This document shows, one piece after another, positions 1 to 64,000 of a stretch of 64,000 nucleotides of DNA. The notes under the pieces are model-generated. The model was not told the origin of the DNA and ran no database searches. It was given only the letters and a program-made list of their open reading frames with translations. The stretch spans positions 124,001 through 188,000 of the forward strand of contig SCRE01000005.1 in the NCBI GenBank assembly GCA_004297935.1, written 5' to 3'. Source of the DNA: Microbacteriaceae bacterium (GTDB taxonomy: Bacteria; Actinomycetota; Actinomycetes; Actinomycetales; Microbacteriaceae). Both the position numbers and the translations under genes were made by a program. Each line of letters starts with the position of its first letter. Positions within the stretch are counted from its first letter, which is position 1.

Positions 1-873
1 GCGTACGAGGCGTTGCGGGATGCCGGCGGCCGACTCGTCGGAGTGCCCGTCCTGGCCGACTTCGGCCCGGCGACGCCGGGTGCCGGAACCACGCTCGACG
101 GCTGGGATATGGCCGCTTTGGAGGCGTCGATCCGTCGCACGAGCCCCGTGCTTGCCTACGTGATGCCCGACTTCCAGAACCCAACCGGCCGCAGCATGTC
201 CGAGGAACTGCGCGTCCGATTGCTCGACGTCGCCGCCGGCCAGGGTACGGTCGTCGTCGCCGACGAGACGACGGCAGAGCTCGACATCGATCGGGCCGGT
301 CGCTTTCTGCCCCTGGCCGCATACGCGACCGGAAACCACAGCAGTGTCGTGTTGATCGGCTCGGCCAGCAAGAGCCTGTGGGGCGGGCTGCGGATCGGCT
401 GGATTCGCGCCGAAGCACCAATGATCCGGCGGCTCGCCGCCGTGCGCAGCGGAACCGACCTCGGCACTCCGATCCTTGAACAACTGATCGTCGCGCGACT
501 GCTGCCGGACGCCGAGCAGATCCGTGCGGAACGGGCGGTGCAGCTCGCGGCGGGGCGCGACGCGGTCGAGAGCAGGCTGGCGCGCGCGTTTCCCGACTGG
601 CACGTGCCGCGCGTGCATGGCGGTCTGGCGGCCTGGATCAACATCGATGTGCCGATGAGTTCTGCCCTCGCGTTGGCTGCGCGCAATCACGGTCTGCTGA
701 TCACAGCCGGTCCGCGCTTCGGCATCGACGGGGCGTTTGAGCGCTTCCTCCGGATGCCGATCACCGGGAGCGTCGATGAGGTGCAGCGGGCGGTCGCCGC
801 GCTGACACGGGCCTGGCCAGGGCTTGCGCAGCATCCGTTGCCCGATCCGGAGTACTTGGCAGCCGTGGTGTGA
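1..873 (+). CDS. PLP-dependent aminotransferase domain, MocR/GntR-like, C-terminal part (5' truncated by window edge)
   Basis: ORF 13..873; aminotransferase class I/II motifs such as YVMPDFQNPTGRSMS and SASKSLWGGLRIGW. Confidence 0.85.
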   Translation, partial: AYEALRDAGGRLVGVPVLADFGPATPGAGTTLDGWDMAALEASIRRTSPVLAYVMPDFQNPTGRSMSEELRVRLLDVAAGQGTVVVADETTAELDIDRAGRFLPLAAYATGNHSSVVLIGSASKSLWGGLRIGWIRAEAPMIRRLAAVRSGTDLGTPILEQLIVARLLPDAEQIRAERAVQLAAGRDAVESRLARAFPDWHVPRVHGGLAAWINIDVPMSSALALAARNHGLLITAGPRFGIDGAFERFLRMPITGSVDEVQRAVAALTRAWPGLAQHPLPDPEYLAAVV

Positions 874-886
874 GCACGGCAGTGTC

Positions 887-935
887 GCTGTGGCATAAGT
901 GCTGCGGCATAAGTGCTGTGGCATAAGTGCTGCGG
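887..935. repeat. 14-bp tandem repeat (gctgyggcataagt) x ~3.4
   Basis: Direct reading: gctgtggcataagt gctgcggcataagt gctgtggcataagt gctgcgg. Confidence 0.9.
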
Positions 936-1072
936 CGTCGGTGCAGGCACTGCAATGTTAGGCTCGCAACAACTGACGGCGCAGCCGACGCCATCCGTGG
1001 GTCCGTTGCGCACGGATTCGCTGCCCGTGGCATCCGCAGCCCGAGGCATGCGTCGCTTCCGAGGAGACCTCT

Positions 1073-4000
1073 GTGCACTTACTTGCCGTTCTGAGCATGA
1101 AGAACCGCGCGCTGATCGCCCTCGTGACGATCGTCGCGGCCGTCTTCGGCGGGTTCGCGCTCACCGGGCTCAAGCAGGAGCTGGCGCCATCGATTCAGTT
1201 CCCGCAGTTGGCGATCGTCACAAGCTACCCCGGTGCGTCGCCCGAGGTCGTCAACAACGATGTCAGCACACCGGTCGAGAAGGCGATCCAGGGTGTGCCC
1301 GATCTCGACAGCAGCTCCGCGGTGAGCAGCACGAACCAATCGCTGATCACGGCGAAGTTCAGCTATGGCACCGACCTGGCGACCGCCGAGCAGAAGCTCG
1401 ACCAGGCGATCAATCGCATCCAGTCGACCCTGCCGAGCGGGGTGACGCCGCAGGTATTCAGCGGGAGCATAGACGACCTGCCGGTCATTCAGCTCGCGGT
1501 CACCAGCAACGAAGACACGAAGACGCTCGGCGCCGACATCACCAGGTTGGCGCTTCCGGACATCCAAAAGGTGGAGGGTGTGAACGGAGCGCAGTTGATC
1601 GGAGCGATCGGCCAGCGTGTGACGATCACTCCGGATGCCGCCAAACTGGCCGCCGCCGGCCTCACCACCGCGTCGATCAAGACCGCCCTCGCACAGAACG
1701 GCGTGCTGCTGCCCGCCGGTTCGATCACCGAAGGCGGAAAGACCTACACGGTGCAGGCCGGCGAGAAGCTCAGCACGGTCGCCGACATCGCGGCACTTCC
1801 GCTGATCGGGCTCGCGCCGGCGAGGGCAACGGCTGGGAGCACGGCCGCGGGCGCCGGGATGGGCGCCGGGTCGGCGGCGCCGAGGACGATCGGCGACGTC
1901 GCATCCGTCGCTGAAACGGATGACCCGACCACCACGATCTCGCGGGTGAACGGCAGGCCCGCGCTGACGATCGCGGTCACGAAGCTGCCGAGCGCGAACA
2001 CCGTCGACGTGTCCAAGGGAGTTCGGGCCATCGAGTCAAGTCTCGAGTCGAAGCTCGGGCACGGCGCGAAGATCACCGTCGTGTTCGATCAGGCGCCGTT
2101 CATCCAGCAGTCGATCAGTTCCCTCGCGGAGGAGGGCCTGCTCGGTCTCGCCTTCGCGGTGATCGTGATCCTGGTGTTCCTGTTGTCGGTGCGGGCGACC
2201 CTGGTGACGGCGATCTCGATTCCGACCAGCGTGCTGATCACGTTCATCGTGATGCAAGCCACCGGATACACGCTCAACATCATCACGCTCGGCGGCCTGA
2301 CGATCGCCATCGGGCGGGTCGTCGACGACTCGATCGTCGTGATCGAGAACATCAAGCGACACCTGGTGCCCGGCGCCGATCGCGTTGTGACGATCATCCA
2401 CGCGGTGCGTGAGGTCGCCGGCGCGATCACCGCATCGACCATCACCACGGTCGCGGTCTTCCTGCCGATAGCGTTCGTCGGCGATGTCACGGGAGAGCTG
2501 TTCCGACCGTTCGCACTCACGGTGACGATCGCGCTATTGTCCTCGCTGCTGGTCGCTCTGACGATCGTTCCGGTGCTCGCGTACTGGTTCGTGCGCCCTC
2601 ATCCGCTGAAGCGACACGAGTCGGTGCCGGAGGATGATCCGACGTATCTGCCCGCAGCGGCCGGGCACGTCGATGAGCTCGAACACCCGTCTCGGCTGCA
2701 GCGCGGCTATCTGCCGATCATCCGCTGGACGCTGGGGCACTCGGTCTCGACCATCATCATCGCGGTGCTCGTTCTCGGCGGAACGATTGCGCTCGTGCCG
2801 CTGATGAAGACGAACTTCCTCGGCGAGACCGGGCAGAACACGCTGAGCATCACCCAGAAGCTCGCGCCGGGAACAAGCCTGCAAGCCCAGGATGACGCGG
2901 CGAGGGTGGTCGAGAAGAAGCTGATGGCCACTCCCGGCGTCAAGACCGTTCAGCTTTCGATCGGATCCAGTGGCAGCGCGCTGCGTGACGCGTTCACCGG
3001 CGGTGGTGGCGGCATCCAGTATTCGATCACCACGGCCGAGAGCGCGGACCAGGCGGCGCTGCAGTCGACGGTCGAAAAGGAGCTGAACGCGATTCCGGAT
3101 GCCGGAACCATCACCGTCGCGGCGTCCAGCGGGTTCGCGGGATCCAGCGATATCGAGGTCGACGTCTCCGCATCGACGAGTGCCGAGCTCGCCACGGCGA
3201 CGAACCGCATCGTCGACGCGGTGAAGAAGCTCGATTCGATCAAGCAGACCACGAGCAACCTCAGCGCGTCACTGCCGTACATCGCCGTCGTCATCGATCG
3301 TCAGAAGGCAGCGGAGGCCGGCCTCAGCGAGGTGGCCGTCGGCAGCATCGTCTCACAGGCCATGCAGCCGACGGCGATCGGCACCATCGCCATCGACAAC
3401 ACGACGCTGTCGATCTACCTACAGGATGCGGCGGACCCGACCACGACGGCAGCTTTGGCGGCGCTGCAGATTCCGACCGCGCGCGGTCCGGTCGCGCTGC
3501 ACACTCTGGCCGACGTCACTCGGACCACCGGTCCGGCCACGGTCACGACGCAGAAGGGGTTGCGCACGGCAGCGGTTTCCGCGACTCCGGCGACCGACAA
3601 TCTGGCCGTGTCGAATGCCGACGTGCAGAAGGCCCTCGACTCGACGAAACTGCCAGCAGGCGCCACGGCGACCATCGGCGGCGTGACGGCCAGCCAGTCG
3701 AGCGCCTTCTCGCAACTGGGCGTCGCTTTGCTCGCCGCCATCTTGATCGTGTACGTGGTGATGGTGGCGACCTTCCGTTCGCTGCGCCAGCCGCTGCTGT
3801 TGCTGATCTCGATTCCGTTCGCCGCAACGGGGGCGATCGCCCTGCAGGTGATCTCCGGGATCCCGCTCGGCGTCGCATCGCTGATCGGCGTGCTGATGCT
3901 GATCGGCATCGTCGTCACCAACGCGATCGTGCTCGTCGACCTGGTGAACCAGTATCGACGGCGCGGCATGACGGTTCCGGATGCCGTCGCGCACGGCTCG

Positions 4001-4297
4001 TCGCGCCGGTTGCGGCCGATTCTGATGACGGCGCTCGCCACGATCTTCGCGCTGCTGCCGATGGCGGTGGGGCTCACCGGGCATGGCGGCTTCATCTCGC
4101 AGCCGCTTGCGATCGTGGTGATCGGCGGGCTCGTCTCGTCAACGCTGATGACGCTGGTGGTGCTGCCGACGTTGTACAACCTGGTGGAGGGCGCCCGTGA
4201 GCGGCGGCTCGCGCGGCGTGCGGCGAAATCGGCGAAGGAGGCTGAAGCGGCGCCCGCGTTGGTCGAACTCGCAGCAGGAACGCGCCGCACGCGCTGA
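1073..4297 (+). CDS. RND efflux transporter permease subunit (HAE1/AcrB-like)
   Basis: 1074 aa; N-terminal TM then SIQFPQLAIVTSYPGASPEVV, GGLTIAIGRVVDDSIVVIENI, GIVVTNAIVLVDLVNQYR. Confidence 0.93.
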   Translation: MHLLAVLSMKNRALIALVTIVAAVFGGFALTGLKQELAPSIQFPQLAIVTSYPGASPEVVNNDVSTPVEKAIQGVPDLDSSSAVSSTNQSLITAKFSYGTDLATAEQKLDQAINRIQSTLPSGVTPQVFSGSIDDLPVIQLAVTSNEDTKTLGADITRLALPDIQKVEGVNGAQLIGAIGQRVTITPDAAKLAAAGLTTASIKTALAQNGVLLPAGSITEGGKTYTVQAGEKLSTVADIAALPLIGLAPARATAGSTAAGAGMGAGSAAPRTIGDVASVAETDDPTTTISRVNGRPALTIAVTKLPSANTVDVSKGVRAIESSLESKLGHGAKITVVFDQAPFIQQSISSLAEEGLLGLAFAVIVILVFLLSVRATLVTAISIPTSVLITFIVMQATGYTLNIITLGGLTIAIGRVVDDSIVVIENIKRHLVPGADRVVTIIHAVREVAGAITASTITTVAVFLPIAFVGDVTGELFRPFALTVTIALLSSLLVALTIVPVLAYWFVRPHPLKRHESVPEDDPTYLPAAAGHVDELEHPSRLQRGYLPIIRWTLGHSVSTIIIAVLVLGGTIALVPLMKTNFLGETGQNTLSITQKLAPGTSLQAQDDAARVVEKKLMATPGVKTVQLSIGSSGSALRDAFTGGGGGIQYSITTAESADQAALQSTVEKELNAIPDAGTITVAASSGFAGSSDIEVDVSASTSAELATATNRIVDAVKKLDSIKQTTSNLSASLPYIAVVIDRQKAAEAGLSEVAVGSIVSQAMQPTAIGTIAIDNTTLSIYLQDAADPTTTAALAALQIPTARGPVALHTLADVTRTTGPATVTTQKGLRTAAVSATPATDNLAVSNADVQKALDSTKLPAGATATIGGVTASQSSAFSQLGVALLAAILIVYVVMVATFRSLRQPLLLLISIPFAATGAIALQVISGIPLGVASLIGVLMLIGIVVTNAIVLVDLVNQYRRRGMTVPDAVAHGSSRRLRPILMTALATIFALLPMAVGLTGHGGFISQPLAIVVIGGLVSSTLMTLVVLPTLYNLVEGARERRLARRAAKSAKEAEAAPALVELAAGTRRTR

Positions 4298-4341
4298 GGG
4301 ATTCGGCGAAGTCGGGCTGGACGGGCGCAGCCGCTGCGTGC

Positions 4342-4731
4342 ATGATCGTCGCTATGGAGATTCTGCAGGTTGCTCAGCATGCCGATGATCTCGATCGGGC
4401 CGCCGCGTTCTACGAACTCTTGCTGGGCAGCAAGCCCGCAGCGCGATTCGATCCACCGGGCCTGTTGTTCTTCAACGTGGGGCGCTCGCGATTGCTGCTC
4501 GAGCGTGAGGCGGCATCCGCTCTGGTCTACCTGGAAGTCGACGACGTCGTCGCTCGCGTCGATGAGCTGCACGTGCTCGGTGTCGAGATCGTCGACGAAC
4601 CGCGCGTGATCTTCACCCACACCGACGACAGCCTCGGCCCGGCCGGAACCGATGAGTGGATGGCGTTCATCCGTGATAGCGAGGGCAACACGGTCGGCCT
4701 CGTCAGTCATGAGCCGCGGCACGACCCGTAG
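4342..4731 (+). CDS. VOC/glyoxalase-family protein
   Basis: 129 aa, AAAFYELLLGSKP...FIRDSEGNTVGLVSH; start may be the ATG at 4354. Confidence 0.8.
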   Translation: MIVAMEILQVAQHADDLDRAAAFYELLLGSKPAARFDPPGLLFFNVGRSRLLLEREAASALVYLEVDDVVARVDELHVLGVEIVDEPRVIFTHTDDSLGPAGTDEWMAFIRDSEGNTVGLVSHEPRHDP

Positions 4732-4787
4732 TCACCCGTCAGACCGCAGTTACGGCGCGGCCGGCCGTCGTGTCGCGACAGCACCGG

Positions 4788-5975
4788 TCACCCTGTGAGC
4801 ACGCCGTCCTTCCACACGCGCCTGACCAGCGGCACACCCGGCCGGTAGGCGAGGTGCAGATAGCTCGGTGCCGCCAGTTCCACCAGGTCGGCGCGGGTAC
4901 CGGGCTCGATGCGGCCGATGTCGGTGCGGCGAAGCGCCGCGGCGCCGCCGGCGGTCGCGGCCCAGAGCGCCTCGGCCGACGTCATGCGCATGTCGCGCAC
5001 CGCGATAGCGATGCAGAACGGCATCGACGACGTGAACGACGACCCCGGATTGCAATCGCTGGCCAGTGCCACGGTGACACCGGCGTCGATCAGGCGGCGA
5101 GCATCCGGATAGGGATGCCGTGTCGAGAATTCGACGCCGGCCAGCAGGGTGGCGACCGTGTTCGAACCGGCCAAGGCAGCGACATCACCGTCGGTCAGAT
5201 AGGTGCAGTGGTCGACGCTGGCCGCGTTCAGCTCGACTGCGAGCTGAACTCCGGGACCGGCACCGAGCTGGCTCGCATGCATCCGGATACCGAGCCCGCG
5301 CTCGGCGCCGGCCGTCAGGATACGTCTGCTCTGCTCCGGCGTGAACGCCCCGGATTCGCAGAACACATCGATCCAGCGCGCCGACGGTGCACACGCGTCG
5401 AGCATGTCGCCGACGACGAGATCGACGTAGCCGTCTGGATCATCCGCGAACTCCGGCGGCACGACGTGCGCGCCGAGGAAGGTGACCTCCTCGGTCACCG
5501 TGGCGGCGAGTTCGAGCAGACGACGCTCGTCGGCGACGGTCAGCCCGTAACCGCTCTTGATTTCGACCGTGGTCGTGCCTTGAGCGCGCATTTCCGCGAT
5601 CAGCACGGTCAGCCGGGCGAGCAGCTCGTCATCGGATGCCGCCCGCGTGGCCCGCACCGTACTGCGTATGCCGCCAGCGGTATATGGCGAACCGTCCATG
5701 CGCGCTTCGAATTCGGCCGAGCGATCCCCGGCGAACACGATGTGGCTGTGACTGTCGACGAAGCCCGGGATCATGGCCGCGCCGTGCAGGCTCGTGACGG
5801 TGTCGGCGACGGGTGCGGATGCTTCTGCATCGGCGCGCGAGCCGACCCAGGTGACCCGCCCGTCGTCGATGAGCACCGCGGCATCCGTCACGATGCCCAG
5901 TGCTGAGCCGTCGCCGGGGCTGTTCGGGTCGTTGGTGACGAGTTGGCCGATGTCGGTGATGAGTTCGGTGGGCAT
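4788..5975 (-). CDS. hutI: imidazolonepropionase
   Basis: ORF 4788..6359 trimmed to [52 protein letters not shown]. Confidence 0.93.
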
Positions 5976-6000
5976 GTGGTCATCCTCCTCCTGCGGGCGC

Positions 6001-6109
6001 CGGTGGTCGAGTAGCGAGCGTGCGAGCGTATCGAGACTTCGCAGGACTACGGGATCGGTATGGGTATGGGTCTCGATACACTCGCTGGCGCTCGTTACTC
6101 GACCACCGG
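6001..6109. repeat. palindromic repeat family A, copy 1 (hutU-hutI intergenic)
   Basis: ggtggtcgagtagcgagcg...tcgagac / gtctcgatacactcgctggcgctcgttactcgaccacc inverted arms. Confidence 0.9.
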
Positions 6110-6117
6110 TACGGGGG

Positions 6118-7785
6118 CTAGTCGACCGGCGGAATCTCGAGCATGGGCACACGCAGGCCGCGTTCGCGGGCGATCTCGGTCGCGTGCTCATAGCCGGCGT
6201 CGACATGGCGCATGACCCCGGTGCCGGGATCGTTGACGAGCACCCGCGCGAGCTTCTCGGCGGCGAGCGGAGTGCCATCCGCAACCGTGACCTGGCCGGC
6301 GTGGATGGAGCGGCCGATGCCGACGCCGCCGCCGTGATGGATCGATACCCAGGTTGCACCGGATGCCGTGTTCAGCAGCGCGTTCAGCAGCGGCCAGTCG
6401 GCGATCGCATCCGAGCCGTCCTTCATGCCCTCGGTCTCGCGATACGGGGAGGCGACGGAGCCGGAGTCGAGGTGGTCGCGGCCGATCACGATCGGTGCGG
6501 AGATCTCTCCAGACGCGACCAGCTCGTTGAACTTCAGACCGGCGAGATGGCGCTCCTGGTAGCCGAGCCAGCAGATGCGCGCCGGCAGTCCTTCGAAGTG
6601 CACCTTCTCCTGCGCCTGGGTGATCCAGCGGCGCAGATGCTCGTCCTCGGGAAACAGCTCGAGAATCGCGCGGTCGGTCGCCGCAATGTCGGCCGGGTCA
6701 CCGGAGAGGGCAGCCCAGCGGAACGGGCCCTTGCCCTCTTCGAACAGCGGGCGGATGTATGCGGGCACGAACCCCGGGAACTCGAATGCGCGCTCGAAGC
6801 CACCGAGCTTCGCCTCAGCGCGGATCGAGTTGCCGTAATCGAAGACCTCGGCGCCGGCATCCTGGAACGCGACCATCGCGGCGACCTGGGCGGCCATCGA
6901 TGCGCGGGCTTTGGCGGTGAAGCCTTCAGGGTCTGCGGCGGCAGCCTCGTGCCATTCTTCGACGGAGATGCCGATGGGCAGGTAGCTGAGCGGGTCATGC
7001 GCGCTCGTCTGGTCGGTGACGATGTCGATCGGCGTGCCGCGTCTCAGCAGCTCGGGGAACACCGTCGCCGCATTGCCGACGAGCCCGACGGACAGCGCCC
7101 GCCGCTCACCCTTCGCAGCGGTAACACGTGCGATCGCGTCGTCCAGGTCGTCGGTGAGCTCGTCGAGGTAGCCGTGGTCGACGCGACGCTGGAGGCGGTC
7201 GCGGTCGACGTCCACGATGAGAACGACGCCCTCGTTCATCGTCACAGCCAAGGGTTGAGCGCCGCCCATGCCGCCGCATCCGCCGGTCAAAGTGAGCGTG
7301 CCGGCGAGGCTGCCGTCGAACCTTTTGTCCGCGATCGCAGCGAACGTCTCATAGGTGCCCTGCAGTATGCCCTGGGTGCCGATGTAGATCCAGCTGCCCG
7401 CGGTCATCTGGCCGTACATCGTGAGGCCGAGTTCTTCGAGTCGGCGGAATTCGGGCCAGGTGGCCCAGTCCGGCACGAGGTTCGAGTTGGCGATGAGCAC
7501 GCGCGGCGCCCATTCGTGCGTGCGGAACACGCCGACCGGCTTGCCGGACTGCACGAGCAGCGTCTCATCCGATTCGAGTGTGGTGAGCGTGCGGATGATC
7601 GCGTCGTAGGCGTCCCAGCTGCGGGCGGCGCGGCCGGTGCCGCCGTAGACGACGAGGTCGTCGGGGCGCTCGGCGACCTCCGGGTCGAGGTTGTTCATCA
7701 GCATCCGCATGGGAGCCTCGGTCTGCCAGGTTTTGGCCGTCAGAGTGGTGCCTCGTGGTGCGCGTACGGCGCGTGATGTAGCCAT
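6118..7785 (-). CDS. hutU: urocanate hydratase
   Basis: ORF 6118..7905, likely start [53 protein letters not shown]. Confidence 0.95.
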
Positions 7786-7837
7786 ACCAACAGCACACAC
7801 GAGAGCGGATGCCGCGGCAACCGCACCCGCGCGCCTT

Positions 7838-7855
7838 CTGTCCGGTATCTCGGAC
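7838..7855. promoter_or_regulatory. candidate hut-regulator operator upstream of hutU
   Basis: CTGTCCGGTATCTCGGAC; GTCCG-N6-CGGAC palindrome matching the site in the hutH/IclR promoter region. Confidence 0.45.
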
Positions 7856-7935
7856 GAGCAGCGTGTCCGCGGTCTTCGCGCTGGACTCACACCGCCTTCA
7901 CGCACGCCGGGTCCGCGCCGCCTTCACGCAACCGT

Positions 7936-8018
7936 CACGCTGAACCGGAGTTTGACGATGTCCCGGATTGGCAGCCGGTTGCCGGCCCGAGTTGGCGCGC
8001 AATCTCCGGTTCAGCGTG
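7936..8018. repeat. palindromic repeat family B, copy 1
   Basis: Perfect 15-bp inverted arms CACGCTGAACCGGAG ... CTCCGGTTCAGCGTG around ggcagccggttgcc. Confidence 0.85.
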
Positions 8019-8050
8019 AGCAACGTGGCACGTTTGGGGGCCGTCGATAC

Positions 8051-9088
8051 TCAGCGCAGGCTTCCGGCGGCGACCGCAGCGATTTCGTCGGCGACCGCTG
8101 CGAGCAACTGAGAATGCAGCCGCCATTGTTGCCAGTACAGCGGCACCCGGATGTCGTCCTCGCCGATCGCGACCAACTCACCGGCCGCTTCCAACTCTCC
8201 GATCTGCGCAGCAGGGAGCATGCCCCAGCCGAAGCCGAGCCGCACTGCGCTGAAGAACTCGCTCGAGGCCGGGATGAAGTGGCGCGGCGGTGCGGGCGGC
8301 CCGCCGCCGCGTTCGCCTGTCTCACCGCTGCGCTCACTCAACCCGTCGCCGCGCTCGGCCGGCTCGCTGCCCTGCCCGCCCGTCGCGGCATGTCGCCGCA
8401 GGTAGCGGTCCTGGAGGTCGTCGCTGCGGTCGTAAATGACGACCGGCGCAACGCGCAGGGCGGATGCCGTCACCCCGTTCGCAAACCATCGTGTCGCGAA
8501 CTCGGGGCTGGCCATCGGGCGGTACCGCATCCGCCCGAGCGGGCGCACAATGCATCCTTGCACCGGCTCGGAGACCGAGGTGATCGCTGCCATGACACTG
8601 CCATCGCGCAGCCGGGCGGTCGAATGGTCCTGATCCTCCCGGAAGACGTCGAAGACCACGCGCTGGGTCGATGCGACTCGCGCCAGCGCGGGCAGCGCCC
8701 AGGTGGCGAGTGAGTCGGAGTTGATGACGAGAGGGATCGAGGTGAAGGGGCCGGCAGCATCCGCATTGCCGAGGTTGGCATTCGCTGGGCCCGCTGCATC
8801 CGACACCGCAGTGCTCGCGGTGCTCGCGTCGACGCCGAGCGCGCGCGCCGTCTCGTCTTCGAGCAGCGTCACCTGGCGGGCAAGTCGCAGAACAGCCTCG
8901 CCCGATTCAGTGACGCGCACGGGTTTGACGCGCTGCAACAGCACCCGCCCGACGGCGCCCTCGAGCGCTTTGATGCGCTGGCTGATGGCCGACGGCGTGA
9001 CGCGAAGCTGCTGTGCGGCTGCGTCGAACGTGCCGCCGTCGACGACGGCTACGAAGGCGCGGAGCTGGTCCAGTTGCAGTTCCATCAT
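8051..9088 (-). CDS. LysR-family regulator (ArgP/LysG-like), divergent from lysE
   Basis: MMELQLDQLRAFVAVVDGGTFDAAAQQLRVTPSAISQRIKALEGAVGRVLLQR; adjacent divergent LysE exporter. Confidence 0.9.
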   Translation of the reverse strand: MMELQLDQLRAFVAVVDGGTFDAAAQQLRVTPSAISQRIKALEGAVGRVLLQRVKPVRVTESGEAVLRLARQVTLLEDETARALGVDASTASTAVSDAAGPANANLGNADAAGPFTSIPLVINSDSLATWALPALARVASTQRVVFDVFREDQDHSTARLRDGSVMAAITSVSEPVQGCIVRPLGRMRYRPMASPEFATRWFANGVTASALRVAPVVIYDRSDDLQDRYLRRHAATGGQGSEPAERGDGLSERSGETGERGGGPPAPPRHFIPASSEFFSAVRLGFGWGMLPAAQIGELEAAGELVAIGEDDIRVPLYWQQWRLHSQLLAAVADEIAAVAAGSLR

Positions 9089-9101
9089 TAGCAATACTAA
9101 T
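9087..9101. promoter_or_regulatory. candidate LysR operator ATTAG-N5-CTAAT
   Basis: ATTAGCAATACTAAT in the lysR/lysE divergent intergenic, T-N11-A type, overlapping the lysR start codon. Confidence 0.5.
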
Positions 9102-9157
9102 GCATCCGTAGAAACATTAGCTAGTATGAATACACATTGCTCTCTAGAGTCGAGGTC

Positions 9158-9784
9158 ATGGAGAGCCTGCCCACGCTGATCGCGATATCGGCGGCCGGGC
9201 TGGGGCTCGGGCTGTCGCTGATCGTGGCGATCGGCGCGCAGAACGCGTATGTGCTGCGGCAGGGCATCCGCCGGGAGCACATCGCGGTGATCGTCGCGAT
9301 CTGCGCCCTGTCGGATCTCGTGCTGATTCTGCTCGGCATTTCCGGGATCGGGTTTGTGATCAAGCAGTTCCCAGCGGCACTCACGGTGATCCGGTTCGCT
9401 GGAGTTGCCTTCCTCTTCGGCTACGGGCTACTCGCCGGGCGGCGTGCGTTCATGCGTCAGGTATTGCAGACAGATGCGTCCGCCCCGCGACCGTCGCTGC
9501 GCACGGCCATGCTGACGGTGCTGGCCCTGACCTGGCTGAACCCGCACGTGTATCTCGACACGGTGCTGCTGCTCGGCTCCGTCGCGAACACTCATGGGGA
9601 CCCCGGCCGCTGGGCATTCGGCCTCGGAGCCGCCATCGCAAGCGTGGTCTGGTTCGCGCTACTCGGCTTCGGCGCACGCTTTCTCGGCCCGCTCTTCGCG
9701 CGCCCGATCGCGTGGCGGGTACTGGATGCGGCGATCGCGGTCACCATGATCGCCCTCGGCATCCGGTTGCTGCTGGGCGCGTAG
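9158..9784 (+). CDS. LysE/ArgO-family amino-acid exporter
   Basis: LSLIVAIGAQNAYVLRQGIRREHIAVIVAICALSD, LALTWLNPHVYLDTVLLLG. Confidence 0.93.
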   Translation: MESLPTLIAISAAGLGLGLSLIVAIGAQNAYVLRQGIRREHIAVIVAICALSDLVLILLGISGIGFVIKQFPAALTVIRFAGVAFLFGYGLLAGRRAFMRQVLQTDASAPRPSLRTAMLTVLALTWLNPHVYLDTVLLLGSVANTHGDPGRWAFGLGAAIASVVWFALLGFGARFLGPLFARPIAWRVLDAAIAVTMIALGIRLLLGA

Positions 9785-9885
9785 ATGCTGCAGCAGCGCG
9801 CGGCCGGCGCGGGCAGCGCACGCGGCCGGCGCATGGCGACCGGGGCGCAGCGGAGTGTGCCACCAGCGGGGGATAGTGTGGCGCT

Positions 9886-10716
9886 ATGCCGTCTCCCGCT
9901 TCCGCCACCTCGCTGTCCGAACGATTCCTCGCACTGCACCACGGGGCTACACCGCTGCTACTGCCCAACCCGTGGGATGTCGGGTCCGCCCGTCTGTTCG
10001 CCGCGATGGGCTTTCACGCGCTGGCGACGACCAGCAGTGGGTTCGCGGCATCCGTTGGGCGTCTGGACGGTCAGGTGACGCGTGACGAGGCGCTGGCGCA
10101 CGCCGCTGAAATCGTGCGTGCGACGACATTGCCGGTCAGCGCCGATCTGGAGAACGGGTTCGGCGCCGACCTCGCTGCTGTCGCGGACAGCTACACGCTC
10201 GCGGCGCAAAGCGGGTTGGCCGGCGGATCAATTGAAGATTCGGCAGATGATCCGGATGCCCCGGTGCTCGACATCGGGGCGGCAGCGGACCGGGTGCGCG
10301 CAGCCGCCGAGGCGGCTCACGGTGTCGACCCGCAGTTCGTACTCACCGGGCGTGCCGAGAACTATTTCCACGAGCGCCCTGACCTTGCCGACACGATCCG
10401 CCGGTTGCAGGCGTATCAGGAGGCCGGTGCCGACGTGTTGTATGCGCCGGGGGTGACGCGGGCTGAAGACATCCGCTCGATCGTGACGTCGGTGGATCGC
10501 CCGGTCAACGTGCTCGCGCGGCCGACGGCGCTGACGGTCGCCGAACTCGGCGCACTCGGGGTTGCCCGGATCTCGGTCGGCGGGGCATTCGCGTTCGCCG
10601 CTTTCGGTGCGGCTGCGGAAGCCGCCCGCGAGTTTCTGGCGGACGGGACGTACGGCTTCGCGGCGCAGTCGCGGGCCGGCAGCGAAGCGGTCGTCGCGGC
10701 GTTCGGCGACGCCTGA
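9886..10716 (+). CDS. isocitrate lyase/PEP mutase-family protein
   Basis: LPNPWDVGSARLFAAMGFHALATTSSGFA, VSADLENGFG, ILTGRAENY-type motif (VLTGRAENYFHERPDL). Confidence 0.9.
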   Translation: MPSPASATSLSERFLALHHGATPLLLPNPWDVGSARLFAAMGFHALATTSSGFAASVGRLDGQVTRDEALAHAAEIVRATTLPVSADLENGFGADLAAVADSYTLAAQSGLAGGSIEDSADDPDAPVLDIGAAADRVRAAAEAAHGVDPQFVLTGRAENYFHERPDLADTIRRLQAYQEAGADVLYAPGVTRAEDIRSIVTSVDRPVNVLARPTALTVAELGALGVARISVGGAFAFAAFGAAAEAAREFLADGTYGFAAQSRAGSEAVVAAFGDA

Positions 10717-10800
10717 GCACCCGAACACCTGAGCACCTGAGCACTGATGCTTGGCGCGCGGCGATGCGCGGACCGGAACGCGTGCGGGAGAATCGCAGTC

Positions 10801-11403
10801 GTGAGTGCAGTGAGCGTGTATCGAGCGGCCGATCAGGTGCGGATGCCGTGGAGGAACGGCGCTGGAACGACTCTCGAGGTCGCCCGGGCGGACGATCCCG
10901 CCACGGGGAGGATGCTCTGGCGCGTGTCGATCGCTGACGTTCCGAGCGATGGTCCGTTCTCGGCATTCGACGGCTACCGACGGATCATCTCGGTGCTCGA
11001 GGGTGAGGGAATGCAGCTCACCGTCGACGGCGAGCGCTCCCGGCCGCTGCGGCGGCATGACACGTTTGCGTTCGACGGCGGCGCGGCCACGACGTGCGAG
11101 TTGCTCGGTGGGCCGATTCGCGACTTCAACCTCATCTTCGCCGCCGACCGCGTTGCCGGGCGGATGCGCTGGACCACCCTTCGCGGCACCTTGCCGCTCA
11201 AAAGTGCTGCCGACACGCTGCTCGTCTACAACGCGGCGAATGCCGCCGTGCGAGTCGAGATGGACACGGATGCGGTCTCGCTGGACTCGGGTGATTGCCT
11301 CCGTGCGGGCTATACGGGGTTGACCTTGCGCGCATCCGATTCGAGGACAGCCGTCTGCGCGGTCATCGAACTGTCGACCCGCGAGCGCCCGCTGGTCGAG
11401 TGA
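10801..11403 (+). CDS. hutD: HutD-family protein
   Basis: GTG start VSAVSVYRAADQVRMPWRNGAGTTLEVARADD...WRVSIADVPSDGPFSAFDGYRRIISVLEGEGM. Confidence 0.85.
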   Translation: MSAVSVYRAADQVRMPWRNGAGTTLEVARADDPATGRMLWRVSIADVPSDGPFSAFDGYRRIISVLEGEGMQLTVDGERSRPLRRHDTFAFDGGAATTCELLGGPIRDFNLIFAADRVAGRMRWTTLRGTLPLKSAADTLLVYNAANAAVRVEMDTDAVSLDSGDCLRAGYTGLTLRASDSRTAVCAVIELSTRERPLVE

Positions 11404-11409
11404 ACCACG

Positions 11410-11550
11410 TTGGTCGAGTAGCGCACGAGCGCAGCGAGTACGCGTATCGAGACCCCTGTAGATCGGCTGGGGGTCTCGATACGCTCGCTGGCGCTCGCTA
11501 CTCGACCACCGGTGTTGCAGTCTCGATACGCTCGCTACTCGACCACCGGT
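11410..11550. repeat. palindromic repeat family A, copy 2, with duplicated right end
   Basis: ttggtcgagtagcgcacgagcgcagcgag...cgtatcgagacc / ggtctcgatacgctcgctggcgctcgctactcgaccaccggtgttgcag then a shortened second copy of the right arm. Confidence 0.9.
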
Positions 11551-12962
11551 GTTGCAGCGGCTCGACCGCCGACGATCACACGCGTCACGTCGGATGCGGT
11601 CGCGACCATCGGCAACTGAGCCGGCTCGGCGCCGCTGGTGCGCAGCGAGCTCGGGTCCAATTCGACCAGATCGCAATATTCGCCGACCGCGATCCCTGCA
11701 CCCGCGCCGTCGGCACCGGCGCCCAAGCCGAGTGCGCGATAGCCGCCGGCGCCGCCCAGGTGCCACAGCTGCGCGGGACTGAACCGACCCCGCTGACCCG
11801 ATGCCAGCCGCTCGCCGTATTCGAGCCCGCGCAGCTCGAGCAGGGGATCGATGAAGGCGTTCTGGTCGGATCCGATCGCAAGGTGCGCGCCGGCATCCGC
11901 CAGCCGTCGGGCCGGACCGATGCCGTCACCGAGGTCGGCCTCGGTCGTCGGACACATCACAACCCCGACGGATGCCTCGCCGAGCATACGAATGTCCTCG
12001 TCGGTCAGATGCGTGGCGTGCACGGCGTTCAGCCGCGGGGTGAGCAGCCCCAGCTCCGCGAGCAGCGCGGTGGGGGTGCGCCCGTAAGCGGCCAGGCAGT
12101 CGAGGTTCTCTCGCGGCTGCTCGGACAGGTGGATGTGCAGTGGCACGTCTGAGGGCAGCTCGCGTGCGATCTCGGCCATCGCCTCGCGCGGAACCGCGCG
12201 CACGGAGTGAATCGCGGCACCCAGCGTGACCAGCGGACGGCCGGCGAGCGCCTCACGCAGGTGCGTCCACCGCGTCAGCCAGGCGGACGCCGAGCCATCC
12301 GAGAATCGACGCTGGCTCGGCTCGGGCGCGCGACCGATCCCTCCGGCCAGATAGCACGTGTCGAGCAGCACCAGCCGAATGCCCGCGGCCTCGGCCGCGT
12401 CAGCCAGTGCCAACTCCATGCCGTGGGCCGGATCGTATGGCGTTCCGTCGGGCCGGTGATGCACGTAGTGGAACTCGCCGACAGCCGTGTAACCGCAGGC
12501 GACCATTTCCGAGAAGACACCGGTCGCGACCTCTCGATAGCGGCCGGGATCCAGTATGTCCGCAGCAGCATACATCGACTTGCGCCACTGCCAGAAGTCG
12601 CCGCCGCCGTCGTGAGTGCGGCCGCGCAGCATGCGGTGGAAGGCGTGCGAGTGCGCGTTGCCGAAGCCGGGCGCGACGAGCCCGAGGGTGAGCGTCGCCT
12701 GTTGGTCGAGTGGGCCGCCCGCGGCCGTATCGAGACGCGCGTCGTGTTGGGGGTTTCCATGCGGGTTTCGATACGGGTCTCGATACGCTCGTTCCTCGCT
12801 ACTAGACCACCGAGTGGGGCCAGGGTCGGCACCCGTCTCAATGCGGGTGATGCGGCCTGCGGCATCCGCCTCGATCAGAACGTCGTCGACGAAGCGTTCA
12901 CCCAGCCAGGCGCGGGCGGCACGGACGATCACGGCGACTCCCTCAACCCGCGACTTCTTCAA
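11535..12962 (-). CDS. hutF: formimidoylglutamate deiminase with ~35-aa in-frame insertion
   Basis: LVAPGFGNAHSHAFHRMLRGRTHDGGGDFWQWR, GVVMCPTTEADLGDG; TTG start in ORF track, real start uncertain. Confidence 0.92.
   Translation of the reverse strand: MKKSRVEGVAVIVRAARAWLGERFVDDVLIEADAAGRITRIETGADPGPTRWSSSEERAYRDPYRNPHGNPQHDARLDTAAGGPLDQQATLTLGLVAPGFGNAHSHAFHRMLRGRTHDGGGDFWQWRKSMYAAADILDPGRYREVATGVFSEMVACGYTAVGEFHYVHHRPDGTPYDPAHGMELALADAAEAAGIRLVLLDTCYLAGGIGRAPEPSQRRFSDGSASAWLTRWTHLREALAGRPLVTLGAAIHSVRAVPREAMAEIARELPSDVPLHIHLSEQPRENLDCLAAYGRTPTALLAELGLLTPRLNAVHATHLTDEDIRMLGEASVGVVMCPTTEADLGDGIGPARRLADAGAHLAIGSDQNAFIDPLLELRGLEYGERLASGQRGRFSPAQLWHLGGAGGYRALGLGAGADGAGAGIAVGEYCDLVELDPSSLRTSGAEPAQLPMVATASDVTRVIVGGRAAATPVVE
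12703..12811. repeat. palindromic repeat family A, copy 3 (inside hutF)
   Basis: ttggtcgagtgggccgcccgcggccgtatcgagac ... gtctcgatacgctcgttcctcgctactagaccacc within the hutF reading frame. Confidence 0.85.
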
Positions 12963-13009
12963 CCCAGCAACCCCCTCAACCCAGCAACCCCCTCAACCCA
13001 GCAACTCGC
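12961..13009. repeat. 17-bp tandem repeat (aacccagcaaccccctc) x ~2.9 at allC-like/hutF junction
   Basis: Direct reading of line 12961; contains stop codon of the upstream gene and abuts the annotated hutF start. Confidence 0.85.
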
Positions 13010-14195
13010 GCAAGACGGCGACGAGCGCGACAGTGCCGGCGGCGACGTCCTCGTCACGAGCGAACTCCTGCGGTGCGTGCGAGATGCCGCTCGGGTTGCG
13101 CACGAAGAGCATTGCCGTCGGCACGTGCGCTGCCAGCACGCCGGCGTCGTGCCCGGCACCGGTCGGCAGCTTCGGCGCATCGCCGAGCGCGTGCGCGATC
13201 CGATCGCGCAACCGTGGGTCGAAGTGCACCTCTGAGCTGTACGACTCCTCGGAAACGTCGACCGTGCAGCCCTCCGCCGCTGCCACATCGAATGCGGCCG
13301 CAGCGATCGCATCGACCACCTCGCGGACGTCGGCGTCCCGATCCGCACGCACGTCGAGCCAGACGCCGACCTGCGACGCGATCACGTTCGTGCCACCGGG
13401 CAAAGGCTCGAGCCGGCCGACCGTCGCACGTGAGCCGGCGTGCGCCGTCGCGATCGCGCGGGTCGCCATGACCGAGCCTGCGGCGGCGAGCATCGGATCG
13501 TGCCGGTCGCCCATAGCCGTCGTGCCGGCGTGATTGCCTTGGCCGGCGAAGCGCAACATCCAGCGCCCATGCGCCAGGATGCTCGATGCGACCCCGACCG
13601 GCCGGTTCAACTCGATCAGGCCGCGGCCCTGCTCGACGTGGAGTTCGACGAAGACGCCGATCCTTCCCAGCGCATCCTGATCGACGCCGAGGTGCTCGGG
13701 CGCGAGGCCGAAGTCGCGTGCGGCATCCGCGAAGGAGAGACCGGCGTCATCCGTCAGGGCGAGCGCGCGTGCCGGGTCGATGGCGCCGCTCAGCAGCCGG
13801 GACCCGAGGCAGGCGACCCCGAAGCGGGAGCCCTCCTCCTCGGCGAAGACCATGACCGCGAACGGCCTGGTCGGCGTGAAGCCGTCGAGCTGCAGTTGTG
13901 CGACAGCGTCCAGGGCGCTGACTACGCCGAGCGGACCGTCGAACGCGCCGCCGCCGGGCACGGAGTCGAGATGGCTGCCGGTGATGACGGCGTTCGCGCC
14001 GGGTTGCCCCCACCAGGCCCAGACGTTGCCGTTGCGGTCGGTCTCGACGCCGAGCCCGAGTGACGTCGCGCGTTCGACGAACCAATCGCGCAACTCGCGC
14101 TCGGCCGGGTCGAAGACATGCCGCGAGTAGCCGCCCCGGCGTGCGTCGCGGCCGACGTCGGCGATCTCAGCGAGCAGGCCAAGGGCGCCCGTCAT
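12993..14195 (-). CDS. M20-family allantoate amidohydrolase-like (candidate N-formylglutamate amidohydrolase by context)
   Basis: ITGSHLDSVPGGGAFDGPLGV, FAEEEGSRFGVACLGSRLLSG, GNHAGTTAMGDRHD, PTGAGHDAGVLA. Confidence 0.88.
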   Translation of the reverse strand: MTGALGLLAEIADVGRDARRGGYSRHVFDPAERELRDWFVERATSLGLGVETDRNGNVWAWWGQPGANAVITGSHLDSVPGGGAFDGPLGVVSALDAVAQLQLDGFTPTRPFAVMVFAEEEGSRFGVACLGSRLLSGAIDPARALALTDDAGLSFADAARDFGLAPEHLGVDQDALGRIGVFVELHVEQGRGLIELNRPVGVASSILAHGRWMLRFAGQGNHAGTTAMGDRHDPMLAAAGSVMATRAIATAHAGSRATVGRLEPLPGGTNVIASQVGVWLDVRADRDADVREVVDAIAAAAFDVAAAEGCTVDVSEESYSSEVHFDPRLRDRIAHALGDAPKLPTGAGHDAGVLAAHVPTAMLFVRNPSGISHAPQEFARDEDVAAGTVALVAVLRELLG

Positions 14196-14270
14196 CGTCT
14201 GCTCCGTGTGTTCGTCATCGTCTGCTCAGCATGCTCGGGCGACTCGCGTCGGCCGGCTTAGCGCCGCACA

Positions 14271-15926
14271 TCACCCCAGTTCCCCGATCACGGATGTCGT
14301 CGCCTCGACCACGCGCCCGCTCGACACCATCGCGGCGATGGCTTCGATCTCGGGCGAGAGGAAGCGGTCGTGGCCGGGCCCACGTACCTCGGTGCGCACG
14401 AGGTCGCGCACAGCACCCGTTGCAGCGCCCGGCACGAGCGGTGCGCGCAGGTCGAGAGCCCGTGCCGAGGTCATGATCTCGATGGCGAGCACCCGGCCGA
14501 GGCCGTCGATCGAACGACGCAGCTTGCGGGCGGCCGCCCAGCCCATCGACACGTGATCCTCCTGCATCGCAGAGGACGGGATCGAATCGACGGATGCCGG
14601 CACCGCCAGCCGCTTCAGCTCACTGACGATCCCGGCCGCGGTGTACTGGGCGATCATGAGTCCTGAGTCGACTCCGACTTCGTGGGCGAGGAACGGTGGC
14701 AGCCCCTTGTTGCGGGAGACGTCGAGGAACCGGTCGGTGCGACGTTCGGACATGCTCGCGACATCCGCTGCCGCGATCGCGAGGAAGTCGAGCACGTACG
14801 CAACGGGCGCACCGTGGAAGTTTCCGTTCGACTGAACGCGCCCGTCGATCGTGACCACCGGGTTGTCGATCGCGCTGGCCAGTTCCCGCTCGGCGACGCG
14901 CGCAGCGTGGTCGGCGGTGTCGCGCGCAGCACCGTGCACCTGCGGTGCGCAGCGCATTGAATAGGCATCCTGAACGGTGGGATCCTCCGGGCCCGCGTGA
15001 CTGGCCACGATCGGCGACCCGGCGAGCAGCCGCCGCAGATTCGCCGCGGATTCGGCCTGGCCCAGCTGTGGCCGCAGCGCCTGCAGGTCCGCTGCGAAGA
15101 CCGCGTCGGTGCCGAGCAGACCCTCGATGCTCATCGCCGCGGCGATGTCGGCGGTCGTCAGCAGGCGACGCAGGTCGTGCAGCGCAAGAACGAGCATGCC
15201 GAGCATGCCGTCGGTGCCGTTGATGAGCGCGAGGCCCTCCTTCTCGGCGAGCCGGATCGGTTCGATGCCGGCGACGGCGAGGGCGGATGCTGCATTCGTC
15301 GGCTCAGAGTCGACGGTCGAGCCCGTTTCCTCCGCTGAGCTCTGCCGACCTCGCACTCGCACCTCGCCTTCGCCGGTCAGCGCCAGCGCGCAGTGCGCGA
15401 GCGGGGCCAGGTCGCCCGAGCAGCCGAGTGAGCCGTACTCGCGAATCACTGGGGTGATGCCGGCGTTGAGCATGTCGGCGTAGGCCTGCACCGTCTGCAC
15501 GCGAACGCCGGTGCGACCGGTCATCAGCGTCGAGAGCCGCAGCAGCATGAGGGCACGCACGACTTCGCGCTCGACCTCGGGGCCGGAGCCCGCGGCGTGC
15601 GAGCGGATCAGGCTCGTCTGCAGCTGCGCCCGCCGGTCGGCTGTGATGAAAGTGGTGGCGAGGGCGCCGAATCCGGTCGAGATGCCGTAGTGCGGTTCGA
15701 CGTCGTTCGCGAGGGCTTCGATCCGTGCCCGGGAGGTGGCAACGCCGTCGAGCGCGACGGGCACCAGTTCGATGCGCGCGTCGTGACGTGCAACCGCGAC
15801 GACATCGTCGAACGAGACGGGGCCGGTGCCCACGAGAACGGTGTCGGGCGTCGGCATGCTGTGCGAAGACGTGCTGTGCGAAGACGTGCTGTGCGAAGAC
15901 GTGCTGTGCGACGAGGTGCTCATCAT
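14271..15926 (-). CDS. hutH: histidine ammonia-lyase
   Basis: MIO motif GSLGCSGDLAPLAHCALALTGEGE; LINGTDGMLG; QEDHVSMGWAAARKLRRS. Confidence 0.95.
   Translation of the reverse strand: MMSTSSHSTSSHSTSSHSTSSHSMPTPDTVLVGTGPVSFDDVVAVARHDARIELVPVALDGVATSRARIEALANDVEPHYGISTGFGALATTFITADRRAQLQTSLIRSHAAGSGPEVEREVVRALMLLRLSTLMTGRTGVRVQTVQAYADMLNAGITPVIREYGSLGCSGDLAPLAHCALALTGEGEVRVRGRQSSAEETGSTVDSEPTNAASALAVAGIEPIRLAEKEGLALINGTDGMLGMLVLALHDLRRLLTTADIAAAMSIEGLLGTDAVFAADLQALRPQLGQAESAANLRRLLAGSPIVASHAGPEDPTVQDAYSMRCAPQVHGAARDTADHAARVAERELASAIDNPVVTIDGRVQSNGNFHGAPVAYVLDFLAIAAADVASMSERRTDRFLDVSRNKGLPPFLAHEVGVDSGLMIAQYTAAGIVSELKRLAVPASVDSIPSSAMQEDHVSMGWAAARKLRRSIDGLGRVLAIEIMTSARALDLRAPLVPGAATGAVRDLVRTEVRGPGHDRFLSPEIEAIAAMVSSGRVVEATTSVIGELG
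15856..15915. repeat. 15-bp tandem repeat x4 at hutH 5' end (encodes STSSH units)
   Basis: (a/g)tgctgtgcgaagac repeated four times, last unit degenerate. Confidence 0.92.
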
Positions 15927-15975
15927 CCGATTGCACTACACGACAGCGCGGAGAGCAACGCGTCTAGACTGGGCG

Positions 15976-15995
15976 CTGTCTGGGATCCCGGACAG
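15976..15995. promoter_or_regulatory. candidate IclR-type operator in hutH/iclR divergent region
   Basis: CTGTCTGGGATCCCGGACAG near-perfect 20-bp palindrome. Confidence 0.5.
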
Positions 15996-16030
15996 AGCAC
16001 AACGGTCCGTGCAACAGCAAGGAGGCGACG

Positions 16031-16810
16031 ATGGCAATGTCGGTCGCATCGAAGGTGCCCGCGGCGGATGCGACGCTGCGCATCCTCTCACATCTCGCCG
16101 GCCAGCGTGGCCCGGTGCCGGCCTCGACGATCGGGACGGCGCTCCGGCTGCCACGGTCGACGGTCTACCAACTGCTCGCCGTCTTGCAGGACCGCGGCTT
16201 CGTCGTGCACCTGCCCGAAGAACACCGCTATGGACTCGGCGTTCGCTCGCTTGAGCTCGGCGGCGGGTACGCCCGGCAGGAACCGCTCGCCCACCTGGGT
16301 CGAATGCTCATCGCCGCGCTGGTCGACCGAGTCGGCGAAAGCGCCCACCTGGCGGTGCTGCATGGCAGAGACGTCGTCTACGCGGTCGAAGAGCGTGCGG
16401 CGCATCGACCGGCGTTGGTCACCGGTGTCGGCGTCCGGCTCCCCAGTCACCTGACGGCGAGCGGGCGGGCGCTGCTCGCCGCGTTGCCCGCCGCGCAGGT
16501 GCGGGCGCTCTACCCCAATGCGGGTGCGTTCGCCGACCGCACGGGACGCTCGCCGAGGTCCTACCGCGAGTTGCGCGGCATCCTGCAGAAGACGAGACAG
16601 GACGGTTTTGCGAGCGAGGACGGCGAGGTCACGGAGGGGATCGCATCCGTCGGAGTTGCCGTACTCGACCACGTCGGCTGGCCGGCGGCGGGTATCGCCG
16701 TCACGTTCCCGCAGGAGAGCATCCCACGCGAGCGCTGGCCGGAACTCGCGGTCGAACTCGACCGCACCGCCGCCGAACTCGGCCGTCGTATCCGTGGCCG
16801 GGTCGGGTGA
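16031..16810 (+). CDS. IclR-family regulator, probable hut regulator
   Basis: ADATLRILSHLAGQRGPVPASTIGTALRLPRSTVYQLLAVLQDRGFV; divergent from hutH. Confidence 0.9.
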   Translation: MAMSVASKVPAADATLRILSHLAGQRGPVPASTIGTALRLPRSTVYQLLAVLQDRGFVVHLPEEHRYGLGVRSLELGGGYARQEPLAHLGRMLIAALVDRVGESAHLAVLHGRDVVYAVEERAAHRPALVTGVGVRLPSHLTASGRALLAALPAAQVRALYPNAGAFADRTGRSPRSYRELRGILQKTRQDGFASEDGEVTEGIASVGVAVLDHVGWPAAGIAVTFPQESIPRERWPELAVELDRTAAELGRRIRGRVG

Positions 16811-16910
16811 TGCAGTCGGGCGACGAGGCCGACGGCGTCGACGATGCCGCGCTGAAAGTCGGCCGGGAAACAATGATCAGGGCTTTTGCACTGTCGGCAG
16901 ATGCGCCGCC

Positions 16911-16994
16911 GGTTGGTCGAGTAACGAGCGTTGGCGAGTGTGTCGAGACCGGGTAGGCCGGTCTCGACACGCTCGTTCCTCGCTACTCGACCAC
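16911..16994. repeat. palindromic repeat family A, copy 4
   Basis: ggttggtcgagtaacgagcg...tgtcgagacc / ggtctcgacacgctcgttcctcgctactcgaccacc. Confidence 0.9.
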
Positions 16995-17061
16995 CGCAAT
17001 GGTGCGACCGGACGACTGTGCACAGGCCCTGAACAATGATCTTGGTTTCGTGCAGCGATAG

Positions 17062-17076
17062 TACTATTCCATAGTA
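17062..17076. promoter_or_regulatory. palindrome TACTAT-tcc-ATAGTA overlapping start codon of HpcH gene
   Basis: Direct reading; ends on the A of the ATG at 17076. Confidence 0.4.
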
Positions 17077-17963
17077 TGAAATTGACTGAGACGTCCAGAG
17101 AAGAAGTCGAGGGCGCGACGCGTCATGCCGTTCAGCGAGCGCGCGTCGCACCGGATATCGCGCGGTCCTGGCTGCTGGTGCCTGCGACAAAACCGGAAGC
17201 CTTCGACTCGGCCGTTGCCTCGCGTGCCGACGCGGTCATCCTCGATATTGAGGATGCCGTTGACCCGCTGCTCAAGCCGCAGGCGCGGCACGACGTCGTG
17301 GACTGGCTGCGCTCGGGCGGTCGCGCCTGGGTGCGGATCAATGACAGGACGACTTCCTTCTGGGCCGACGATCTCGCCGAGCTGCGAGGGTTGGAGAATC
17401 TTCTCGGGATCGTGCTGGCCAAGACGGAGAGCGCGGAGGAGGTCGTCGAGACGTCCGCGACGCTCGGCGGTGACACGCCGGTCATCCCGCTGGTCGAATC
17501 GGCCATCGGCATCGAGGAAGCGGCTTCGATCGCGAAGGCCGCCGGGGCGTTTCGGCTGGCGTTCGGCAGCGGGGACTTCCGGCGTGACACAGGCATGAGC
17601 GCCGAACCGGAGGCGATGGCGTATCCGCGGGCTCGCCTTGTCGTGGCCAGCCGCGTCGGCCGACTGCCCGGGCCGATCGATGGTCCGACCGTCGGATCGA
17701 GCCTGCCGCACCTGCGCGAGCACTCGGCGATCACCGTCGCGATGGGCATGACCGGCAAACTCGCGCTGACACCCGAGCAGACGCACGCGATCAATGAGGT
17801 GATCAGCCCGACGCCGACGGATGTCGCGTGGGCGCTGGAGTTCCTGGACGACTTTGAGAGTCGCGGCAGCGTGGTCCGAGACGGCAGCGATCTGCCGCGC
17901 CTGGCGCGAGCGCAGAAGATCGAGAAGCTCGCTCGCGCGTTCGGGGTCCCGCTGGTCCGCTAG
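17076..17963 (+). CDS. HpcH/HpaI aldolase / citrate lyase beta-like (CitE family)
   Basis: SWLLVPATKPEAFDSAVASRADAVILDIEDAVDP, LVESAIGIEEA. Confidence 0.9.
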   Translation: MKLTETSREEVEGATRHAVQRARVAPDIARSWLLVPATKPEAFDSAVASRADAVILDIEDAVDPLLKPQARHDVVDWLRSGGRAWVRINDRTTSFWADDLAELRGLENLLGIVLAKTESAEEVVETSATLGGDTPVIPLVESAIGIEEAASIAKAAGAFRLAFGSGDFRRDTGMSAEPEAMAYPRARLVVASRVGRLPGPIDGPTVGSSLPHLREHSAITVAMGMTGKLALTPEQTHAINEVISPTPTDVAWALEFLDDFESRGSVVRDGSDLPRLARAQKIEKLARAFGVPLVR

Positions 17964-18021
17964 CAATTCGGTCAGCTGGCAAACCCGGAGCGGGACCGCC
18001 GGGACCGCGCGGCATCCAAGC

Positions 18022-19440
18022 TCAGCCTGTGGTCTCGACTTTCTGTTCCTGCTGCTGTTGCCGTTCGTGCGCGACCACGGGGCGCATCAGCACGTAGTAC
18101 AGGACGGACGCCACGATCACGCCGATGATCCACGAGATGTCGGCGCCGCCGAGGGGCTTCACGAGGGGGCCGACGTAGAAAGTGGAGTTGACGAACGGTA
18201 TCTCGATAAGGATCCCGATGACATAGGCGGCCATGGTGCGCCAGTTGAAGCGGCCGTAGATCCCGCGGGAATTGAAAATCGACGCCAGATCGTATTTGCC
18301 ACGCCGGACAAGGTAGAAGTCCGTCAGGTTGATCGCCGTCCAGGGGATGAGGAAGTAAGCCAGGAACAGGATGAAGTTCGAAAAGTTGTCAAGGAAGTTG
18401 TTCTCTCCGATTATCCCGACGGCCGTGCCGATGACGGCGGCGACAATGATGAACCATACGCGGGTCGAGATGTGCATCCGAAGTGGTTTGATCGCATCGA
18501 TGGTCGTGGTCGATGACATGAACATGCCATAGAGGTTCAAGACGTTGGCGGCAGCGACGCCGAGAATCAGGATCAGCGAGATCGTCCAACCCCATCCCCC
18601 TGGGGCCAGGCCGACGAGGAAGTCGGATGAGCCTTTGTTGAAGGACCCCGCAGCGACGGCCACGGCGACTGAGCCGAGCGCCATCATCCACACGGATGCC
18701 CCGACGGAACCCGCGTACGTCCACCAGAACGAAGACTGGATCGAGGTCTTGGATGGAAGGTAGCGAGAATAGTCGGCCACATATGGCGCGTAGGTGATCT
18801 GCCACGTAGCTGCGATGGAGAGGACGAGGAAGAACGTGCCTGCGGTGAATTTACCGCCGACGTTCCATTGTGCAGCGACGTCATGCTGAATGAACACCTG
18901 CGCCGTTATGTAGATGAACGCGATCGCGGCAAGAACACTGACCACGCGCTCGAATCGGTGAATCATGCGATAGCCGTATATGGCGAGGACCGTGATCGCC
19001 AGTGACAGGATGATCGCGCCGAGCACGAACGGTATGTGCCACCAGGATGCTAACGCTTGGCCGCCGAGCACCGCGCTGCTCGCGAAGAAGCCGATGTACA
19101 TCAAGAGCACGAGAATCAACGGCACGATTGCGCCGTAGTGCCCGAATTGTGCGCGACTCTGGATCATCTGGGGGATTCCCAGCACCGGGCCTTGCGCCGA
19201 GTGCAGCGCCATGAAAACGCCGCCGAAGACATTGCCGATGACCAGGGCGAGAATCGCCCAAGGAAGAGGCAAACCCAGCACGACACCGAGTGCGCCGGTT
19301 ACGATCGCCGTGATCTGCATGTTCGCACCGAACCACACCGCGAACAGGCTGATGGGGCGACCATGCCTATCCGATTCGGGCACGTGCTCGATGCTGTGGA
19401 CTTCAACGCCTGATTTTGAAACCGTTTGTTGCTGACTCAT
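18022..19440 (-). CDS. NCS1-family cytosine/purine permease
   Basis: 472 aa polytopic; SLFAVWFGANMQITAIVTGALGVVLGL, PWTAINLTDFYLVRRGKYD. Confidence 0.9.
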   Translation of the reverse strand: MSQQQTVSKSGVEVHSIEHVPESDRHGRPISLFAVWFGANMQITAIVTGALGVVLGLPLPWAILALVIGNVFGGVFMALHSAQGPVLGIPQMIQSRAQFGHYGAIVPLILVLLMYIGFFASSAVLGGQALASWWHIPFVLGAIILSLAITVLAIYGYRMIHRFERVVSVLAAIAFIYITAQVFIQHDVAAQWNVGGKFTAGTFFLVLSIAATWQITYAPYVADYSRYLPSKTSIQSSFWWTYAGSVGASVWMMALGSVAVAVAAGSFNKGSSDFLVGLAPGGWGWTISLILILGVAAANVLNLYGMFMSSTTTIDAIKPLRMHISTRVWFIIVAAVIGTAVGIIGENNFLDNFSNFILFLAYFLIPWTAINLTDFYLVRRGKYDLASIFNSRGIYGRFNWRTMAAYVIGILIEIPFVNSTFYVGPLVKPLGGADISWIIGVIVASVLYYVLMRPVVAHERQQQQEQKVETTG

Positions 19441-19457
19441 TCGAGGACCGGCTTTCT

Positions 19458-20144
19458 TTAGATCGGTGATGTTGGTTTATCGGAGGGGGGTCGGTTCTCG
19501 GGGGCACCGAGGTCGGCAGACAACTGAGCTGCTTCGCTGGCCACCAGCAGGCCGATGGAATCGGCACCGTCGGCCGGGAGACGGTACGCCGGGAGAACGA
19601 TGCTGAGCGCTGCGACGATACCGCCTCCGCTGCGCACCGGAGCTGCGATCGAAGTGACGTCGGATTCGACCCCGGAACTGACGATTGCGTAACCTGCTTG
19701 ACCTGTTTCGCCACGCAGTGCCGCGCCGGTGGCGCTCCCCCGGAGCGGCAGCGTCCGCCCAACCCAACTGGTGTGTCGGATCGAGTGTGTCCCTTCGGCC
19801 AGCGACAGATATACCGCCGTGTCGTTGTGTCCGAACGTGCTCAAGTATGCGGACTCCCCCGTGGCCTCCACCAGACATTCGAGATGTGGAGTCGCGAGTG
19901 AGACGATCGCTTCATGGCTGAGCGCCAGGGCTCCCAACTGCATCATTCGGCTGCCGGGGTGAAAAAGCCCGTTCTCGTCACGGCGGACCAGGCTGTTGAT
20001 CTCGAGTGTTCTCATCAGGCGGAGCGCCGTGCTCGTCGACAGTTCGGTTTCTCGGGCGGCGTCCGCAAGCGACAGGGCTCCGCGGTCACAGATCGCGACC
20101 AGTAGGTCGATAGCGCGATCAACCGTTCGTGTGCGCTCAGCCAT
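19458..20144 (-). CDS. IclR-family regulator
   Basis: AERTRTVDRAIDLLVAICDRGALSLADAARETELSTSTALRLMRTLE. Confidence 0.9.
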   Translation of the reverse strand: MAERTRTVDRAIDLLVAICDRGALSLADAARETELSTSTALRLMRTLEINSLVRRDENGLFHPGSRMMQLGALALSHEAIVSLATPHLECLVEATGESAYLSTFGHNDTAVYLSLAEGTHSIRHTSWVGRTLPLRGSATGAALRGETGQAGYAIVSSGVESDVTSIAAPVRSGGGIVAALSIVLPAYRLPADGADSIGLLVASEAAQLSADLGAPENRPPSDKPTSPI

Positions 20145-20372
20145 CCGGTACCTCCCTCGGTGCCGCAGGTGTAGGAAACTGTCAACATAGCTGTTCGTCG
20201 TGCCAGTAGGCGAAATTACAATGCCACCTGATGGGAAAGATCGTAGACCTCAGTTGCCTGCGACGGAAGACTTTGTTTCACTTCCGCCAAGCGGACGGTT
20301 CGCGGTCGGCGATCCCGTATTCCGGACAGCACTTCTCGGCGCGCCGTGCGATCAGACGACCACGCTGCTCTA

Positions 20373-21761
20373 ATGGGGAGTGTGGAGACCCTCACTGAGG
20401 AGACGATCACACGTCTCACTGAAGCATTCGGCGCGAAACTCCTTCTCGATCCGGCGCAGACGGAGCGGTATTCCCACGATAGATCCCATCACGACTGGAC
20501 AGCGGCCGATGTCGTTGTGCGCTGCACGTCGACGGAGGATGTATCCCGTGCCATGCTGATCTGCTCTGAATCGAGCACACCCGTCGTGCCGTTCGGCACT
20601 GGGACCGGTCTTGAGGGCGGCGCGAACTCGGTCCGATCGGGAGTGTGCATCGACGTGTCGGGGATGCAGAGAATCATCCGATTCGATCCGGATTCTTTAG
20701 ACGTGACCGTGGAGGCGGGTGTCAAGCGGAGCCAGTTGAACCCTGTTCTCGCCCCTCATGGACTGCACTTTCCGGTGGGTCCAGGCGTCGATGCGAGTAT
20801 CGGCGGGATGGCTGCCACGGGAGCGAGTGGAACCAACGCGGTTTTCTACGGAACCATGCGCGGCAGTGTTCTCGGATTGACCGTTGTGCTGGCGGACGGA
20901 TCGGTGATTCACACCGGCGGTCGGGCACGGAAGTCTTCGGCAGGCTATGACCTCACCCACCTGTTCATCGGCTCCGAGGGAACGCTCGGCATCATCACCG
21001 AGGTGACACTCAAGGTGTATGGAATCCCGCCGGCGGCCGCAATGGCGCTGTGCGTCTTCAACGACCTTGTCACTGCTGCGAAGGCCGTGCAGCGTGCGCT
21101 CACCGCGGGTCTCCCTCTAGCGCGCGTGGAGTTGCTCGACGAGGTCACGGTTGACTCGATCAACAGCTACTCCGGGCTTTCTCTCACGCCGTCTCCGACG
21201 CTCATCGTCGAGTTCATCGGAGGAAAGTCTGCCGTGTCGGAGCAGCTCGGGCAGATGCGCGAGATCGCGAACCAGCTTGGGGCTGAAGCGTTCACCATGG
21301 TCGACGGCGGCGATAATCGAGAGCGCATCTGGCAGGCGAGGCACAGCGCGTTGCCAGCGGCGCAGGCAATGCTACCTGGATCACGCACCTGGTCAACCGA
21401 TGTCTGCGTTCCGATTTCCCGTCTTGCGGATTGCATCGGTCAAACCCAGGCGGACCTCCGTGAATTGGCAATCCTGGCGCCGATCGTTGGACACGTCGGC
21501 GACGGCAACTTTCATCTTGCCTTCGTGCTGAACCCCGATGCGCCAGACGATGTGGCCCGAGCCCGCGTGGTCGATCGGCGGCTGATCGACCGGGCATTGG
21601 CCATGGGCGGAACCTGTACGGGCGAACACGGGGTGGGCCTCGGAAAAGTTAATGATCTGCTTCTGGAGCATCCGAGCGGCGTACCGGTCATGCGTGTGAT
21701 CAAGGGAGCGCTTGACCCGAAAAACCTCTTGAATCCCGGAAAAGTCTTAGCTCAGAGGTGA
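20373..21761 (+). CDS. FAD-linked oxidase, GlcD/D-lactate dehydrogenase-like
   Basis: VVPFGTGTGLEGGANSV, GLGKVNDLLLEHPSGVPVMRVIKGALDPKNLLNPGKVL. Confidence 0.92.
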   Translation: MGSVETLTEETITRLTEAFGAKLLLDPAQTERYSHDRSHHDWTAADVVVRCTSTEDVSRAMLICSESSTPVVPFGTGTGLEGGANSVRSGVCIDVSGMQRIIRFDPDSLDVTVEAGVKRSQLNPVLAPHGLHFPVGPGVDASIGGMAATGASGTNAVFYGTMRGSVLGLTVVLADGSVIHTGGRARKSSAGYDLTHLFIGSEGTLGIITEVTLKVYGIPPAAAMALCVFNDLVTAAKAVQRALTAGLPLARVELLDEVTVDSINSYSGLSLTPSPTLIVEFIGGKSAVSEQLGQMREIANQLGAEAFTMVDGGDNRERIWQARHSALPAAQAMLPGSRTWSTDVCVPISRLADCIGQTQADLRELAILAPIVGHVGDGNFHLAFVLNPDAPDDVARARVVDRRLIDRALAMGGTCTGEHGVGLGKVNDLLLEHPSGVPVMRVIKGALDPKNLLNPGKVLAQR

Positions 21762-21779
21762 GCGCCACGAGACGCCCTG

Positions 21780-22760
21780 TCACGCGACGCGATCCCTGAT
21801 GGCGGCCGCGGCCCTGAGCGCGGCACCCTGACCCCACGGCGATGGCTCACAGCGAAACACCTGGTAAGGCAGGCGCGCCCATTCGGGTAGCATGTCGGCG
21901 CTGACGCCGTGCGCGATTCCTGACTCGTCTACCGACCGTTCGACCGCTGCCATGGCACGATCAAGCACCGAGTCGGGCGCCTGCCAATGCTCGCGTGCAC
22001 GTGGATGAAGTGCGCCGGCGACGAAGAAGGCGGCCGTCGACGTCTCCGTCAGAGCATGGTCGTCGCCGAGTATCCCGGGCCAGTCGCCATCATCGGCCTG
22101 CGTCTGCGCCAGCGTATCCAGGACTTCCACGGCCAGCCCTGCAATCTTCTCAGCGCCGTCGATGCCGTCGATGACGTCGAGGAGGTCGAGCAATCCTAAG
22201 AGTGCCCAGCCTGCCCCGCGACTCCACGGTATTGCGTTGTTCTCATCGCGTGCGGCGTCATACCAATGTGCCCACCCGCCATCACAGCGCAGAAGATCCA
22301 TCGTCGAGATCGACATCTGCACGGCTGCGGTCAGCCGGCGCTCGTCTTCGACGAGTCGGCCGTATGCCGCAATGGCCACGGGCAGGTGGTAAAGCGCATC
22401 GATGCAGACACCGAACCGGAAGAGCGGGCGATGGGGCTCTAACAGAGGCATCCCGGATGTAAGGACCGGCAGCCGGTCGACGGCCATCATGAATCGGTCG
22501 ACGGCCTGACGTTCGACCTCGCCACGGGAAACCAGTTCGACGATCGCGCGTCCGGGAGCAAGGACGTCGTCGTCGCTGTCCGGCGCTGCCGTTGCCCAAT
22601 GCCGCACCAGCCGAACGGCTCGGTCATACGCCCCACTCTGATCGTGTTCTCCGGCGAGAAGGAGGCCATCGACAGCGATCGCGTCTCCCCAATACCAGTG
22701 GAAGAAATTCCATGCTTGCGTACGTGTTGCCAGACGGGAGAAGAGGTCGGTCGCTGTCAC
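21780..22760 (-). CDS. glycoside hydrolase family 88/105-like (unsaturated glycuronyl hydrolase-like)
   Basis: FHWYWGDAIAVDGLLLAG, PWSRGAGWALLGLLDLLD; (a/a)6-barrel style. Confidence 0.7.
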   Translation of the reverse strand: MTATDLFSRLATRTQAWNFFHWYWGDAIAVDGLLLAGEHDQSGAYDRAVRLVRHWATAAPDSDDDVLAPGRAIVELVSRGEVERQAVDRFMMAVDRLPVLTSGMPLLEPHRPLFRFGVCIDALYHLPVAIAAYGRLVEDERRLTAAVQMSISTMDLLRCDGGWAHWYDAARDENNAIPWSRGAGWALLGLLDLLDVIDGIDGAEKIAGLAVEVLDTLAQTQADDGDWPGILGDDHALTETSTAAFFVAGALHPRAREHWQAPDSVLDRAMAAVERSVDESGIAHGVSADMLPEWARLPYQVFRCEPSPWGQGAALRAAAAIRDRVA

Positions 22761-23899
22761 TGGTCGGCTCCAATCGCTGCGTCACCTGCGACCCGCCCCG
22801 ACGTGGGCGGCGATGCTTGCGATTCGATTACCTGTCGGACTGCTTCGACGAGCCCTGGCTCGCCCAAGCTGATCCGCACGCCTTCGTTGGTGAAACAGCG
22901 AACCGCGATCCGCGCTCGCGAGCAGGCCGACGCGAACTCTTCGGCGCGCTCTGCTAATGGCAACCACAGGAAATTGGCAGCGGAGTCGATCACCGGCAGA
23001 TTCGCATGACGCAGCAAAGCCGTGAGCGCCGTGCGTTGGTGGATCACGGCGTCGATCGTGCGGCGGCGGGCATCCGACTCCGCCAAGGAGACGATCGCTG
23101 CGGCGATGGCCGGCGCACTCACGGGAAACGGGGGCTGAATAGCCTTCACCTGCTTCGCTATCGCGGGATTCGCGAGCAGATAGCCAACCCGGAGGCCGGC
23201 AAGGCCGTACGACTTGGAGAAGGTTCGCAGAATCACCAGATTCGCGTGCTGCTCAAGCAGTTCTTGTGCCCGGACCGGGTCGTTGTCGATCTGCGTGTCG
23301 GCGAAATCCGCGTAGGCCTGATCGAGGATTACAATCACCCTCGGCGGTACCGAGCCGAGGAATTCGACCAGTTCAGCATGTCCCACCGTCGCGCCCGTGG
23401 GGTTGTTCGGGGCGCAGACGATTATCGCTACCGTATGGTCTGTGACTGCTGCAGCCATAGCAGGCAGGTCGTGCGTGCCGTCGGAGCTGTTCGCAACCGG
23501 TACCGCTGCGCCTCCGGCTGCGACGATCGTAATCGGATACGCCTCGTAGCTGCGCCAGGCGTGCACCACCTCATCACCTCGGTTGATGTATGCCAGCAGC
23601 AGGTAGGTGAGCAGGGATAGTGAGCCGTCACCGACCGCGACCCAGCCCGGCGTTACATCATTGGCGTCGGCGACCGCGTCGATGAGGTCGTCGGCGTGCA
23701 GCGTCGGGTAGCGATTGCCGTTCTTCACAGCGGTAACAGCTGCGTCGACGACCGATTCCGGCGGCGGCCACGGGGCTTCGTTCGACGACGAGCGGTAATC
23801 AGGTGCTACTTCACCTGCGAACGCACGGCTGTACGGCTGTAGTGCTTGGATCGCGGCCCGGGCTCGTGGGTGATCAGACGTCGAGGAAACGGCATGCAT
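22757..23899 (-). CDS. HisC-like pyridoxal-phosphate aminotransferase
   Basis: SNEAPWPPPESVVDA, ICAPNNPTGATVGHAELVEF, ILRTFSKSYGLAGLRVGYLLA. Confidence 0.88.
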   Translation of the reverse strand: MHAVSSTSDHPRARAAIQALQPYSRAFAGEVAPDYRSSSNEAPWPPPESVVDAAVTAVKNGNRYPTLHADDLIDAVADANDVTPGWVAVGDGSLSLLTYLLLAYINRGDEVVHAWRSYEAYPITIVAAGGAAVPVANSSDGTHDLPAMAAAVTDHTVAIIVCAPNNPTGATVGHAELVEFLGSVPPRVIVILDQAYADFADTQIDNDPVRAQELLEQHANLVILRTFSKSYGLAGLRVGYLLANPAIAKQVKAIQPPFPVSAPAIAAAIVSLAESDARRRTIDAVIHQRTALTALLRHANLPVIDSAANFLWLPLAERAEEFASACSRARIAVRCFTNEGVRISLGEPGLVEAVRQVIESQASPPTSGRVAGDAAIGADQ

Positions 23900-23980
23900 G
23901 CGGGCATTCTCTCTCGGCGGTACCGGATGGAATAGGTGCCTATGGCGGCATGTGTCCGGGATGACGGACGGATGCCGCGC

Positions 23981-25525
23981 TTACAGGTCCGCGAACGCGT
24001 CATACGGATGCTCGACGGCATCCGCAATCATCCGTAGGAAGCCGGCGGCCGTTCCGCCGTCGCACACCCGGTGGTCGAACACGAGCGAAAGCTGCACGAT
24101 CGTGCGCGGCAGGATCTGGCCGTCGATGATCCACGGGCGCTCGAGCATCCGCCCGATGCCGAGGATCGCGACCTCCGGATGGTTGATGATCGCGGCACTG
24201 CCGTCGACGCCGAGGGTGCCGTAGTTGTTGATCGTGAACGTCGAGCCCGTGAGCTCCGCCGCGCTCGCGGTTCCGTAGCGTGCCGCGCTCGTGAGCCGCG
24301 CGAGTTCGGCGTCGAGTTCGCGCAGGCTGAGTGTATTCGCTGCGCGGATGACCGGCACGACGAGCCCGCGCGGGGTGTCGGCTGCGACGCCGAGGTTGAC
24401 GCCGTCGAACTCGATCAGGCTCGCGGCATCCGGCGACAAACGGGCGGCGAGCATCGGGTAGCGGGCGAGCGCCGTCAGTGTGAACCGGGCGATCAACGCC
24501 ACGATCGACGGATGCCTCTCCCCGATCCGGATGCGCCGCCGCAACTCCCGCAGTTCGGTCGCGTCGACGTCGACCCAGACAGTCGCCTCGGGGATTTCGC
24601 TGCGGCTGCGCGTCATGTTCGCCGCAACCGTGCGGCGGAACAGGCTGAGTTGAGTTGTGGTCCGGATCGTGAGGCCGGTGCGTGAGTCGACGTCGGCGGG
24701 GGTGTCCGGGACGGGTGCTGTGGTGCCGGTGAGCGTGCCCGCCGACGCCTGCTCGACCGGTGCAGCCTCGACGTCGTGCCGCGTGATGACGCCGGCGGGG
24801 CCGGAGGGGTGCACAGTCGCGAGATCGACGCCTCGCACTCGGGCGAGTTGGCGCACGACCGGGGAACTGACCGCGATGGGTCCGGTGCGTCGCGCGTCGG
24901 TGTCGTCACCGGTGGTCGAGCCGCGACCTGAGGAGGCCGCCTGAGGCCGTCTGGAAGGATCGCGAGGCACGAGCGTATTGCCATCGTTGGTCGAGTAGCG
25001 AGGCACGAGCGTATCGAGACCCGTGCCTGAGATCTCTTGGTCTCGGATCTCTTGGTCTCGATACGCTTCGCTACTCGACCACCGCGGCCCGCCGGCGTTC
25101 GCCACGCGACGGCGACGGCGCGCGCTGTGCGCGGTCTCGGTCGTGCCGTAGCCGACGAGCACGTTGCCCGAGCCCTCCGCTTGTTGATTGGGGAGGCCGC
25201 CCGCGGCCGTCTCGAAATCGCCGTCATGCGCGTCTGCGTCGACACCGACGGCAGCGACCGGCACCTCCGCCGCTTCGGCAACCGGCTCTTCCGCAACTGA
25301 AACAAGCGGCTCACCGACGGTGAGCGCTTCGCCCTCCGTGCCGTGCAGCGTCTCGACGACGCCTGCGAACGGGCTCGGCACTTCGACGACGGACTTGGCC
25401 GTCTCCACCTCGGCGATCGGCTGATCGACCGCAATCGTGTCGCCGACAGCGACGAGCCAGCGCACCAACTCGGCCTCGGACAGTCCCTCGCCGAGGTCCG
25501 GCAGTGTGAAGACGCGTGTGGTCAT
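23981..25525 (-). CDS. 2-oxoacid dehydrogenase E2 (lipoamide acyltransferase), branched-chain type likely
   Basis: DLGEGLSEAELVRWLVAVGD lipoyl domain; SPVVRQLARVRGVDLATVHPSGPAGVITRHDV PSBD; VFDHRVCDGGTAAGFL catalytic motif. Confidence 0.95.
   Translation of the reverse strand: MTTRVFTLPDLGEGLSEAELVRWLVAVGDTIAVDQPIAEVETAKSVVEVPSPFAGVVETLHGTEGEALTVGEPLVSVAEEPVAEAAEVPVAAVGVDADAHDGDFETAAGGLPNQQAEGSGNVLVGYGTTETAHSARRRRRVANAGGPRWSSSEAYRDQEIRDQEISGTGLDTLVPRYSTNDGNTLVPRDPSRRPQAASSGRGSTTGDDTDARRTGPIAVSSPVVRQLARVRGVDLATVHPSGPAGVITRHDVEAAPVEQASAGTLTGTTAPVPDTPADVDSRTGLTIRTTTQLSLFRRTVAANMTRSRSEIPEATVWVDVDATELRELRRRIRIGERHPSIVALIARFTLTALARYPMLAARLSPDAASLIEFDGVNLGVAADTPRGLVVPVIRAANTLSLRELDAELARLTSAARYGTASAAELTGSTFTINNYGTLGVDGSAAIINHPEVAILGIGRMLERPWIIDGQILPRTIVQLSLVFDHRVCDGGTAAGFLRMIADAVEHPYDAFADL
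24986..25083. repeat. palindromic repeat family A, copy 5 (inside the E2 gene linker)
   Basis: gttggtcgagtagcgaggcacgagcgtatcgagacc ... ggtctcgatacgcttcgctactcgaccacc within the E2 reading frame. Confidence 0.88.
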
Positions 25526-26580
25526 CGTGCGTCATCCCCGCGCTCGTCGCCACCGCGCCTGTCAAACCACTGCAACTCGTCGACCGTGTCGAGCACACGG
25601 TCGACGCCCGGCAGGTAGAACTTCTCCAGCTTCGGCGGCGGAAACGGGATGTCGAACCCGGTCACCCGGCGCACGGGTGCCGAGAGGTAATGGAAGCAGC
25701 GCTCTGTCACCCGTGCAACGATCTCGGATGCGACGCTCGCGAACCCGGGCGCCTCGGCGACCACGACCGCGCGCCCTGTCGAGCGCACCGCCGCGCAGAC
25801 CAGCTCGTCGTCGAACGGCGTGATCGTGCGGATGTCGATCACCTGCAGGCTGCACCCTTCGGCAGCGGCGGCCTCGGCCGCGGCCAGTGCGACAGGAACG
25901 GACGGTCCATATGCGATCAGCGTCGCATCCGTCCCCTCCCGCGCGATGCGGGCGCGTCCGATCGACGGCAGCGGGGCCGCGACGTCGACCTCGCCGCTTG
26001 TCCAATACAGCTTCTTCGGCTCGAGAAAGACGACCGGATCGGGCGAGGCGATCGCGGCGCGGAGCAGGCCATAGGCATCCTGCGGGTTCGACGGCGACAC
26101 GACGGTGAGCCCCGGCGTGTGCGCGTAGTACGCTTCGGACGAGTCCGAGTGGTGCTCGACCCCGCCGATTCCGCCGCCATACGGAATGCGGATGACCATC
26201 GGCAGCCGCACGGCCCCGCGTGTGCGGTTGCCCATCTTCGCGACATGATCGACGATCTGCTCGAACGCCGGATACGCAAAGGCGTCGAATTGCATCTCGA
26301 CAACAGGGCGCAGCCCGTTCATCGCCATGCCGACTGCCGTGCCGACGATGCCGGCCTCCGCCAGCGGCGTGTCGAAGCAACGCGTCTCGCCGAACCGGGC
26401 GGTCAGCCCGTCGGTGATGCGGAACACGCCGCCGAGCGTGCCGACGTCCTCGCCGAAGACCAGCACGGAGGCGTCCGTCTCCAACGCGTCCGCCAACGCT
26501 CGGTTCAGCGCCTGCGCCATCGTCATCGTGGGCAGCCGCGTCGTCTCCGCTGTGCGGTCGGTGTCATGAAGCAGTGTCAT
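25522..26580 (-). CDS. 2-oxoacid dehydrogenase E1 beta
   Basis: TMAQALNRALADALETDASVLVFGEDVGTLGGVFRITDGL. Confidence 0.95.
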   Translation of the reverse strand: MTLLHDTDRTAETTRLPTMTMAQALNRALADALETDASVLVFGEDVGTLGGVFRITDGLTARFGETRCFDTPLAEAGIVGTAVGMAMNGLRPVVEMQFDAFAYPAFEQIVDHVAKMGNRTRGAVRLPMVIRIPYGGGIGGVEHHSDSSEAYYAHTPGLTVVSPSNPQDAYGLLRAAIASPDPVVFLEPKKLYWTSGEVDVAAPLPSIGRARIAREGTDATLIAYGPSVPVALAAAEAAAAEGCSLQVIDIRTITPFDDELVCAAVRSTGRAVVVAEAPGFASVASEIVARVTERCFHYLSAPVRRVTGFDIPFPPPKLEKFYLPGVDRVLDTVDELQWFDRRGGDERGDDAR

Positions 26581-27944
26581 GCCGGATCGCCTCCAATCGG
26601 GGCCCTGTGTTGTTCACGCCGGTCGTGTGCAGGTTCGTCTCGTTGCGGTTCGTCTCCGTGCTGTTCGTCTTCGGCGAGCGCGTCGCGCTCCAGTTCGTCG
26701 GCGAGCATCGCCGCCTGTTCGTTCAGTTGCGGCGTGCGGCTCGCGTAGACGAAATCGAACAGGTCGGAGACGCGCGGCTCGCTCTCGGCGTTCATCGCGT
26801 CGCGCAGGATCGTGGCCACTCGTTCGGCCTGGGCGTGCATTGCGGCGTCGTCGCCGTCGCTCAGCGCGCCGATACTGCCGAGGTAGCTGCGCATCCGGAT
26901 GAGCGGGTCGCGTTCGCGCCAGGGTGCGACCTCGTCGTCGCTGCGATAGCGGGTGGCGTCATCGGCGTTGGTGTGGGACTCGATGCGATACGTGACGGCC
27001 TCGATCAGCGTCGGGCCGCCGTCTGTGCGGGCGGAGGCGACGGCGTCCGTCAGCACGGCGAGCATCGCGGCGAGATCGTTGCCGTCCACGCGCCGGCCGG
27101 GCATGCCGTAGCCGATGGCCTTGTGGGCGAGCGAGGGGGCCGCGGTCTGCCGGGAGAGCGGCACCGAGATGGCGTAGCCGTTGTTCTGCACGAGGAACAC
27201 GACCGGCAGGTGGAAGACCGCGGCGAAGTTGAGCGCCTCGTGAAAGTCGCCCTCGCTGGTGGCGCCGTCACCGCACATCGCCAGAACGACGGTGTCCTCT
27301 CCGCGCAGTTTTGCAGCGTGCGCGAAGCCGACGGCGTGCAACAACTGGGTCGCCAGCGGCGTCGACTGTGTCGCGACGTTGTGCCGGTGGGGGTCGTAAC
27401 CGCCGTGCCAGTCACCGCGCAGCAGCACGAACGCCTCGACAGGGTCGACGCCGCGCGCCAGCACGGCCACGGTGTCACGATAGGTCGGAAACAGCCAGTC
27501 TGTGTCGGCCAGCGAGAGCGCTGCGGCGACCTCGCAGGCCTCTTGGCCGTGCGACGACGGGTACACCGCGAGCCGCCCCTGGCGCACCAGCGCGCTGGCC
27601 TGGTCGTTGACACGGCGGCCGATCACGAGTTGCCGGTAGCCCTCGACCAGGCGCTCGGTGTCGGGCATCGCATACGGTGCGCCCGTCGGGGGCACGTCGA
27701 TACGTGACCCGTCGATACGTGACGCGTCGGTACTGGGCGCGTCGGTGCTGGGCGCATCGGTATGCGGCGCATCGATACGGGGCGCGTCTGCACGCGGCCG
27801 GTTGACGCGGGCTCTGCCGTGCTGGTCGATCAACTGCACTGGTTCCAGGTGGGGAAGCAGTGCAACATCGGTGCGAGGACTGTCCGATTGTGTCGGAACC
27901 GAGTCAGGCATCCGTTCTCCTTCGAAAGACGTCTCTCCCTTCAA
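26577..27944 (-). CDS. 2-oxoacid dehydrogenase E1 alpha
   Basis: LSLADTDWLFPTYRDTVAVLARG, MCGDGATSEGDFHEALNFAAVFHLPVVFLVQNNGYAIS. Confidence 0.95.
   Translation of the reverse strand: MKGETSFEGERMPDSVPTQSDSPRTDVALLPHLEPVQLIDQHGRARVNRPRADAPRIDAPHTDAPSTDAPSTDASRIDGSRIDVPPTGAPYAMPDTERLVEGYRQLVIGRRVNDQASALVRQGRLAVYPSSHGQEACEVAAALSLADTDWLFPTYRDTVAVLARGVDPVEAFVLLRGDWHGGYDPHRHNVATQSTPLATQLLHAVGFAHAAKLRGEDTVVLAMCGDGATSEGDFHEALNFAAVFHLPVVFLVQNNGYAISVPLSRQTAAPSLAHKAIGYGMPGRRVDGNDLAAMLAVLTDAVASARTDGGPTLIEAVTYRIESHTNADDATRYRSDDEVAPWRERDPLIRMRSYLGSIGALSDGDDAAMHAQAERVATILRDAMNAESEPRVSDLFDFVYASRTPQLNEQAAMLADELERDALAEDEQHGDEPQRDEPAHDRREQHRAPIGGDPA
27695..27800. repeat. degenerate 15-bp tandem repeat x7 in E1 alpha N-terminal tail (xxDAP units)
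   Basis: gtcgatacgtgaccc/gtcgatacgtgacgc/gtcggtactgggcgc/gtcggtgctgggcgc/atcggtatgcggcgc/atcgatacggggcgc/... Confidence 0.85.
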
Positions 27945-28017
27945 GGATGACTTCCCATGGTTGATGTCGCCAGCTCACTCGATATTGCTAGACATTACGG
28001 CCCCTGCATGAGTTCAA

Positions 28018-28509
28018 GTGGCAGAATGTCCATTGAGTGCTGATTTCGTGCGGGAGGGTTTGGACGCAGTGCCAGAGCCGTTGGACGAGGTGGATCTGCG
28101 CATCGTGACGCAGTTGCGACGCGACGGGCGGGCATCCATCAGCGCGGTGGCGCAGGCCGCGCATATTTCGCGTGCGAATGCCTACGCGCGGGTGGCGAAA
28201 CTGGTGGATGCCGGTGTTATCACCGGATTCACCGCGAAAGTTGACCCGGTGCGGATCGGTAAGGGATCCTCCGCATACGTGACGATGCGGGTAGACCAGG
28301 CGAACTGGCATGAGTTGCGCGATCAGCTGATCGCGATCCCGGAGGTCGAACACGTGGCGTTGGTCGGAGGCGACTTCGACGTGCTGCTGCTCGTGCGAGC
28401 GCGTGACAACGAAGACCTGCGCCGTGTTGTTCTGGAGGAGTTGCAGTCGATCCCTGCGATTCGCGACACCAAGACCGCACTCATCTTCGAGGACCACGAC
28501 ACCCGGTGA
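28018..28509 (+). CDS. Lrp/AsnC-family regulator (BkdR-like by divergent position)
   Basis: PLDEVDLRIVTQLRRDGRASISAVAQAAHISRANAYARVAKLVDAGVITGFTA; start possibly at 28069. Confidence 0.92.
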   Translation: MAECPLSADFVREGLDAVPEPLDEVDLRIVTQLRRDGRASISAVAQAAHISRANAYARVAKLVDAGVITGFTAKVDPVRIGKGSSAYVTMRVDQANWHELRDQLIAIPEVEHVALVGGDFDVLLLVRARDNEDLRRVVLEELQSIPAIRDTKTALIFEDHDTR

Positions 28510-28560
28510 TCCGCATTGACAGGCCATCGCCCCGTGATGCTTTCGCGCTGGACCGGAAGT

Positions 28561-28614
28561 TTCACGCAAGCGAAGACCGGACGTTCGCGTGATTTTCGTC
28601 CGGTCTTGCGTGAA
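28561..28614. repeat. palindromic repeat family B-like, copy 2
   Basis: ttcacgcaag(cgaag)accggacg ... cgtccggtcttgcgtgaa. Confidence 0.8.
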
Positions 28615-28627
28615 GGGCAAGCGACCG

Positions 28628-28644
28628 AAGTCCGCACCTCAGCG
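28628..28644. repeat. left flanking direct repeat of MNT/HEPN cassette
   Basis: aagtccgcacctcagcg; matches aagtccgtacctcaacg at 29635..29651 (15/17). Confidence 0.75.
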
Positions 28645-28664
28645 AGGAAGTGCGGGTCCGCGCC

Positions 28665-28684
28665 TGATACCGTGCACGGTATCA
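28665..28684. promoter_or_regulatory. perfect 20-bp palindrome TGATACCGTGCACGGTATCA overlapping a -10-like TATCAT
   Basis: Sequence equals its own reverse complement; ATG of the MNT-HTH gene follows at 28692. Confidence 0.8.
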
Positions 28685-28691
28685 TTGAGGT

Positions 28692-29159
28692 ATGTTGAGA
28701 CCCGACCCGGGCACGGCCCCGCAACTGCTGCGCGCAGCACGCGAGGACGCGCAGCTGACCCAACGTGAACTCGCTCGGCGTTCCGGGGTGCAGCAGAGCC
28801 ACATCGCCGCCATCGAGTCTGGCACCCGGACGGTTTCCCCGGAACTGCTTGTCCGGTTGCTGCGTGCCGCGGACTACCGGCCCTCGGTCCCGCTGGAACG
28901 CGAGGCCCGGCGCATCCGAAACATCGCTGCCGAACGCGGCATCGGCAACGTCCGCGTATTCGGCTCCGCACTGCACGGCACAGACCGATTCGACAGCGAC
29001 CTGGACCTTCTGGTGGATGTCCCGCCGGGCGCCGCGCCGTTCGCGTTGGCCACCTTCGTCAGCCACGTTCAGGACCTGCTCGGGTTCCCCGTGGACGTGG
29101 TCGTCGATCGGGCGGGCGGGTTCGCCGACCGCATCCGTGCCGAGGCGGTGCCGCTGTGA
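28692..29159 (+). CDS. XRE-HTH / minimal nucleotidyltransferase fusion (MntA-type antitoxin)
   Basis: LTQRELARRSGVQQSHIAAIESGTRTVSPELL HTH; VFGSALHGTDRFDSDLDLLVDV (GSx10DxD) NTase motif. Confidence 0.9.
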   Translation: MLRPDPGTAPQLLRAAREDAQLTQRELARRSGVQQSHIAAIESGTRTVSPELLVRLLRAADYRPSVPLEREARRIRNIAAERGIGNVRVFGSALHGTDRFDSDLDLLVDVPPGAAPFALATFVSHVQDLLGFPVDVVVDRAGGFADRIRAEAVPL

Positions 29160-29545
29160 CCGAATGGCGCAAGCGGGACCGCCGCAAACCGTCTGGAGGC
29201 GCACAGGCGCACGCATCCGACGAAGAACTGTTCTCCACCGAGCTGGGCAAAATCCTTGGCCGTCTCCGCGGAGTCATCGACTCCGATCGTTCAGCGTTTT
29301 ACGACGGCTCCGAAACATACGATCACGCCAGCCTCGCCGTGATGCGTTTGGCCGCGATGCTCGAGGACTCCAGCCCGTTCACGAACCGCTTCGCCGCGCT
29401 CGACGACGAGGCGCGACGCGGCATCATCACCACCCGGAACATCATCAGCCACGTCGGGTACGCGTCCATGGACGACGAGATATTCTGGCGCACCGTTACC
29501 GTCGACGTTCCCGCCGCGTTGGGGAGCCTCGGCCTGCTCCGTTAG
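29156..29545 (+). CDS. HEPN-domain (HepT/DUF86-like) protein, putative toxin
   Basis: GTG start overlapping the MNT stop; RNIISHVGYASMDDEIFW (RX4H core). Confidence 0.85.
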   Translation: MTEWRKRDRRKPSGGAQAHASDEELFSTELGKILGRLRGVIDSDRSAFYDGSETYDHASLAVMRLAAMLEDSSPFTNRFAALDDEARRGIITTRNIISHVGYASMDDEIFWRTVTVDVPAALGSLGLLR

Positions 29546-29591
29546 TGAGCATGCTCGCGCGCGGCCACTCACCCGCAGCACTGTCCTCCGT

Positions 29592-29647
29592 GAGGTGCGG
29601 ACTTGTCCCGCTCACCCTCGGGACAAAGCGACACAAGTCCGTACCTC
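29592..29647. repeat. right flanking nested palindrome of MNT/HEPN cassette
   Basis: gaggtgcggacttgt ... acaagtccgtacctc inverted arms (one mismatch) with inner gtcccg...cgggac. Confidence 0.82.
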
Positions 29648-29673
29648 AACGGAACGGTGGGGGCTCGCATGCC

Positions 29674-30522
29674 CTACGCGGAGCGCTGGAAGCTGCGGAA
29701 CGCCAGCGTTGCAAGCCACGTCATCACAACGACGAGGGCGGCGAGCAGCCCGAGGTTGGCCAAGACTGCGCCCCAATCCGGCGTGCTCTGCATGGCCTGG
29801 CGGCCCGCCGCCACCGCCCACTGGAACGGGTTGAACCGAGCCACATTCGCCACCCACGCGGGCGAGAGTTTCGTGTTCATGATCGCCGACGACAGGAACA
29901 TCAGCGGCAGCGAGATCAGCTGCGAGACTCCGATCAGGGCTGTCTGCTGTCGCGCGAGCAGGGCGATCGCATTCGAGAACGCGGCGAATACGAAGGTCAG
30001 CAGCACGGCGGCAATCAGCACAATGAGGATGCCGCCGAGTCCGCCGGTGGAGCGGGCACCGGCCAGCCAGGCCACGCCGAGCACGATCAGCGTCTGCAGA
30101 ATCGTTAGCACGGCCTGATGCAGCATCGTCGCGATCACCAGGGAGACGCGTCGGACCGGCGAGGTGAGGAACCGATCCATCACGCCACGATCCATGTCGT
30201 TGATGAAGCTCGTGCCCGCCCAGGCGGAGCCGAACATCGCCATCATCATGACGATGCCGGGGGTCAGGAACTCCAGATAGCTGCCGCCGGCGCCGAACCC
30301 CGGGATGTCGATCACAGACCTGAAAAGTTGGCCGAACAAGAGCAGCCAGATGATCGGCTGGATCAGGTTCATGACCAGGAAGACCGGCATCCGCATGAAC
30401 TCGCGAAGTTGGCGCCCTGTCAGAATGATCGTGTGGGTGAAGAGCGCGCCGGCTCGCGGCTCGCGTGCCGTGCGAGCGGATGCCGGTGGCCAGCTCTGCT
30501 TGGGTGCGGTGATGGTGCTCAT
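29674..30522 (-). CDS. ABC-2 type transporter permease (DrrB-like)
   Basis: MSTITAPKQSWPP start; multi-TM, LVMNLIQPIIWLLLFGQLFRSV, FLTPGIVMMMAMFGSAWAGTSFINDMDRGVMDRFLTSPV. Confidence 0.9.
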   Translation of the reverse strand: MSTITAPKQSWPPASARTAREPRAGALFTHTIILTGRQLREFMRMPVFLVMNLIQPIIWLLLFGQLFRSVIDIPGFGAGGSYLEFLTPGIVMMMAMFGSAWAGTSFINDMDRGVMDRFLTSPVRRVSLVIATMLHQAVLTILQTLIVLGVAWLAGARSTGGLGGILIVLIAAVLLTFVFAAFSNAIALLARQQTALIGVSQLISLPLMFLSSAIMNTKLSPAWVANVARFNPFQWAVAAGRQAMQSTPDWGAVLANLGLLAALVVVMTWLATLAFRSFQRSA

Positions 30523-31547
30523 GCTGCATCCTCCTCGGAATCGCGCGACCGTGCGGTCGCAAATGAGTGCGCGTCCGTGAACGCGTGCCCGGTGTGCTTC
30601 AGATAGACGTCGTCGAGGCTGGGCCTGGCGACGGTGGCGGATGCGACGGAAAGCGCGGCGTCCTCGAGAGCGGCGAGCACGCGGGGCAGAGCCCTCGCGC
30701 CGACGTCGGCACGGGCTCGAACGGTGCTTCCGTTCGTGGTGCCGTCGCGCAAGATCCCGATTTCGGACAGCACGCGGAGCGCAGCGGCCGGGTCGGCATC
30801 CGGCGCGAGTTCGACGATCACGGTGTCGCCGCGCAGCGCGTTCTTCAACTCGTTCGGGGTGCCGTGCGCGACGACACACCCGTGATCGACGATCGCGAGC
30901 GTGTCGGCGAGACGGTCGGCCTCATCCAGGTAGTGGGTGGTGAGCAGAACGGTCATCTGCTCGATCCGTGCCATCGCCTCGAGCTCGATCCACATCTCCG
31001 TGCGCGCCTCCGGGTCGAGCCCGGTGGTCGGCTCGTCGAGGAACAGCACCTGCGGCCGGTGCATCAGACCGATCGCGACATCGAGCTTGCGCGCCATGCC
31101 ACCGGAGTAGGTCTTGACGAGGCGGGCCGCCGCATCCGTCAGCGAGAATCTGTCGAGCAATTCGGATGCCCGCGCTCGCGCCGCGCGCGCAGGCATGCCC
31201 TGAAGGCGCCCGGCGAGAACCAGGTTCTCCGCGCCGGAGGACATCGGGTCGGAGACCGGCTTCTGGGCGACGAATCCGATCGTGCGGCGCACCCGATCCG
31301 GATGCCGCGCCACGTCGATCCCGGCGACGGTAGCGCTACCCGAGTCGGCACGCGACAGCGTTGAGAGGATCTTCACGGTCGTCGACTTGCCGGCACCGTT
31401 CGGGCCGAGCAGACCGAAGATCGTGCCTGGCTCTGCCTCGAAGCTGAGGCCGTCGAGCGCTTTGACGCGTTGTTTGCCTCGGCCGCCCGGGTAGGTTTTG
31501 ATGAGCGAGTCGGCGATGAGCGCCGACCCGGATGTTGTGCGTGCCAT
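30519..31547 (-). CDS. ABC transporter ATP-binding protein (DrrA-like)
   Basis: GLLGPNGAGKSTTVKIL, YSGGMARKLDVAIGLMHRPQVLFLDEPTTGLDPEAR. Confidence 0.95.
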   Translation of the reverse strand: MARTTSGSALIADSLIKTYPGGRGKQRVKALDGLSFEAEPGTIFGLLGPNGAGKSTTVKILSTLSRADSGSATVAGIDVARHPDRVRRTIGFVAQKPVSDPMSSGAENLVLAGRLQGMPARAARARASELLDRFSLTDAAARLVKTYSGGMARKLDVAIGLMHRPQVLFLDEPTTGLDPEARTEMWIELEAMARIEQMTVLLTTHYLDEADRLADTLAIVDHGCVVAHGTPNELKNALRGDTVIVELAPDADPAAALRVLSEIGILRDGTTNGSTVRARADVGARALPRVLAALEDAALSVASATVARPSLDDVYLKHTGHAFTDAHSFATARSRDSEEDAA

Positions 31548-31771
31548 GACTGGCTCCTTCTGTTGTCAGGAGCCTCCGTTCGGTGAAAACATGCGCAACG
31601 ATAAACTGACGATGGGCCTTGAATCAGCTGTTGACGCAGTTCCCGCATGCGGGAGGCTTCAGGGTTTCGGTGGCCCGGATGTTCCAGCATCCGGGCTGCC
31701 GCGTGTTTTGAGTGTTGCAATGATGGTTGTGGCGGTATTTTGCAGAGGGCTCAGGCGGTCATCTCACGAGG

Positions 31772-32875
31772 TCATGGGCGGTCGCCCTTCTCGTCGCCGT
31801 GTACGGGTTCGGGAGCCGATTCGGTTGCCGTTTTGGGTTTTAGGGTGTCGGGATGTTGCGGCGCGGTGCCCGCCTTGTCAGCCCCGTTTTTGTCGGTCCC
31901 GCTTTTGTCGGTCCTGCTTTTGTCAGTGGGAAACAGCATCCGCGCGAGTACGAGGAAGAAGACGACGAGGCCGGCCAGCAGCGCGAGCCACGACCAGACG
32001 AACCCGACCACGATGCTCAGCACGATGAACGCGGCGAACGCGAGCATCCAGATGACGACCGTGTAGATGCCGAATCGCGCAGCCGCAACGGGGTCTTGCG
32101 AGAATCGGTCATCGGCCTGAGCTTGGCGTGCCAGCTCGCGCGCCCAGGGCTTCTTGCGGTTCGTCTGGGTGGCGCCGAGGAAGGCGAACAGTACGATCGC
32201 CGCAACGACTCCGAGCGCCGCGAACACGACCGCCCACACGGCGATCACGCCGAGTGCGATGAGCGCGCCGAGCTCCAGGCCGAAGATCGCAAGGAGCGTC
32301 GCCCAGAAGTATCCGCCTGCCCTGTTGCCGGGAACCGGATGGTTGGTCGTCGTTTCCTGCGTCAGCGAGAGCCCGACCATCCAGGCGACCCCGGTTGCGG
32401 CGATCCCGGCCATCAGGATGATAACCCCCGCGGGCAAGGCGAGCAGGCCGATTGCACCGAGAGTTGCAAGCAGCAGACCGACCGCCGTCGCGATGGCCGC
32501 GATGACGATGCCGACGACGAATGCCGGCTTGGGTCGCACTCGGTAAACCCGATAGGCCTCTTGCATGCGCGCCGAAGCGTGCGTATCTGACGATGTTCGC
32601 GCAGCACTGACGGCACGCTCGCCGATATGCTGACCGGCATCCCGGCGCGCTGTGTCATCGACCTCGGCGATCAACTCGCGGATGTCGCCGAGCTCGTCGA
32701 TCGCGCGCGTCGCCGCAGCCGGCGCATCCGTTCCGCTTGCGATCAGTTCGCTCACACGGGCGGACAGGTTGCTGCGGAGCTCTTCCTTGAGGTCTTGGAG
32801 TTCCAGAGTCATCGTGATCGCGCCGAAGGCCTCGTCGAGGTACCGGTGGATGTTCATGTTGTCGGCGGTGCTCAT
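31772..32875 (-). CDS. HAAS/DUF1700-like membrane protein
   Basis: NIHRYLDEAFGAITMTLELQDLKEELRSNLSARVSELIASG then several TM helices; overlaps padR stop. Confidence 0.7.
   Translation of the reverse strand: MSTADNMNIHRYLDEAFGAITMTLELQDLKEELRSNLSARVSELIASGTDAPAAATRAIDELGDIRELIAEVDDTARRDAGQHIGERAVSAARTSSDTHASARMQEAYRVYRVRPKPAFVVGIVIAAIATAVGLLLATLGAIGLLALPAGVIILMAGIAATGVAWMVGLSLTQETTTNHPVPGNRAGGYFWATLLAIFGLELGALIALGVIAVWAVVFAALGVVAAIVLFAFLGATQTNRKKPWARELARQAQADDRFSQDPVAAARFGIYTVVIWMLAFAAFIVLSIVVGFVWSWLALLAGLVVFFLVLARMLFPTDKSRTDKSGTDKNGADKAGTAPQHPDTLKPKTATESAPEPVHGDEKGDRP
31875..31926. repeat. 15-bp tandem repeat x ~3.5 in C-terminal tail (TDKxG units)
   Basis: ttgtcagccccgttt/ttgtcggtcccgctt/ttgtcggtcctgctt/ttgtcag. 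Confidence 0.88.
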
Positions 32876-33267
32876 CCGAGGTTGCCTTTCAGATTCAGAA
32901 GGGAGTTGATGATGCGCTGGGTGGCGGTCCAGTCCCGCACGTTCTGCGCATAGACGGCGCGACCGGCATCCGTGATGCGGTAGTACTTGCGGCGGCCGCC
33001 CTGGGTCTCGTCGCCCCAGTAGGCCTCGACGAGCCCGTCTTTGGCGAGCCGGCGGAATGTCGCGTAGAGCGTGGCTTCCTTGATTTCATAGTCGCCGCCG
33101 GTGGCATCCCGGATCGTTTTGTAGATCTCGTAGCCGTACTGGTCACAAGCGCGCAGGACGCCGAGCACGATCGTGTCGGTGTGCCCGCGGAGCAGGTCGG
33201 ACGCGAACGGCTCGGATCGTGTCGCTGCCGCCGCGGTCGGCGTCCCGTCACGGGTGTTCGGTGTCAT
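32872..33267 (-). CDS. PadR-family regulator
   Basis: DTIVLGVLRACDQYGYEIYKTIRDATGGDYEIKEATLYATFRRLAKDGLVEAYWGDETQGGRRKYYRITDAGR. Confidence 0.93.
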   Translation of the reverse strand: MTPNTRDGTPTAAAATRSEPFASDLLRGHTDTIVLGVLRACDQYGYEIYKTIRDATGGDYEIKEATLYATFRRLAKDGLVEAYWGDETQGGRRKYYRITDAGRAVYAQNVRDWTATQRIINSLLNLKGNLG

Positions 33268-33273
33268 GTAGAG

Positions 33274-33292
33274 TACTGTATCACGCACAGTA
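33274..33292. promoter_or_regulatory. candidate PadR autoregulatory operator TACTGT-N7-ACAGTA
   Basis: TACTGTATCACGCACAGTA just upstream of padR ATG. Confidence 0.6.
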
Positions 33293-33390
33293 TTGTAACA
33301 TCAACGCTAAAGTACAGGCCAATACCTGAGCCAACACGTGTCGGAACTGTGCGAGCGTATCTGTGACCCCGGGATGCGGCGCGCCCCGCA

Positions 33391-34620
33391 CTAGCCCGTG
33401 CGCGCGGCTGGAAGCCAGACATCCGAACCGAACGGGCGCAAACCCGCCTGGCCGGCATAGCCGAGGTGCCCGAGGCCGAAAATATCTTCGATACTGCGCA
33501 GCAGCGAATAGTGGTTGTACGGCACGCTGCTGGTCGCATCCGCACGCACGAACGGCGACAGGATGAGCGCCCCGATTCTGCCGCCGCCCTTGCCGCCGCC
33601 CGTGGCATGCTTCAGAGCAGCGACCGGACCACCCGGGTATGCCACGTTCGGCCCGGACGGTTCACGACAGCACGCACTGGAATCGCCGTCGGCCTCGTCG
33701 TTGACGATGATGAGCGCACCATCCGCACGGAATGCCGCCGAGGCCGTGATTCGCGGAACCCAGGTGCTCAGCCAGGCGTCCTCTGCGGCCGGCCCTCCTG
33801 GTTGGCCGACACACGTCGCATCATGACCGTCGTTGCACAGGCTGGGTGCGATGAACGAGAAGTTCGCCGTCGTCGCTGCCGAGGCCAGGTCGCCGGTCAG
33901 CTGCGGAAGCGGAACGACATTCTTCGCACAGGCCGGCGTATCGACCACGGATGCGAAGTACAGAAACGGATTGTGCCGCGCGGTGTAGGCATCCCCAGCC
34001 GCGGCTTTCTGTGTGCCGTCTGCCGAAAAAGACCCGAGCGACGGTTTGCCGCAGGTCGCTTGCTCTCGTCCGCTGAGATTGCCCATGTCTTCCAGGTAGC
34101 CTCGCCAGGTCAGGTGTGCGTCGCTGAGCTGGCCGACAAGGGTCGGCGTCCAGGCCGGGTAGACACACCCTGCGGACGCCTTCACCTGGCCGGCGGCGGT
34201 GCGTCGTGGGTTGATCATGTTGCGGTAGTGGCTGCAGTCGAGCTGGATGTCTTTGTTCGGTGCGACGCCGCCGATCATTGCCAGGTAGTTACCCAGACTG
34301 TAATGTGCCGTCGCATAGTACTGACTGAGCAGCGTGCCTTGTTTGCGCAGAGTCTGCGAGAGATACGCGTAGTTCGAACCGGCTCCGTAGGAAAGCGCAT
34401 AAGGCGAATTCTCCAGCACGATCAGGAAAACGTGGTGGATGGCCGACTGAGACTGCGGCACCGGAGTGGCGACGACAGTCTGTGTGTGGGTGGGAGCGGG
34501 CGGCAGAGTCGGTGCGCCCGGGGCATCCGATGAGGTGCAGCCGGTCAACAGCAGCGCGACAACGAGCGAGACCGATGCCGCGATGCGGACGCTCAGGCGG
34601 CGCATGCCCGCGTGCCCCAC
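33391..34620 (-). CDS. secreted/lipoprotein acid phosphatase-phospholipase C family (AcpA-like)
   Basis: Lipobox LLLTGCTSS; HHVFLIVLENSPYALSYG, ATAHYSLGNYLAMIGG, LIIVNDEADGDSS. Confidence 0.85.
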   Translation of the reverse strand: MGHAGMRRLSVRIAASVSLVVALLLTGCTSSDAPGAPTLPPAPTHTQTVVATPVPQSQSAIHHVFLIVLENSPYALSYGAGSNYAYLSQTLRKQGTLLSQYYATAHYSLGNYLAMIGGVAPNKDIQLDCSHYRNMINPRRTAAGQVKASAGCVYPAWTPTLVGQLSDAHLTWRGYLEDMGNLSGREQATCGKPSLGSFSADGTQKAAAGDAYTARHNPFLYFASVVDTPACAKNVVPLPQLTGDLASAATTANFSFIAPSLCNDGHDATCVGQPGGPAAEDAWLSTWVPRITASAAFRADGALIIVNDEADGDSSACCREPSGPNVAYPGGPVAALKHATGGGKGGGRIGALILSPFVRADATSSVPYNHYSLLRSIEDIFGLGHLGYAGQAGLRPFGSDVWLPAARTG

Positions 34621-34672
34621 GATCGACCGAGCGGTGCGAAAGACCCGATTCTGCGTTGCCGGAGCCAGGAAT

Positions 34673-35506
34673 TCATGTTCGAATATCCGAGGATGGTCGC
34701 TCGAATCGCTGGAGCGCGGTCACCGAAACGGAGGTGCGCGGATCGCTGGCTGCCCTGGCGGTGGGTTGCGGCAGAACGAGATTCTGGCCTGCGTCGCGAT
34801 CCGGCCAGATCAGTCGCCTCATGTCGACAGACGGCTCGGACCCGATCTGCTGACGCACGCGGGAGCGGAACGCGCTGTACGTATTCATCGCCTCCGCCTG
34901 ATTGCCCGCGGCCAGATAACTCCGGATCAACAGCCGTTCGGCACTCTCGCGCAGCGGTTCGATCGAGAGTGCGAGAGTCGCGGCCTCCGTCGCGGCATTG
35001 TAGAGCCCACGATCGAGGAAGTTCTCCGCCAATGCCTCCGCTGCGTTCAACCGCCGCAAGCGCAAGCGTTCCTGCCAGAACACGATCCAGTCGGTGTAGA
35101 TCCCCGGGAGGAGCTCGGCATCATCCAGCAGCCGCAACGATGCCAGAGAGTACGCCTCCGGCACATCCTCCTCGATCGCTGTGAGACAGTCGCGCACCGC
35201 GGCAAGGTCGACATTCACGCGCGGATCGAGCGAAACGGGATCATGTGTCTCGGACAGCAGTCCCGGGAACTGGTGAACCAGCTGCCAGATGCAGGAGCGC
35301 AGGCTGCCGGCGGCTTGGTCCTGTTGGCTGTCCGGCCACAGGAGTCCCGCAAGGTACGCCCGTGAGCGCCCGCCATGCAACGCAAGGATGCTGAGCAGAT
35401 TCTGCTGACGTGCGCTGACCGTGCGCGGAAGGCCGTTCCAGCACAACATCCAGGCACCCAGCAAGGTCAGGAACCACTGGCCCTGCTCCAACTCCTCACC
35501 GGACAT
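34673..35506 (-). CDS. SARP/AfsR-type regulator with BTAD domain
   Basis: LLSILALHGGRSRAYLAGLLWPDSQQDQAAGSLRSCIWQL; AALALSIEPLRESAERLLIRSYLAAGNQAEAMNTYSAFRSRVRQQIGSEPS-type BTAD. Confidence 0.85.
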   Translation of the reverse strand: MSGEELEQGQWFLTLLGAWMLCWNGLPRTVSARQQNLLSILALHGGRSRAYLAGLLWPDSQQDQAAGSLRSCIWQLVHQFPGLLSETHDPVSLDPRVNVDLAAVRDCLTAIEEDVPEAYSLASLRLLDDAELLPGIYTDWIVFWQERLRLRRLNAAEALAENFLDRGLYNAATEAATLALSIEPLRESAERLLIRSYLAAGNQAEAMNTYSAFRSRVRQQIGSEPSVDMRRLIWPDRDAGQNLVLPQPTARAASDPRTSVSVTALQRFERPSSDIRT

Positions 35507-35697
35507 GACTGGCCACCGCCCTAGCGCTCGCCACGCAACAGGCATTTGGGGGGTCGGGATGACGGCCGATACTGCGACGCGAGCACCGTTTGGGTTAAGT
35601 TATCGTCCCGTTCTGACGGCCTGTCAACAGTGAAATGAGAACTGTTCGGTTTTGTTGTCCGGTTTTCGCCGTCCGATTCCGCTGTCCGGCTCGCGCT

Positions 35698-35919
35698 TCA
35701 GGTTGCCCGGGTCCCTGCAACGGCCCAGTCGCGCACGACAGCAAGCAACTGCTCCAGACTGGTGGCATACTGCACGATCGGTTCCCCGGTGACGGCCGAC
35801 TCGAAGGTCAAGCGAGCGCGCAACTTGCCGCAATCGGACGCCGGGGCGATCAGCCGGATGACCATCGTTCCCGCTTGTATCGACTTCGTTGCGGCCGAGG
35901 CCGACTTTGGCATGCTCAT
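35698..35919 (-). CDS. possible small protein (73 aa), unknown
   Basis: Only sensible ORF in the SARP-GT2 gap; MVIRLIAPASDCGKLRARLTFESAVTGEPIVQYATSLEQLLAVVRDWAVAG. Confidence 0.35.
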   Translation of the reverse strand: MSMPKSASAATKSIQAGTMVIRLIAPASDCGKLRARLTFESAVTGEPIVQYATSLEQLLAVVRDWAVAGTRAT

Positions 35920-36302
35920 GTCCGCATCACCTTCGCAGTCGAATTCTCGGCATCAGCATGGCTGAGCGTATGGCCAACCACAAGGGATCTCAAGGGCATC
36001 CGACGCGTGGATATTGTCGCGGTAATACACGGATCACGGCCGTCCAACGCGGCAATGACGCGGCAACGACGCGGTCGTGATGCCGCGGTGACGAAGGCGT
36101 GATGCGGCGATCGCACCGCGGCGACGCCGTGATCACGGTGCTCTCACGCGGAGCTAACGGAGTCGCAACGCGTTGGGATGTTGACTGAGCTTTCGAACAC
36201 GTGGATCGTGCCGGCGATCGGGCGTTGCTCCCGCCGGTGCGATGCGGTTCAGGTACTGCCGAAGACACCGCATGCCGGCTGGCAAGAAGGGGGTCGCTGT
36301 CG

Positions 36303-37133
36303 ATGTCCATTCCGAACCTGGGTTCCGTCGATACGGCGGCTGGGCCGTCCGTGAGCGTGGTGATACCAACACTCAACGAAGCGAGGAACCTGCCGTGGGT
36401 GATCCGGCGCATCCCCGATTACGTCGATGAGGTCGTTCTCGTCGATGGCCGCTCGAGCGATCACACGGCTGACGTCGCACGCGCGCTGCGGCCGGATGTC
36501 GTGGTGGTCACCGAGTTGCACCCGGGCAAGGGCGCGGCGATTCGCGCGGGATTCTCTGAGGCGAGCGGCGAGATCCTCGTGATGTTGGATGCAGACGGCA
36601 GCATGGACCCGCAGGAAATCGGCTGGTTCGTGTCGCCGTTGCAGTATGACTTCGACTTCGTCAAAGGTTCCCGCTATGTCACGGGTGGCGGTTCAGAAGA
36701 CCTCACTCGCATGCGTGACGTCGGCAATAGGGCGCTGACCGCTCTGACCAACACCGTTTTCCACAGCAACTTCTCTGACCTCTGCTATGGCTATATCGCC
36801 CTGCGGCGTGAGTGCGTCGACGTTCTCGACCTCAGATCCGACGGCTTCGAGATCGAGACGGAACTGGTGGTGCACGCCGTGCTCGCCGGGCTGCGGATCG
36901 CGGAAGTTCCGAGCACCGAACTGTGCAGGATCTCCGGCCTGTCGAACTTGCACGCGGTGCGTGACGGCCTGCGGGTGGTGCGCATGCTCGGGCGAGCGTG
37001 GGCCAGTTGGGCGGCACCCAGTGGCGGTGCGCGCCCCGAGGCCGTGCGCAGGGTGCCGTACCGCTACCCGCAGCCGCGATACCCGCACGTTCCGACCGAG
37101 CCGGACACGCTCCTGCATCCGCGGGTGGTTTGA
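36303..37133 (+). CDS. family 2 glycosyltransferase (dolichol-phosphate mannosyltransferase-like)
   Basis: VSVVIPTLNEARNLPWVIRRIP, EILVMLDADGSMDPQEIGWFV. Confidence 0.93.
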   Translation: MSIPNLGSVDTAAGPSVSVVIPTLNEARNLPWVIRRIPDYVDEVVLVDGRSSDHTADVARALRPDVVVVTELHPGKGAAIRAGFSEASGEILVMLDADGSMDPQEIGWFVSPLQYDFDFVKGSRYVTGGGSEDLTRMRDVGNRALTALTNTVFHSNFSDLCYGYIALRRECVDVLDLRSDGFEIETELVVHAVLAGLRIAEVPSTELCRISGLSNLHAVRDGLRVVRMLGRAWASWAAPSGGARPEAVRRVPYRYPQPRYPHVPTEPDTLLHPRVV

Positions 37134-38141
37134 ATGTTCGCGCCGAACACCGGGTGTGCGCTGAGCGTGGTGATCTGCGCCTACAGCGATTCTCGTTGGG
37201 CCGAGATGCTCGCAGCCGTCGATTCGATATACAGTCAAACGCGGCCCGCCCACGATGTCATCGTGGTCGTCGATCACAACCCTGCACTCAAAGTGCGCCT
37301 GGCGGATGCGCTGCCGGATGTCACCGTTCTGGAGAATGCCGACCGACGCGGACTGTCGGGAGCACGCAACACGGGCGTGCGGGCCGCCACCGGCGACGTC
37401 GTGGCCTTTCTCGACGATGACGCGGCTGCAGCCCCGGATTGGCTGGAACAGCTGAACGGGGTATTCGACGATCCCGACGTGATCGCCGTCGGCGGGCGGA
37501 TCGAACCGTTGTGGGAGAAGTCACGCCCCGCCCACTTCGCCGAGGAGCTGGATTGGATCGTCGGGTGCACCTACCGTGGCATGCCGAAAGTGGCTGCCGA
37601 GGTGCGCAACGTGATCGGGGCCAACATGGCGTTTCGCCGAGCTGTGCTCGAGCGCGTCGGCGGGTTCGACACCGCCATGGGCCGAGTGGGCACCCTGCCG
37701 GTCGGCTGCGAGGAGACCGAGCTGTGCATCCGCGCGAGCATCCAACTCCCGTCGAGTCGGATCGTGTACGAGCCGGCCGCCGTCGTCAGCCATCATGTTC
37801 CGGCCGCGCGCGGCTCCGTACATTACATGCTCGCACGCGCCTGGTCGGAGGGCATCTCGAAGGCGCGAGTCGCGCGCCTCGTCGGACGTCGACGGGCACT
37901 GCATTCCGAGCGTCACTACGCCCGGGTCGTCTTACCCCGGGCGTTCGTCGCCGGCCTACGGGACTGGCGCCGTCGTGACGGCTCCGGGTTGCGGCGCAGC
38001 GCGATGGTGCTCGCGGTGTTGACGACGACGACCGCCGGATACGCGCGAGGGCGGCTGTCATTCACCGTCCCGTCGCTCGCCAAGCCATCCAGAGCCCTAC
38101 CGGGCGCAAACGCTGGGGGTGAGTTTGATCATGCGACGTAA
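37134..38141 (+). CDS. family 2 glycosyltransferase
   Basis: LSVVICAYSDSRWAEMLAAVDSIYSQTRP, VVAFLDDDAAAAPDWLEQL, NMAFRRAVLERVGGFD. Confidence 0.92.
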   Translation: MFAPNTGCALSVVICAYSDSRWAEMLAAVDSIYSQTRPAHDVIVVVDHNPALKVRLADALPDVTVLENADRRGLSGARNTGVRAATGDVVAFLDDDAAAAPDWLEQLNGVFDDPDVIAVGGRIEPLWEKSRPAHFAEELDWIVGCTYRGMPKVAAEVRNVIGANMAFRRAVLERVGGFDTAMGRVGTLPVGCEETELCIRASIQLPSSRIVYEPAAVVSHHVPAARGSVHYMLARAWSEGISKARVARLVGRRRALHSERHYARVVLPRAFVAGLRDWRRRDGSGLRRSAMVLAVLTTTTAGYARGRLSFTVPSLAKPSRALPGANAGGEFDHAT

Positions 38142-38868
38142 TGCAGTGATCGGATGCGCGATCGCCGTGCTGACGGTGATCGCGAGCCTGTCATGGTCCG
38201 GCGCGGCGTTAGCCGATGTGCCCGTCTGCCAGCCGGCCACCCCGACACCGACGGACACATTTCCCGGCACGGTGACGGTTGCGGACAACTTCGAATCGGG
38301 CAGCCTGTCGTCCGCATACACGGTGCTGACGGCCGGCACGGGAACGGCGTACGTCTCCTCTGCCACCGCGTACTCCGGCAGCTGCGCCGCGTACCTGCAT
38401 GTGACCGCGGACTCGAACTCGCTGGCGGACTTCTCCGTCCCATTGGCTTCCGGGGCTACCGCGGTCTACGCGGACGCGTGGTTCGACATCACCGTCTCGG
38501 GTGAAATCGGCAACGACGTCCCGTACTTCCGGTTCTTTCAAGGCAGCACCCGTTACGTCGACATCTACCGGTACAACAACAACGGCCAGCTGTGGCTCCG
38601 GGTGCTGACTCCGACCGGCAACAGCTACACACGGCTTCGCTGGCAGACCATTCCTCTGGGCACTTGGCACCACCTGGCCATGTATGTGTTGCCGAACGGT
38701 GCCAGCAGCACGGTGCAGGTCTGGTACGACGGCACGCTGGCGTACTCGAATACGCAGGTGAACACGATCGCGACCGCGATCGACAGGGTGCAGCTCGGTG
38801 CGGAGCACTACCGTCAAATGGGCGACAGCTACATCGACGATCTGATCGTCAGGAGCGTGCTGCCGTGA
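38119..38868 (+). CDS. secreted LamG/concanavalin-A-like protein
   Basis: Signal peptide AVIGCAIAVLTVIASLSWSGAALA; ADNFESGSLSSAYTV... WHHLAMYVLPNGASSTVQVWYDGTLAYSN. Confidence 0.75.
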   Translation: MSLIMRRNAVIGCAIAVLTVIASLSWSGAALADVPVCQPATPTPTDTFPGTVTVADNFESGSLSSAYTVLTAGTGTAYVSSATAYSGSCAAYLHVTADSNSLADFSVPLASGATAVYADAWFDITVSGEIGNDVPYFRFFQGSTRYVDIYRYNNNGQLWLRVLTPTGNSYTRLRWQTIPLGTWHHLAMYVLPNGASSTVQVWYDGTLAYSNTQVNTIATAIDRVQLGAEHYRQMGDSYIDDLIVRSVLP

Positions 38869-40010
38869 GCGTCGCGGCGGTCGCGGCATCCGATCGCGAG
38901 TTGGCGCACGGCGGCACTGTCTTCGACATCCACGGCATGGTCGCCGTGCGTGTCGAGGAGGGAACCCCCGGCGCGGCGCAGCTGCGCGACATGCTGGGTC
39001 CGTTTCTCGGCGAATCGCAGGCTGCGCTTCAGATCCGGGTGCGCGGGCCACAGCCGCCGCCTCCGGAGCAGTCGACGGCGGAAGACGTGTACCGGTTCAC
39101 CATGGACTCGCTCACCCTTCCGCGCGATCGCGTGACGATCGTCCGCAGCATCGACGGATTCCGAGTCGAGGGCGCAGGCGAGCTGCTGACCGCCGTCATC
39201 CCGGTGCTCGATCGGTTGTGCGTGATGCAGGGGGCGGCGATGGTGCACGCCGCCATCGTCGACTACCGCGGTGCCGGAGTGCTGATGCCGGCGTGGGGTG
39301 GTGTCGGAAAGACCAGCACGATCGCCAAACTCGTCGCACTCCCGGGGGTTCGCTTTTTGGCCGACGACTGGGGGTTCCTGCGCGGTGATGGGACGCTGCT
39401 CGGCTATGCCAAGCCGTTATTCATCAAACCGCATCACCGTGAGATCTATCCGCAATTGTTCGTAGGGTTGCGCAAGCCGCTGGCGCCGGGAAGGTTGATT
39501 GCGCCGCTGTCCAGACTCGCAACAGCGGTGCATCCGGTCATTGTGCGATATCCGCGGGCGGCGGCGTTCACACGACGCTGGTCGCCGGAGCACCGCATGG
39601 TGGCGCCTGCGGAGGTGTTCGGGCGTGAGAACATCGGGGCGAGCGTGCCCGTCAGACTTGCGGTGTTCTTGGAGCGGTTCGACGCGGATGACGCCTCGCT
39701 GCACACCTGCCCGCACGAGTGGATGGCATCCCGAATGGTCGGGAACTTCCACACCGAGTTGCCGCTGGTTTCGCGCCGCCTCATTGAAGCACTCGGTTCT
39801 ACCGGGCTCGTGCCGCTCGACCGGCACTTCGGCGAGAAGACGGCAAACGTCGCGCGGGCGTTGCACGATGTGCCATGCATGGTGCTGCGTCTTCCGGTCG
39901 CGTGGTCAGCCGACCGGGCATCCGACCACATCGCCGGAGTCGTCTCGACCCTGGTCGGCGGCCTTGAGCGAACGGGGGATGAGGGGGTCGTTTCCGATGC
40001 GCCCGATTGA
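38865..40010 (+). CDS. HPr-kinase-like P-loop ATPase
   Basis: GTG overlapping upstream stop; Walker A MPAWGGVGKTSTIAKL, FLADDWGFLRGDG. Confidence 0.7.
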   Translation: MSVAAVAASDRELAHGGTVFDIHGMVAVRVEEGTPGAAQLRDMLGPFLGESQAALQIRVRGPQPPPPEQSTAEDVYRFTMDSLTLPRDRVTIVRSIDGFRVEGAGELLTAVIPVLDRLCVMQGAAMVHAAIVDYRGAGVLMPAWGGVGKTSTIAKLVALPGVRFLADDWGFLRGDGTLLGYAKPLFIKPHHREIYPQLFVGLRKPLAPGRLIAPLSRLATAVHPVIVRYPRAAAFTRRWSPEHRMVAPAEVFGRENIGASVPVRLAVFLERFDADDASLHTCPHEWMASRMVGNFHTELPLVSRRLIEALGSTGLVPLDRHFGEKTANVARALHDVPCMVLRLPVAWSADRASDHIAGVVSTLVGGLERTGDEGVVSDAPD

Positions 40011-40818
40011 GATCTCCGTGATCATTCCCGCTCGCAACGCCGCACAGTGGCTCGGCGAGTGTCTTCGATCGGTCGCCGCCCAGAATGTCGCCGAAGTGAT
40101 CGTGGTGGACGGATGCTCCACCGACGCCACGGCCGAGATCGCGCTCTCTCTCGGCGCACGAGTGTTCTCGGACGAGGGCGCCGGATTGCCTGCCGCGCGG
40201 ATGCTGGGGGTGCGGGCCGCGCGTTTCCCGATCGTCGCTCTGATCGATGCGGACGTCGTTCTGCCACCCGGCGCGCTCGCGCGCCTGCTTGCGGAGTTCG
40301 TCGGCGGCGAGTACGACGGCCTTCAGTTCGGGCTGGTCAGCGAGTCGGACGGGCCGGGGTACTGGGGTGGCGCCCTCGCCTGGCATCACAATCACAGCCG
40401 GGTGCGATCCTGGTTCGGCGTGTCCGCCACCCTGATTCGGCGCGAGGTGCTATTGCGGATCGGCTTCGACGACCGATTCCGTTCCGGAGAGGACATTGAA
40501 TTGCGACTGCGGCTGGAGGCCGCGGGCTGTCATCTCGGCGTCTCCACCGACACTGTCGTCCGGCATCGATTCACCGACAGCTTCGACTCTGCGCGCGATC
40601 AGTGGCTGCAAGACGGTGCGGGGCTCGCCCGGACCGCTCATGAGCATCCGTATCGAGCAGTGTGGCTTGTGCTCCTGCCACTGCTCGCGACCGGGCGCGG
40701 TATCGGCCTCGCCCTCGTGCGCGCGCCGCAGTATCTGCCGTACTGGCTGGGATTCCTGCTCTACAACTACCGCGCGATGATCGGCCAATTGATCCGCTCC
40801 GATCTCGCAAAGCCATGA
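39997..40818 (+). CDS. family 2 glycosyltransferase
   Basis: ISVIIPARNAAQWLGECLRSVAAQNVAEVIVVDGCSTDATAEIA. Confidence 0.92.
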   Translation: MRPIEISVIIPARNAAQWLGECLRSVAAQNVAEVIVVDGCSTDATAEIALSLGARVFSDEGAGLPAARMLGVRAARFPIVALIDADVVLPPGALARLLAEFVGGEYDGLQFGLVSESDGPGYWGGALAWHHNHSRVRSWFGVSATLIRREVLLRIGFDDRFRSGEDIELRLRLEAAGCHLGVSTDTVVRHRFTDSFDSARDQWLQDGAGLARTAHEHPYRAVWLVLLPLLATGRGIGLALVRAPQYLPYWLGFLLYNYRAMIGQLIRSDLAKP

Positions 40819-42218
40819 CCGGGCTCCTGTCGCGCGTGCGCCCCGGCCGTCTCCTGAGCTTTCGCTCGGGAGGCTTGTCTCTTACCGGCAACGCCGCCTG
40901 GCTGGCCGCGGCTCGCGTTGCACCGATGCTCACCGGGTTCATCTTCTGGGCGCTCGCGGCCCTCATGCTGGCACCGGCACAATTGGGGCTCGGGTCCGCG
41001 GTCGTCTCCTCGTCGTTGCTCACTGTTCAATTGGGGCAACTGGGGGTCGGCCCTGCGACGTTGACCGTGCTTCCGGCCCGTCCGGGCGACAACCGGAGAC
41101 TGATTGCGACCGGGCTGCTCACCGTTTCCGTTGCCGCAGCGGCGGTCGCGGGCGGTCTCATCGTGGTCACGCGCGTGATGGGGCAGGGGGTCGGCACCGC
41201 CTGGAGCGATCCGACCGTGATGGTGACCTTCGTTGCGGCAGCGGTGCTCTCGGCGGATGCCTACCAGCTCGATCACATCGCTGTCGCGCAGGCGCGAGCG
41301 GATCGCGCACTCGTGCGCAGCATCGCCCAGGGCGTCGTGCAGCTCGGCGCCCTCGTCGGGTGGGTGGTCATGGGGAATCGCAGCCTGACCGCGATCATCG
41401 CTGCGGTGGCTGTGGGCGCCGCAGCCAGCGTCGTGCTCGGCGGGTATCAGCTGTGGCGGCTCGGCATCCGACCAGACTGGCGCCGCGGTGCACGGCTCGG
41501 AGAGGCTGCACGACTGTTGCGTATCGGCCTACCGAATCACGCGCTCGTTCTCGCAGACCGCGCGCCCGGCTACCTGTTGCCCATTGTCGTCGCCGCTGTG
41601 TTGTCGCCGGCCGCCGCGGCATCCTGGTACATCGTCTGGATGCTTGCCGCCGCTGTCTTCTTCGTGCCGCAATCTGCGGGGTACTCCCTGCAGGCGGCGC
41701 TCGCGGCAGGCCTGTCGGCGCCGGCGCAGCCCGGGGCGGCGCAGACGGTGAAACCGGGTGCGGAAGCGGATGCTGCTCGGGATCTGCTGAGAAGAGCGTT
41801 GCGGGTGAGCTTGGTCTTGACGGCGATTGCAGGAGTGGTGCTCGTGCTCGCCGGACCGCTCCTGTTACGGCTGCTCGGCCCTGCGTACGCGAACGCATGG
41901 CTGTTGCTGCCGCTGCTCACCCCCGCGCTGATCGCCTGCTCGATAACACAGGTGTACTACGGGGTGTGCCGTGCGCGCGGCCGTCTGGCCGAGGCCACCG
42001 GCGTTGCGGTGCTGGGCGGCCTCATCGCGGTCGCGCCGGCGGCGCTCGTGCTGACGGCCGGGGACGGGCTGATCGGCGTCTGCGTGCTGTGGCTGATTGC
42101 GCAGTCGGTCGCCGCAGCGGTCGCGGGCGTCAGACTCTGGCTGCTCACGCGCGCACGGTTCGACCGGCACCACACGGTTGCTGCGGTGGGTAGCAGCGAA
42201 ATCGGGCGAGCGCGATGA
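40815..42218 (+). CDS. oligosaccharide flippase (Wzx/MOP family)
   Basis: 12+ predicted TM segments, paired polysaccharide-cluster context, MOP-like repeat architecture. Confidence 0.8.
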   Translation: MTGLLSRVRPGRLLSFRSGGLSLTGNAAWLAAARVAPMLTGFIFWALAALMLAPAQLGLGSAVVSSSLLTVQLGQLGVGPATLTVLPARPGDNRRLIATGLLTVSVAAAAVAGGLIVVTRVMGQGVGTAWSDPTVMVTFVAAAVLSADAYQLDHIAVAQARADRALVRSIAQGVVQLGALVGWVVMGNRSLTAIIAAVAVGAAASVVLGGYQLWRLGIRPDWRRGARLGEAARLLRIGLPNHALVLADRAPGYLLPIVVAAVLSPAAAASWYIVWMLAAAVFFVPQSAGYSLQAALAAGLSAPAQPGAAQTVKPGAEADAARDLLRRALRVSLVLTAIAGVVLVLAGPLLLRLLGPAYANAWLLLPLLTPALIACSITQVYYGVCRARGRLAEATGVAVLGGLIAVAPAALVLTAGDGLIGVCVLWLIAQSVAAAVAGVRLWLLTRARFDRHHTVAAVGSSEIGRAR

Positions 42219-44095
42219 CGGTGACGAGTGCGCCCGTGCGAAGCAGTGCCGCGACTTCGCTCAACGACGTCGAAGACGGGCCGGCGCATCGGGGCCGGTG
42301 GCTGTTCGCACGGTTGACGCTCGGAGCGGTGCCTGCGGTGATCGGCGTGTGGGCGCTGACACAGGTGACAGCGGGTGAGATCGGTGACATCGGCGTCGTG
42401 GGCGTACTGCCGCCCGCGTACTACACGGCGCTCGGTCTGACGCTGATCGGATTCGTACTGTGTCTTCGTCCGAGCCGACCGCATCCGCTCCTGCTGACGG
42501 AGCAGTTGATCGTGCTGATCGTCATCCTCGATGGCATCGATCCGATCGTTCACGGGCTGCCGCGGTTGGAGGCGAGCTATCGGCACCTCGGTATCGCCGA
42601 GTACATCGCACAATACGGTCAGGTCGACCCGAAGCTCGACGCGTATTTCGACTGGCCCGGCTTCTTCGGTGCCCTCGGAATGCTGGCTGACGCGACCGGT
42701 GTGCGCGACCTGAGCGGCCTGGCCGCCTGGGCGCCGTTGGGGGTGAATCTGTTGTTGCTGCCGATGTTGCTCGCCACCGCACGTCGACTGACTCGAAACC
42801 GGCGCCAGGTGTGGGCCGGAGTCTGGGTGTTCTTCCTCGCAAGCTGGGTGGGACAGGACTATTTGTCGCCCCAGGCGTATGCGCTGTTGTTGCTGTTCAC
42901 CGTGCTTGCCTGCGTTCTGACCGTGTTGGACGGATGGGCGTGGGCGGTGCGCGCCGTGACGAGCGGCGCCGCCCGCGGTCGACACGTTCTCAACGAGGTG
43001 CTCGCGATCGTTCGAACGAGCGCGACTCGGCTGGATCCGAAACCGCCTTGGCGCAACACCCATCCGAGTCGTGTGGAAAACGTCGCTGTCGCCGCGGTCT
43101 GCATGCTGCTGTTGCTCGCCATGACCGTTGCCCACCAACTCACGCCGTTCGCCGTGGTCCTGTTTCTGTTCGGGCTCTTGCTGATCGGACGCAACCGGAT
43201 GCCGGCACTCGTCATCGTGGCGGCTGTTCTGCCCATCTGCTGGCTCTTTCTCGGTGCAGAACCGTACCTGTCGGGGCACTTCGGCACCGTGTTCGGGTCG
43301 GTCGGGAATGTCGGGGCGGCGACCTCCGCTTCGGTCGCGGATCGCATAGCAGGCAGCGACGCACACCGGTTCGTCGTCTTTCTCAGGCTTGCCGAGACCG
43401 GCGGCGTCTGGGCGTTGGCAGTCGTCGGAGCCGTCGTCGCACGAGTGCGCCGCGTGACGTGGCTTGCCGCGGGTGTCGGGGTCGTGGCGCCATTCGCCCT
43501 GCTGCCGGCGCAGCCTTACGGCGGGGAGATGTTGTTGCGCGTGTACCTGTTCGGTCTGCCATTCGCGGCGTGTCTGGCCGTGCTGCCGTTCCTGCCCAGA
43601 CGACCGGGGCGACTCGGATGGAAGTCGTGTGCCGCACTGCTGCTTCTGGGCTCGGTGCTCGCCACGTCGACGCTCGTCACGCGGTACGGCAACGACAGCA
43701 TGGAGAACTTCACGCCGAATGAGCTCGCACTCGTCGACACGCTGTATGCGACGGCGCCGCGGGGTGCCGTGCTGATCGAAGCCGTGCACGATACACCGTG
43801 GCGCTTCACGCAGTATGCCGGATATCAGTACAAGACGATCCTGGCTGCGCGCCCGCGAGCCGATGCCGCTCCGCTCAACTGCGGTCACGTCGACTCGATA
43901 GCGGCGAACGCGGGCGGCTACCTCATTGTGACGAAAAGTCAGGAGACGGCGGCGCGGTTGCTCGGGATCGGTCCCGCGAACGCTGTCGAGGACTTTGTGG
44001 CGACGTGCGGGGCCGCGCCCGGGTGGTCGGTGGTCGCACAAAACAGCGATGGGATCGTTTTTCACATTCAGGGGGTGCCTCATGCGCAAGGATGA
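42215..44095 (+). CDS. polytopic membrane protein, polymerase or GT-C-like glycosyltransferase
   Basis: 626 aa, many TM helices, DPKLDAYFDWPGFFG periplasmic motif; 4-bp overlap with flippase. Confidence 0.65.
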   Translation: MTVTSAPVRSSAATSLNDVEDGPAHRGRWLFARLTLGAVPAVIGVWALTQVTAGEIGDIGVVGVLPPAYYTALGLTLIGFVLCLRPSRPHPLLLTEQLIVLIVILDGIDPIVHGLPRLEASYRHLGIAEYIAQYGQVDPKLDAYFDWPGFFGALGMLADATGVRDLSGLAAWAPLGVNLLLLPMLLATARRLTRNRRQVWAGVWVFFLASWVGQDYLSPQAYALLLLFTVLACVLTVLDGWAWAVRAVTSGAARGRHVLNEVLAIVRTSATRLDPKPPWRNTHPSRVENVAVAAVCMLLLLAMTVAHQLTPFAVVLFLFGLLLIGRNRMPALVIVAAVLPICWLFLGAEPYLSGHFGTVFGSVGNVGAATSASVADRIAGSDAHRFVVFLRLAETGGVWALAVVGAVVARVRRVTWLAAGVGVVAPFALLPAQPYGGEMLLRVYLFGLPFAACLAVLPFLPRRPGRLGWKSCAALLLLGSVLATSTLVTRYGNDSMENFTPNELALVDTLYATAPRGAVLIEAVHDTPWRFTQYAGYQYKTILAARPRADAAPLNCGHVDSIAANAGGYLIVTKSQETAARLLGIGPANAVEDFVATCGAAPGWSVVAQNSDGIVFHIQGVPHAQG

Positions 44096-44579
44096 TCCGA
44101 TCGCGAGCGCCGCGGTCGGGCCTGCGGGAATCACCGCAGCTGCTGTCGCGGTGTGCGCGATTGCGGCCGTTCCATTGTCGTTCGTCGGCCCGGGCTGGTT
44201 GAGGCTCGCGGTGATCGGTCCGTTCTTACTGGCGGGCCCCGGTGCGGCATTGGCGCTGCTCTTGTGGACGGCGAAGGCGAACGGGCCGCGACGGCCGCCG
44301 CGCTGGCTGCCGTTCGGCATCACGCTGGCCATCGGTTCCAGTCTCGCGGTCAGCGGGCTCCTGGCCACGGTGATGATCTATGCCCACCTCTGGTATCCGT
44401 CGATCGCCGTCTGCCTCGTGTCGGCGGTGACTCTGGGCCTCCTCGCTGTTCCGGCCCGACGACTGCGCTGGCCGGAGCTGCTGCTCAGCTGGTGGTCGAT
44501 GACGCGAGAGTCGGTGGTTCGGGCACGGCGGAGGTTCATGCAGCGCACGGTGTCCGGTCGCCCGGGCAAGGGCCTGTGA
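44082..44579 (+). CDS. small integral membrane protein
   Basis: ~165 aa with multiple TM; overlaps both neighbours. Confidence 0.65.
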   Translation: MRKDDPIASAAVGPAGITAAAVAVCAIAAVPLSFVGPGWLRLAVIGPFLLAGPGAALALLLWTAKANGPRRPPRWLPFGITLAIGSSLAVSGLLATVMIYAHLWYPSIAVCLVSAVTLGLLAVPARRLRWPELLLSWWSMTRESVVRARRRFMQRTVSGRPGKGL

Positions 44580-45376
44580 GCGGCCCGGCCCGGTTGGGCG
44601 GTCGCTGGCATGCGAATCGATTGCGCCGCGCGGCAGCCTCGGTCGCGACCTGCGTACTGCTTCTGGTCGGCTGCGCCAGAGTCGGCGGAGAAATCGAGGA
44701 GCCGGCTCACGCAGTTTCCGCGAACGACGGCATCCAGGCTGCGGTCGTACACGGTTGGGGTCGTGTGATCGCCGGTGATGAGTTTTCGTACACGGGGGCA
44801 CCCGACCCGGCGAAGTGGAGTCTCTATGACAGCCGGGGCCATGACGGCAATGGCGTACGCAATCCGAGGGCATGGTCGGTAGCCGAGGGCATGGCGACAT
44901 TGCGCGGCGATGCGAACGGAGTCACCGGCGGCATGTCCGCATTGTTCGCACAGCAGCGCTACGGCAGGTGGGAAGTGCGAATGCGCACGAGCCGACGCGT
45001 TTCCCAATATCACCCGGTGCTGATCCTGTGGCCGAAAGGCAATGTGTCGCCGAACTGTGCCGAGATCGACTACGCGGAGGGTGACTCCGATACGAGGGTG
45101 ATGAGGTTCTTTTTGCACTTCGGCTGTGCTGGGCATGACGTACAGCTGAGTGCGCGGCGGGTGATCGACACGACGGTGTGGCACAACTACGCCGTCCAAT
45201 GGACCGCTGCCGGTGTGGTCGGGTACCTGGACGGTGCCGTCTGGTTCACGGATTCGAATCCGGCAGATCAGCCCACCGTGCCGCTGCGCCAGACCATTCA
45301 ACTCGACTGGTTCCCGAATGGGATGCCGACGCACGCCGCCCAGTTGCAGATCGCCTGGGTGCGCGTCTATCGCTGA
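44576..45376 (+). CDS. glycoside hydrolase family 16 lipoprotein
   Basis: Lipobox CVLLLVGCARVG; catalytic EIDYAEGD (ExDxxE); VGYLDGAVWFTD. Confidence 0.88.
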   Translation: MSGPARLGGRWHANRLRRAAASVATCVLLLVGCARVGGEIEEPAHAVSANDGIQAAVVHGWGRVIAGDEFSYTGAPDPAKWSLYDSRGHDGNGVRNPRAWSVAEGMATLRGDANGVTGGMSALFAQQRYGRWEVRMRTSRRVSQYHPVLILWPKGNVSPNCAEIDYAEGDSDTRVMRFFLHFGCAGHDVQLSARRVIDTTVWHNYAVQWTAAGVVGYLDGAVWFTDSNPADQPTVPLRQTIQLDWFPNGMPTHAAQLQIAWVRVYR

Positions 45377-45422
45377 GCACGCTGCCACAGCGTGGCAACG
45401 CCCTCCGGGCGCCAGGGCCGAT

Positions 45423-47828
45423 TCAGCCCTCAATCGCGCCGCGCCGCGCCGTCGCCCGAAAACTGCGCAACCGCAGACTGTTCGTGACCACGAACACCGA
45501 CGACAGTGCCATCGCAGCCCCAGCCAGCACCGGGCTCAGCAGACCGAGCATCGCGATCGGGATAGCCGCAACGTTGTAGGCGAATGCCCAGAACAGGTTG
45601 CCCTTGATGATGCCGAGCGTGCGGCGGGAGAGTCGCACAGCGTCGACCGCCGCAATCAGATCGCCGCTCATGATGGTGATGTCCGCTGCCGCGATCGCGG
45701 CATCCGTTCCGGCTCCCATGGCGATGCCGAGGTCCGCGGCCGCCAGTGCAGCGGCATCGTTGACCCCGTCTCCGATCATCGCGACGACATGCCCCGCGGC
45801 CTGCAATTCGCAAATCGCATCCAGTTTGCCCTGCGGCGTCACTCCTGCGCGCGCGTGTTCGATGCCGACCTGCGCAGCGACCGTCTGCGCAGCTCCGGCG
45901 TTGTCGCCGGTCAGCAGCAGCGGGGTGAGACCGAGTGTGTGGAACTGTGCGATCGCATCCGCGCTGGTCGGCTTGACCGTATCGCCGACGGCGAGCATGC
46001 CTCGCGCGGCACCGTCCCACGCGATGGCGATCGCCGTGTTGCCCTGCTCTTCAGCTGATTCGAGCGCCGCCTCCAACTGCTCCGAAAGGCGAATGCCCCA
46101 CTCGGCCTGCAGCCAGCTCGCGCGTCCGGCCAGCACGAGCTGCCCGTCGATGACCGCCTGCACGCCCCGCCCCTGGTGGGCGGCGAACGACTCGGCGCCA
46201 TCCAGGGCCAGGCCGCGCGTGGCAGCTGCAGCCACGATCGCCCGCCCGACCGGATGCTCGGAGCCGCTCTCGACCGCGGCTGCCAGCCGCAACAACTCGG
46301 CTTCGTCGTGCGCTGCGCCGCCTGCCGCGTCGTGGGCGACCGCGACGTGGGCTTCGTCATGCGCAACGGTGTTCGCGCCTACCACGGCGATCCCCGTCAG
46401 CACCATGCGCCCTGTCGTGACCGTCCCGGTCTTGTCCAGCAGCACGGTGTCGATGCGGCGCGTCTGCTCCAGCACCTGGGGCCCTCGGATCAGAATTCCA
46501 AGCTGCGAGCCGCGTCCCGTGCCGACGAGCAACGCGGTCGGGGTCGCCAACCCGAGCGCACACGGGCAGGCGATGATGAGCGTTGCGACGGCCGCGGTGA
46601 ACGCGAGTTGCGCCGCGCCGCCGAACACCAGCCATCCGATGAACGTCAGGATCGCCAACCCGATCACGACAGGGACGAAAACGCCGGAGACCCGATCGGC
46701 GAGACGCTGCACCTCTGCTTTGCCATTTTGGGCTTCTTCGACGAGCCGGCCCATTCGGGCCAGCTCGGTGTCGGCGCCCACGCGCGTCACCTCGACGACG
46801 AGCCGGCCGCCGACGTTGACGGTTGCCCCGATCACGCGGTCACCGGAGCCGACCTCGACCGGCACGGATTCACCGGTCAGGATGCTGCGGTCCACGGCGG
46901 ATGTGCCCTCCATGACCATCCCGTCCGTCGCGATCTTCTCGCCCGGCCGCACCACGAACACGTTGCCGGGAACGAGGGTGCCGACCGGAACGCGCACCTC
47001 GCGCCCGTCGCGCAACAGCACGGCATCCTTCGCACCGAGTTCGAGCAGCGCGCGCAATGCCGCGCCGGACTCGCGCTTCGCGCGCGCCTCCGCATAGCGG
47101 CCGGCCAGGATGAACACGGTCACTGCAACGGCGACCTCGAGGTAGACGTCCTGGGCACCGGCGTGGGGATCGGCGAAGAACGTGAACGTCATATGCATGT
47201 CGGGGAGCCCCGCGCTGCCGAAGAACAGTGCGTACAGTGACCAGGCGAACGCGGCGATCACGCCGACGCTGATCAGCGTGTCCATCGTCGCGGCGCCGTG
47301 GCGGGCATTGATGAACGCGGCACGGTGGAACGGCCAGGCGCCCCAGACCGCGACGGGAGCGGCGAGCGTCAACGCGAGCCATTGCCAGTTCGTGAACTGG
47401 ATCGCAGGCACCATCGACAGCACGACGACCGGCAGCGCGAGGGCTGCGGAGATGATCAGACGACGCAGCAGGCTCGCTGCCGCGGCGTCTGCCGGATCGG
47501 CGCCGCTACCGGCGGTGCCGATCTCGTTTGCAGCGGCATCCGGCTGCGGTGGAGGAGGAGCGGATGCGGTGTAGCCGGTGGCTTCGATGACTGCGATGAG
47601 ATCGGCGGCCGCGAGTGGCGTGCTCGCGTGGATGCGAGCCTTCTCCGTGGCATAGTTCACGGTGGCCTCGACCCCGGAGACCTTGTTGAGTTTGCGCTCG
47701 ATCCGGTTCGCGCACGACGCGCAGGTCATTCCGCCGATGTCGAGTTCGAGTTCGGTGGCGAGTGCGGCGCCGGACGTGCCGGCCACGCGCGAACTGCCCG
47801 GTGCATGTGATGAACTCGGCGTGCTCAT
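45423..47828 (-). CDS. copA: Cu(+)-translocating P1B-type ATPase
   Basis: [57 protein letters not shown]. Confidence 0.95.
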
Positions 47829-48055
47829 CGTTCAGCGGCCGCCAATTCGTAGCCGGCTTCCTCGACCGCGGCGCGAACGGCATCGTCATCGAGCGGTGCG
47901 GCGCTGCTGACCGAGACGCGCGAGCTGTTGCCGGGCTTGAGGTCGACCGAGACGGATGTGACGCCGTCCAGCGCGGACAGCTCCTCGGTCACGCTCGCCA
48001 CACAGTGCGCGCAGGTCATGCCGTCGACGAAATAGTCGTGAGCGACCGCACTCAC
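47825..48055 (-). CDS. copZ: heavy-metal-associated (copper chaperone) protein
   Basis: [35 protein letters not shown] start. Confidence 0.9.
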
Positions 48056-48333
48056 GAGCGCACCAGCCGGGCGATCGCCGCGGATGCTTCGCGCACCTTT
48101 TCCTCCGCGACCGCACCCCCCTGCGCGCTCGCTTCGGCGACGCAGTGACTGAGGTGATCCTCCAGCAGCGACAGCGCAACGCTCTGCAGGGCGCTGGTCG
48201 CGGCCGAGACCTGGGTGAGGACGTCGATGCAATACGTGTCTTCCTCGATCATGCGGGCGATGCCGCGAACCTGACCCTCTGCCCGCCGCAGGCGTTTCAA
48301 CAGATCGTCCTTGTGTGCAACATAACCAATCAC
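48052..48333 (-). CDS. csoR: CsoR-family copper-sensing repressor
   Basis: LLKRLRRAEGQVRGIARMIEEDTYCIDVLTQVSAATSALQSVALSLLEDHLSHCV. Confidence 0.93.
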   Translation of the reverse strand: MIGYVAHKDDLLKRLRRAEGQVRGIARMIEEDTYCIDVLTQVSAATSALQSVALSLLEDHLSHCVAEASAQGGAVAEEKVREASAAIARLVRS

Positions 48334-48349
48334 GGCAACTCCCTCATGG

Positions 48350-48389
48350 ATACCCTCGATAGGTATAGCATATACCCCCATCGGGTATT
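48350..48389. promoter_or_regulatory. two tandem CsoR-like operators
   Basis: ATACC-CTCGATA-GGTAT and TATACCCCCATCGGGTATT upstream of csoR. Confidence 0.6.
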
Positions 48390-48648
48390 GCGTCTCGTTC
48401 GATCGTTGCTGTCTGTTCCGTGCCAAACGCCTCCACGACGGCGGATCGCCTCGAGGTCGTGGTCGGCTTCCGTCTGTGCGAACACAGCGGCCCGGATGTG
48501 GAACGTCCGCAACGCGCTGACCACGCGCCCGGTTGCCGCGGCCTCTTCGATCTGCAAGAATTACTATCCGAACGGTCGGTAAATACCGCGGCAGCCGAGT
48601 CCGCGATCAATTCGGGGCGTTTGACGGACGATGCGGTCGGGAGCGAGC

Positions 48649-49847
<1,199 letters not shown>

Positions 49848-49851
<4 letters not shown>

Positions 49852-50618
49852 GCGTGCTCGAGGTCGAGCGTGGTGAGCGCGCGGTGATCGCGCGACTCAA
49901 CCGGCCCGAGGTGCGCAACGCGATCAACCAGGAGCTCGTCGATGCGCTGCACGTGCTGTGCGCCGAGCTCGAGGCGGCCCCGCGCATTCTGATCATCACC
50001 GGGTCTCACGGTGTGTTCGCCTCCGGGGCCGACATCGCCGAACTGTGTGAACGCCGGGCAGCGGATGCGCATGCCGCAATCAATGCGACCGTCTTCGAGC
50101 GGGTCGCTGCGTTGCCGCTTCCGGTGATCGCCGCGATCGACGGCTACGCGCTCGGCGGCGGGGCAGAGCTGGCGTATGCGGCCGATCTGCGCATCGGATC
50201 ACCGACCATGAAGATCGGGAACCCGGAGACCGGGCTCGGCATCATTGCGGCGGCCGGAGCGACCTGGCGGTTGAAGGAACTGGTCGGGGAGCCCCTCGCG
50301 CTGGAAATGCTGCTCACGGGCCGGATCCTTGACGCACATGAAGCGCTCACCGCCCGCCTGGTCAGCGCGTTGCATCCGTCGAACGCGCTGCTGGACGCCG
50401 CGCTCGCGCTTGCCGAGCGAATCGACGCCAATGACGCGCTCGCGACCCGCTACACGAAAGAGGTGTTCCGAGCCGCGCGCTCGCAGCATCCGCTGATCGA
50501 CGCGCAGGCGCAGGCCGTGCTGTTCGAATCCGAGGAGAAGGTGCGGCGGATGACCGAGTTCTTGGAACGCAGGCGCACGCGCGCTGCGCGCAGCGACGAT
50601 CAGGAGGATCAGCGATGA
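49848..50618 (+). CDS. enoyl-CoA hydratase/isomerase
   Basis: ARLNRPEVRNAINQELVDAL, GVFASGADIAEL, IAAIDGYALGGGAELAYAADLRI. Confidence 0.93.
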
Positions 50619-51535
50619 GCGGCGCTGCGCATGCCGACGGTTCGCACCCCGCGACGGAGTCCGTCCTCAGTGGGTTCCCGGTCGGCGTGCTCGGCGGCGG
50701 GCGCATGGGCGCGGGCATAGCGCACGCGTTTCTGCTGGCCGGCGCATCCGTCGTGGTCGTCGAGCGCAACGCCGTCGAAGCGGATGCCGCGCGCGGCCGC
50801 ATCGAGCACGCTGTCGACGTGAGCATCGAGCGCGATGCGACCGCCGAGCGTGGCGGCACGAGCCTGGGCCGCGGCGCGCTGCTGGCGCAGCTTGACGTCG
50901 GCACCGCCGTCGAGCGGTTCGCGGACCGGCGACTCGTCATCGAGGCCGTGCCGGAGGATCGCGCACTGAAGGCCGACGCCCTGCGTCGCGTCGAGGCCGC
51001 CCTGATGGCGGATGCCGCGCTCGCGACGAACACGTCGTCGATCTCGATCGACACGCTGGCGGCGTCACTCGAGCTTCCGCAACGGTTCGTCGGGTTGCAT
51101 TTCTTCAATCCGGTTCCGGCGTCCAGCCTGGTCGAGATCGTCGCCGGGTCGGCAACCACGCCCGCGCTCGTGTCGGATGCGCAGGACTGGGTGACGGCGC
51201 TCGGGAAGACGCCTGTCACCGTACGGGACTCGCCCGGATTCGCCTCGTCGCGCTTGGGGCTCGCGCTCGGCTTGGAGGCGATCCGCATGCTCGAGGACGG
51301 TGTGGCATCGGCAGAGGACATCGATGCGGCCATGGTGCTCGGCTACAAGCATCCGATCGGGCCACTGCGGCTGACCGACATCGTCGGGCTGGACGTCCGA
51401 CTCGGCATCGCCGAGTATCTGCACGGCGAGCTCGGCGATCGGTTCGAGCCCCCCGCGTTGCTCCGCGCGCTTGTCGCGAACGGCAAGCTCGGACGCAAGA
51501 CCGGTGAGGGCTTCTACCGCTGGGATGCGCCGTGA
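50615..51535 (+). CDS. 3-hydroxyacyl-CoA dehydrogenase, PaaH-like
   Basis: VGVLGGGRMGAGIAHAFLLAGASVVVVER, LHFFNPVPASSLVEIV. Confidence 0.93.
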   Translation: MSGAAHADGSHPATESVLSGFPVGVLGGGRMGAGIAHAFLLAGASVVVVERNAVEADAARGRIEHAVDVSIERDATAERGGTSLGRGALLAQLDVGTAVERFADRRLVIEAVPEDRALKADALRRVEAALMADAALATNTSSISIDTLAASLELPQRFVGLHFFNPVPASSLVEIVAGSATTPALVSDAQDWVTALGKTPVTVRDSPGFASSRLGLALGLEAIRMLEDGVASAEDIDAAMVLGYKHPIGPLRLTDIVGLDVRLGIAEYLHGELGDRFEPPALLRALVANGKLGRKTGEGFYRWDAP

Positions 51536-51545
51536 CCCGTTTCGC

Positions 51546-51662
51546 TGGTCGAGTAGCGAGCGCCAGCGAGCGTATCGAGACCCGAATCGAGACCCCCAAT
51601 AGGTCGACTCATGAGGTCTCGATACGCCGGCTCGCTTCGCTCGCAGGCCACTCGACCACCGG
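51546..51662. repeat. palindromic repeat family A, copy 6 (paaH-paaZ intergenic)
   Basis: ctggtcgagtagcgagcgccagcgagcgtatcgagacc ... ggtctcgatacgccggctcgcttcgctcgcaggccactcgaccacc. Confidence 0.9.
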
Positions 51663-51689
51663 AGTTTGCAACGAACGAAAGGTGCAACC

Positions 51690-53786
51690 GTGATCGACAT
51701 CCTGCCCAGCTATGTGGGGGGCGCCTGGTCGACAACGGCCACCACGGCCGGCGCGACCGACGTGCTCGACGCATCCACGGGTGAGGCTGTGACGCGGGTC
51801 AGCACGCGCGGCCTTGACCTCGGTGCGGCGCTCGACTACGCGCGCACGGTCGGTCAGGCCTCGCTCGGCGCCCTGACGTTCCATCAGCGCGCCGTGCTGC
51901 TCAAGCAAATGGCACAGGTGCTGACCGAGCACAAGGCCGACCTGTACGCACTCTCCATTCGTACGGGTGCCACGAAGTCGGACTCCTGGGTCGACATCGA
52001 CGGCGGCATCGGCGTGCTGTTCACCTACTCGTCGAAGGGCCGCCGGGAACTGCCGAACGCTCAGGTCTACCTCGACGGCCCGGTCGAGTCGCTGTCGAAA
52101 GACGGCTCATTCCTCGGCCGGCATATCTACACCAGGCTGTCCGGAGTCGCCGTGCAGATCAATGCGTTCAATTTTCCGGTCTGGGGCGCGCTCGAGAAAT
52201 TCGCACCGGCCTTCCTCGCCGGCGTGCCGTCTCTGATCAAGCCCGCGACGCCGAGCGGTTACCTCGCCGAAGCGTTCGTACGCATCCTCGTCGACTCCGC
52301 GCTGCTGCCCGACGGCGCACTCCAGTTGGTCTCCGGTGCCGTGCCGACCCTGTTCGACGAGCTGCGGCTGGGCGACCTCATCTCATTCACCGGGTCCGCA
52401 TCCACCGCCGAACGGCTGCGCGCCCACGACGCGATCCAGACCGGCGGCGTGCGGTTCACCAGCGAGACCGACTCGATCAACGCGTCGGTGCTCGGGGTGG
52501 ATGCCGTGGAGGGCACGCCCGAATTCGACGCGTTCGTGAGACAACTCGTCACCGAGATGACGGTGAAGGCCGGCCAGAAGTGCACGGCGATCCGGCGGGC
52601 CATCGTGCCGCGGGCATCCGTCAAGCCGGTCATCGACGCCGTCGCATTGCGGATCGCCGACCGCGTCGTCGTCGGCGACCCGCGCGAGGAGGGCGTGACC
52701 ATGGGGCCGCTGGTGTCGCTCGCGCAGCGCGAGGAGGTGCGGCGCCGGGTCGGGGAACTGATCGCGGGCGGCGGCCAGGTGGTCGTTGGCGCGGTGGAGC
52801 TTGGAGGATCGCGCAGCGATCCCGCGACCCCAGCGCCGAGCGAGCCTATGAGCGAGGGCACTCTTCCCGACGAAACAGTGAGCGTAGGTGCCTTCGTCGA
52901 CCCGCTCCTGCTCTACTTCGCGGACGGCACTGCCCCCGCCGTGCACCAAATCGAAGCGTTCGGACCGGTCTCCAGTGTGATCGCGTACGACTCGACCGCG
53001 GAGGCCGTCGACCTCGTCGCCCGCGGCGGCGGCTCGCTGGTGACGAGCATCGCCACACGCGATCCGCGGATCGCGACCGAGCTGATGAGCGGCATCGCCG
53101 CGTACAACGGGCGTGTGCTGATGCTCGACCGGGATGACGCCGGCACGTCGACCGGGCATGGCTCACCGGTGCCGCATCTCGTGCACGGTGGCCCGGGGCG
53201 GGCCGGTGGCGGGGAGGAGCTCGGCGGCATCCGCGCGGTGTTGCATTACATGCAGCGCACGGCGATCCAGGGCACACCCGAGTTGCTCACGGCGATCACC
53301 GGGGTGTGGCATGCGGGGGCGAGCGTGCGGGCGGATGGTCCGCATCCGTTCCGCAAATCGCTCGGTGACCTGCGGCTCGGCGACCAGGTCGTCTCCGAGC
53401 CGCGCACCGTGAGCCTGGCGGACATCGAGCACTTCGCGCAGTTCACCGGTGACAGGTTCTATGCGCACATGGACGAGGAGGCCGCGGCGGCGAATCCGTT
53501 CTTCCCCGGCCGGGTCGCGCACGGCTACCTGCTCGTCTCGTTCGCGGCCGGACTGTTCGTCGACCCCGCACCGGGGCCGGTGCTGGCGAATTACGGGCTG
53601 GAGAATCTGCGGTTCGTGACGCCGGTGTCGCCGGGGGACAGCATCCGGGTGGCGTTGACCGCGAAGCAGATCACGCCGCGCGAGACGGATGACTATGGTG
53701 AGGTTCGCTGGGATGCGGTGCTGACCAACCAGAACGACGAGACCGTCGCGACCTACGACGTGCTCACCCTCGTGGCGAAGGAGTAG
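51690..53786 (+). CDS. paaZ: bifunctional aldehyde dehydrogenase / MaoC-like hydratase
   Basis: ALDH: LIKPATPSGYLAEAFVRIL, MTVKAGQKCTAIRRA; MaoC: FTGDRFYAHMDEEAAAANPFFPGRVAHGYL. Confidence 0.93.
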   Translation: MIDILPSYVGGAWSTTATTAGATDVLDASTGEAVTRVSTRGLDLGAALDYARTVGQASLGALTFHQRAVLLKQMAQVLTEHKADLYALSIRTGATKSDSWVDIDGGIGVLFTYSSKGRRELPNAQVYLDGPVESLSKDGSFLGRHIYTRLSGVAVQINAFNFPVWGALEKFAPAFLAGVPSLIKPATPSGYLAEAFVRILVDSALLPDGALQLVSGAVPTLFDELRLGDLISFTGSASTAERLRAHDAIQTGGVRFTSETDSINASVLGVDAVEGTPEFDAFVRQLVTEMTVKAGQKCTAIRRAIVPRASVKPVIDAVALRIADRVVVGDPREEGVTMGPLVSLAQREEVRRRVGELIAGGGQVVVGAVELGGSRSDPATPAPSEPMSEGTLPDETVSVGAFVDPLLLYFADGTAPAVHQIEAFGPVSSVIAYDSTAEAVDLVARGGGSLVTSIATRDPRIATELMSGIAAYNGRVLMLDRDDAGTSTGHGSPVPHLVHGGPGRAGGGEELGGIRAVLHYMQRTAIQGTPELLTAITGVWHAGASVRADGPHPFRKSLGDLRLGDQVVSEPRTVSLADIEHFAQFTGDRFYAHMDEEAAAANPFFPGRVAHGYLLVSFAAGLFVDPAPGPVLANYGLENLRFVTPVSPGDSIRVALTAKQITPRETDDYGEVRWDAVLTNQNDETVATYDVLTLVAKE
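52806..52822. repeat. short perfect palindrome GGATCGC-gca-GCGATCC inside a paaZ insertion
   Basis: Direct reading; lies in a P/S/E-rich loop GGSRSDPATPAPSEPMSEGTLPDETVS. Confidence 0.7.
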
Positions 53787-53902
53787 GCGGAGGGTCCACG
53801 CCAACGTTCGACCTCGGCAAGCCGAAGGTTCCCGTCGATCGCGCGATCGCTCCAGCCGCAGGGCTCGAGGGCGAGGGACCGCCGCGCGCTGGGCCGGACT
53901 TT

Positions 53903-53967
53903 ACACGCAAGGCCGGAGCGGCAGCCGGTTGCCAGTCCAGGCTGTCGCGAGAACTCCGGTTTGGCGT
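53903..53967. repeat. palindromic repeat family B, copy 3
   Basis: cacgcaaggccggag .. ggcagccggttgcc .. ctccggtttggcgtg, same core as copy 1. Confidence 0.8.
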
Positions 53968-54023
53968 GAGCGGCAGTGACCGCGCGGGAGTCGCCTCGCG
54001 CCGCGACCCGGCGCGGCGCACCG

Positions 54024-54902
54024 TCATGGCCGCGGATTGCGCGCGATGAAGTCGTCGGCGATCTCGTCGAACGTCGACCAGCGGATGCCGTCATGCCCGT
54101 TGATGTGCTCGATCAACCGTTCCAGCATGAGCAGCACCTGCGGTCGCCCCGACACATCCGGGTGGATGGTCATCGGGAAGATCGCGTCGTCCATCTCGCG
54201 ATAGACCCAGTCGAACTGGTCTCGCCAGGTCTGCTCGAGCTCGCGCGGACTGACGAAGCCGTGACTGTTCGGGCTGGCCTTGATGAACATCATCGGCGGA
54301 AGGTCGTCCAGATACCAGTTCGCGGGAATCTCGACGAGGCTGGTCTCCTCGCCGCGAACCAGAGGCCTCATCCAGGTTTCGGCCGGCTGCGAGTAGTCGA
54401 TGTTCGTCCAGCTGTCGCCGACGCGCGTGTAATACGGAGTGAAGTCGTTGTGCATGAGCGAGTGGTCGTACTTGATTCCGCGCTCGATCAGCAACTCTGA
54501 GGTGACAGGGGAGAATTCCCACCATGGGGCGACGCAGCCGGTCGGCCGCGAGCCCGTCGTCTGCTCGATCAGTTCGATCGAGCGATCCAGCACAGCGCTC
54601 TCCTGCTCCCGCGTCATCGCGATCGGGTTCTCGTGCGAGTAGCCGTGCACTCCGATTTCGTGCCCTGCATCGACGATCATGCGCGTCTGGTCGGGGAACG
54701 TCTCGATCGAGTGGCCGGGCAGGAACCAGGTCGTGCGCAGGTTGTAGCGCTCGAACAGTTTGAGGAGGCGCGGCGTCCCGACTTCTCCGGCGAACATGCC
54801 GCGGGAGATGTCATCGGGCGATTTCTCGCCGCCGTACGAGCCCAGCCAGCCCGCGACGGCGTCCACGTCGACGCCGAAGGCGACACGAATATTCTTTGCC
54901 AT
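54024..54902 (-). CDS. NodB-fold polysaccharide deacetylase-family / PuuE-like amidohydrolase
   Basis: [54 protein letters not shown]. Confidence 0.88.
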
Positions 54903-54988
54903 TTCCGATCTTTCCTTTCACTCTTTCGGATACGAAGAATTCGACCAGTCCGCGGATCGTGCGGAACGCCGGCCGCTCTTGCGCGTCG

Positions 54989-56011
54989 CTAGCGCCCGCC
55001 GTACCGCCGGCGCAACTCCGATCGGACCAGTGCCGGGTCGCCGAGGCTCCCCAGGAGGGCGAGCAACAGCATCCGCGCCTGCGAGGATCGCAACGTGCCG
55101 ATCGGGATGGCGCCGGCGGCGACCAGGTCGACACCTCCGCCCGATCCGTATAGCGGTGCCACCGGGCCGGAGGCGACCCGTGTGGACAGCACGACGACGA
55201 CGCCTCGTGTGGTCAGTTGCGCGACCTCGCGACAGAAGTCCGGGTTCGCGTTGCCGGCACCGGTCGCCTCCAGCACGATGCCGGTGGCGCCGCTGGCGAC
55301 AACCGCATGCAGCGCCTCTGTGCCGGCACCGGGATAGACCGGGACGATGTCGACGGCCACGCCGGTCAGATCGATGGTGTCGAGTGCGATCGGTGCCGCT
55401 CGTCTCGGTACGGCATCGACGATGACGGAGCCGTCGCGCACCCGGCCGATCGGTCCGGCTGAAGTCGATGCGAAAGCCCCCGGCGCGATGGTGTGGGTCT
55501 TGCGGGTGCCGGAGGCGGCAAAGATGAGCCCGTCGAAGACGATCACCGCACCCAGCCCGCGTGCGTCCTCGCACGCTGCCACGGCGATCGCGTCGGCAAG
55601 GTTGCGCGGGCCATCCGAATCGGCGGCGTCCGCAGATCGTTGGGCGCCGGTGAAGACCACCGGACGCGGGTCGGTGTGGACGAGGTCGGCGAGGAACGCC
55701 GTCTCCTCCATCGTGTCGGTTCCATGGGTCACGACCACGCCGGCGACGGCATCGTCGGCCAGGCCCGCGCGAATTCGGTGGGCGATCTCCAGCATGTCCC
55801 TGGGGTGGAGCAGAAAGCTGAGAACTTTGAGGACGTCCTGCACGTCGACGTCGACTGGCTGGGCGTGGATCGCGTCGTGCGACGAGCGCGGGCGCACCGC
55901 GGAAACGCGCGACAAGAGCTCCTCGGCGCCATCCGTCGCTACCAGGCCACCCTGTTCGCCTCGACGCGACGAAATCGTGCCGCCGGTGGAAAGTACAAGT
56001 ATTTTCGAAAT
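54989..56011 (-). CDS. type I/II asparaginase-family protein; start codon unclear (ATT?)
   Basis: KILVLSTGGTISSRRGEQGG, VVTHGTDTMEETAFLADLV, LEATGAGNANPDF. Confidence 0.88.
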   Translation of the reverse strand: MSKILVLSTGGTISSRRGEQGGLVATDGAEELLSRVSAVRPRSSHDAIHAQPVDVDVQDVLKVLSFLLHPRDMLEIAHRIRAGLADDAVAGVVVTHGTDTMEETAFLADLVHTDPRPVVFTGAQRSADAADSDGPRNLADAIAVAACEDARGLGAVIVFDGLIFAASGTRKTHTIAPGAFASTSAGPIGRVRDGSVIVDAVPRRAAPIALDTIDLTGVAVDIVPVYPGAGTEALHAVVASGATGIVLEATGAGNANPDFCREVAQLTTRGVVVVLSTRVASGPVAPLYGSGGGVDLVAAGAIPIGTLRSSQARMLLLALLGSLGDPALVRSELRRRYGGR

Positions 56012-56118
56012 CTGCCCAAACCTCCGAAATCTGTGCTGACCTCCGCTGGATGTCAGATCGCTGCCGCGACCTCGAGCACACCCTCGTACCGTCCGTTCGC
56101 CCCACGCTATCAGTAACC

Positions 56119-56128
56119 CAATCGTTTG
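56119..56128. promoter_or_regulatory. candidate LacI operator core CAATCGTTTG next to TATAAT
   Basis: Same 10-mer occurs at 57412..57421; TATAAT at 56131..56136. Confidence 0.5.
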
Positions 56129-56245
56129 CCTATAATACGGCGTGGGGAGTGCAAGCGGGTGTCCCGCCCGGATATGATTACCGCGTCTCCGTTCGGGCAT
56201 CGGAGACAGTGCTTGTCCGCCTCGCGGATACGGTGCTTTGTCTCG

Positions 56246-57289
56246 ATGAGTGAGGTTGCCGTGAGTCCTGCGAAGAGCCGCCCGGTCACGTTGCGGATGA
56301 TGGCGGAGATCCTCGGCCTGCACGTTTCGACGGTGTCCCGCGTGCTGAACACTCCCGGGCCCGATGTCGAACGTTGGGCGGCGCCCGAGACGGTCGAACG
56401 CGTGCAGAACCTGGCCCGTGAGCTGAACTACCATCCGAACCCGCACGCGGCCAGCCTGCGCACCGCGCGATCGTCGCTGGTCGGCGTCATCGTGCCGCGG
56501 CTGCAAGACTTCGTGCTGGCAACGATCTACGAGGGCATCGAGGAAGCCGCCATCGAGAACGGGTTCTCGACCTTCGTCACCAACTCTCTCGACTCGCCGG
56601 AGAATCAACGCGTTCGCACTCGGATGATGCTGGCGCGACGCGTCGACGGGATGATCTTCGGCGACGCTCATCTCGGTGAGACCTTTCTGGACGAGCTGGC
56701 CGAGGAAGAAGTCCCGTTCGTGCTGGTCAGTCGCGGCGACCCGAAGCACACCTCGGTCACCTGTGACGACTATCTCGGCGGACGTCTCGTCGGTGAGCAC
56801 CTGCTCGCGATGGGCCGTAGAGATATTGCGATCCTCGGCGGCCCCCCGTTCGCCGTCACCTTCCAGAACCGGACGAAGGGCGCGATCGACGTCTTTCGCG
56901 AAGCGGGGATCGTCATTCCGGAGCATCGCATCGTGTACGGGGACATCAACGCGGTCGGCGGCCGTCAGGGCACCGAGGCGACTTTGGCCGCGGGCGGCGT
57001 GCCTGACGCGATCTTCGCGACCAACGACTACTCGGCGATCGGTGCGCTCGGTGTGCTCCGGGACCACCGGCTCGCGGTTCCGACCGACGTCGCGCTGGTG
57101 GGATTCAATGACACGCCGCTCGCTGCCGAATTGTCCGTTTCGCTGACCACGGTGCGTTCGCCGATGCATGAGATGGGACGACGCGCGTTCGAACTCCTCC
57201 TGATGCGTCTGCGAGGCGAGCAGGTCGCATCCGAGACGTTGAAGCCCGAACTGGTCGTGCGTGATTCGACCGGGGTCACCACGCCCTGA
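56246..57289 (+). CDS. LacI-family regulator
   Basis: VTLRMMAEILGLHVSTVSRVLNTPG HTH and periplasmic-binding-like sensor domain. Confidence 0.93.
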   Translation: MSEVAVSPAKSRPVTLRMMAEILGLHVSTVSRVLNTPGPDVERWAAPETVERVQNLARELNYHPNPHAASLRTARSSLVGVIVPRLQDFVLATIYEGIEEAAIENGFSTFVTNSLDSPENQRVRTRMMLARRVDGMIFGDAHLGETFLDELAEEEVPFVLVSRGDPKHTSVTCDDYLGGRLVGEHLLAMGRRDIAILGGPPFAVTFQNRTKGAIDVFREAGIVIPEHRIVYGDINAVGGRQGTEATLAAGGVPDAIFATNDYSAIGALGVLRDHRLAVPTDVALVGFNDTPLAAELSVSLTTVRSPMHEMGRRAFELLLMRLRGEQVASETLKPELVVRDSTGVTTP

Positions 57290-57409
57290 TAGCCGGCAAC
57301 GCGCCGGCGTGGACGGCCCGTCGGAGCAACACTGCGGAGGTCGCGCCTGACGTCACGTATCGAACCGCCCGATTCCATTGACCGGCCGGTGCAGACGTGA
57401 GAGCATCGA

Positions 57410-57423
57410 GACAATCGTTTGTC
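57410..57423. promoter_or_regulatory. candidate LacI operator GACAA-TCGT-TTGTC
   Basis: Palindromic arms, upstream of dihydropyrimidinase gene. Confidence 0.5.
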
Positions 57424-57490
57424 GGGACCGACGGATGCGGCAGCGTGGCAGCATCCGCGAGCGCAACATCGAACCAAAGGGAATCGAGAA

Positions 57491-58873
57491 TTGACTTACG
57501 TGATGCTGACAGGGGGGCGTGTCGTCAACAGTGGCGGTCAAGTCGACGCCGATGTGCTGATCAAAGACGGGAAGATCGAGGCGATCGGCGATTTCACGGG
57601 CCTCGTCGTCGACGGCGCAGATCGCGTCGATTGCGGCGGCCGCCTGTTGCTGCCCGGCGGTGTCGATGTTCACACCCACATCGATTCGCCGATGATGGGT
57701 ACGACGACCGCGGACGATTTCGCGAGCGGAACCCGGGCTGCAGCCTGCGGTGGCACCACGACCGTGGTCGATTTCGCAATGCAGACCCCGGGCGACACGC
57801 TGCTCGGCTCTCTGGAGAACCACCACAAGAAGGCCGACGGCAAGGCCGTCATCGATTACGGCTTTCACATGTGCATCACCAACCTCTATGACGGCGCCAC
57901 CGATGAGTTCGCCGACATCATGAAGTCGGGTGTCACCAGCTTCAAGGTCTTCATGGCGTATCGAGGCACCCTCATGCTGCACGATGGGGAGCTCTTCGAC
58001 GTGCTCCGGCAGTCCAGCCGTGTCGGCGGGCAGGTGTGCATCCACGCGGAGAACGGAGACGTCATCGATCGGCTCGCGGCGGATCTTGTCGCGGCCGGGA
58101 AGACAGGCCCTGGATCCCACGAGATCTCGCGGCCGCCGTCGACCGAAGTCGAAGCGGTCGAGCGGGCGATCAAGATCTCGCGAATGGCGGATGCCCCCAT
58201 CTATTTCGTACACCTGTCCACGGAAGGCGCCGTCGAAGCCGTGGCGGCCGCGCAGTCGGCGGAGTGGGCGGTCGCCGGAGAAACGTGCACACACTATCTG
58301 ACACTGGATCGGTCGCTGTACGACCAGCCGGGATTCGAAGCCGCAAAGGTTGTGCTGACACCACCGCTGCGGTCGGAAGAGCACAGGGCCGCACTGTGGC
58401 GTGGGCTGCGTACCGGAACGTTGAGCGTGGTCAGCTCCGACCACTGCCCCTTCTGTCTCGCTGAGAAGAAGCGCCTGGGCGAGTCCGACTTCCGGCTGAT
58501 CCCCAACGGCGGCCCGGGCGTCGAGCACCGCCTGTCGGTGGTCTACGGCGAGGGTGTCGGCCAGAATCGGATCACCCTCGAGAAGTTCGTCGAGCTCACG
58601 TCCACGGCTCCCGCACGACAATTCGGGTTGTTCCCTCAGAAGGGTGCGATAGCGCCCGGCTCGGACGCCGACATCGTCGTCTTCGATCCGAAGGGGCGGA
58701 CCACGATCAGCGCCGAAACCCAGAACCAACGAATGGACTACACGCCGTACGAAGGATGGGACCTGCCCGGCGCGATCGCCGCCGTCTACTCGCGGGGGGA
58801 CCTGATCGCGGAGTATGGGAAGTATGTCGGCAAGTCCGGGCGGGGGCAGTTCCTCAAGCGCGCCACGCTCTGA
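57491..58873 (+). CDS. dihydropyrimidinase / hydantoinase
   Basis: TTG start; LLLPGGVDVHTHIDSPMMGTTTADDFASGTRAA, GVTSFKVFMAYRG (carbamylated Lys), SSDHCPF. Confidence 0.92.
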   Translation: MTYVMLTGGRVVNSGGQVDADVLIKDGKIEAIGDFTGLVVDGADRVDCGGRLLLPGGVDVHTHIDSPMMGTTTADDFASGTRAAACGGTTTVVDFAMQTPGDTLLGSLENHHKKADGKAVIDYGFHMCITNLYDGATDEFADIMKSGVTSFKVFMAYRGTLMLHDGELFDVLRQSSRVGGQVCIHAENGDVIDRLAADLVAAGKTGPGSHEISRPPSTEVEAVERAIKISRMADAPIYFVHLSTEGAVEAVAAAQSAEWAVAGETCTHYLTLDRSLYDQPGFEAAKVVLTPPLRSEEHRAALWRGLRTGTLSVVSSDHCPFCLAEKKRLGESDFRLIPNGGPGVEHRLSVVYGEGVGQNRITLEKFVELTSTAPARQFGLFPQKGAIAPGSDADIVVFDPKGRTTISAETQNQRMDYTPYEGWDLPGAIAAVYSRGDLIAEYGKYVGKSGRGQFLKRATL

Positions 58874-59007
58874 CAGGAGCGAGAAGTCTCCGCTCGGGAG
58901 GCCGCCTCGGACGAGGCGATGTTTCAGCTCATGCTCGGCCGGAGCAGTTCGGCAGGACGGCGTGACGCTATGCGACCTGTCCTGCCCTGGATGCGGAGAG
59001 TTTTGAG

Positions 59008-60687
59008 TCAGAGAACTTCGGCGAAGATCGGACGGATGCGGCGGATGCGGGAGATCTTCGTTCGCCACATCGCGCGCAGATCCTCGAGGTCGGCGTCCCC
59101 GTATTCAGCCGGACCGATGTCGTCCCCGAAACAGCCGTTGCTCGTGCTGATCGGAGCGTCGTACGCGAGGACCGCCCATTTCGTGTTCCGCACCGCACTC
59201 ACCGGCGCCCAGCTACAGCTCCATACGGTGTTCCGCCATGCGGGAAAGCGTGCCGCCTCGTAGGCCTGCGAATGATTCCACGCGTCGTGGTAGATGCCGT
59301 CGGCGAACAGTGAATAGGGGTACGACTGCTCTTGCAGATACTGGGTTCCCACGTGGTCAGCGGTCAACAGCGCGATGTCCGGCCGGTGCATGTGGCACAG
59401 TTCCGCGATCTCCCGGATCAGGGTCGCCTGCGCTCGGTCTGCGTAGCCCGGCGCGGAGGCCGGCCCCAGCTGCCCGTATCCGATGTAATAGGCCTCATCG
59501 ATGACCAGCGCGTCGATCAGGTCACCGACCTCCGCAAGGACCCCTCGCGTCAGGCCCAGGAAGCGTTCCCGCACGTCCGGGTGGAGCGGATTGGCAAGGT
59601 AGGAGCCGCCGATGGCATCTGGCCCGATCCACAGCGGCACCTGCTCGAGGTCGAGACCGTCGCCGGCGAGGGCGTGCTCGCTGGCGGAACCGATGTCCAT
59701 CATGCCGGTGATCAGGTAGAACGGGACCCGGAAGCCGCGGTCCTTTGCGTATCGGATGCGGTGACGCACGTCCGGCCAGCTCATCTGGATCGGCCGGTAG
59801 TTCTCCAAGTTGCGAAACGTGTACCCATCGGGTTGCGTTCCAGGCTCACGCAAGCCTTGGCGGGCGAGCAGCTGGGGATCACCGATGTGGGCGAAAACAG
59901 TCCACTCCTGGTCCATGCGACCGGTGTTCGCGTCGTAGCAGTATCGTCCGCAGGTGTCGTACCACGCGTGAAGTGTGAACGCCACGCGGTGCCGGTCGAC
60001 CGGCTCAACGATCTCGCACACGGCGTCAATATCGGCGAACCAGCCGTCGCCGTTCTTCGACATGTAGTCATAATGCTGCCAACCGATTTCGTGCAGCCAT
60101 TCCGGACCGGCCGGTACGTCCGGTGTCGCGGTCTTGAACCAGGTGTCCAGCGCTGCCTCGATCGAGTCTGCGCGAGCAAGAAAGACCTGGCGGGCGAGGC
60201 CGTCATGCGCTCCCGCCTCCCGACGGTACGTCCACACGATCAGCGCGGTTCCGGCAACACTGTCGATCGAGAGGTGGGCGCTGTAGCCGGGATCGGTTCC
60301 GACGACCAGGAAACCGTCGCCGTCTTGAACGATGACTGCCGGGATGCCCAGCCGTCGATCGTCTCGGTTCGTGGAGTTCCAGCCCGGACCGCGGAATTCA
60401 TAGCTGGCGGGAGACGGCGTGCGCCGTTGCTCGAAGACGCCCTGGTAGAGTGGCCAGCTCGCGATCGCCGAGCGCGAGAGGGCGTCGAGGTGAACGAGCG
60501 CTGACAATTGCAAGTCGTGGACCCAGTTCCCGTCGCTGGTCGTGACGATCGTGGCGCGGGTTTCATTCACCGACGTGGCGATGGACGTCGCGCCACCGCC
60601 ATCCGTCATCTCGAATCGGTCGTCGCCGGCGCGTAGTGCCCAGGTCTGCGACGACGCGCCTTGCTTTGCGGTCAATTCGAATCTCAT
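59008..60687 (-). CDS. putative glycoside-hydrolase-like TIM-barrel protein, function unknown
   Basis: ~560 aa; N-terminal beta-sandwich-like region; GFRVPFYLITGMMDIG, LIDALVIDEAYYIGYGQLG; next to GntR and sugar ABC genes. Confidence 0.55.
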   Translation of the reverse strand: MRFELTAKQGASSQTWALRAGDDRFEMTDGGGATSIATSVNETRATIVTTSDGNWVHDLQLSALVHLDALSRSAIASWPLYQGVFEQRRTPSPASYEFRGPGWNSTNRDDRRLGIPAVIVQDGDGFLVVGTDPGYSAHLSIDSVAGTALIVWTYRREAGAHDGLARQVFLARADSIEAALDTWFKTATPDVPAGPEWLHEIGWQHYDYMSKNGDGWFADIDAVCEIVEPVDRHRVAFTLHAWYDTCGRYCYDANTGRMDQEWTVFAHIGDPQLLARQGLREPGTQPDGYTFRNLENYRPIQMSWPDVRHRIRYAKDRGFRVPFYLITGMMDIGSASEHALAGDGLDLEQVPLWIGPDAIGGSYLANPLHPDVRERFLGLTRGVLAEVGDLIDALVIDEAYYIGYGQLGPASAPGYADRAQATLIREIAELCHMHRPDIALLTADHVGTQYLQEQSYPYSLFADGIYHDAWNHSQAYEAARFPAWRNTVWSCSWAPVSAVRNTKWAVLAYDAPISTSNGCFGDDIGPAEYGDADLEDLRAMWRTKISRIRRIRPIFAEVL

Positions 60688-60788
60688 TTTTTTCCGTATC
60701 CTTAACGCCATTGTGGAGGTTTCGGGTAGACGTGCGATCGGGCGGGGTATTGCGATCTGAGAGGTGAGGCGGGGTCGGCTGAATCGTC

Positions 60789-61514
60789 CTATGCCTCGCC
60801 GAGGACGGCTGCTATGTCCGCGACGCTGAGTTCTATCAGGGCGCTCATGGCTCGCCTGGCTTTGTTTGCAGAGCGTGCTCCAACTGCGTCAGCGACGCGC
60901 ATGTGCTCCTCGATTCGTCTTCCATGTCCCATCGAGACGGTGACCTCGCGGCTCAGTCGGAGACCCGATTCGATGGCAGCGCTGACTTGGATGAGCAGGT
61001 CATTGTGTGTCGCCTGCAGCAGTGCGCGATGGAACTGCATGTCGGCTTCGATGAAGGCCGGCTCGTTGTCGCTTGCATGCGTGAGTTCACGCGCGAGTGA
61101 GCCGATGAGCTGCAATTCGGTGTCGGTGGCACGCTCGGCCGCATAGACGCAGGCGGCCGGTTCGATCATCGCCCGGAGATCCGTCAGGTCGCGCAGAAAT
61201 CCCCTGTCGATCGTGCTTCCCTCGCGCCACGAGAGGATGTCAGGATCGAGATTCTGCCAGTTCGTTGCGGACAGAACCTGGGTTCCCCGTTTTGGGCGAG
61301 CTTCGACGAGGCCTTTCGACGCAAGCACCCTCAGTGCTTCCCGCACGACACCGCGACCGACGTCGAGCTTTTGGACGAACTCTTCCTCGCGGGGGAGTAT
61401 GTCGCCGACCTGGTACCTGCCCCGAACGATGTCCCTACCGATCTCTGCGACGACGGCCGCGTGGTTCCGCTTCGTTCGTGCAGTGTCGAATGACTTTTCT
61501 GGCTGATCCGTCAT
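60789..61514 (-). CDS. GntR/FadR-family regulator
   Basis: GRDIVRGRYQVGDILPREEEFVQKLDVGRGVVREALRVLASKGLVEARPKRGTQV + FCD domain. Confidence 0.93.
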   Translation of the reverse strand: MTDQPEKSFDTARTKRNHAAVVAEIGRDIVRGRYQVGDILPREEEFVQKLDVGRGVVREALRVLASKGLVEARPKRGTQVLSATNWQNLDPDILSWREGSTIDRGFLRDLTDLRAMIEPAACVYAAERATDTELQLIGSLARELTHASDNEPAFIEADMQFHRALLQATHNDLLIQVSAAIESGLRLSREVTVSMGHGRRIEEHMRVADAVGARSANKARRAMSALIELSVADIAAVLGEA

Positions 61515-61682
61515 CAGGTCCCTCTTAATTAGTTCGTTCGCGCGCGGCGCGCGGATTCGATGGTCGGTCCGACTCATTCGATAATCTCCGACATTACCTT
61601 CAACAGTGTAAGTGCCCAATCGTGATTCCACCAGTCAGTTCCGAGGCCAATTGAATCACTGAAAGCTAATTACTCGTACATA

Positions 61683-61712
61683 TTGACAACAACATGTGAG
61701 CCTCGCTATCGT
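61683..61712 (+). promoter_or_regulatory. sigma70-like promoter for solute-binding-protein gene
   Basis: TTGACA - 18 bp - TATCGT upstream of 61803. Confidence 0.55.
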
Positions 61713-61802
61713 GTTCACATTCGTTGGTGCTCGTCTGGGACGTGACAACGAGCGGGCATCTGACGAGTCTCCATCGGCAATCACGAAACTAGGAGCATTT
61801 CA

Positions 61803-63113
61803 ATGAAGAAAGCCTTAAGTGTCCTCGCCGTTGCGGCGGCGACCACACTCGCATTAGCGTCGTGCAGCAGCAGCGCAAGCGCCCCGGGTGGTGGATCCAC
61901 AGCCTGGCCCGACCAGTCGACGAGCCTCAAGGGGGTGACGCTGACGATGTGGAACGCAGCGGCATCCGCGACGATCCCCGGCAAAGTCGTCGCCGGCTTT
62001 GAGAAATTGACGGGTGCGAAGGTGAACCTCGTCACGATTCCGGACCCGTACGAGCAGTCGGTTCTGACGAAGATCGCGACCGGGGACAAGCCTGATGTCG
62101 CGTTCTGGCAGCCGAGCAACTCCGAGTTGACGGTCATCAACGCGAAGGCCAATCTGCAGCCGCTCGATGGTGCACCGTGGCTGAAGAAGGTGGATCCGGC
62201 GCTTCGCGATGCTGCAGGAATCGTTGACGGCACGCGGTACGCGGCCCTGATCTCCACACCGGCCGTAGTCGGGATGTATTACAACAAGGCAGATTTCGCG
62301 AAGGCCGGCATCACCACCACACCGTCAAGCATTCCCGAAATGATCACGGATGCCAAGAAACTGAAGGCTGCGGGCATCACGCCGTTCTATGACGCGGCCA
62401 AGGACCAATGGCCGACCCAGTGGTTCACTCAGAGTTTGCTTGCCAACGCGTCGAAGGCCGGGTACTACAAGGACGTCAACACGCAAAAGGCCAAATTCAC
62501 CGACCCAACCTTCACAGACGCGGTCAGCGAGTACAAATCATGGATCGACGCCGGCCTTTTCAACGCGGACATCAAGAGCGGCACGTTTGTGGACCAGGGC
62601 AAAACGCTGCTCAGCGGCGACACAGCCATGGTCGATCAGATCACCGCCTATTCCGGTGAGCTCCTGAGCCAGGCCGGCTCGGCCAGCTCACTCGACTCCA
62701 AGATCGGGTACTTCGGCATCTCTCCAACAGGTAATTTGTCGCTGGCGATTCCGGATCAGACGAACGGCCTCGTCGCTTTCAAGACGGGGGATGCGAAGAA
62801 AGAGGCCGCTGCTCGTCAGTTCCTGTCCTACTGGATGGGCGCCGGGTACAAATCCTTCATTGACAGCCAGAGCTACGTTTCGATTGAGCCCTCGGTTGCG
62901 ACATCATCGAGCGTTCCCACGCTGTTCAAGGACGTCGCCGCCGGATTCAAGAACTCGGTGCCCGGCATGCAGCCATCGGTGCTCGCGACTCCGGACATCC
63001 ACATCTACCTGAGCAATATGATCAACGGAACGATGACCGTGGCACAGGTCGGACAAGCGATGCAAACCCAGTTCGTACAGCTTGCCAAGGCTGAGGGGGC
63101 GAAAGGTTTCTAA
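61803..63113 (+). CDS. ABC sugar transporter extracellular solute-binding lipoprotein
   Basis: Lipobox TLALASCSSS; family-1 SBP features GVTLTMWNAAAS, KPDVAFWQPSN. Confidence 0.93.
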   Translation: MKKALSVLAVAAATTLALASCSSSASAPGGGSTAWPDQSTSLKGVTLTMWNAAASATIPGKVVAGFEKLTGAKVNLVTIPDPYEQSVLTKIATGDKPDVAFWQPSNSELTVINAKANLQPLDGAPWLKKVDPALRDAAGIVDGTRYAALISTPAVVGMYYNKADFAKAGITTTPSSIPEMITDAKKLKAAGITPFYDAAKDQWPTQWFTQSLLANASKAGYYKDVNTQKAKFTDPTFTDAVSEYKSWIDAGLFNADIKSGTFVDQGKTLLSGDTAMVDQITAYSGELLSQAGSASSLDSKIGYFGISPTGNLSLAIPDQTNGLVAFKTGDAKKEAAARQFLSYWMGAGYKSFIDSQSYVSIEPSVATSSSVPTLFKDVAAGFKNSVPGMQPSVLATPDIHIYLSNMINGTMTVAQVGQAMQTQFVQLAKAEGAKGF

Positions 63114-63242
63114 CATTCACCTGAGTGAGTTCGCCTCCAGCGACAGCGGATAGCGCGAGCTCGCGTGGCGGACTCCGGATGATCGGATCTTCGGAGCCCG
63201 CCACATCCCATTCCATTCAACGATGAAACGGTAGGGCACGAC

Positions 63243-64000
63243 GTGACCGCAGACGTCGAGGTAGATACGGGTTCGCGAGTCGGCCGCGATGACCCGCGGG
63301 TCAAGCAGCGAGACCCGCGGCCGGCTGCCACGCACCCGATCTGGTTCTTGCTGCCCGCCTTCGCCATCATGGCGATCTTCTTCCTTGCGCCGACGGTCCT
63401 GAACTTCGTGTATGCATTCACGAACTGGTCGAGTTTCAAAGACGCGATCAGCTTCGTCGGATTTGAGAACTTCACGACCCTGTTCTCGAGCGGCAACCTG
63501 GTTGCCGACCTTCGAATCACATTGGTCTACGCCGTACTGGTCGCGGTGTTTCAGAACGTGTTCGGGTTTGTGCTCGCCTTGCTGCTCGAGCGTGACTCCC
63601 GCTTGAATCGCTTCGCTCGAGCGGCGTTCTTCGTGCCCGTCATCATGTCTGCTCTCGCGGTCGGTTACGTTTTCCAGGCCATCCTGCAACCAGACGGCGC
63701 GCTCAACTCCATACTCGGCTTCCTCAGCGGTCATACTGTGTCCGTCGCATGGCTCGGCAGCACGACCTGGGCCATCGTGGTCGTTGCCCTCATCCATGGC
63801 TGGAAATGGATGGGGCTCTCGATGCTCGTATATCTGGCGGGGCTGAAGACCATCGATGGGGACGTGCTGGACGCTGCGCGAATCGATGGTGCGTCGTGGT
63901 CTCAAACGTTGTGGAGAATTCGCTTCCCGCTCCTGGCGCCGTCGGTCACCTTCAACGTTGCGACCGCTTTGCTGGGGTCCATGAACAGTTTCGACATTGT
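63243..64000 (+). CDS. ABC sugar transporter permease (MalF-like), truncated by window end
   Basis: FLLPAFAIMAIFFLAPTVLNFVYAFTNWSSF, LKTIDGDVLDAARIDGASWSQTLWRIRFPLLAPS (EAA-type loop). Confidence 0.92.
   Translation, partial: MTADVEVDTGSRVGRDDPRVKQRDPRPAATHPIWFLLPAFAIMAIFFLAPTVLNFVYAFTNWSSFKDAISFVGFENFTTLFSSGNLVADLRITLVYAVLVAVFQNVFGFVLALLLERDSRLNRFARAAFFVPVIMSALAVGYVFQAILQPDGALNSILGFLSGHTVSVAWLGSTTWAIVVVALIHGWKWMGLSMLVYLAGLKTIDGDVLDAARIDGASWSQTLWRIRFPLLAPSVTFNVATALLGSMNSFDI

Follow-up and report, generated by a model that had tools for sequence, protein, structure and literature searches.

Palindromic inserts that lie in frame within protein-coding genes have previously been described mainly in Rickettsia and in some REP-rich bacteria. 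The rickettsial elements RPE-1, RPE-4, and RPE-6 are palindromes found in frame in unrelated genes, often as dimers or groups, where they account for 20–30 amino acids or more and are tagged with CGTC at one end (PMC3733652). Intragenic GTAG/CGTC REPs also occur as dimers inside genes, many of them helicase and DNA repair genes, and the extragenic REPs favor 3′ ends and convergent gaps; actinobacteria are unmentioned in that study (Di Nocera et al., 2013; PMC3733652). REPINs are inverted REP doublets that, together with their spacer, fold into one long hairpin and are associated with RAYT transposases, REP doublets being mostly of this inverted kind (Bertels and Rainey, 2011; PMC3116915).

Here we describe a palindrome family found in a window of 64,000 nucleotides (the whole stretch of DNA analyzed) from the genome of a Microbacteriaceae bacterium, and compare it with these systems. 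Like the RPEs, it forms palindromic inserts in frame in unrelated ORFs, genes of essential type among them, however its sequence and phylum are different, most of its copies are intergenic, and sister species bear different palindromes at equal gene sites. High copy number, a mainly extragenic location, and a preference for convergent gaps are shared with the GTAG-REPs, but the GTAG that is terminal in REPs is here internal, following six conserved bases (GGTYGA-GTAG), and a search of actinobacterial genomes gave no Y1 transposase. The unit is a doublet of imperfect hairpins, one inverted relative to the other (of 57 two-copy clusters, 51 are “+-” and 5 are “-+”, with “++” or “--” one each), and in this respect the family is REPIN-like, although RAYT is missing. 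The family works like the RPEs and intragenic REPs, while the transposase test sets it apart from the RAYT-dependent REPINs and its sequence from the RPEs. A literature search for the palindrome sequence found no description of it.

Palindromes in the Linker of an E2 Acyltransferase

The host gene encodes the E2 acyltransferase of a 2-oxo acid dehydrogenase complex, with the E1 beta and E1 alpha genes located upstream (Table 1). Its product carries three Pfam domains, Biotin_lipoyl (residues 6–76), E3_binding (220–253), and 2-oxoacid_dh (289–510), and the palindrome insert occupies residues 148–179, in the linker between the lipoyl and E3-binding domains. The initial annotation had pointed out a palindrome-encoded peptide in this linker, PRWSSSEAYRDQEIRDQEISGTGLDTLVPRYSTN, and the ORF encodes it exactly as claimed. 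The inverted hairpin pair translates as RWSSSEAYRD...GLDTLVPRYSTN, and the comparison of linker lengths that had been proposed shows a linker lengthened by the repeat, at 135 residues vs. 49–119 in 22 orthologues of the family. Because the two hairpins form an inverted pair, the 100-nt E2 region folds as a single inverted repeat, far better than its dinucleotide shuffles (z = -7.8); one palindrome unit alone folds no better than shuffles. Terminal inverted repeats and target duplication are absent around the E2 copy (24988–25081), and an Rfam search of positions 24700–25600 returned only a chance-level match outside the palindrome, with none above the gathering score.

A further related piece had been placed at about 25181–25220. 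It was located there as a degenerate relative of the palindrome, and a second copy lies on the other side of the hairpin pair; in the sister species (G001, the other genome of the same genus), DLDTAALRQAQGPGLLDQQ stands in the place of the first. The peptide RPSRRP(R/Q)AASSG(TVA) recurs in unrelated proteins (L106:1765-3462, L121:1863-4670, L123:2346-6200, and at this second copy in the window), its source being a GGCCGCC-core relative of the palindrome.

Table 1. Palindromes, related repeats and host genes in the window.
Feature	Position	Strand	Remarks
Intergenic inverted pair	6005–6104	6005–6038 +, 6069–6104 -	
Three hairpins at hutF 3′ end	11412–11544	11412–11454 +, 11472–11507 -, 11519–11544 -	
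hutF, formimidoylglutamate deiminase (NF006681)	11535–12932	-	In-frame copies near N-terminus
34-nt hairpin in hutF, LDTAAGGPLDQ	12704–12737	+	2 mismatches in arms
33-nt hairpin in hutF, RWSSSEERAYRD	12776–12808	-	
150-bp MITE-like element with terminal inverted repeats	16880–17029		Holds pair 16915–16950 / 16960–16992
2-oxo acid dehydrogenase E2 acyltransferase, host gene, 514 aa	23981–25525	-	ORF and domain matches
Second copy of degenerate relative, read PSRRPQAASS	24929–24956		86% identical
Half-copy of 33-nt hairpin (GCGAGGCACGAGCGTAT), read NTLVPRD	24962–24978	+	
33-nt hairpin, read GLDTLVPRYST	24989–25021	+ (opposite to gene)	First base at codon position 1
Tandem 15-mer GATCTCTTGGTCTCG x2, RDQEI repeats	25031–25060		Spacer between E2 hairpins
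27-nt hairpin, read WSSSEAYRD	25054–25080	- (gene strand)	First base at codon position 2
Degenerate relative, GGCCGCCCGCGGCC core, read ETAAGGLPNQ	25189–25216		
Intergenic inverted pair	51547–51657	51547–51582 +, 51615–51657 -	

Consensus, Structure, and Genomic Placement

Each hairpin of the family follows the consensus GGTYGAGTA-(variable stem)-GTATCGARACC, of which the 3.95-Mb genome of the Microbacteriaceae bacterium contains 156 copies and the genome of the sister species, with the C form of the arms, contains 348; a reversed-pattern control gave 0 copies. In the window alone there are 11 matches to TGGTCGAGTAGCGAG with at most 2 mismatches, vs. 0.27 expected by chance. The outer arms are almost invariant across copies, whereas in the variable inner stem Watson-Crick combinations at pairs 2, 3, and 5 far exceed what independence would give and are of several types; at the outer Y-R position C-G is replaced jointly by T-A. 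This covariation of the stem means that the hairpin itself is the thing maintained. The GA-opposite-GA in the stem and the bulges could be features readable by a putative binding protein.

About 85% of the palindrome copies lie between genes; of the 184 sampled, 152 are intergenic, and 27 fall within called genes although 87% of the DNA is coding, in a sample of 870 kb whose stretches were partly selected around palindrome copies. On contiguous stretches, 9 of 49 copies in the focal genome are within genes; for the sister species the figure is 6 of 98. Convergent gaps are preferred to divergent ones (24 of 75 vs. 10 of 89, p = 0.002). Genes broken by a copy would escape the in-gene count. Interrupted genes as such a hidden class were rejected after a scan of nine of the genes that flank five close-spaced intergenic copies; those scanned are distinct genes (e.g., gyrB and gyrA) and not halves.

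Some copies are embedded in larger elements that resemble MITEs. Thirty-five of the 184 sampled copies lie within elements of 150–220 bp with terminal inverted repeats, and among about 20 sampled elements of this kind most contain a palindrome pair. Their ends read CAGGGCTTTTTCACAGTC or GGGCTTTTGCACTGTC (elements in L028, L031, L041, L068, L071, L116, L122, and others), and near-matching flanks suggest target duplications of about 8 bp. At L125:5670-5841 the ends are present and the palindromes absent. The likeness to MITEs is confined to these elements, as the great majority of palindrome copies, E2 included, have no such ends. An autonomous partner of the MITE-like elements was not found, and an ISL3 transposase was rejected for this role since the intact ISL3 of the sister species has different ends.

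Genes That Carry Palindromes

Besides hutF, whose in-frame copies had been likened to those of E2, the hosts include a second E2, SMC, Lhr, a DUF3516 helicase, an HrpA-like helicase, HsdM, CysN, CysD, a siderophore-interacting reductase, the tail of an ABC ATPase, and an FAA hydrolase-RraA protein. In total at least 17 genes other than E2 and hutF carry copies across both species, in three favored frames, and a special link between E2 and hutF is not supported. These hosts are functionally unrelated and contain the same repeat, in agreement with the earlier view that unrelated genes share these peptides only through the repeat. As for the frame and orientation that E2 and hutF were said to have in common, the frame does reflect a preference, but the shared orientation is uninformative, being automatic for an inverted pair that reads alike on both strands.

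Most in-gene copies avoid Pfam domains and are located between or beyond them; the HsdM copy is inside the span of the methylase domain, and one of the 27 in-gene copies (in a lipoyl domain, L115) is a chance match. Gene calls came from a simple caller trained in this analysis, and some near-N-terminal copies may precede the true start. In CysD (L107:3131-4258) the hairpin arms have been expanded symmetrically in tandem and in frame, and a similar in-frame arm array is seen in the sister orthologue (L288) of the oxidoreductase L042:13572-15245. Two gene fusions had been candidates for creation by the repeat. Glycerate kinase and allantoinase are joined in a single long ORF in each of the two species (L036:9322-12090 and L293), with a palindrome pair at the junction in the focal genome only; as the sister has the fusion without the palindrome, this origin was rejected, and the FAA hydrolase-RraA fusion was likewise set aside, as it belongs to a known fused family (PRK12764).

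Probable Turnover at Shared Sites

Comparison with the sister species revealed that the specific E2 and hutF peptides are not conserved, other palindromes being present at most equivalent sites. The E2 and Lhr sites carry palindromes in the sister too, and at 11 other in-gene sites compared it is occupied at eight and empty at three, with an occupant mostly of a different palindrome type or frame at the shared sites. For example, the SMC site has RWSSSEERVYRD vs. GGRVASASERIET in the sister, and the hutF site RWSSSEERAYRD..RLDTAAGGPLD vs. GLDTAADGLLD..GRVASASERIET. The sister E2 (L025:7112-10410) is broken by an IS1182-family element that lies inside the palindrome cluster and has in-frame palindromes to its left and right. 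No palindrome is found in the sister in the siderophore-interacting protein, the glycerate kinase-allantoinase fusion, and HsdM, the first of these showing a clean empty site with a difference of 38 codons (114 nt). Few sites were clean enough for target duplications to be sought by comparison with an empty site, since both species have an occupant at most syntenic sites.

We consider it likely that the E2 element is a unit of a REPIN-like mobile family, of which in-gene copies survive only where the protein tolerates them and then turn over under selection for an open frame. The family is presumably mobile and its inserts presumably translated. Copies would land mostly between genes, and a copy within a gene would survive only if tolerated: it would have to lie in a flexible linker or tail, be of a total length that preserves the frame, and be read in one of the few frames that resemble normal coding peptide and codons (GRVA.., WSSSE.., GLDT..). 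Once a permissive site is occupied, palindromes would turn over through further insertions, duplication of arms in tandem, or conversion by the numerous other copies, with selection keeping the frame open.

How the shared sites turn over may also be explained by non-allelic gene conversion or template switching between copies, and not by repeated insertion, an alternative to which we give real weight although we lean against it. Some palindrome copies have the same arms but have exchanged their inner stems, and there are arms duplicated in tandem, such as GLDTGLDTGLDT, and half-conserved sites such as the second E2, in which GLDTRAPSSLVTRP is common to both species and the first half differs, all of which would be expected from exchange between copies. 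On the contrary, clean gains where the sister is empty imply that insertion occurs as well, and the changes of frame at one site (SMC, hutF) require shifted ends that a simple swap does not provide. Some of the shared sites could in part be old insertions reshaped by recombination.

Reading Frames of In-Gene Copies

Random frames among the coding copies, with interrupted ORFs, had been named in the initial annotation as the pattern that would speak against selection for the open frame; the frames are in fact non-random, and the stop-bearing frame is empty. Forward copies within genes are distributed as 29 in the GRVA frame, 14 in the WSSSE frame, and 0 in the frame bearing TAG. For reverse copies all three frames are open, and yet 34 are found in the GLDT frame and 3 in each of the other two (p about 2e-11 against one third). 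The counts for both orientations include sister orthologues and related copies. When restricted by hand to internal and roughly independent reverse cases, 16 of 21 are in the GLDT frame (p = 7e-5). Under a coding model of the genome itself, the used frames come out best and the unused frames negative for most loop types, and the same in-frame pattern is present in other genera. The frame preference of in-gene copies is therefore real, and from it we infer purifying selection on peptide and codons as the simplest reading.

The same bias might instead arise at the insertion step, if the machinery preferred a target in a fixed codon phase of high-GC genes. Both orientations favor a left-end GGT on the codon boundary, and the flanks often have G(G/C)T ahead of GGTCGAG, as such a preference would predict. 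Nevertheless, we regard this as unlikely, given that the WSSSE frame, which is in another phase, accounts for its 14 copies, that the coding model disfavors the unused frames for most loop types, and that at the E2, hutF, and SMC sites the sister species differs in frame or type. It is very improbable that positive selection favors the peptides as a functional module, for instance a linker tag of enzyme complexes; the same peptide types do appear in many proteins, but peptide type and frame are not conserved at equal sister sites, and copies are rare in genes, common between them, and spread over functionally unrelated hosts. Least credible of all is an artifact of assembly, pseudogenes, or spurious ORFs, which the 41-contig assembly, the short and abundant repeat, and the truly interrupted sister E2 might bring to mind, but which is opposed by full-length open frames with intact domains, by palindromes at equal sites in the independent single-contig sister genome, and by the same pattern in other genera.

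Distribution and Search for a Mobilizing Enzyme

With stricter arms, the palindrome is found in 50 of 300 genomes of the family Microbacteriaceae and in 27 of 85 genera, and genomes of one genus differ widely in copy number. Carriers revealed by a scan of named genomes are Agromyces, Leifsonia, Agreia, Rathayibacter, Nocardioides, Aeromicrobium, Flexivirga, and Gordonia, together with Anaerolineales and other Chloroflexota. Loop variants of the focal genome recur in named members of the family. The hairpin arms are common to actinobacteria and Chloroflexota (L147-L258), at loci with a GC content from about 41% to 75%. In a viral collection, one contig had a match, close to the contig end.

Y1/RAYT transposase was detected in none of 41 Microbacteriaceae genomes and none of 13 other carriers labeled actinobacteria (54 in total), and Y1 proteins are present in all 16 carriers labeled Chloroflexota. 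Of 20 Y1 loci inspected, only three have a hairpin nearby and none an adjacent one, and RAYT/Y1 was rejected as the mobilizer. The family is apparently a transposase orphan. As a tentative extension, and one that we hold rather doubtful, the hairpins may be moved by a so far unrecognized enzyme, such that in high-copy lineages the family would be a constant source of new in-frame linker sequence, permissive linkers would be repeatedly re-invaded and rewritten, and sister orthologues would differ in their palindrome-encoded peptides.

Implications

What is new here is a family without recognizable transposase whose in-frame copies occur in SMC, two E2 subunits, HutF, helicases, and sulfate-activation genes. 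For annotation it carries a warning, as the repeat is the source of peptides such as WSSSE..AYRD, GLDT..ARYST, and GRVASASERIET, which give no evidence of homology. The family also opens a search for whatever enzyme mobilizes hairpins in bacteria that lack RAYT, and its measurable frame filter, together with the differing occupants in sister species, offers a test of how selfish DNA becomes protein sequence.
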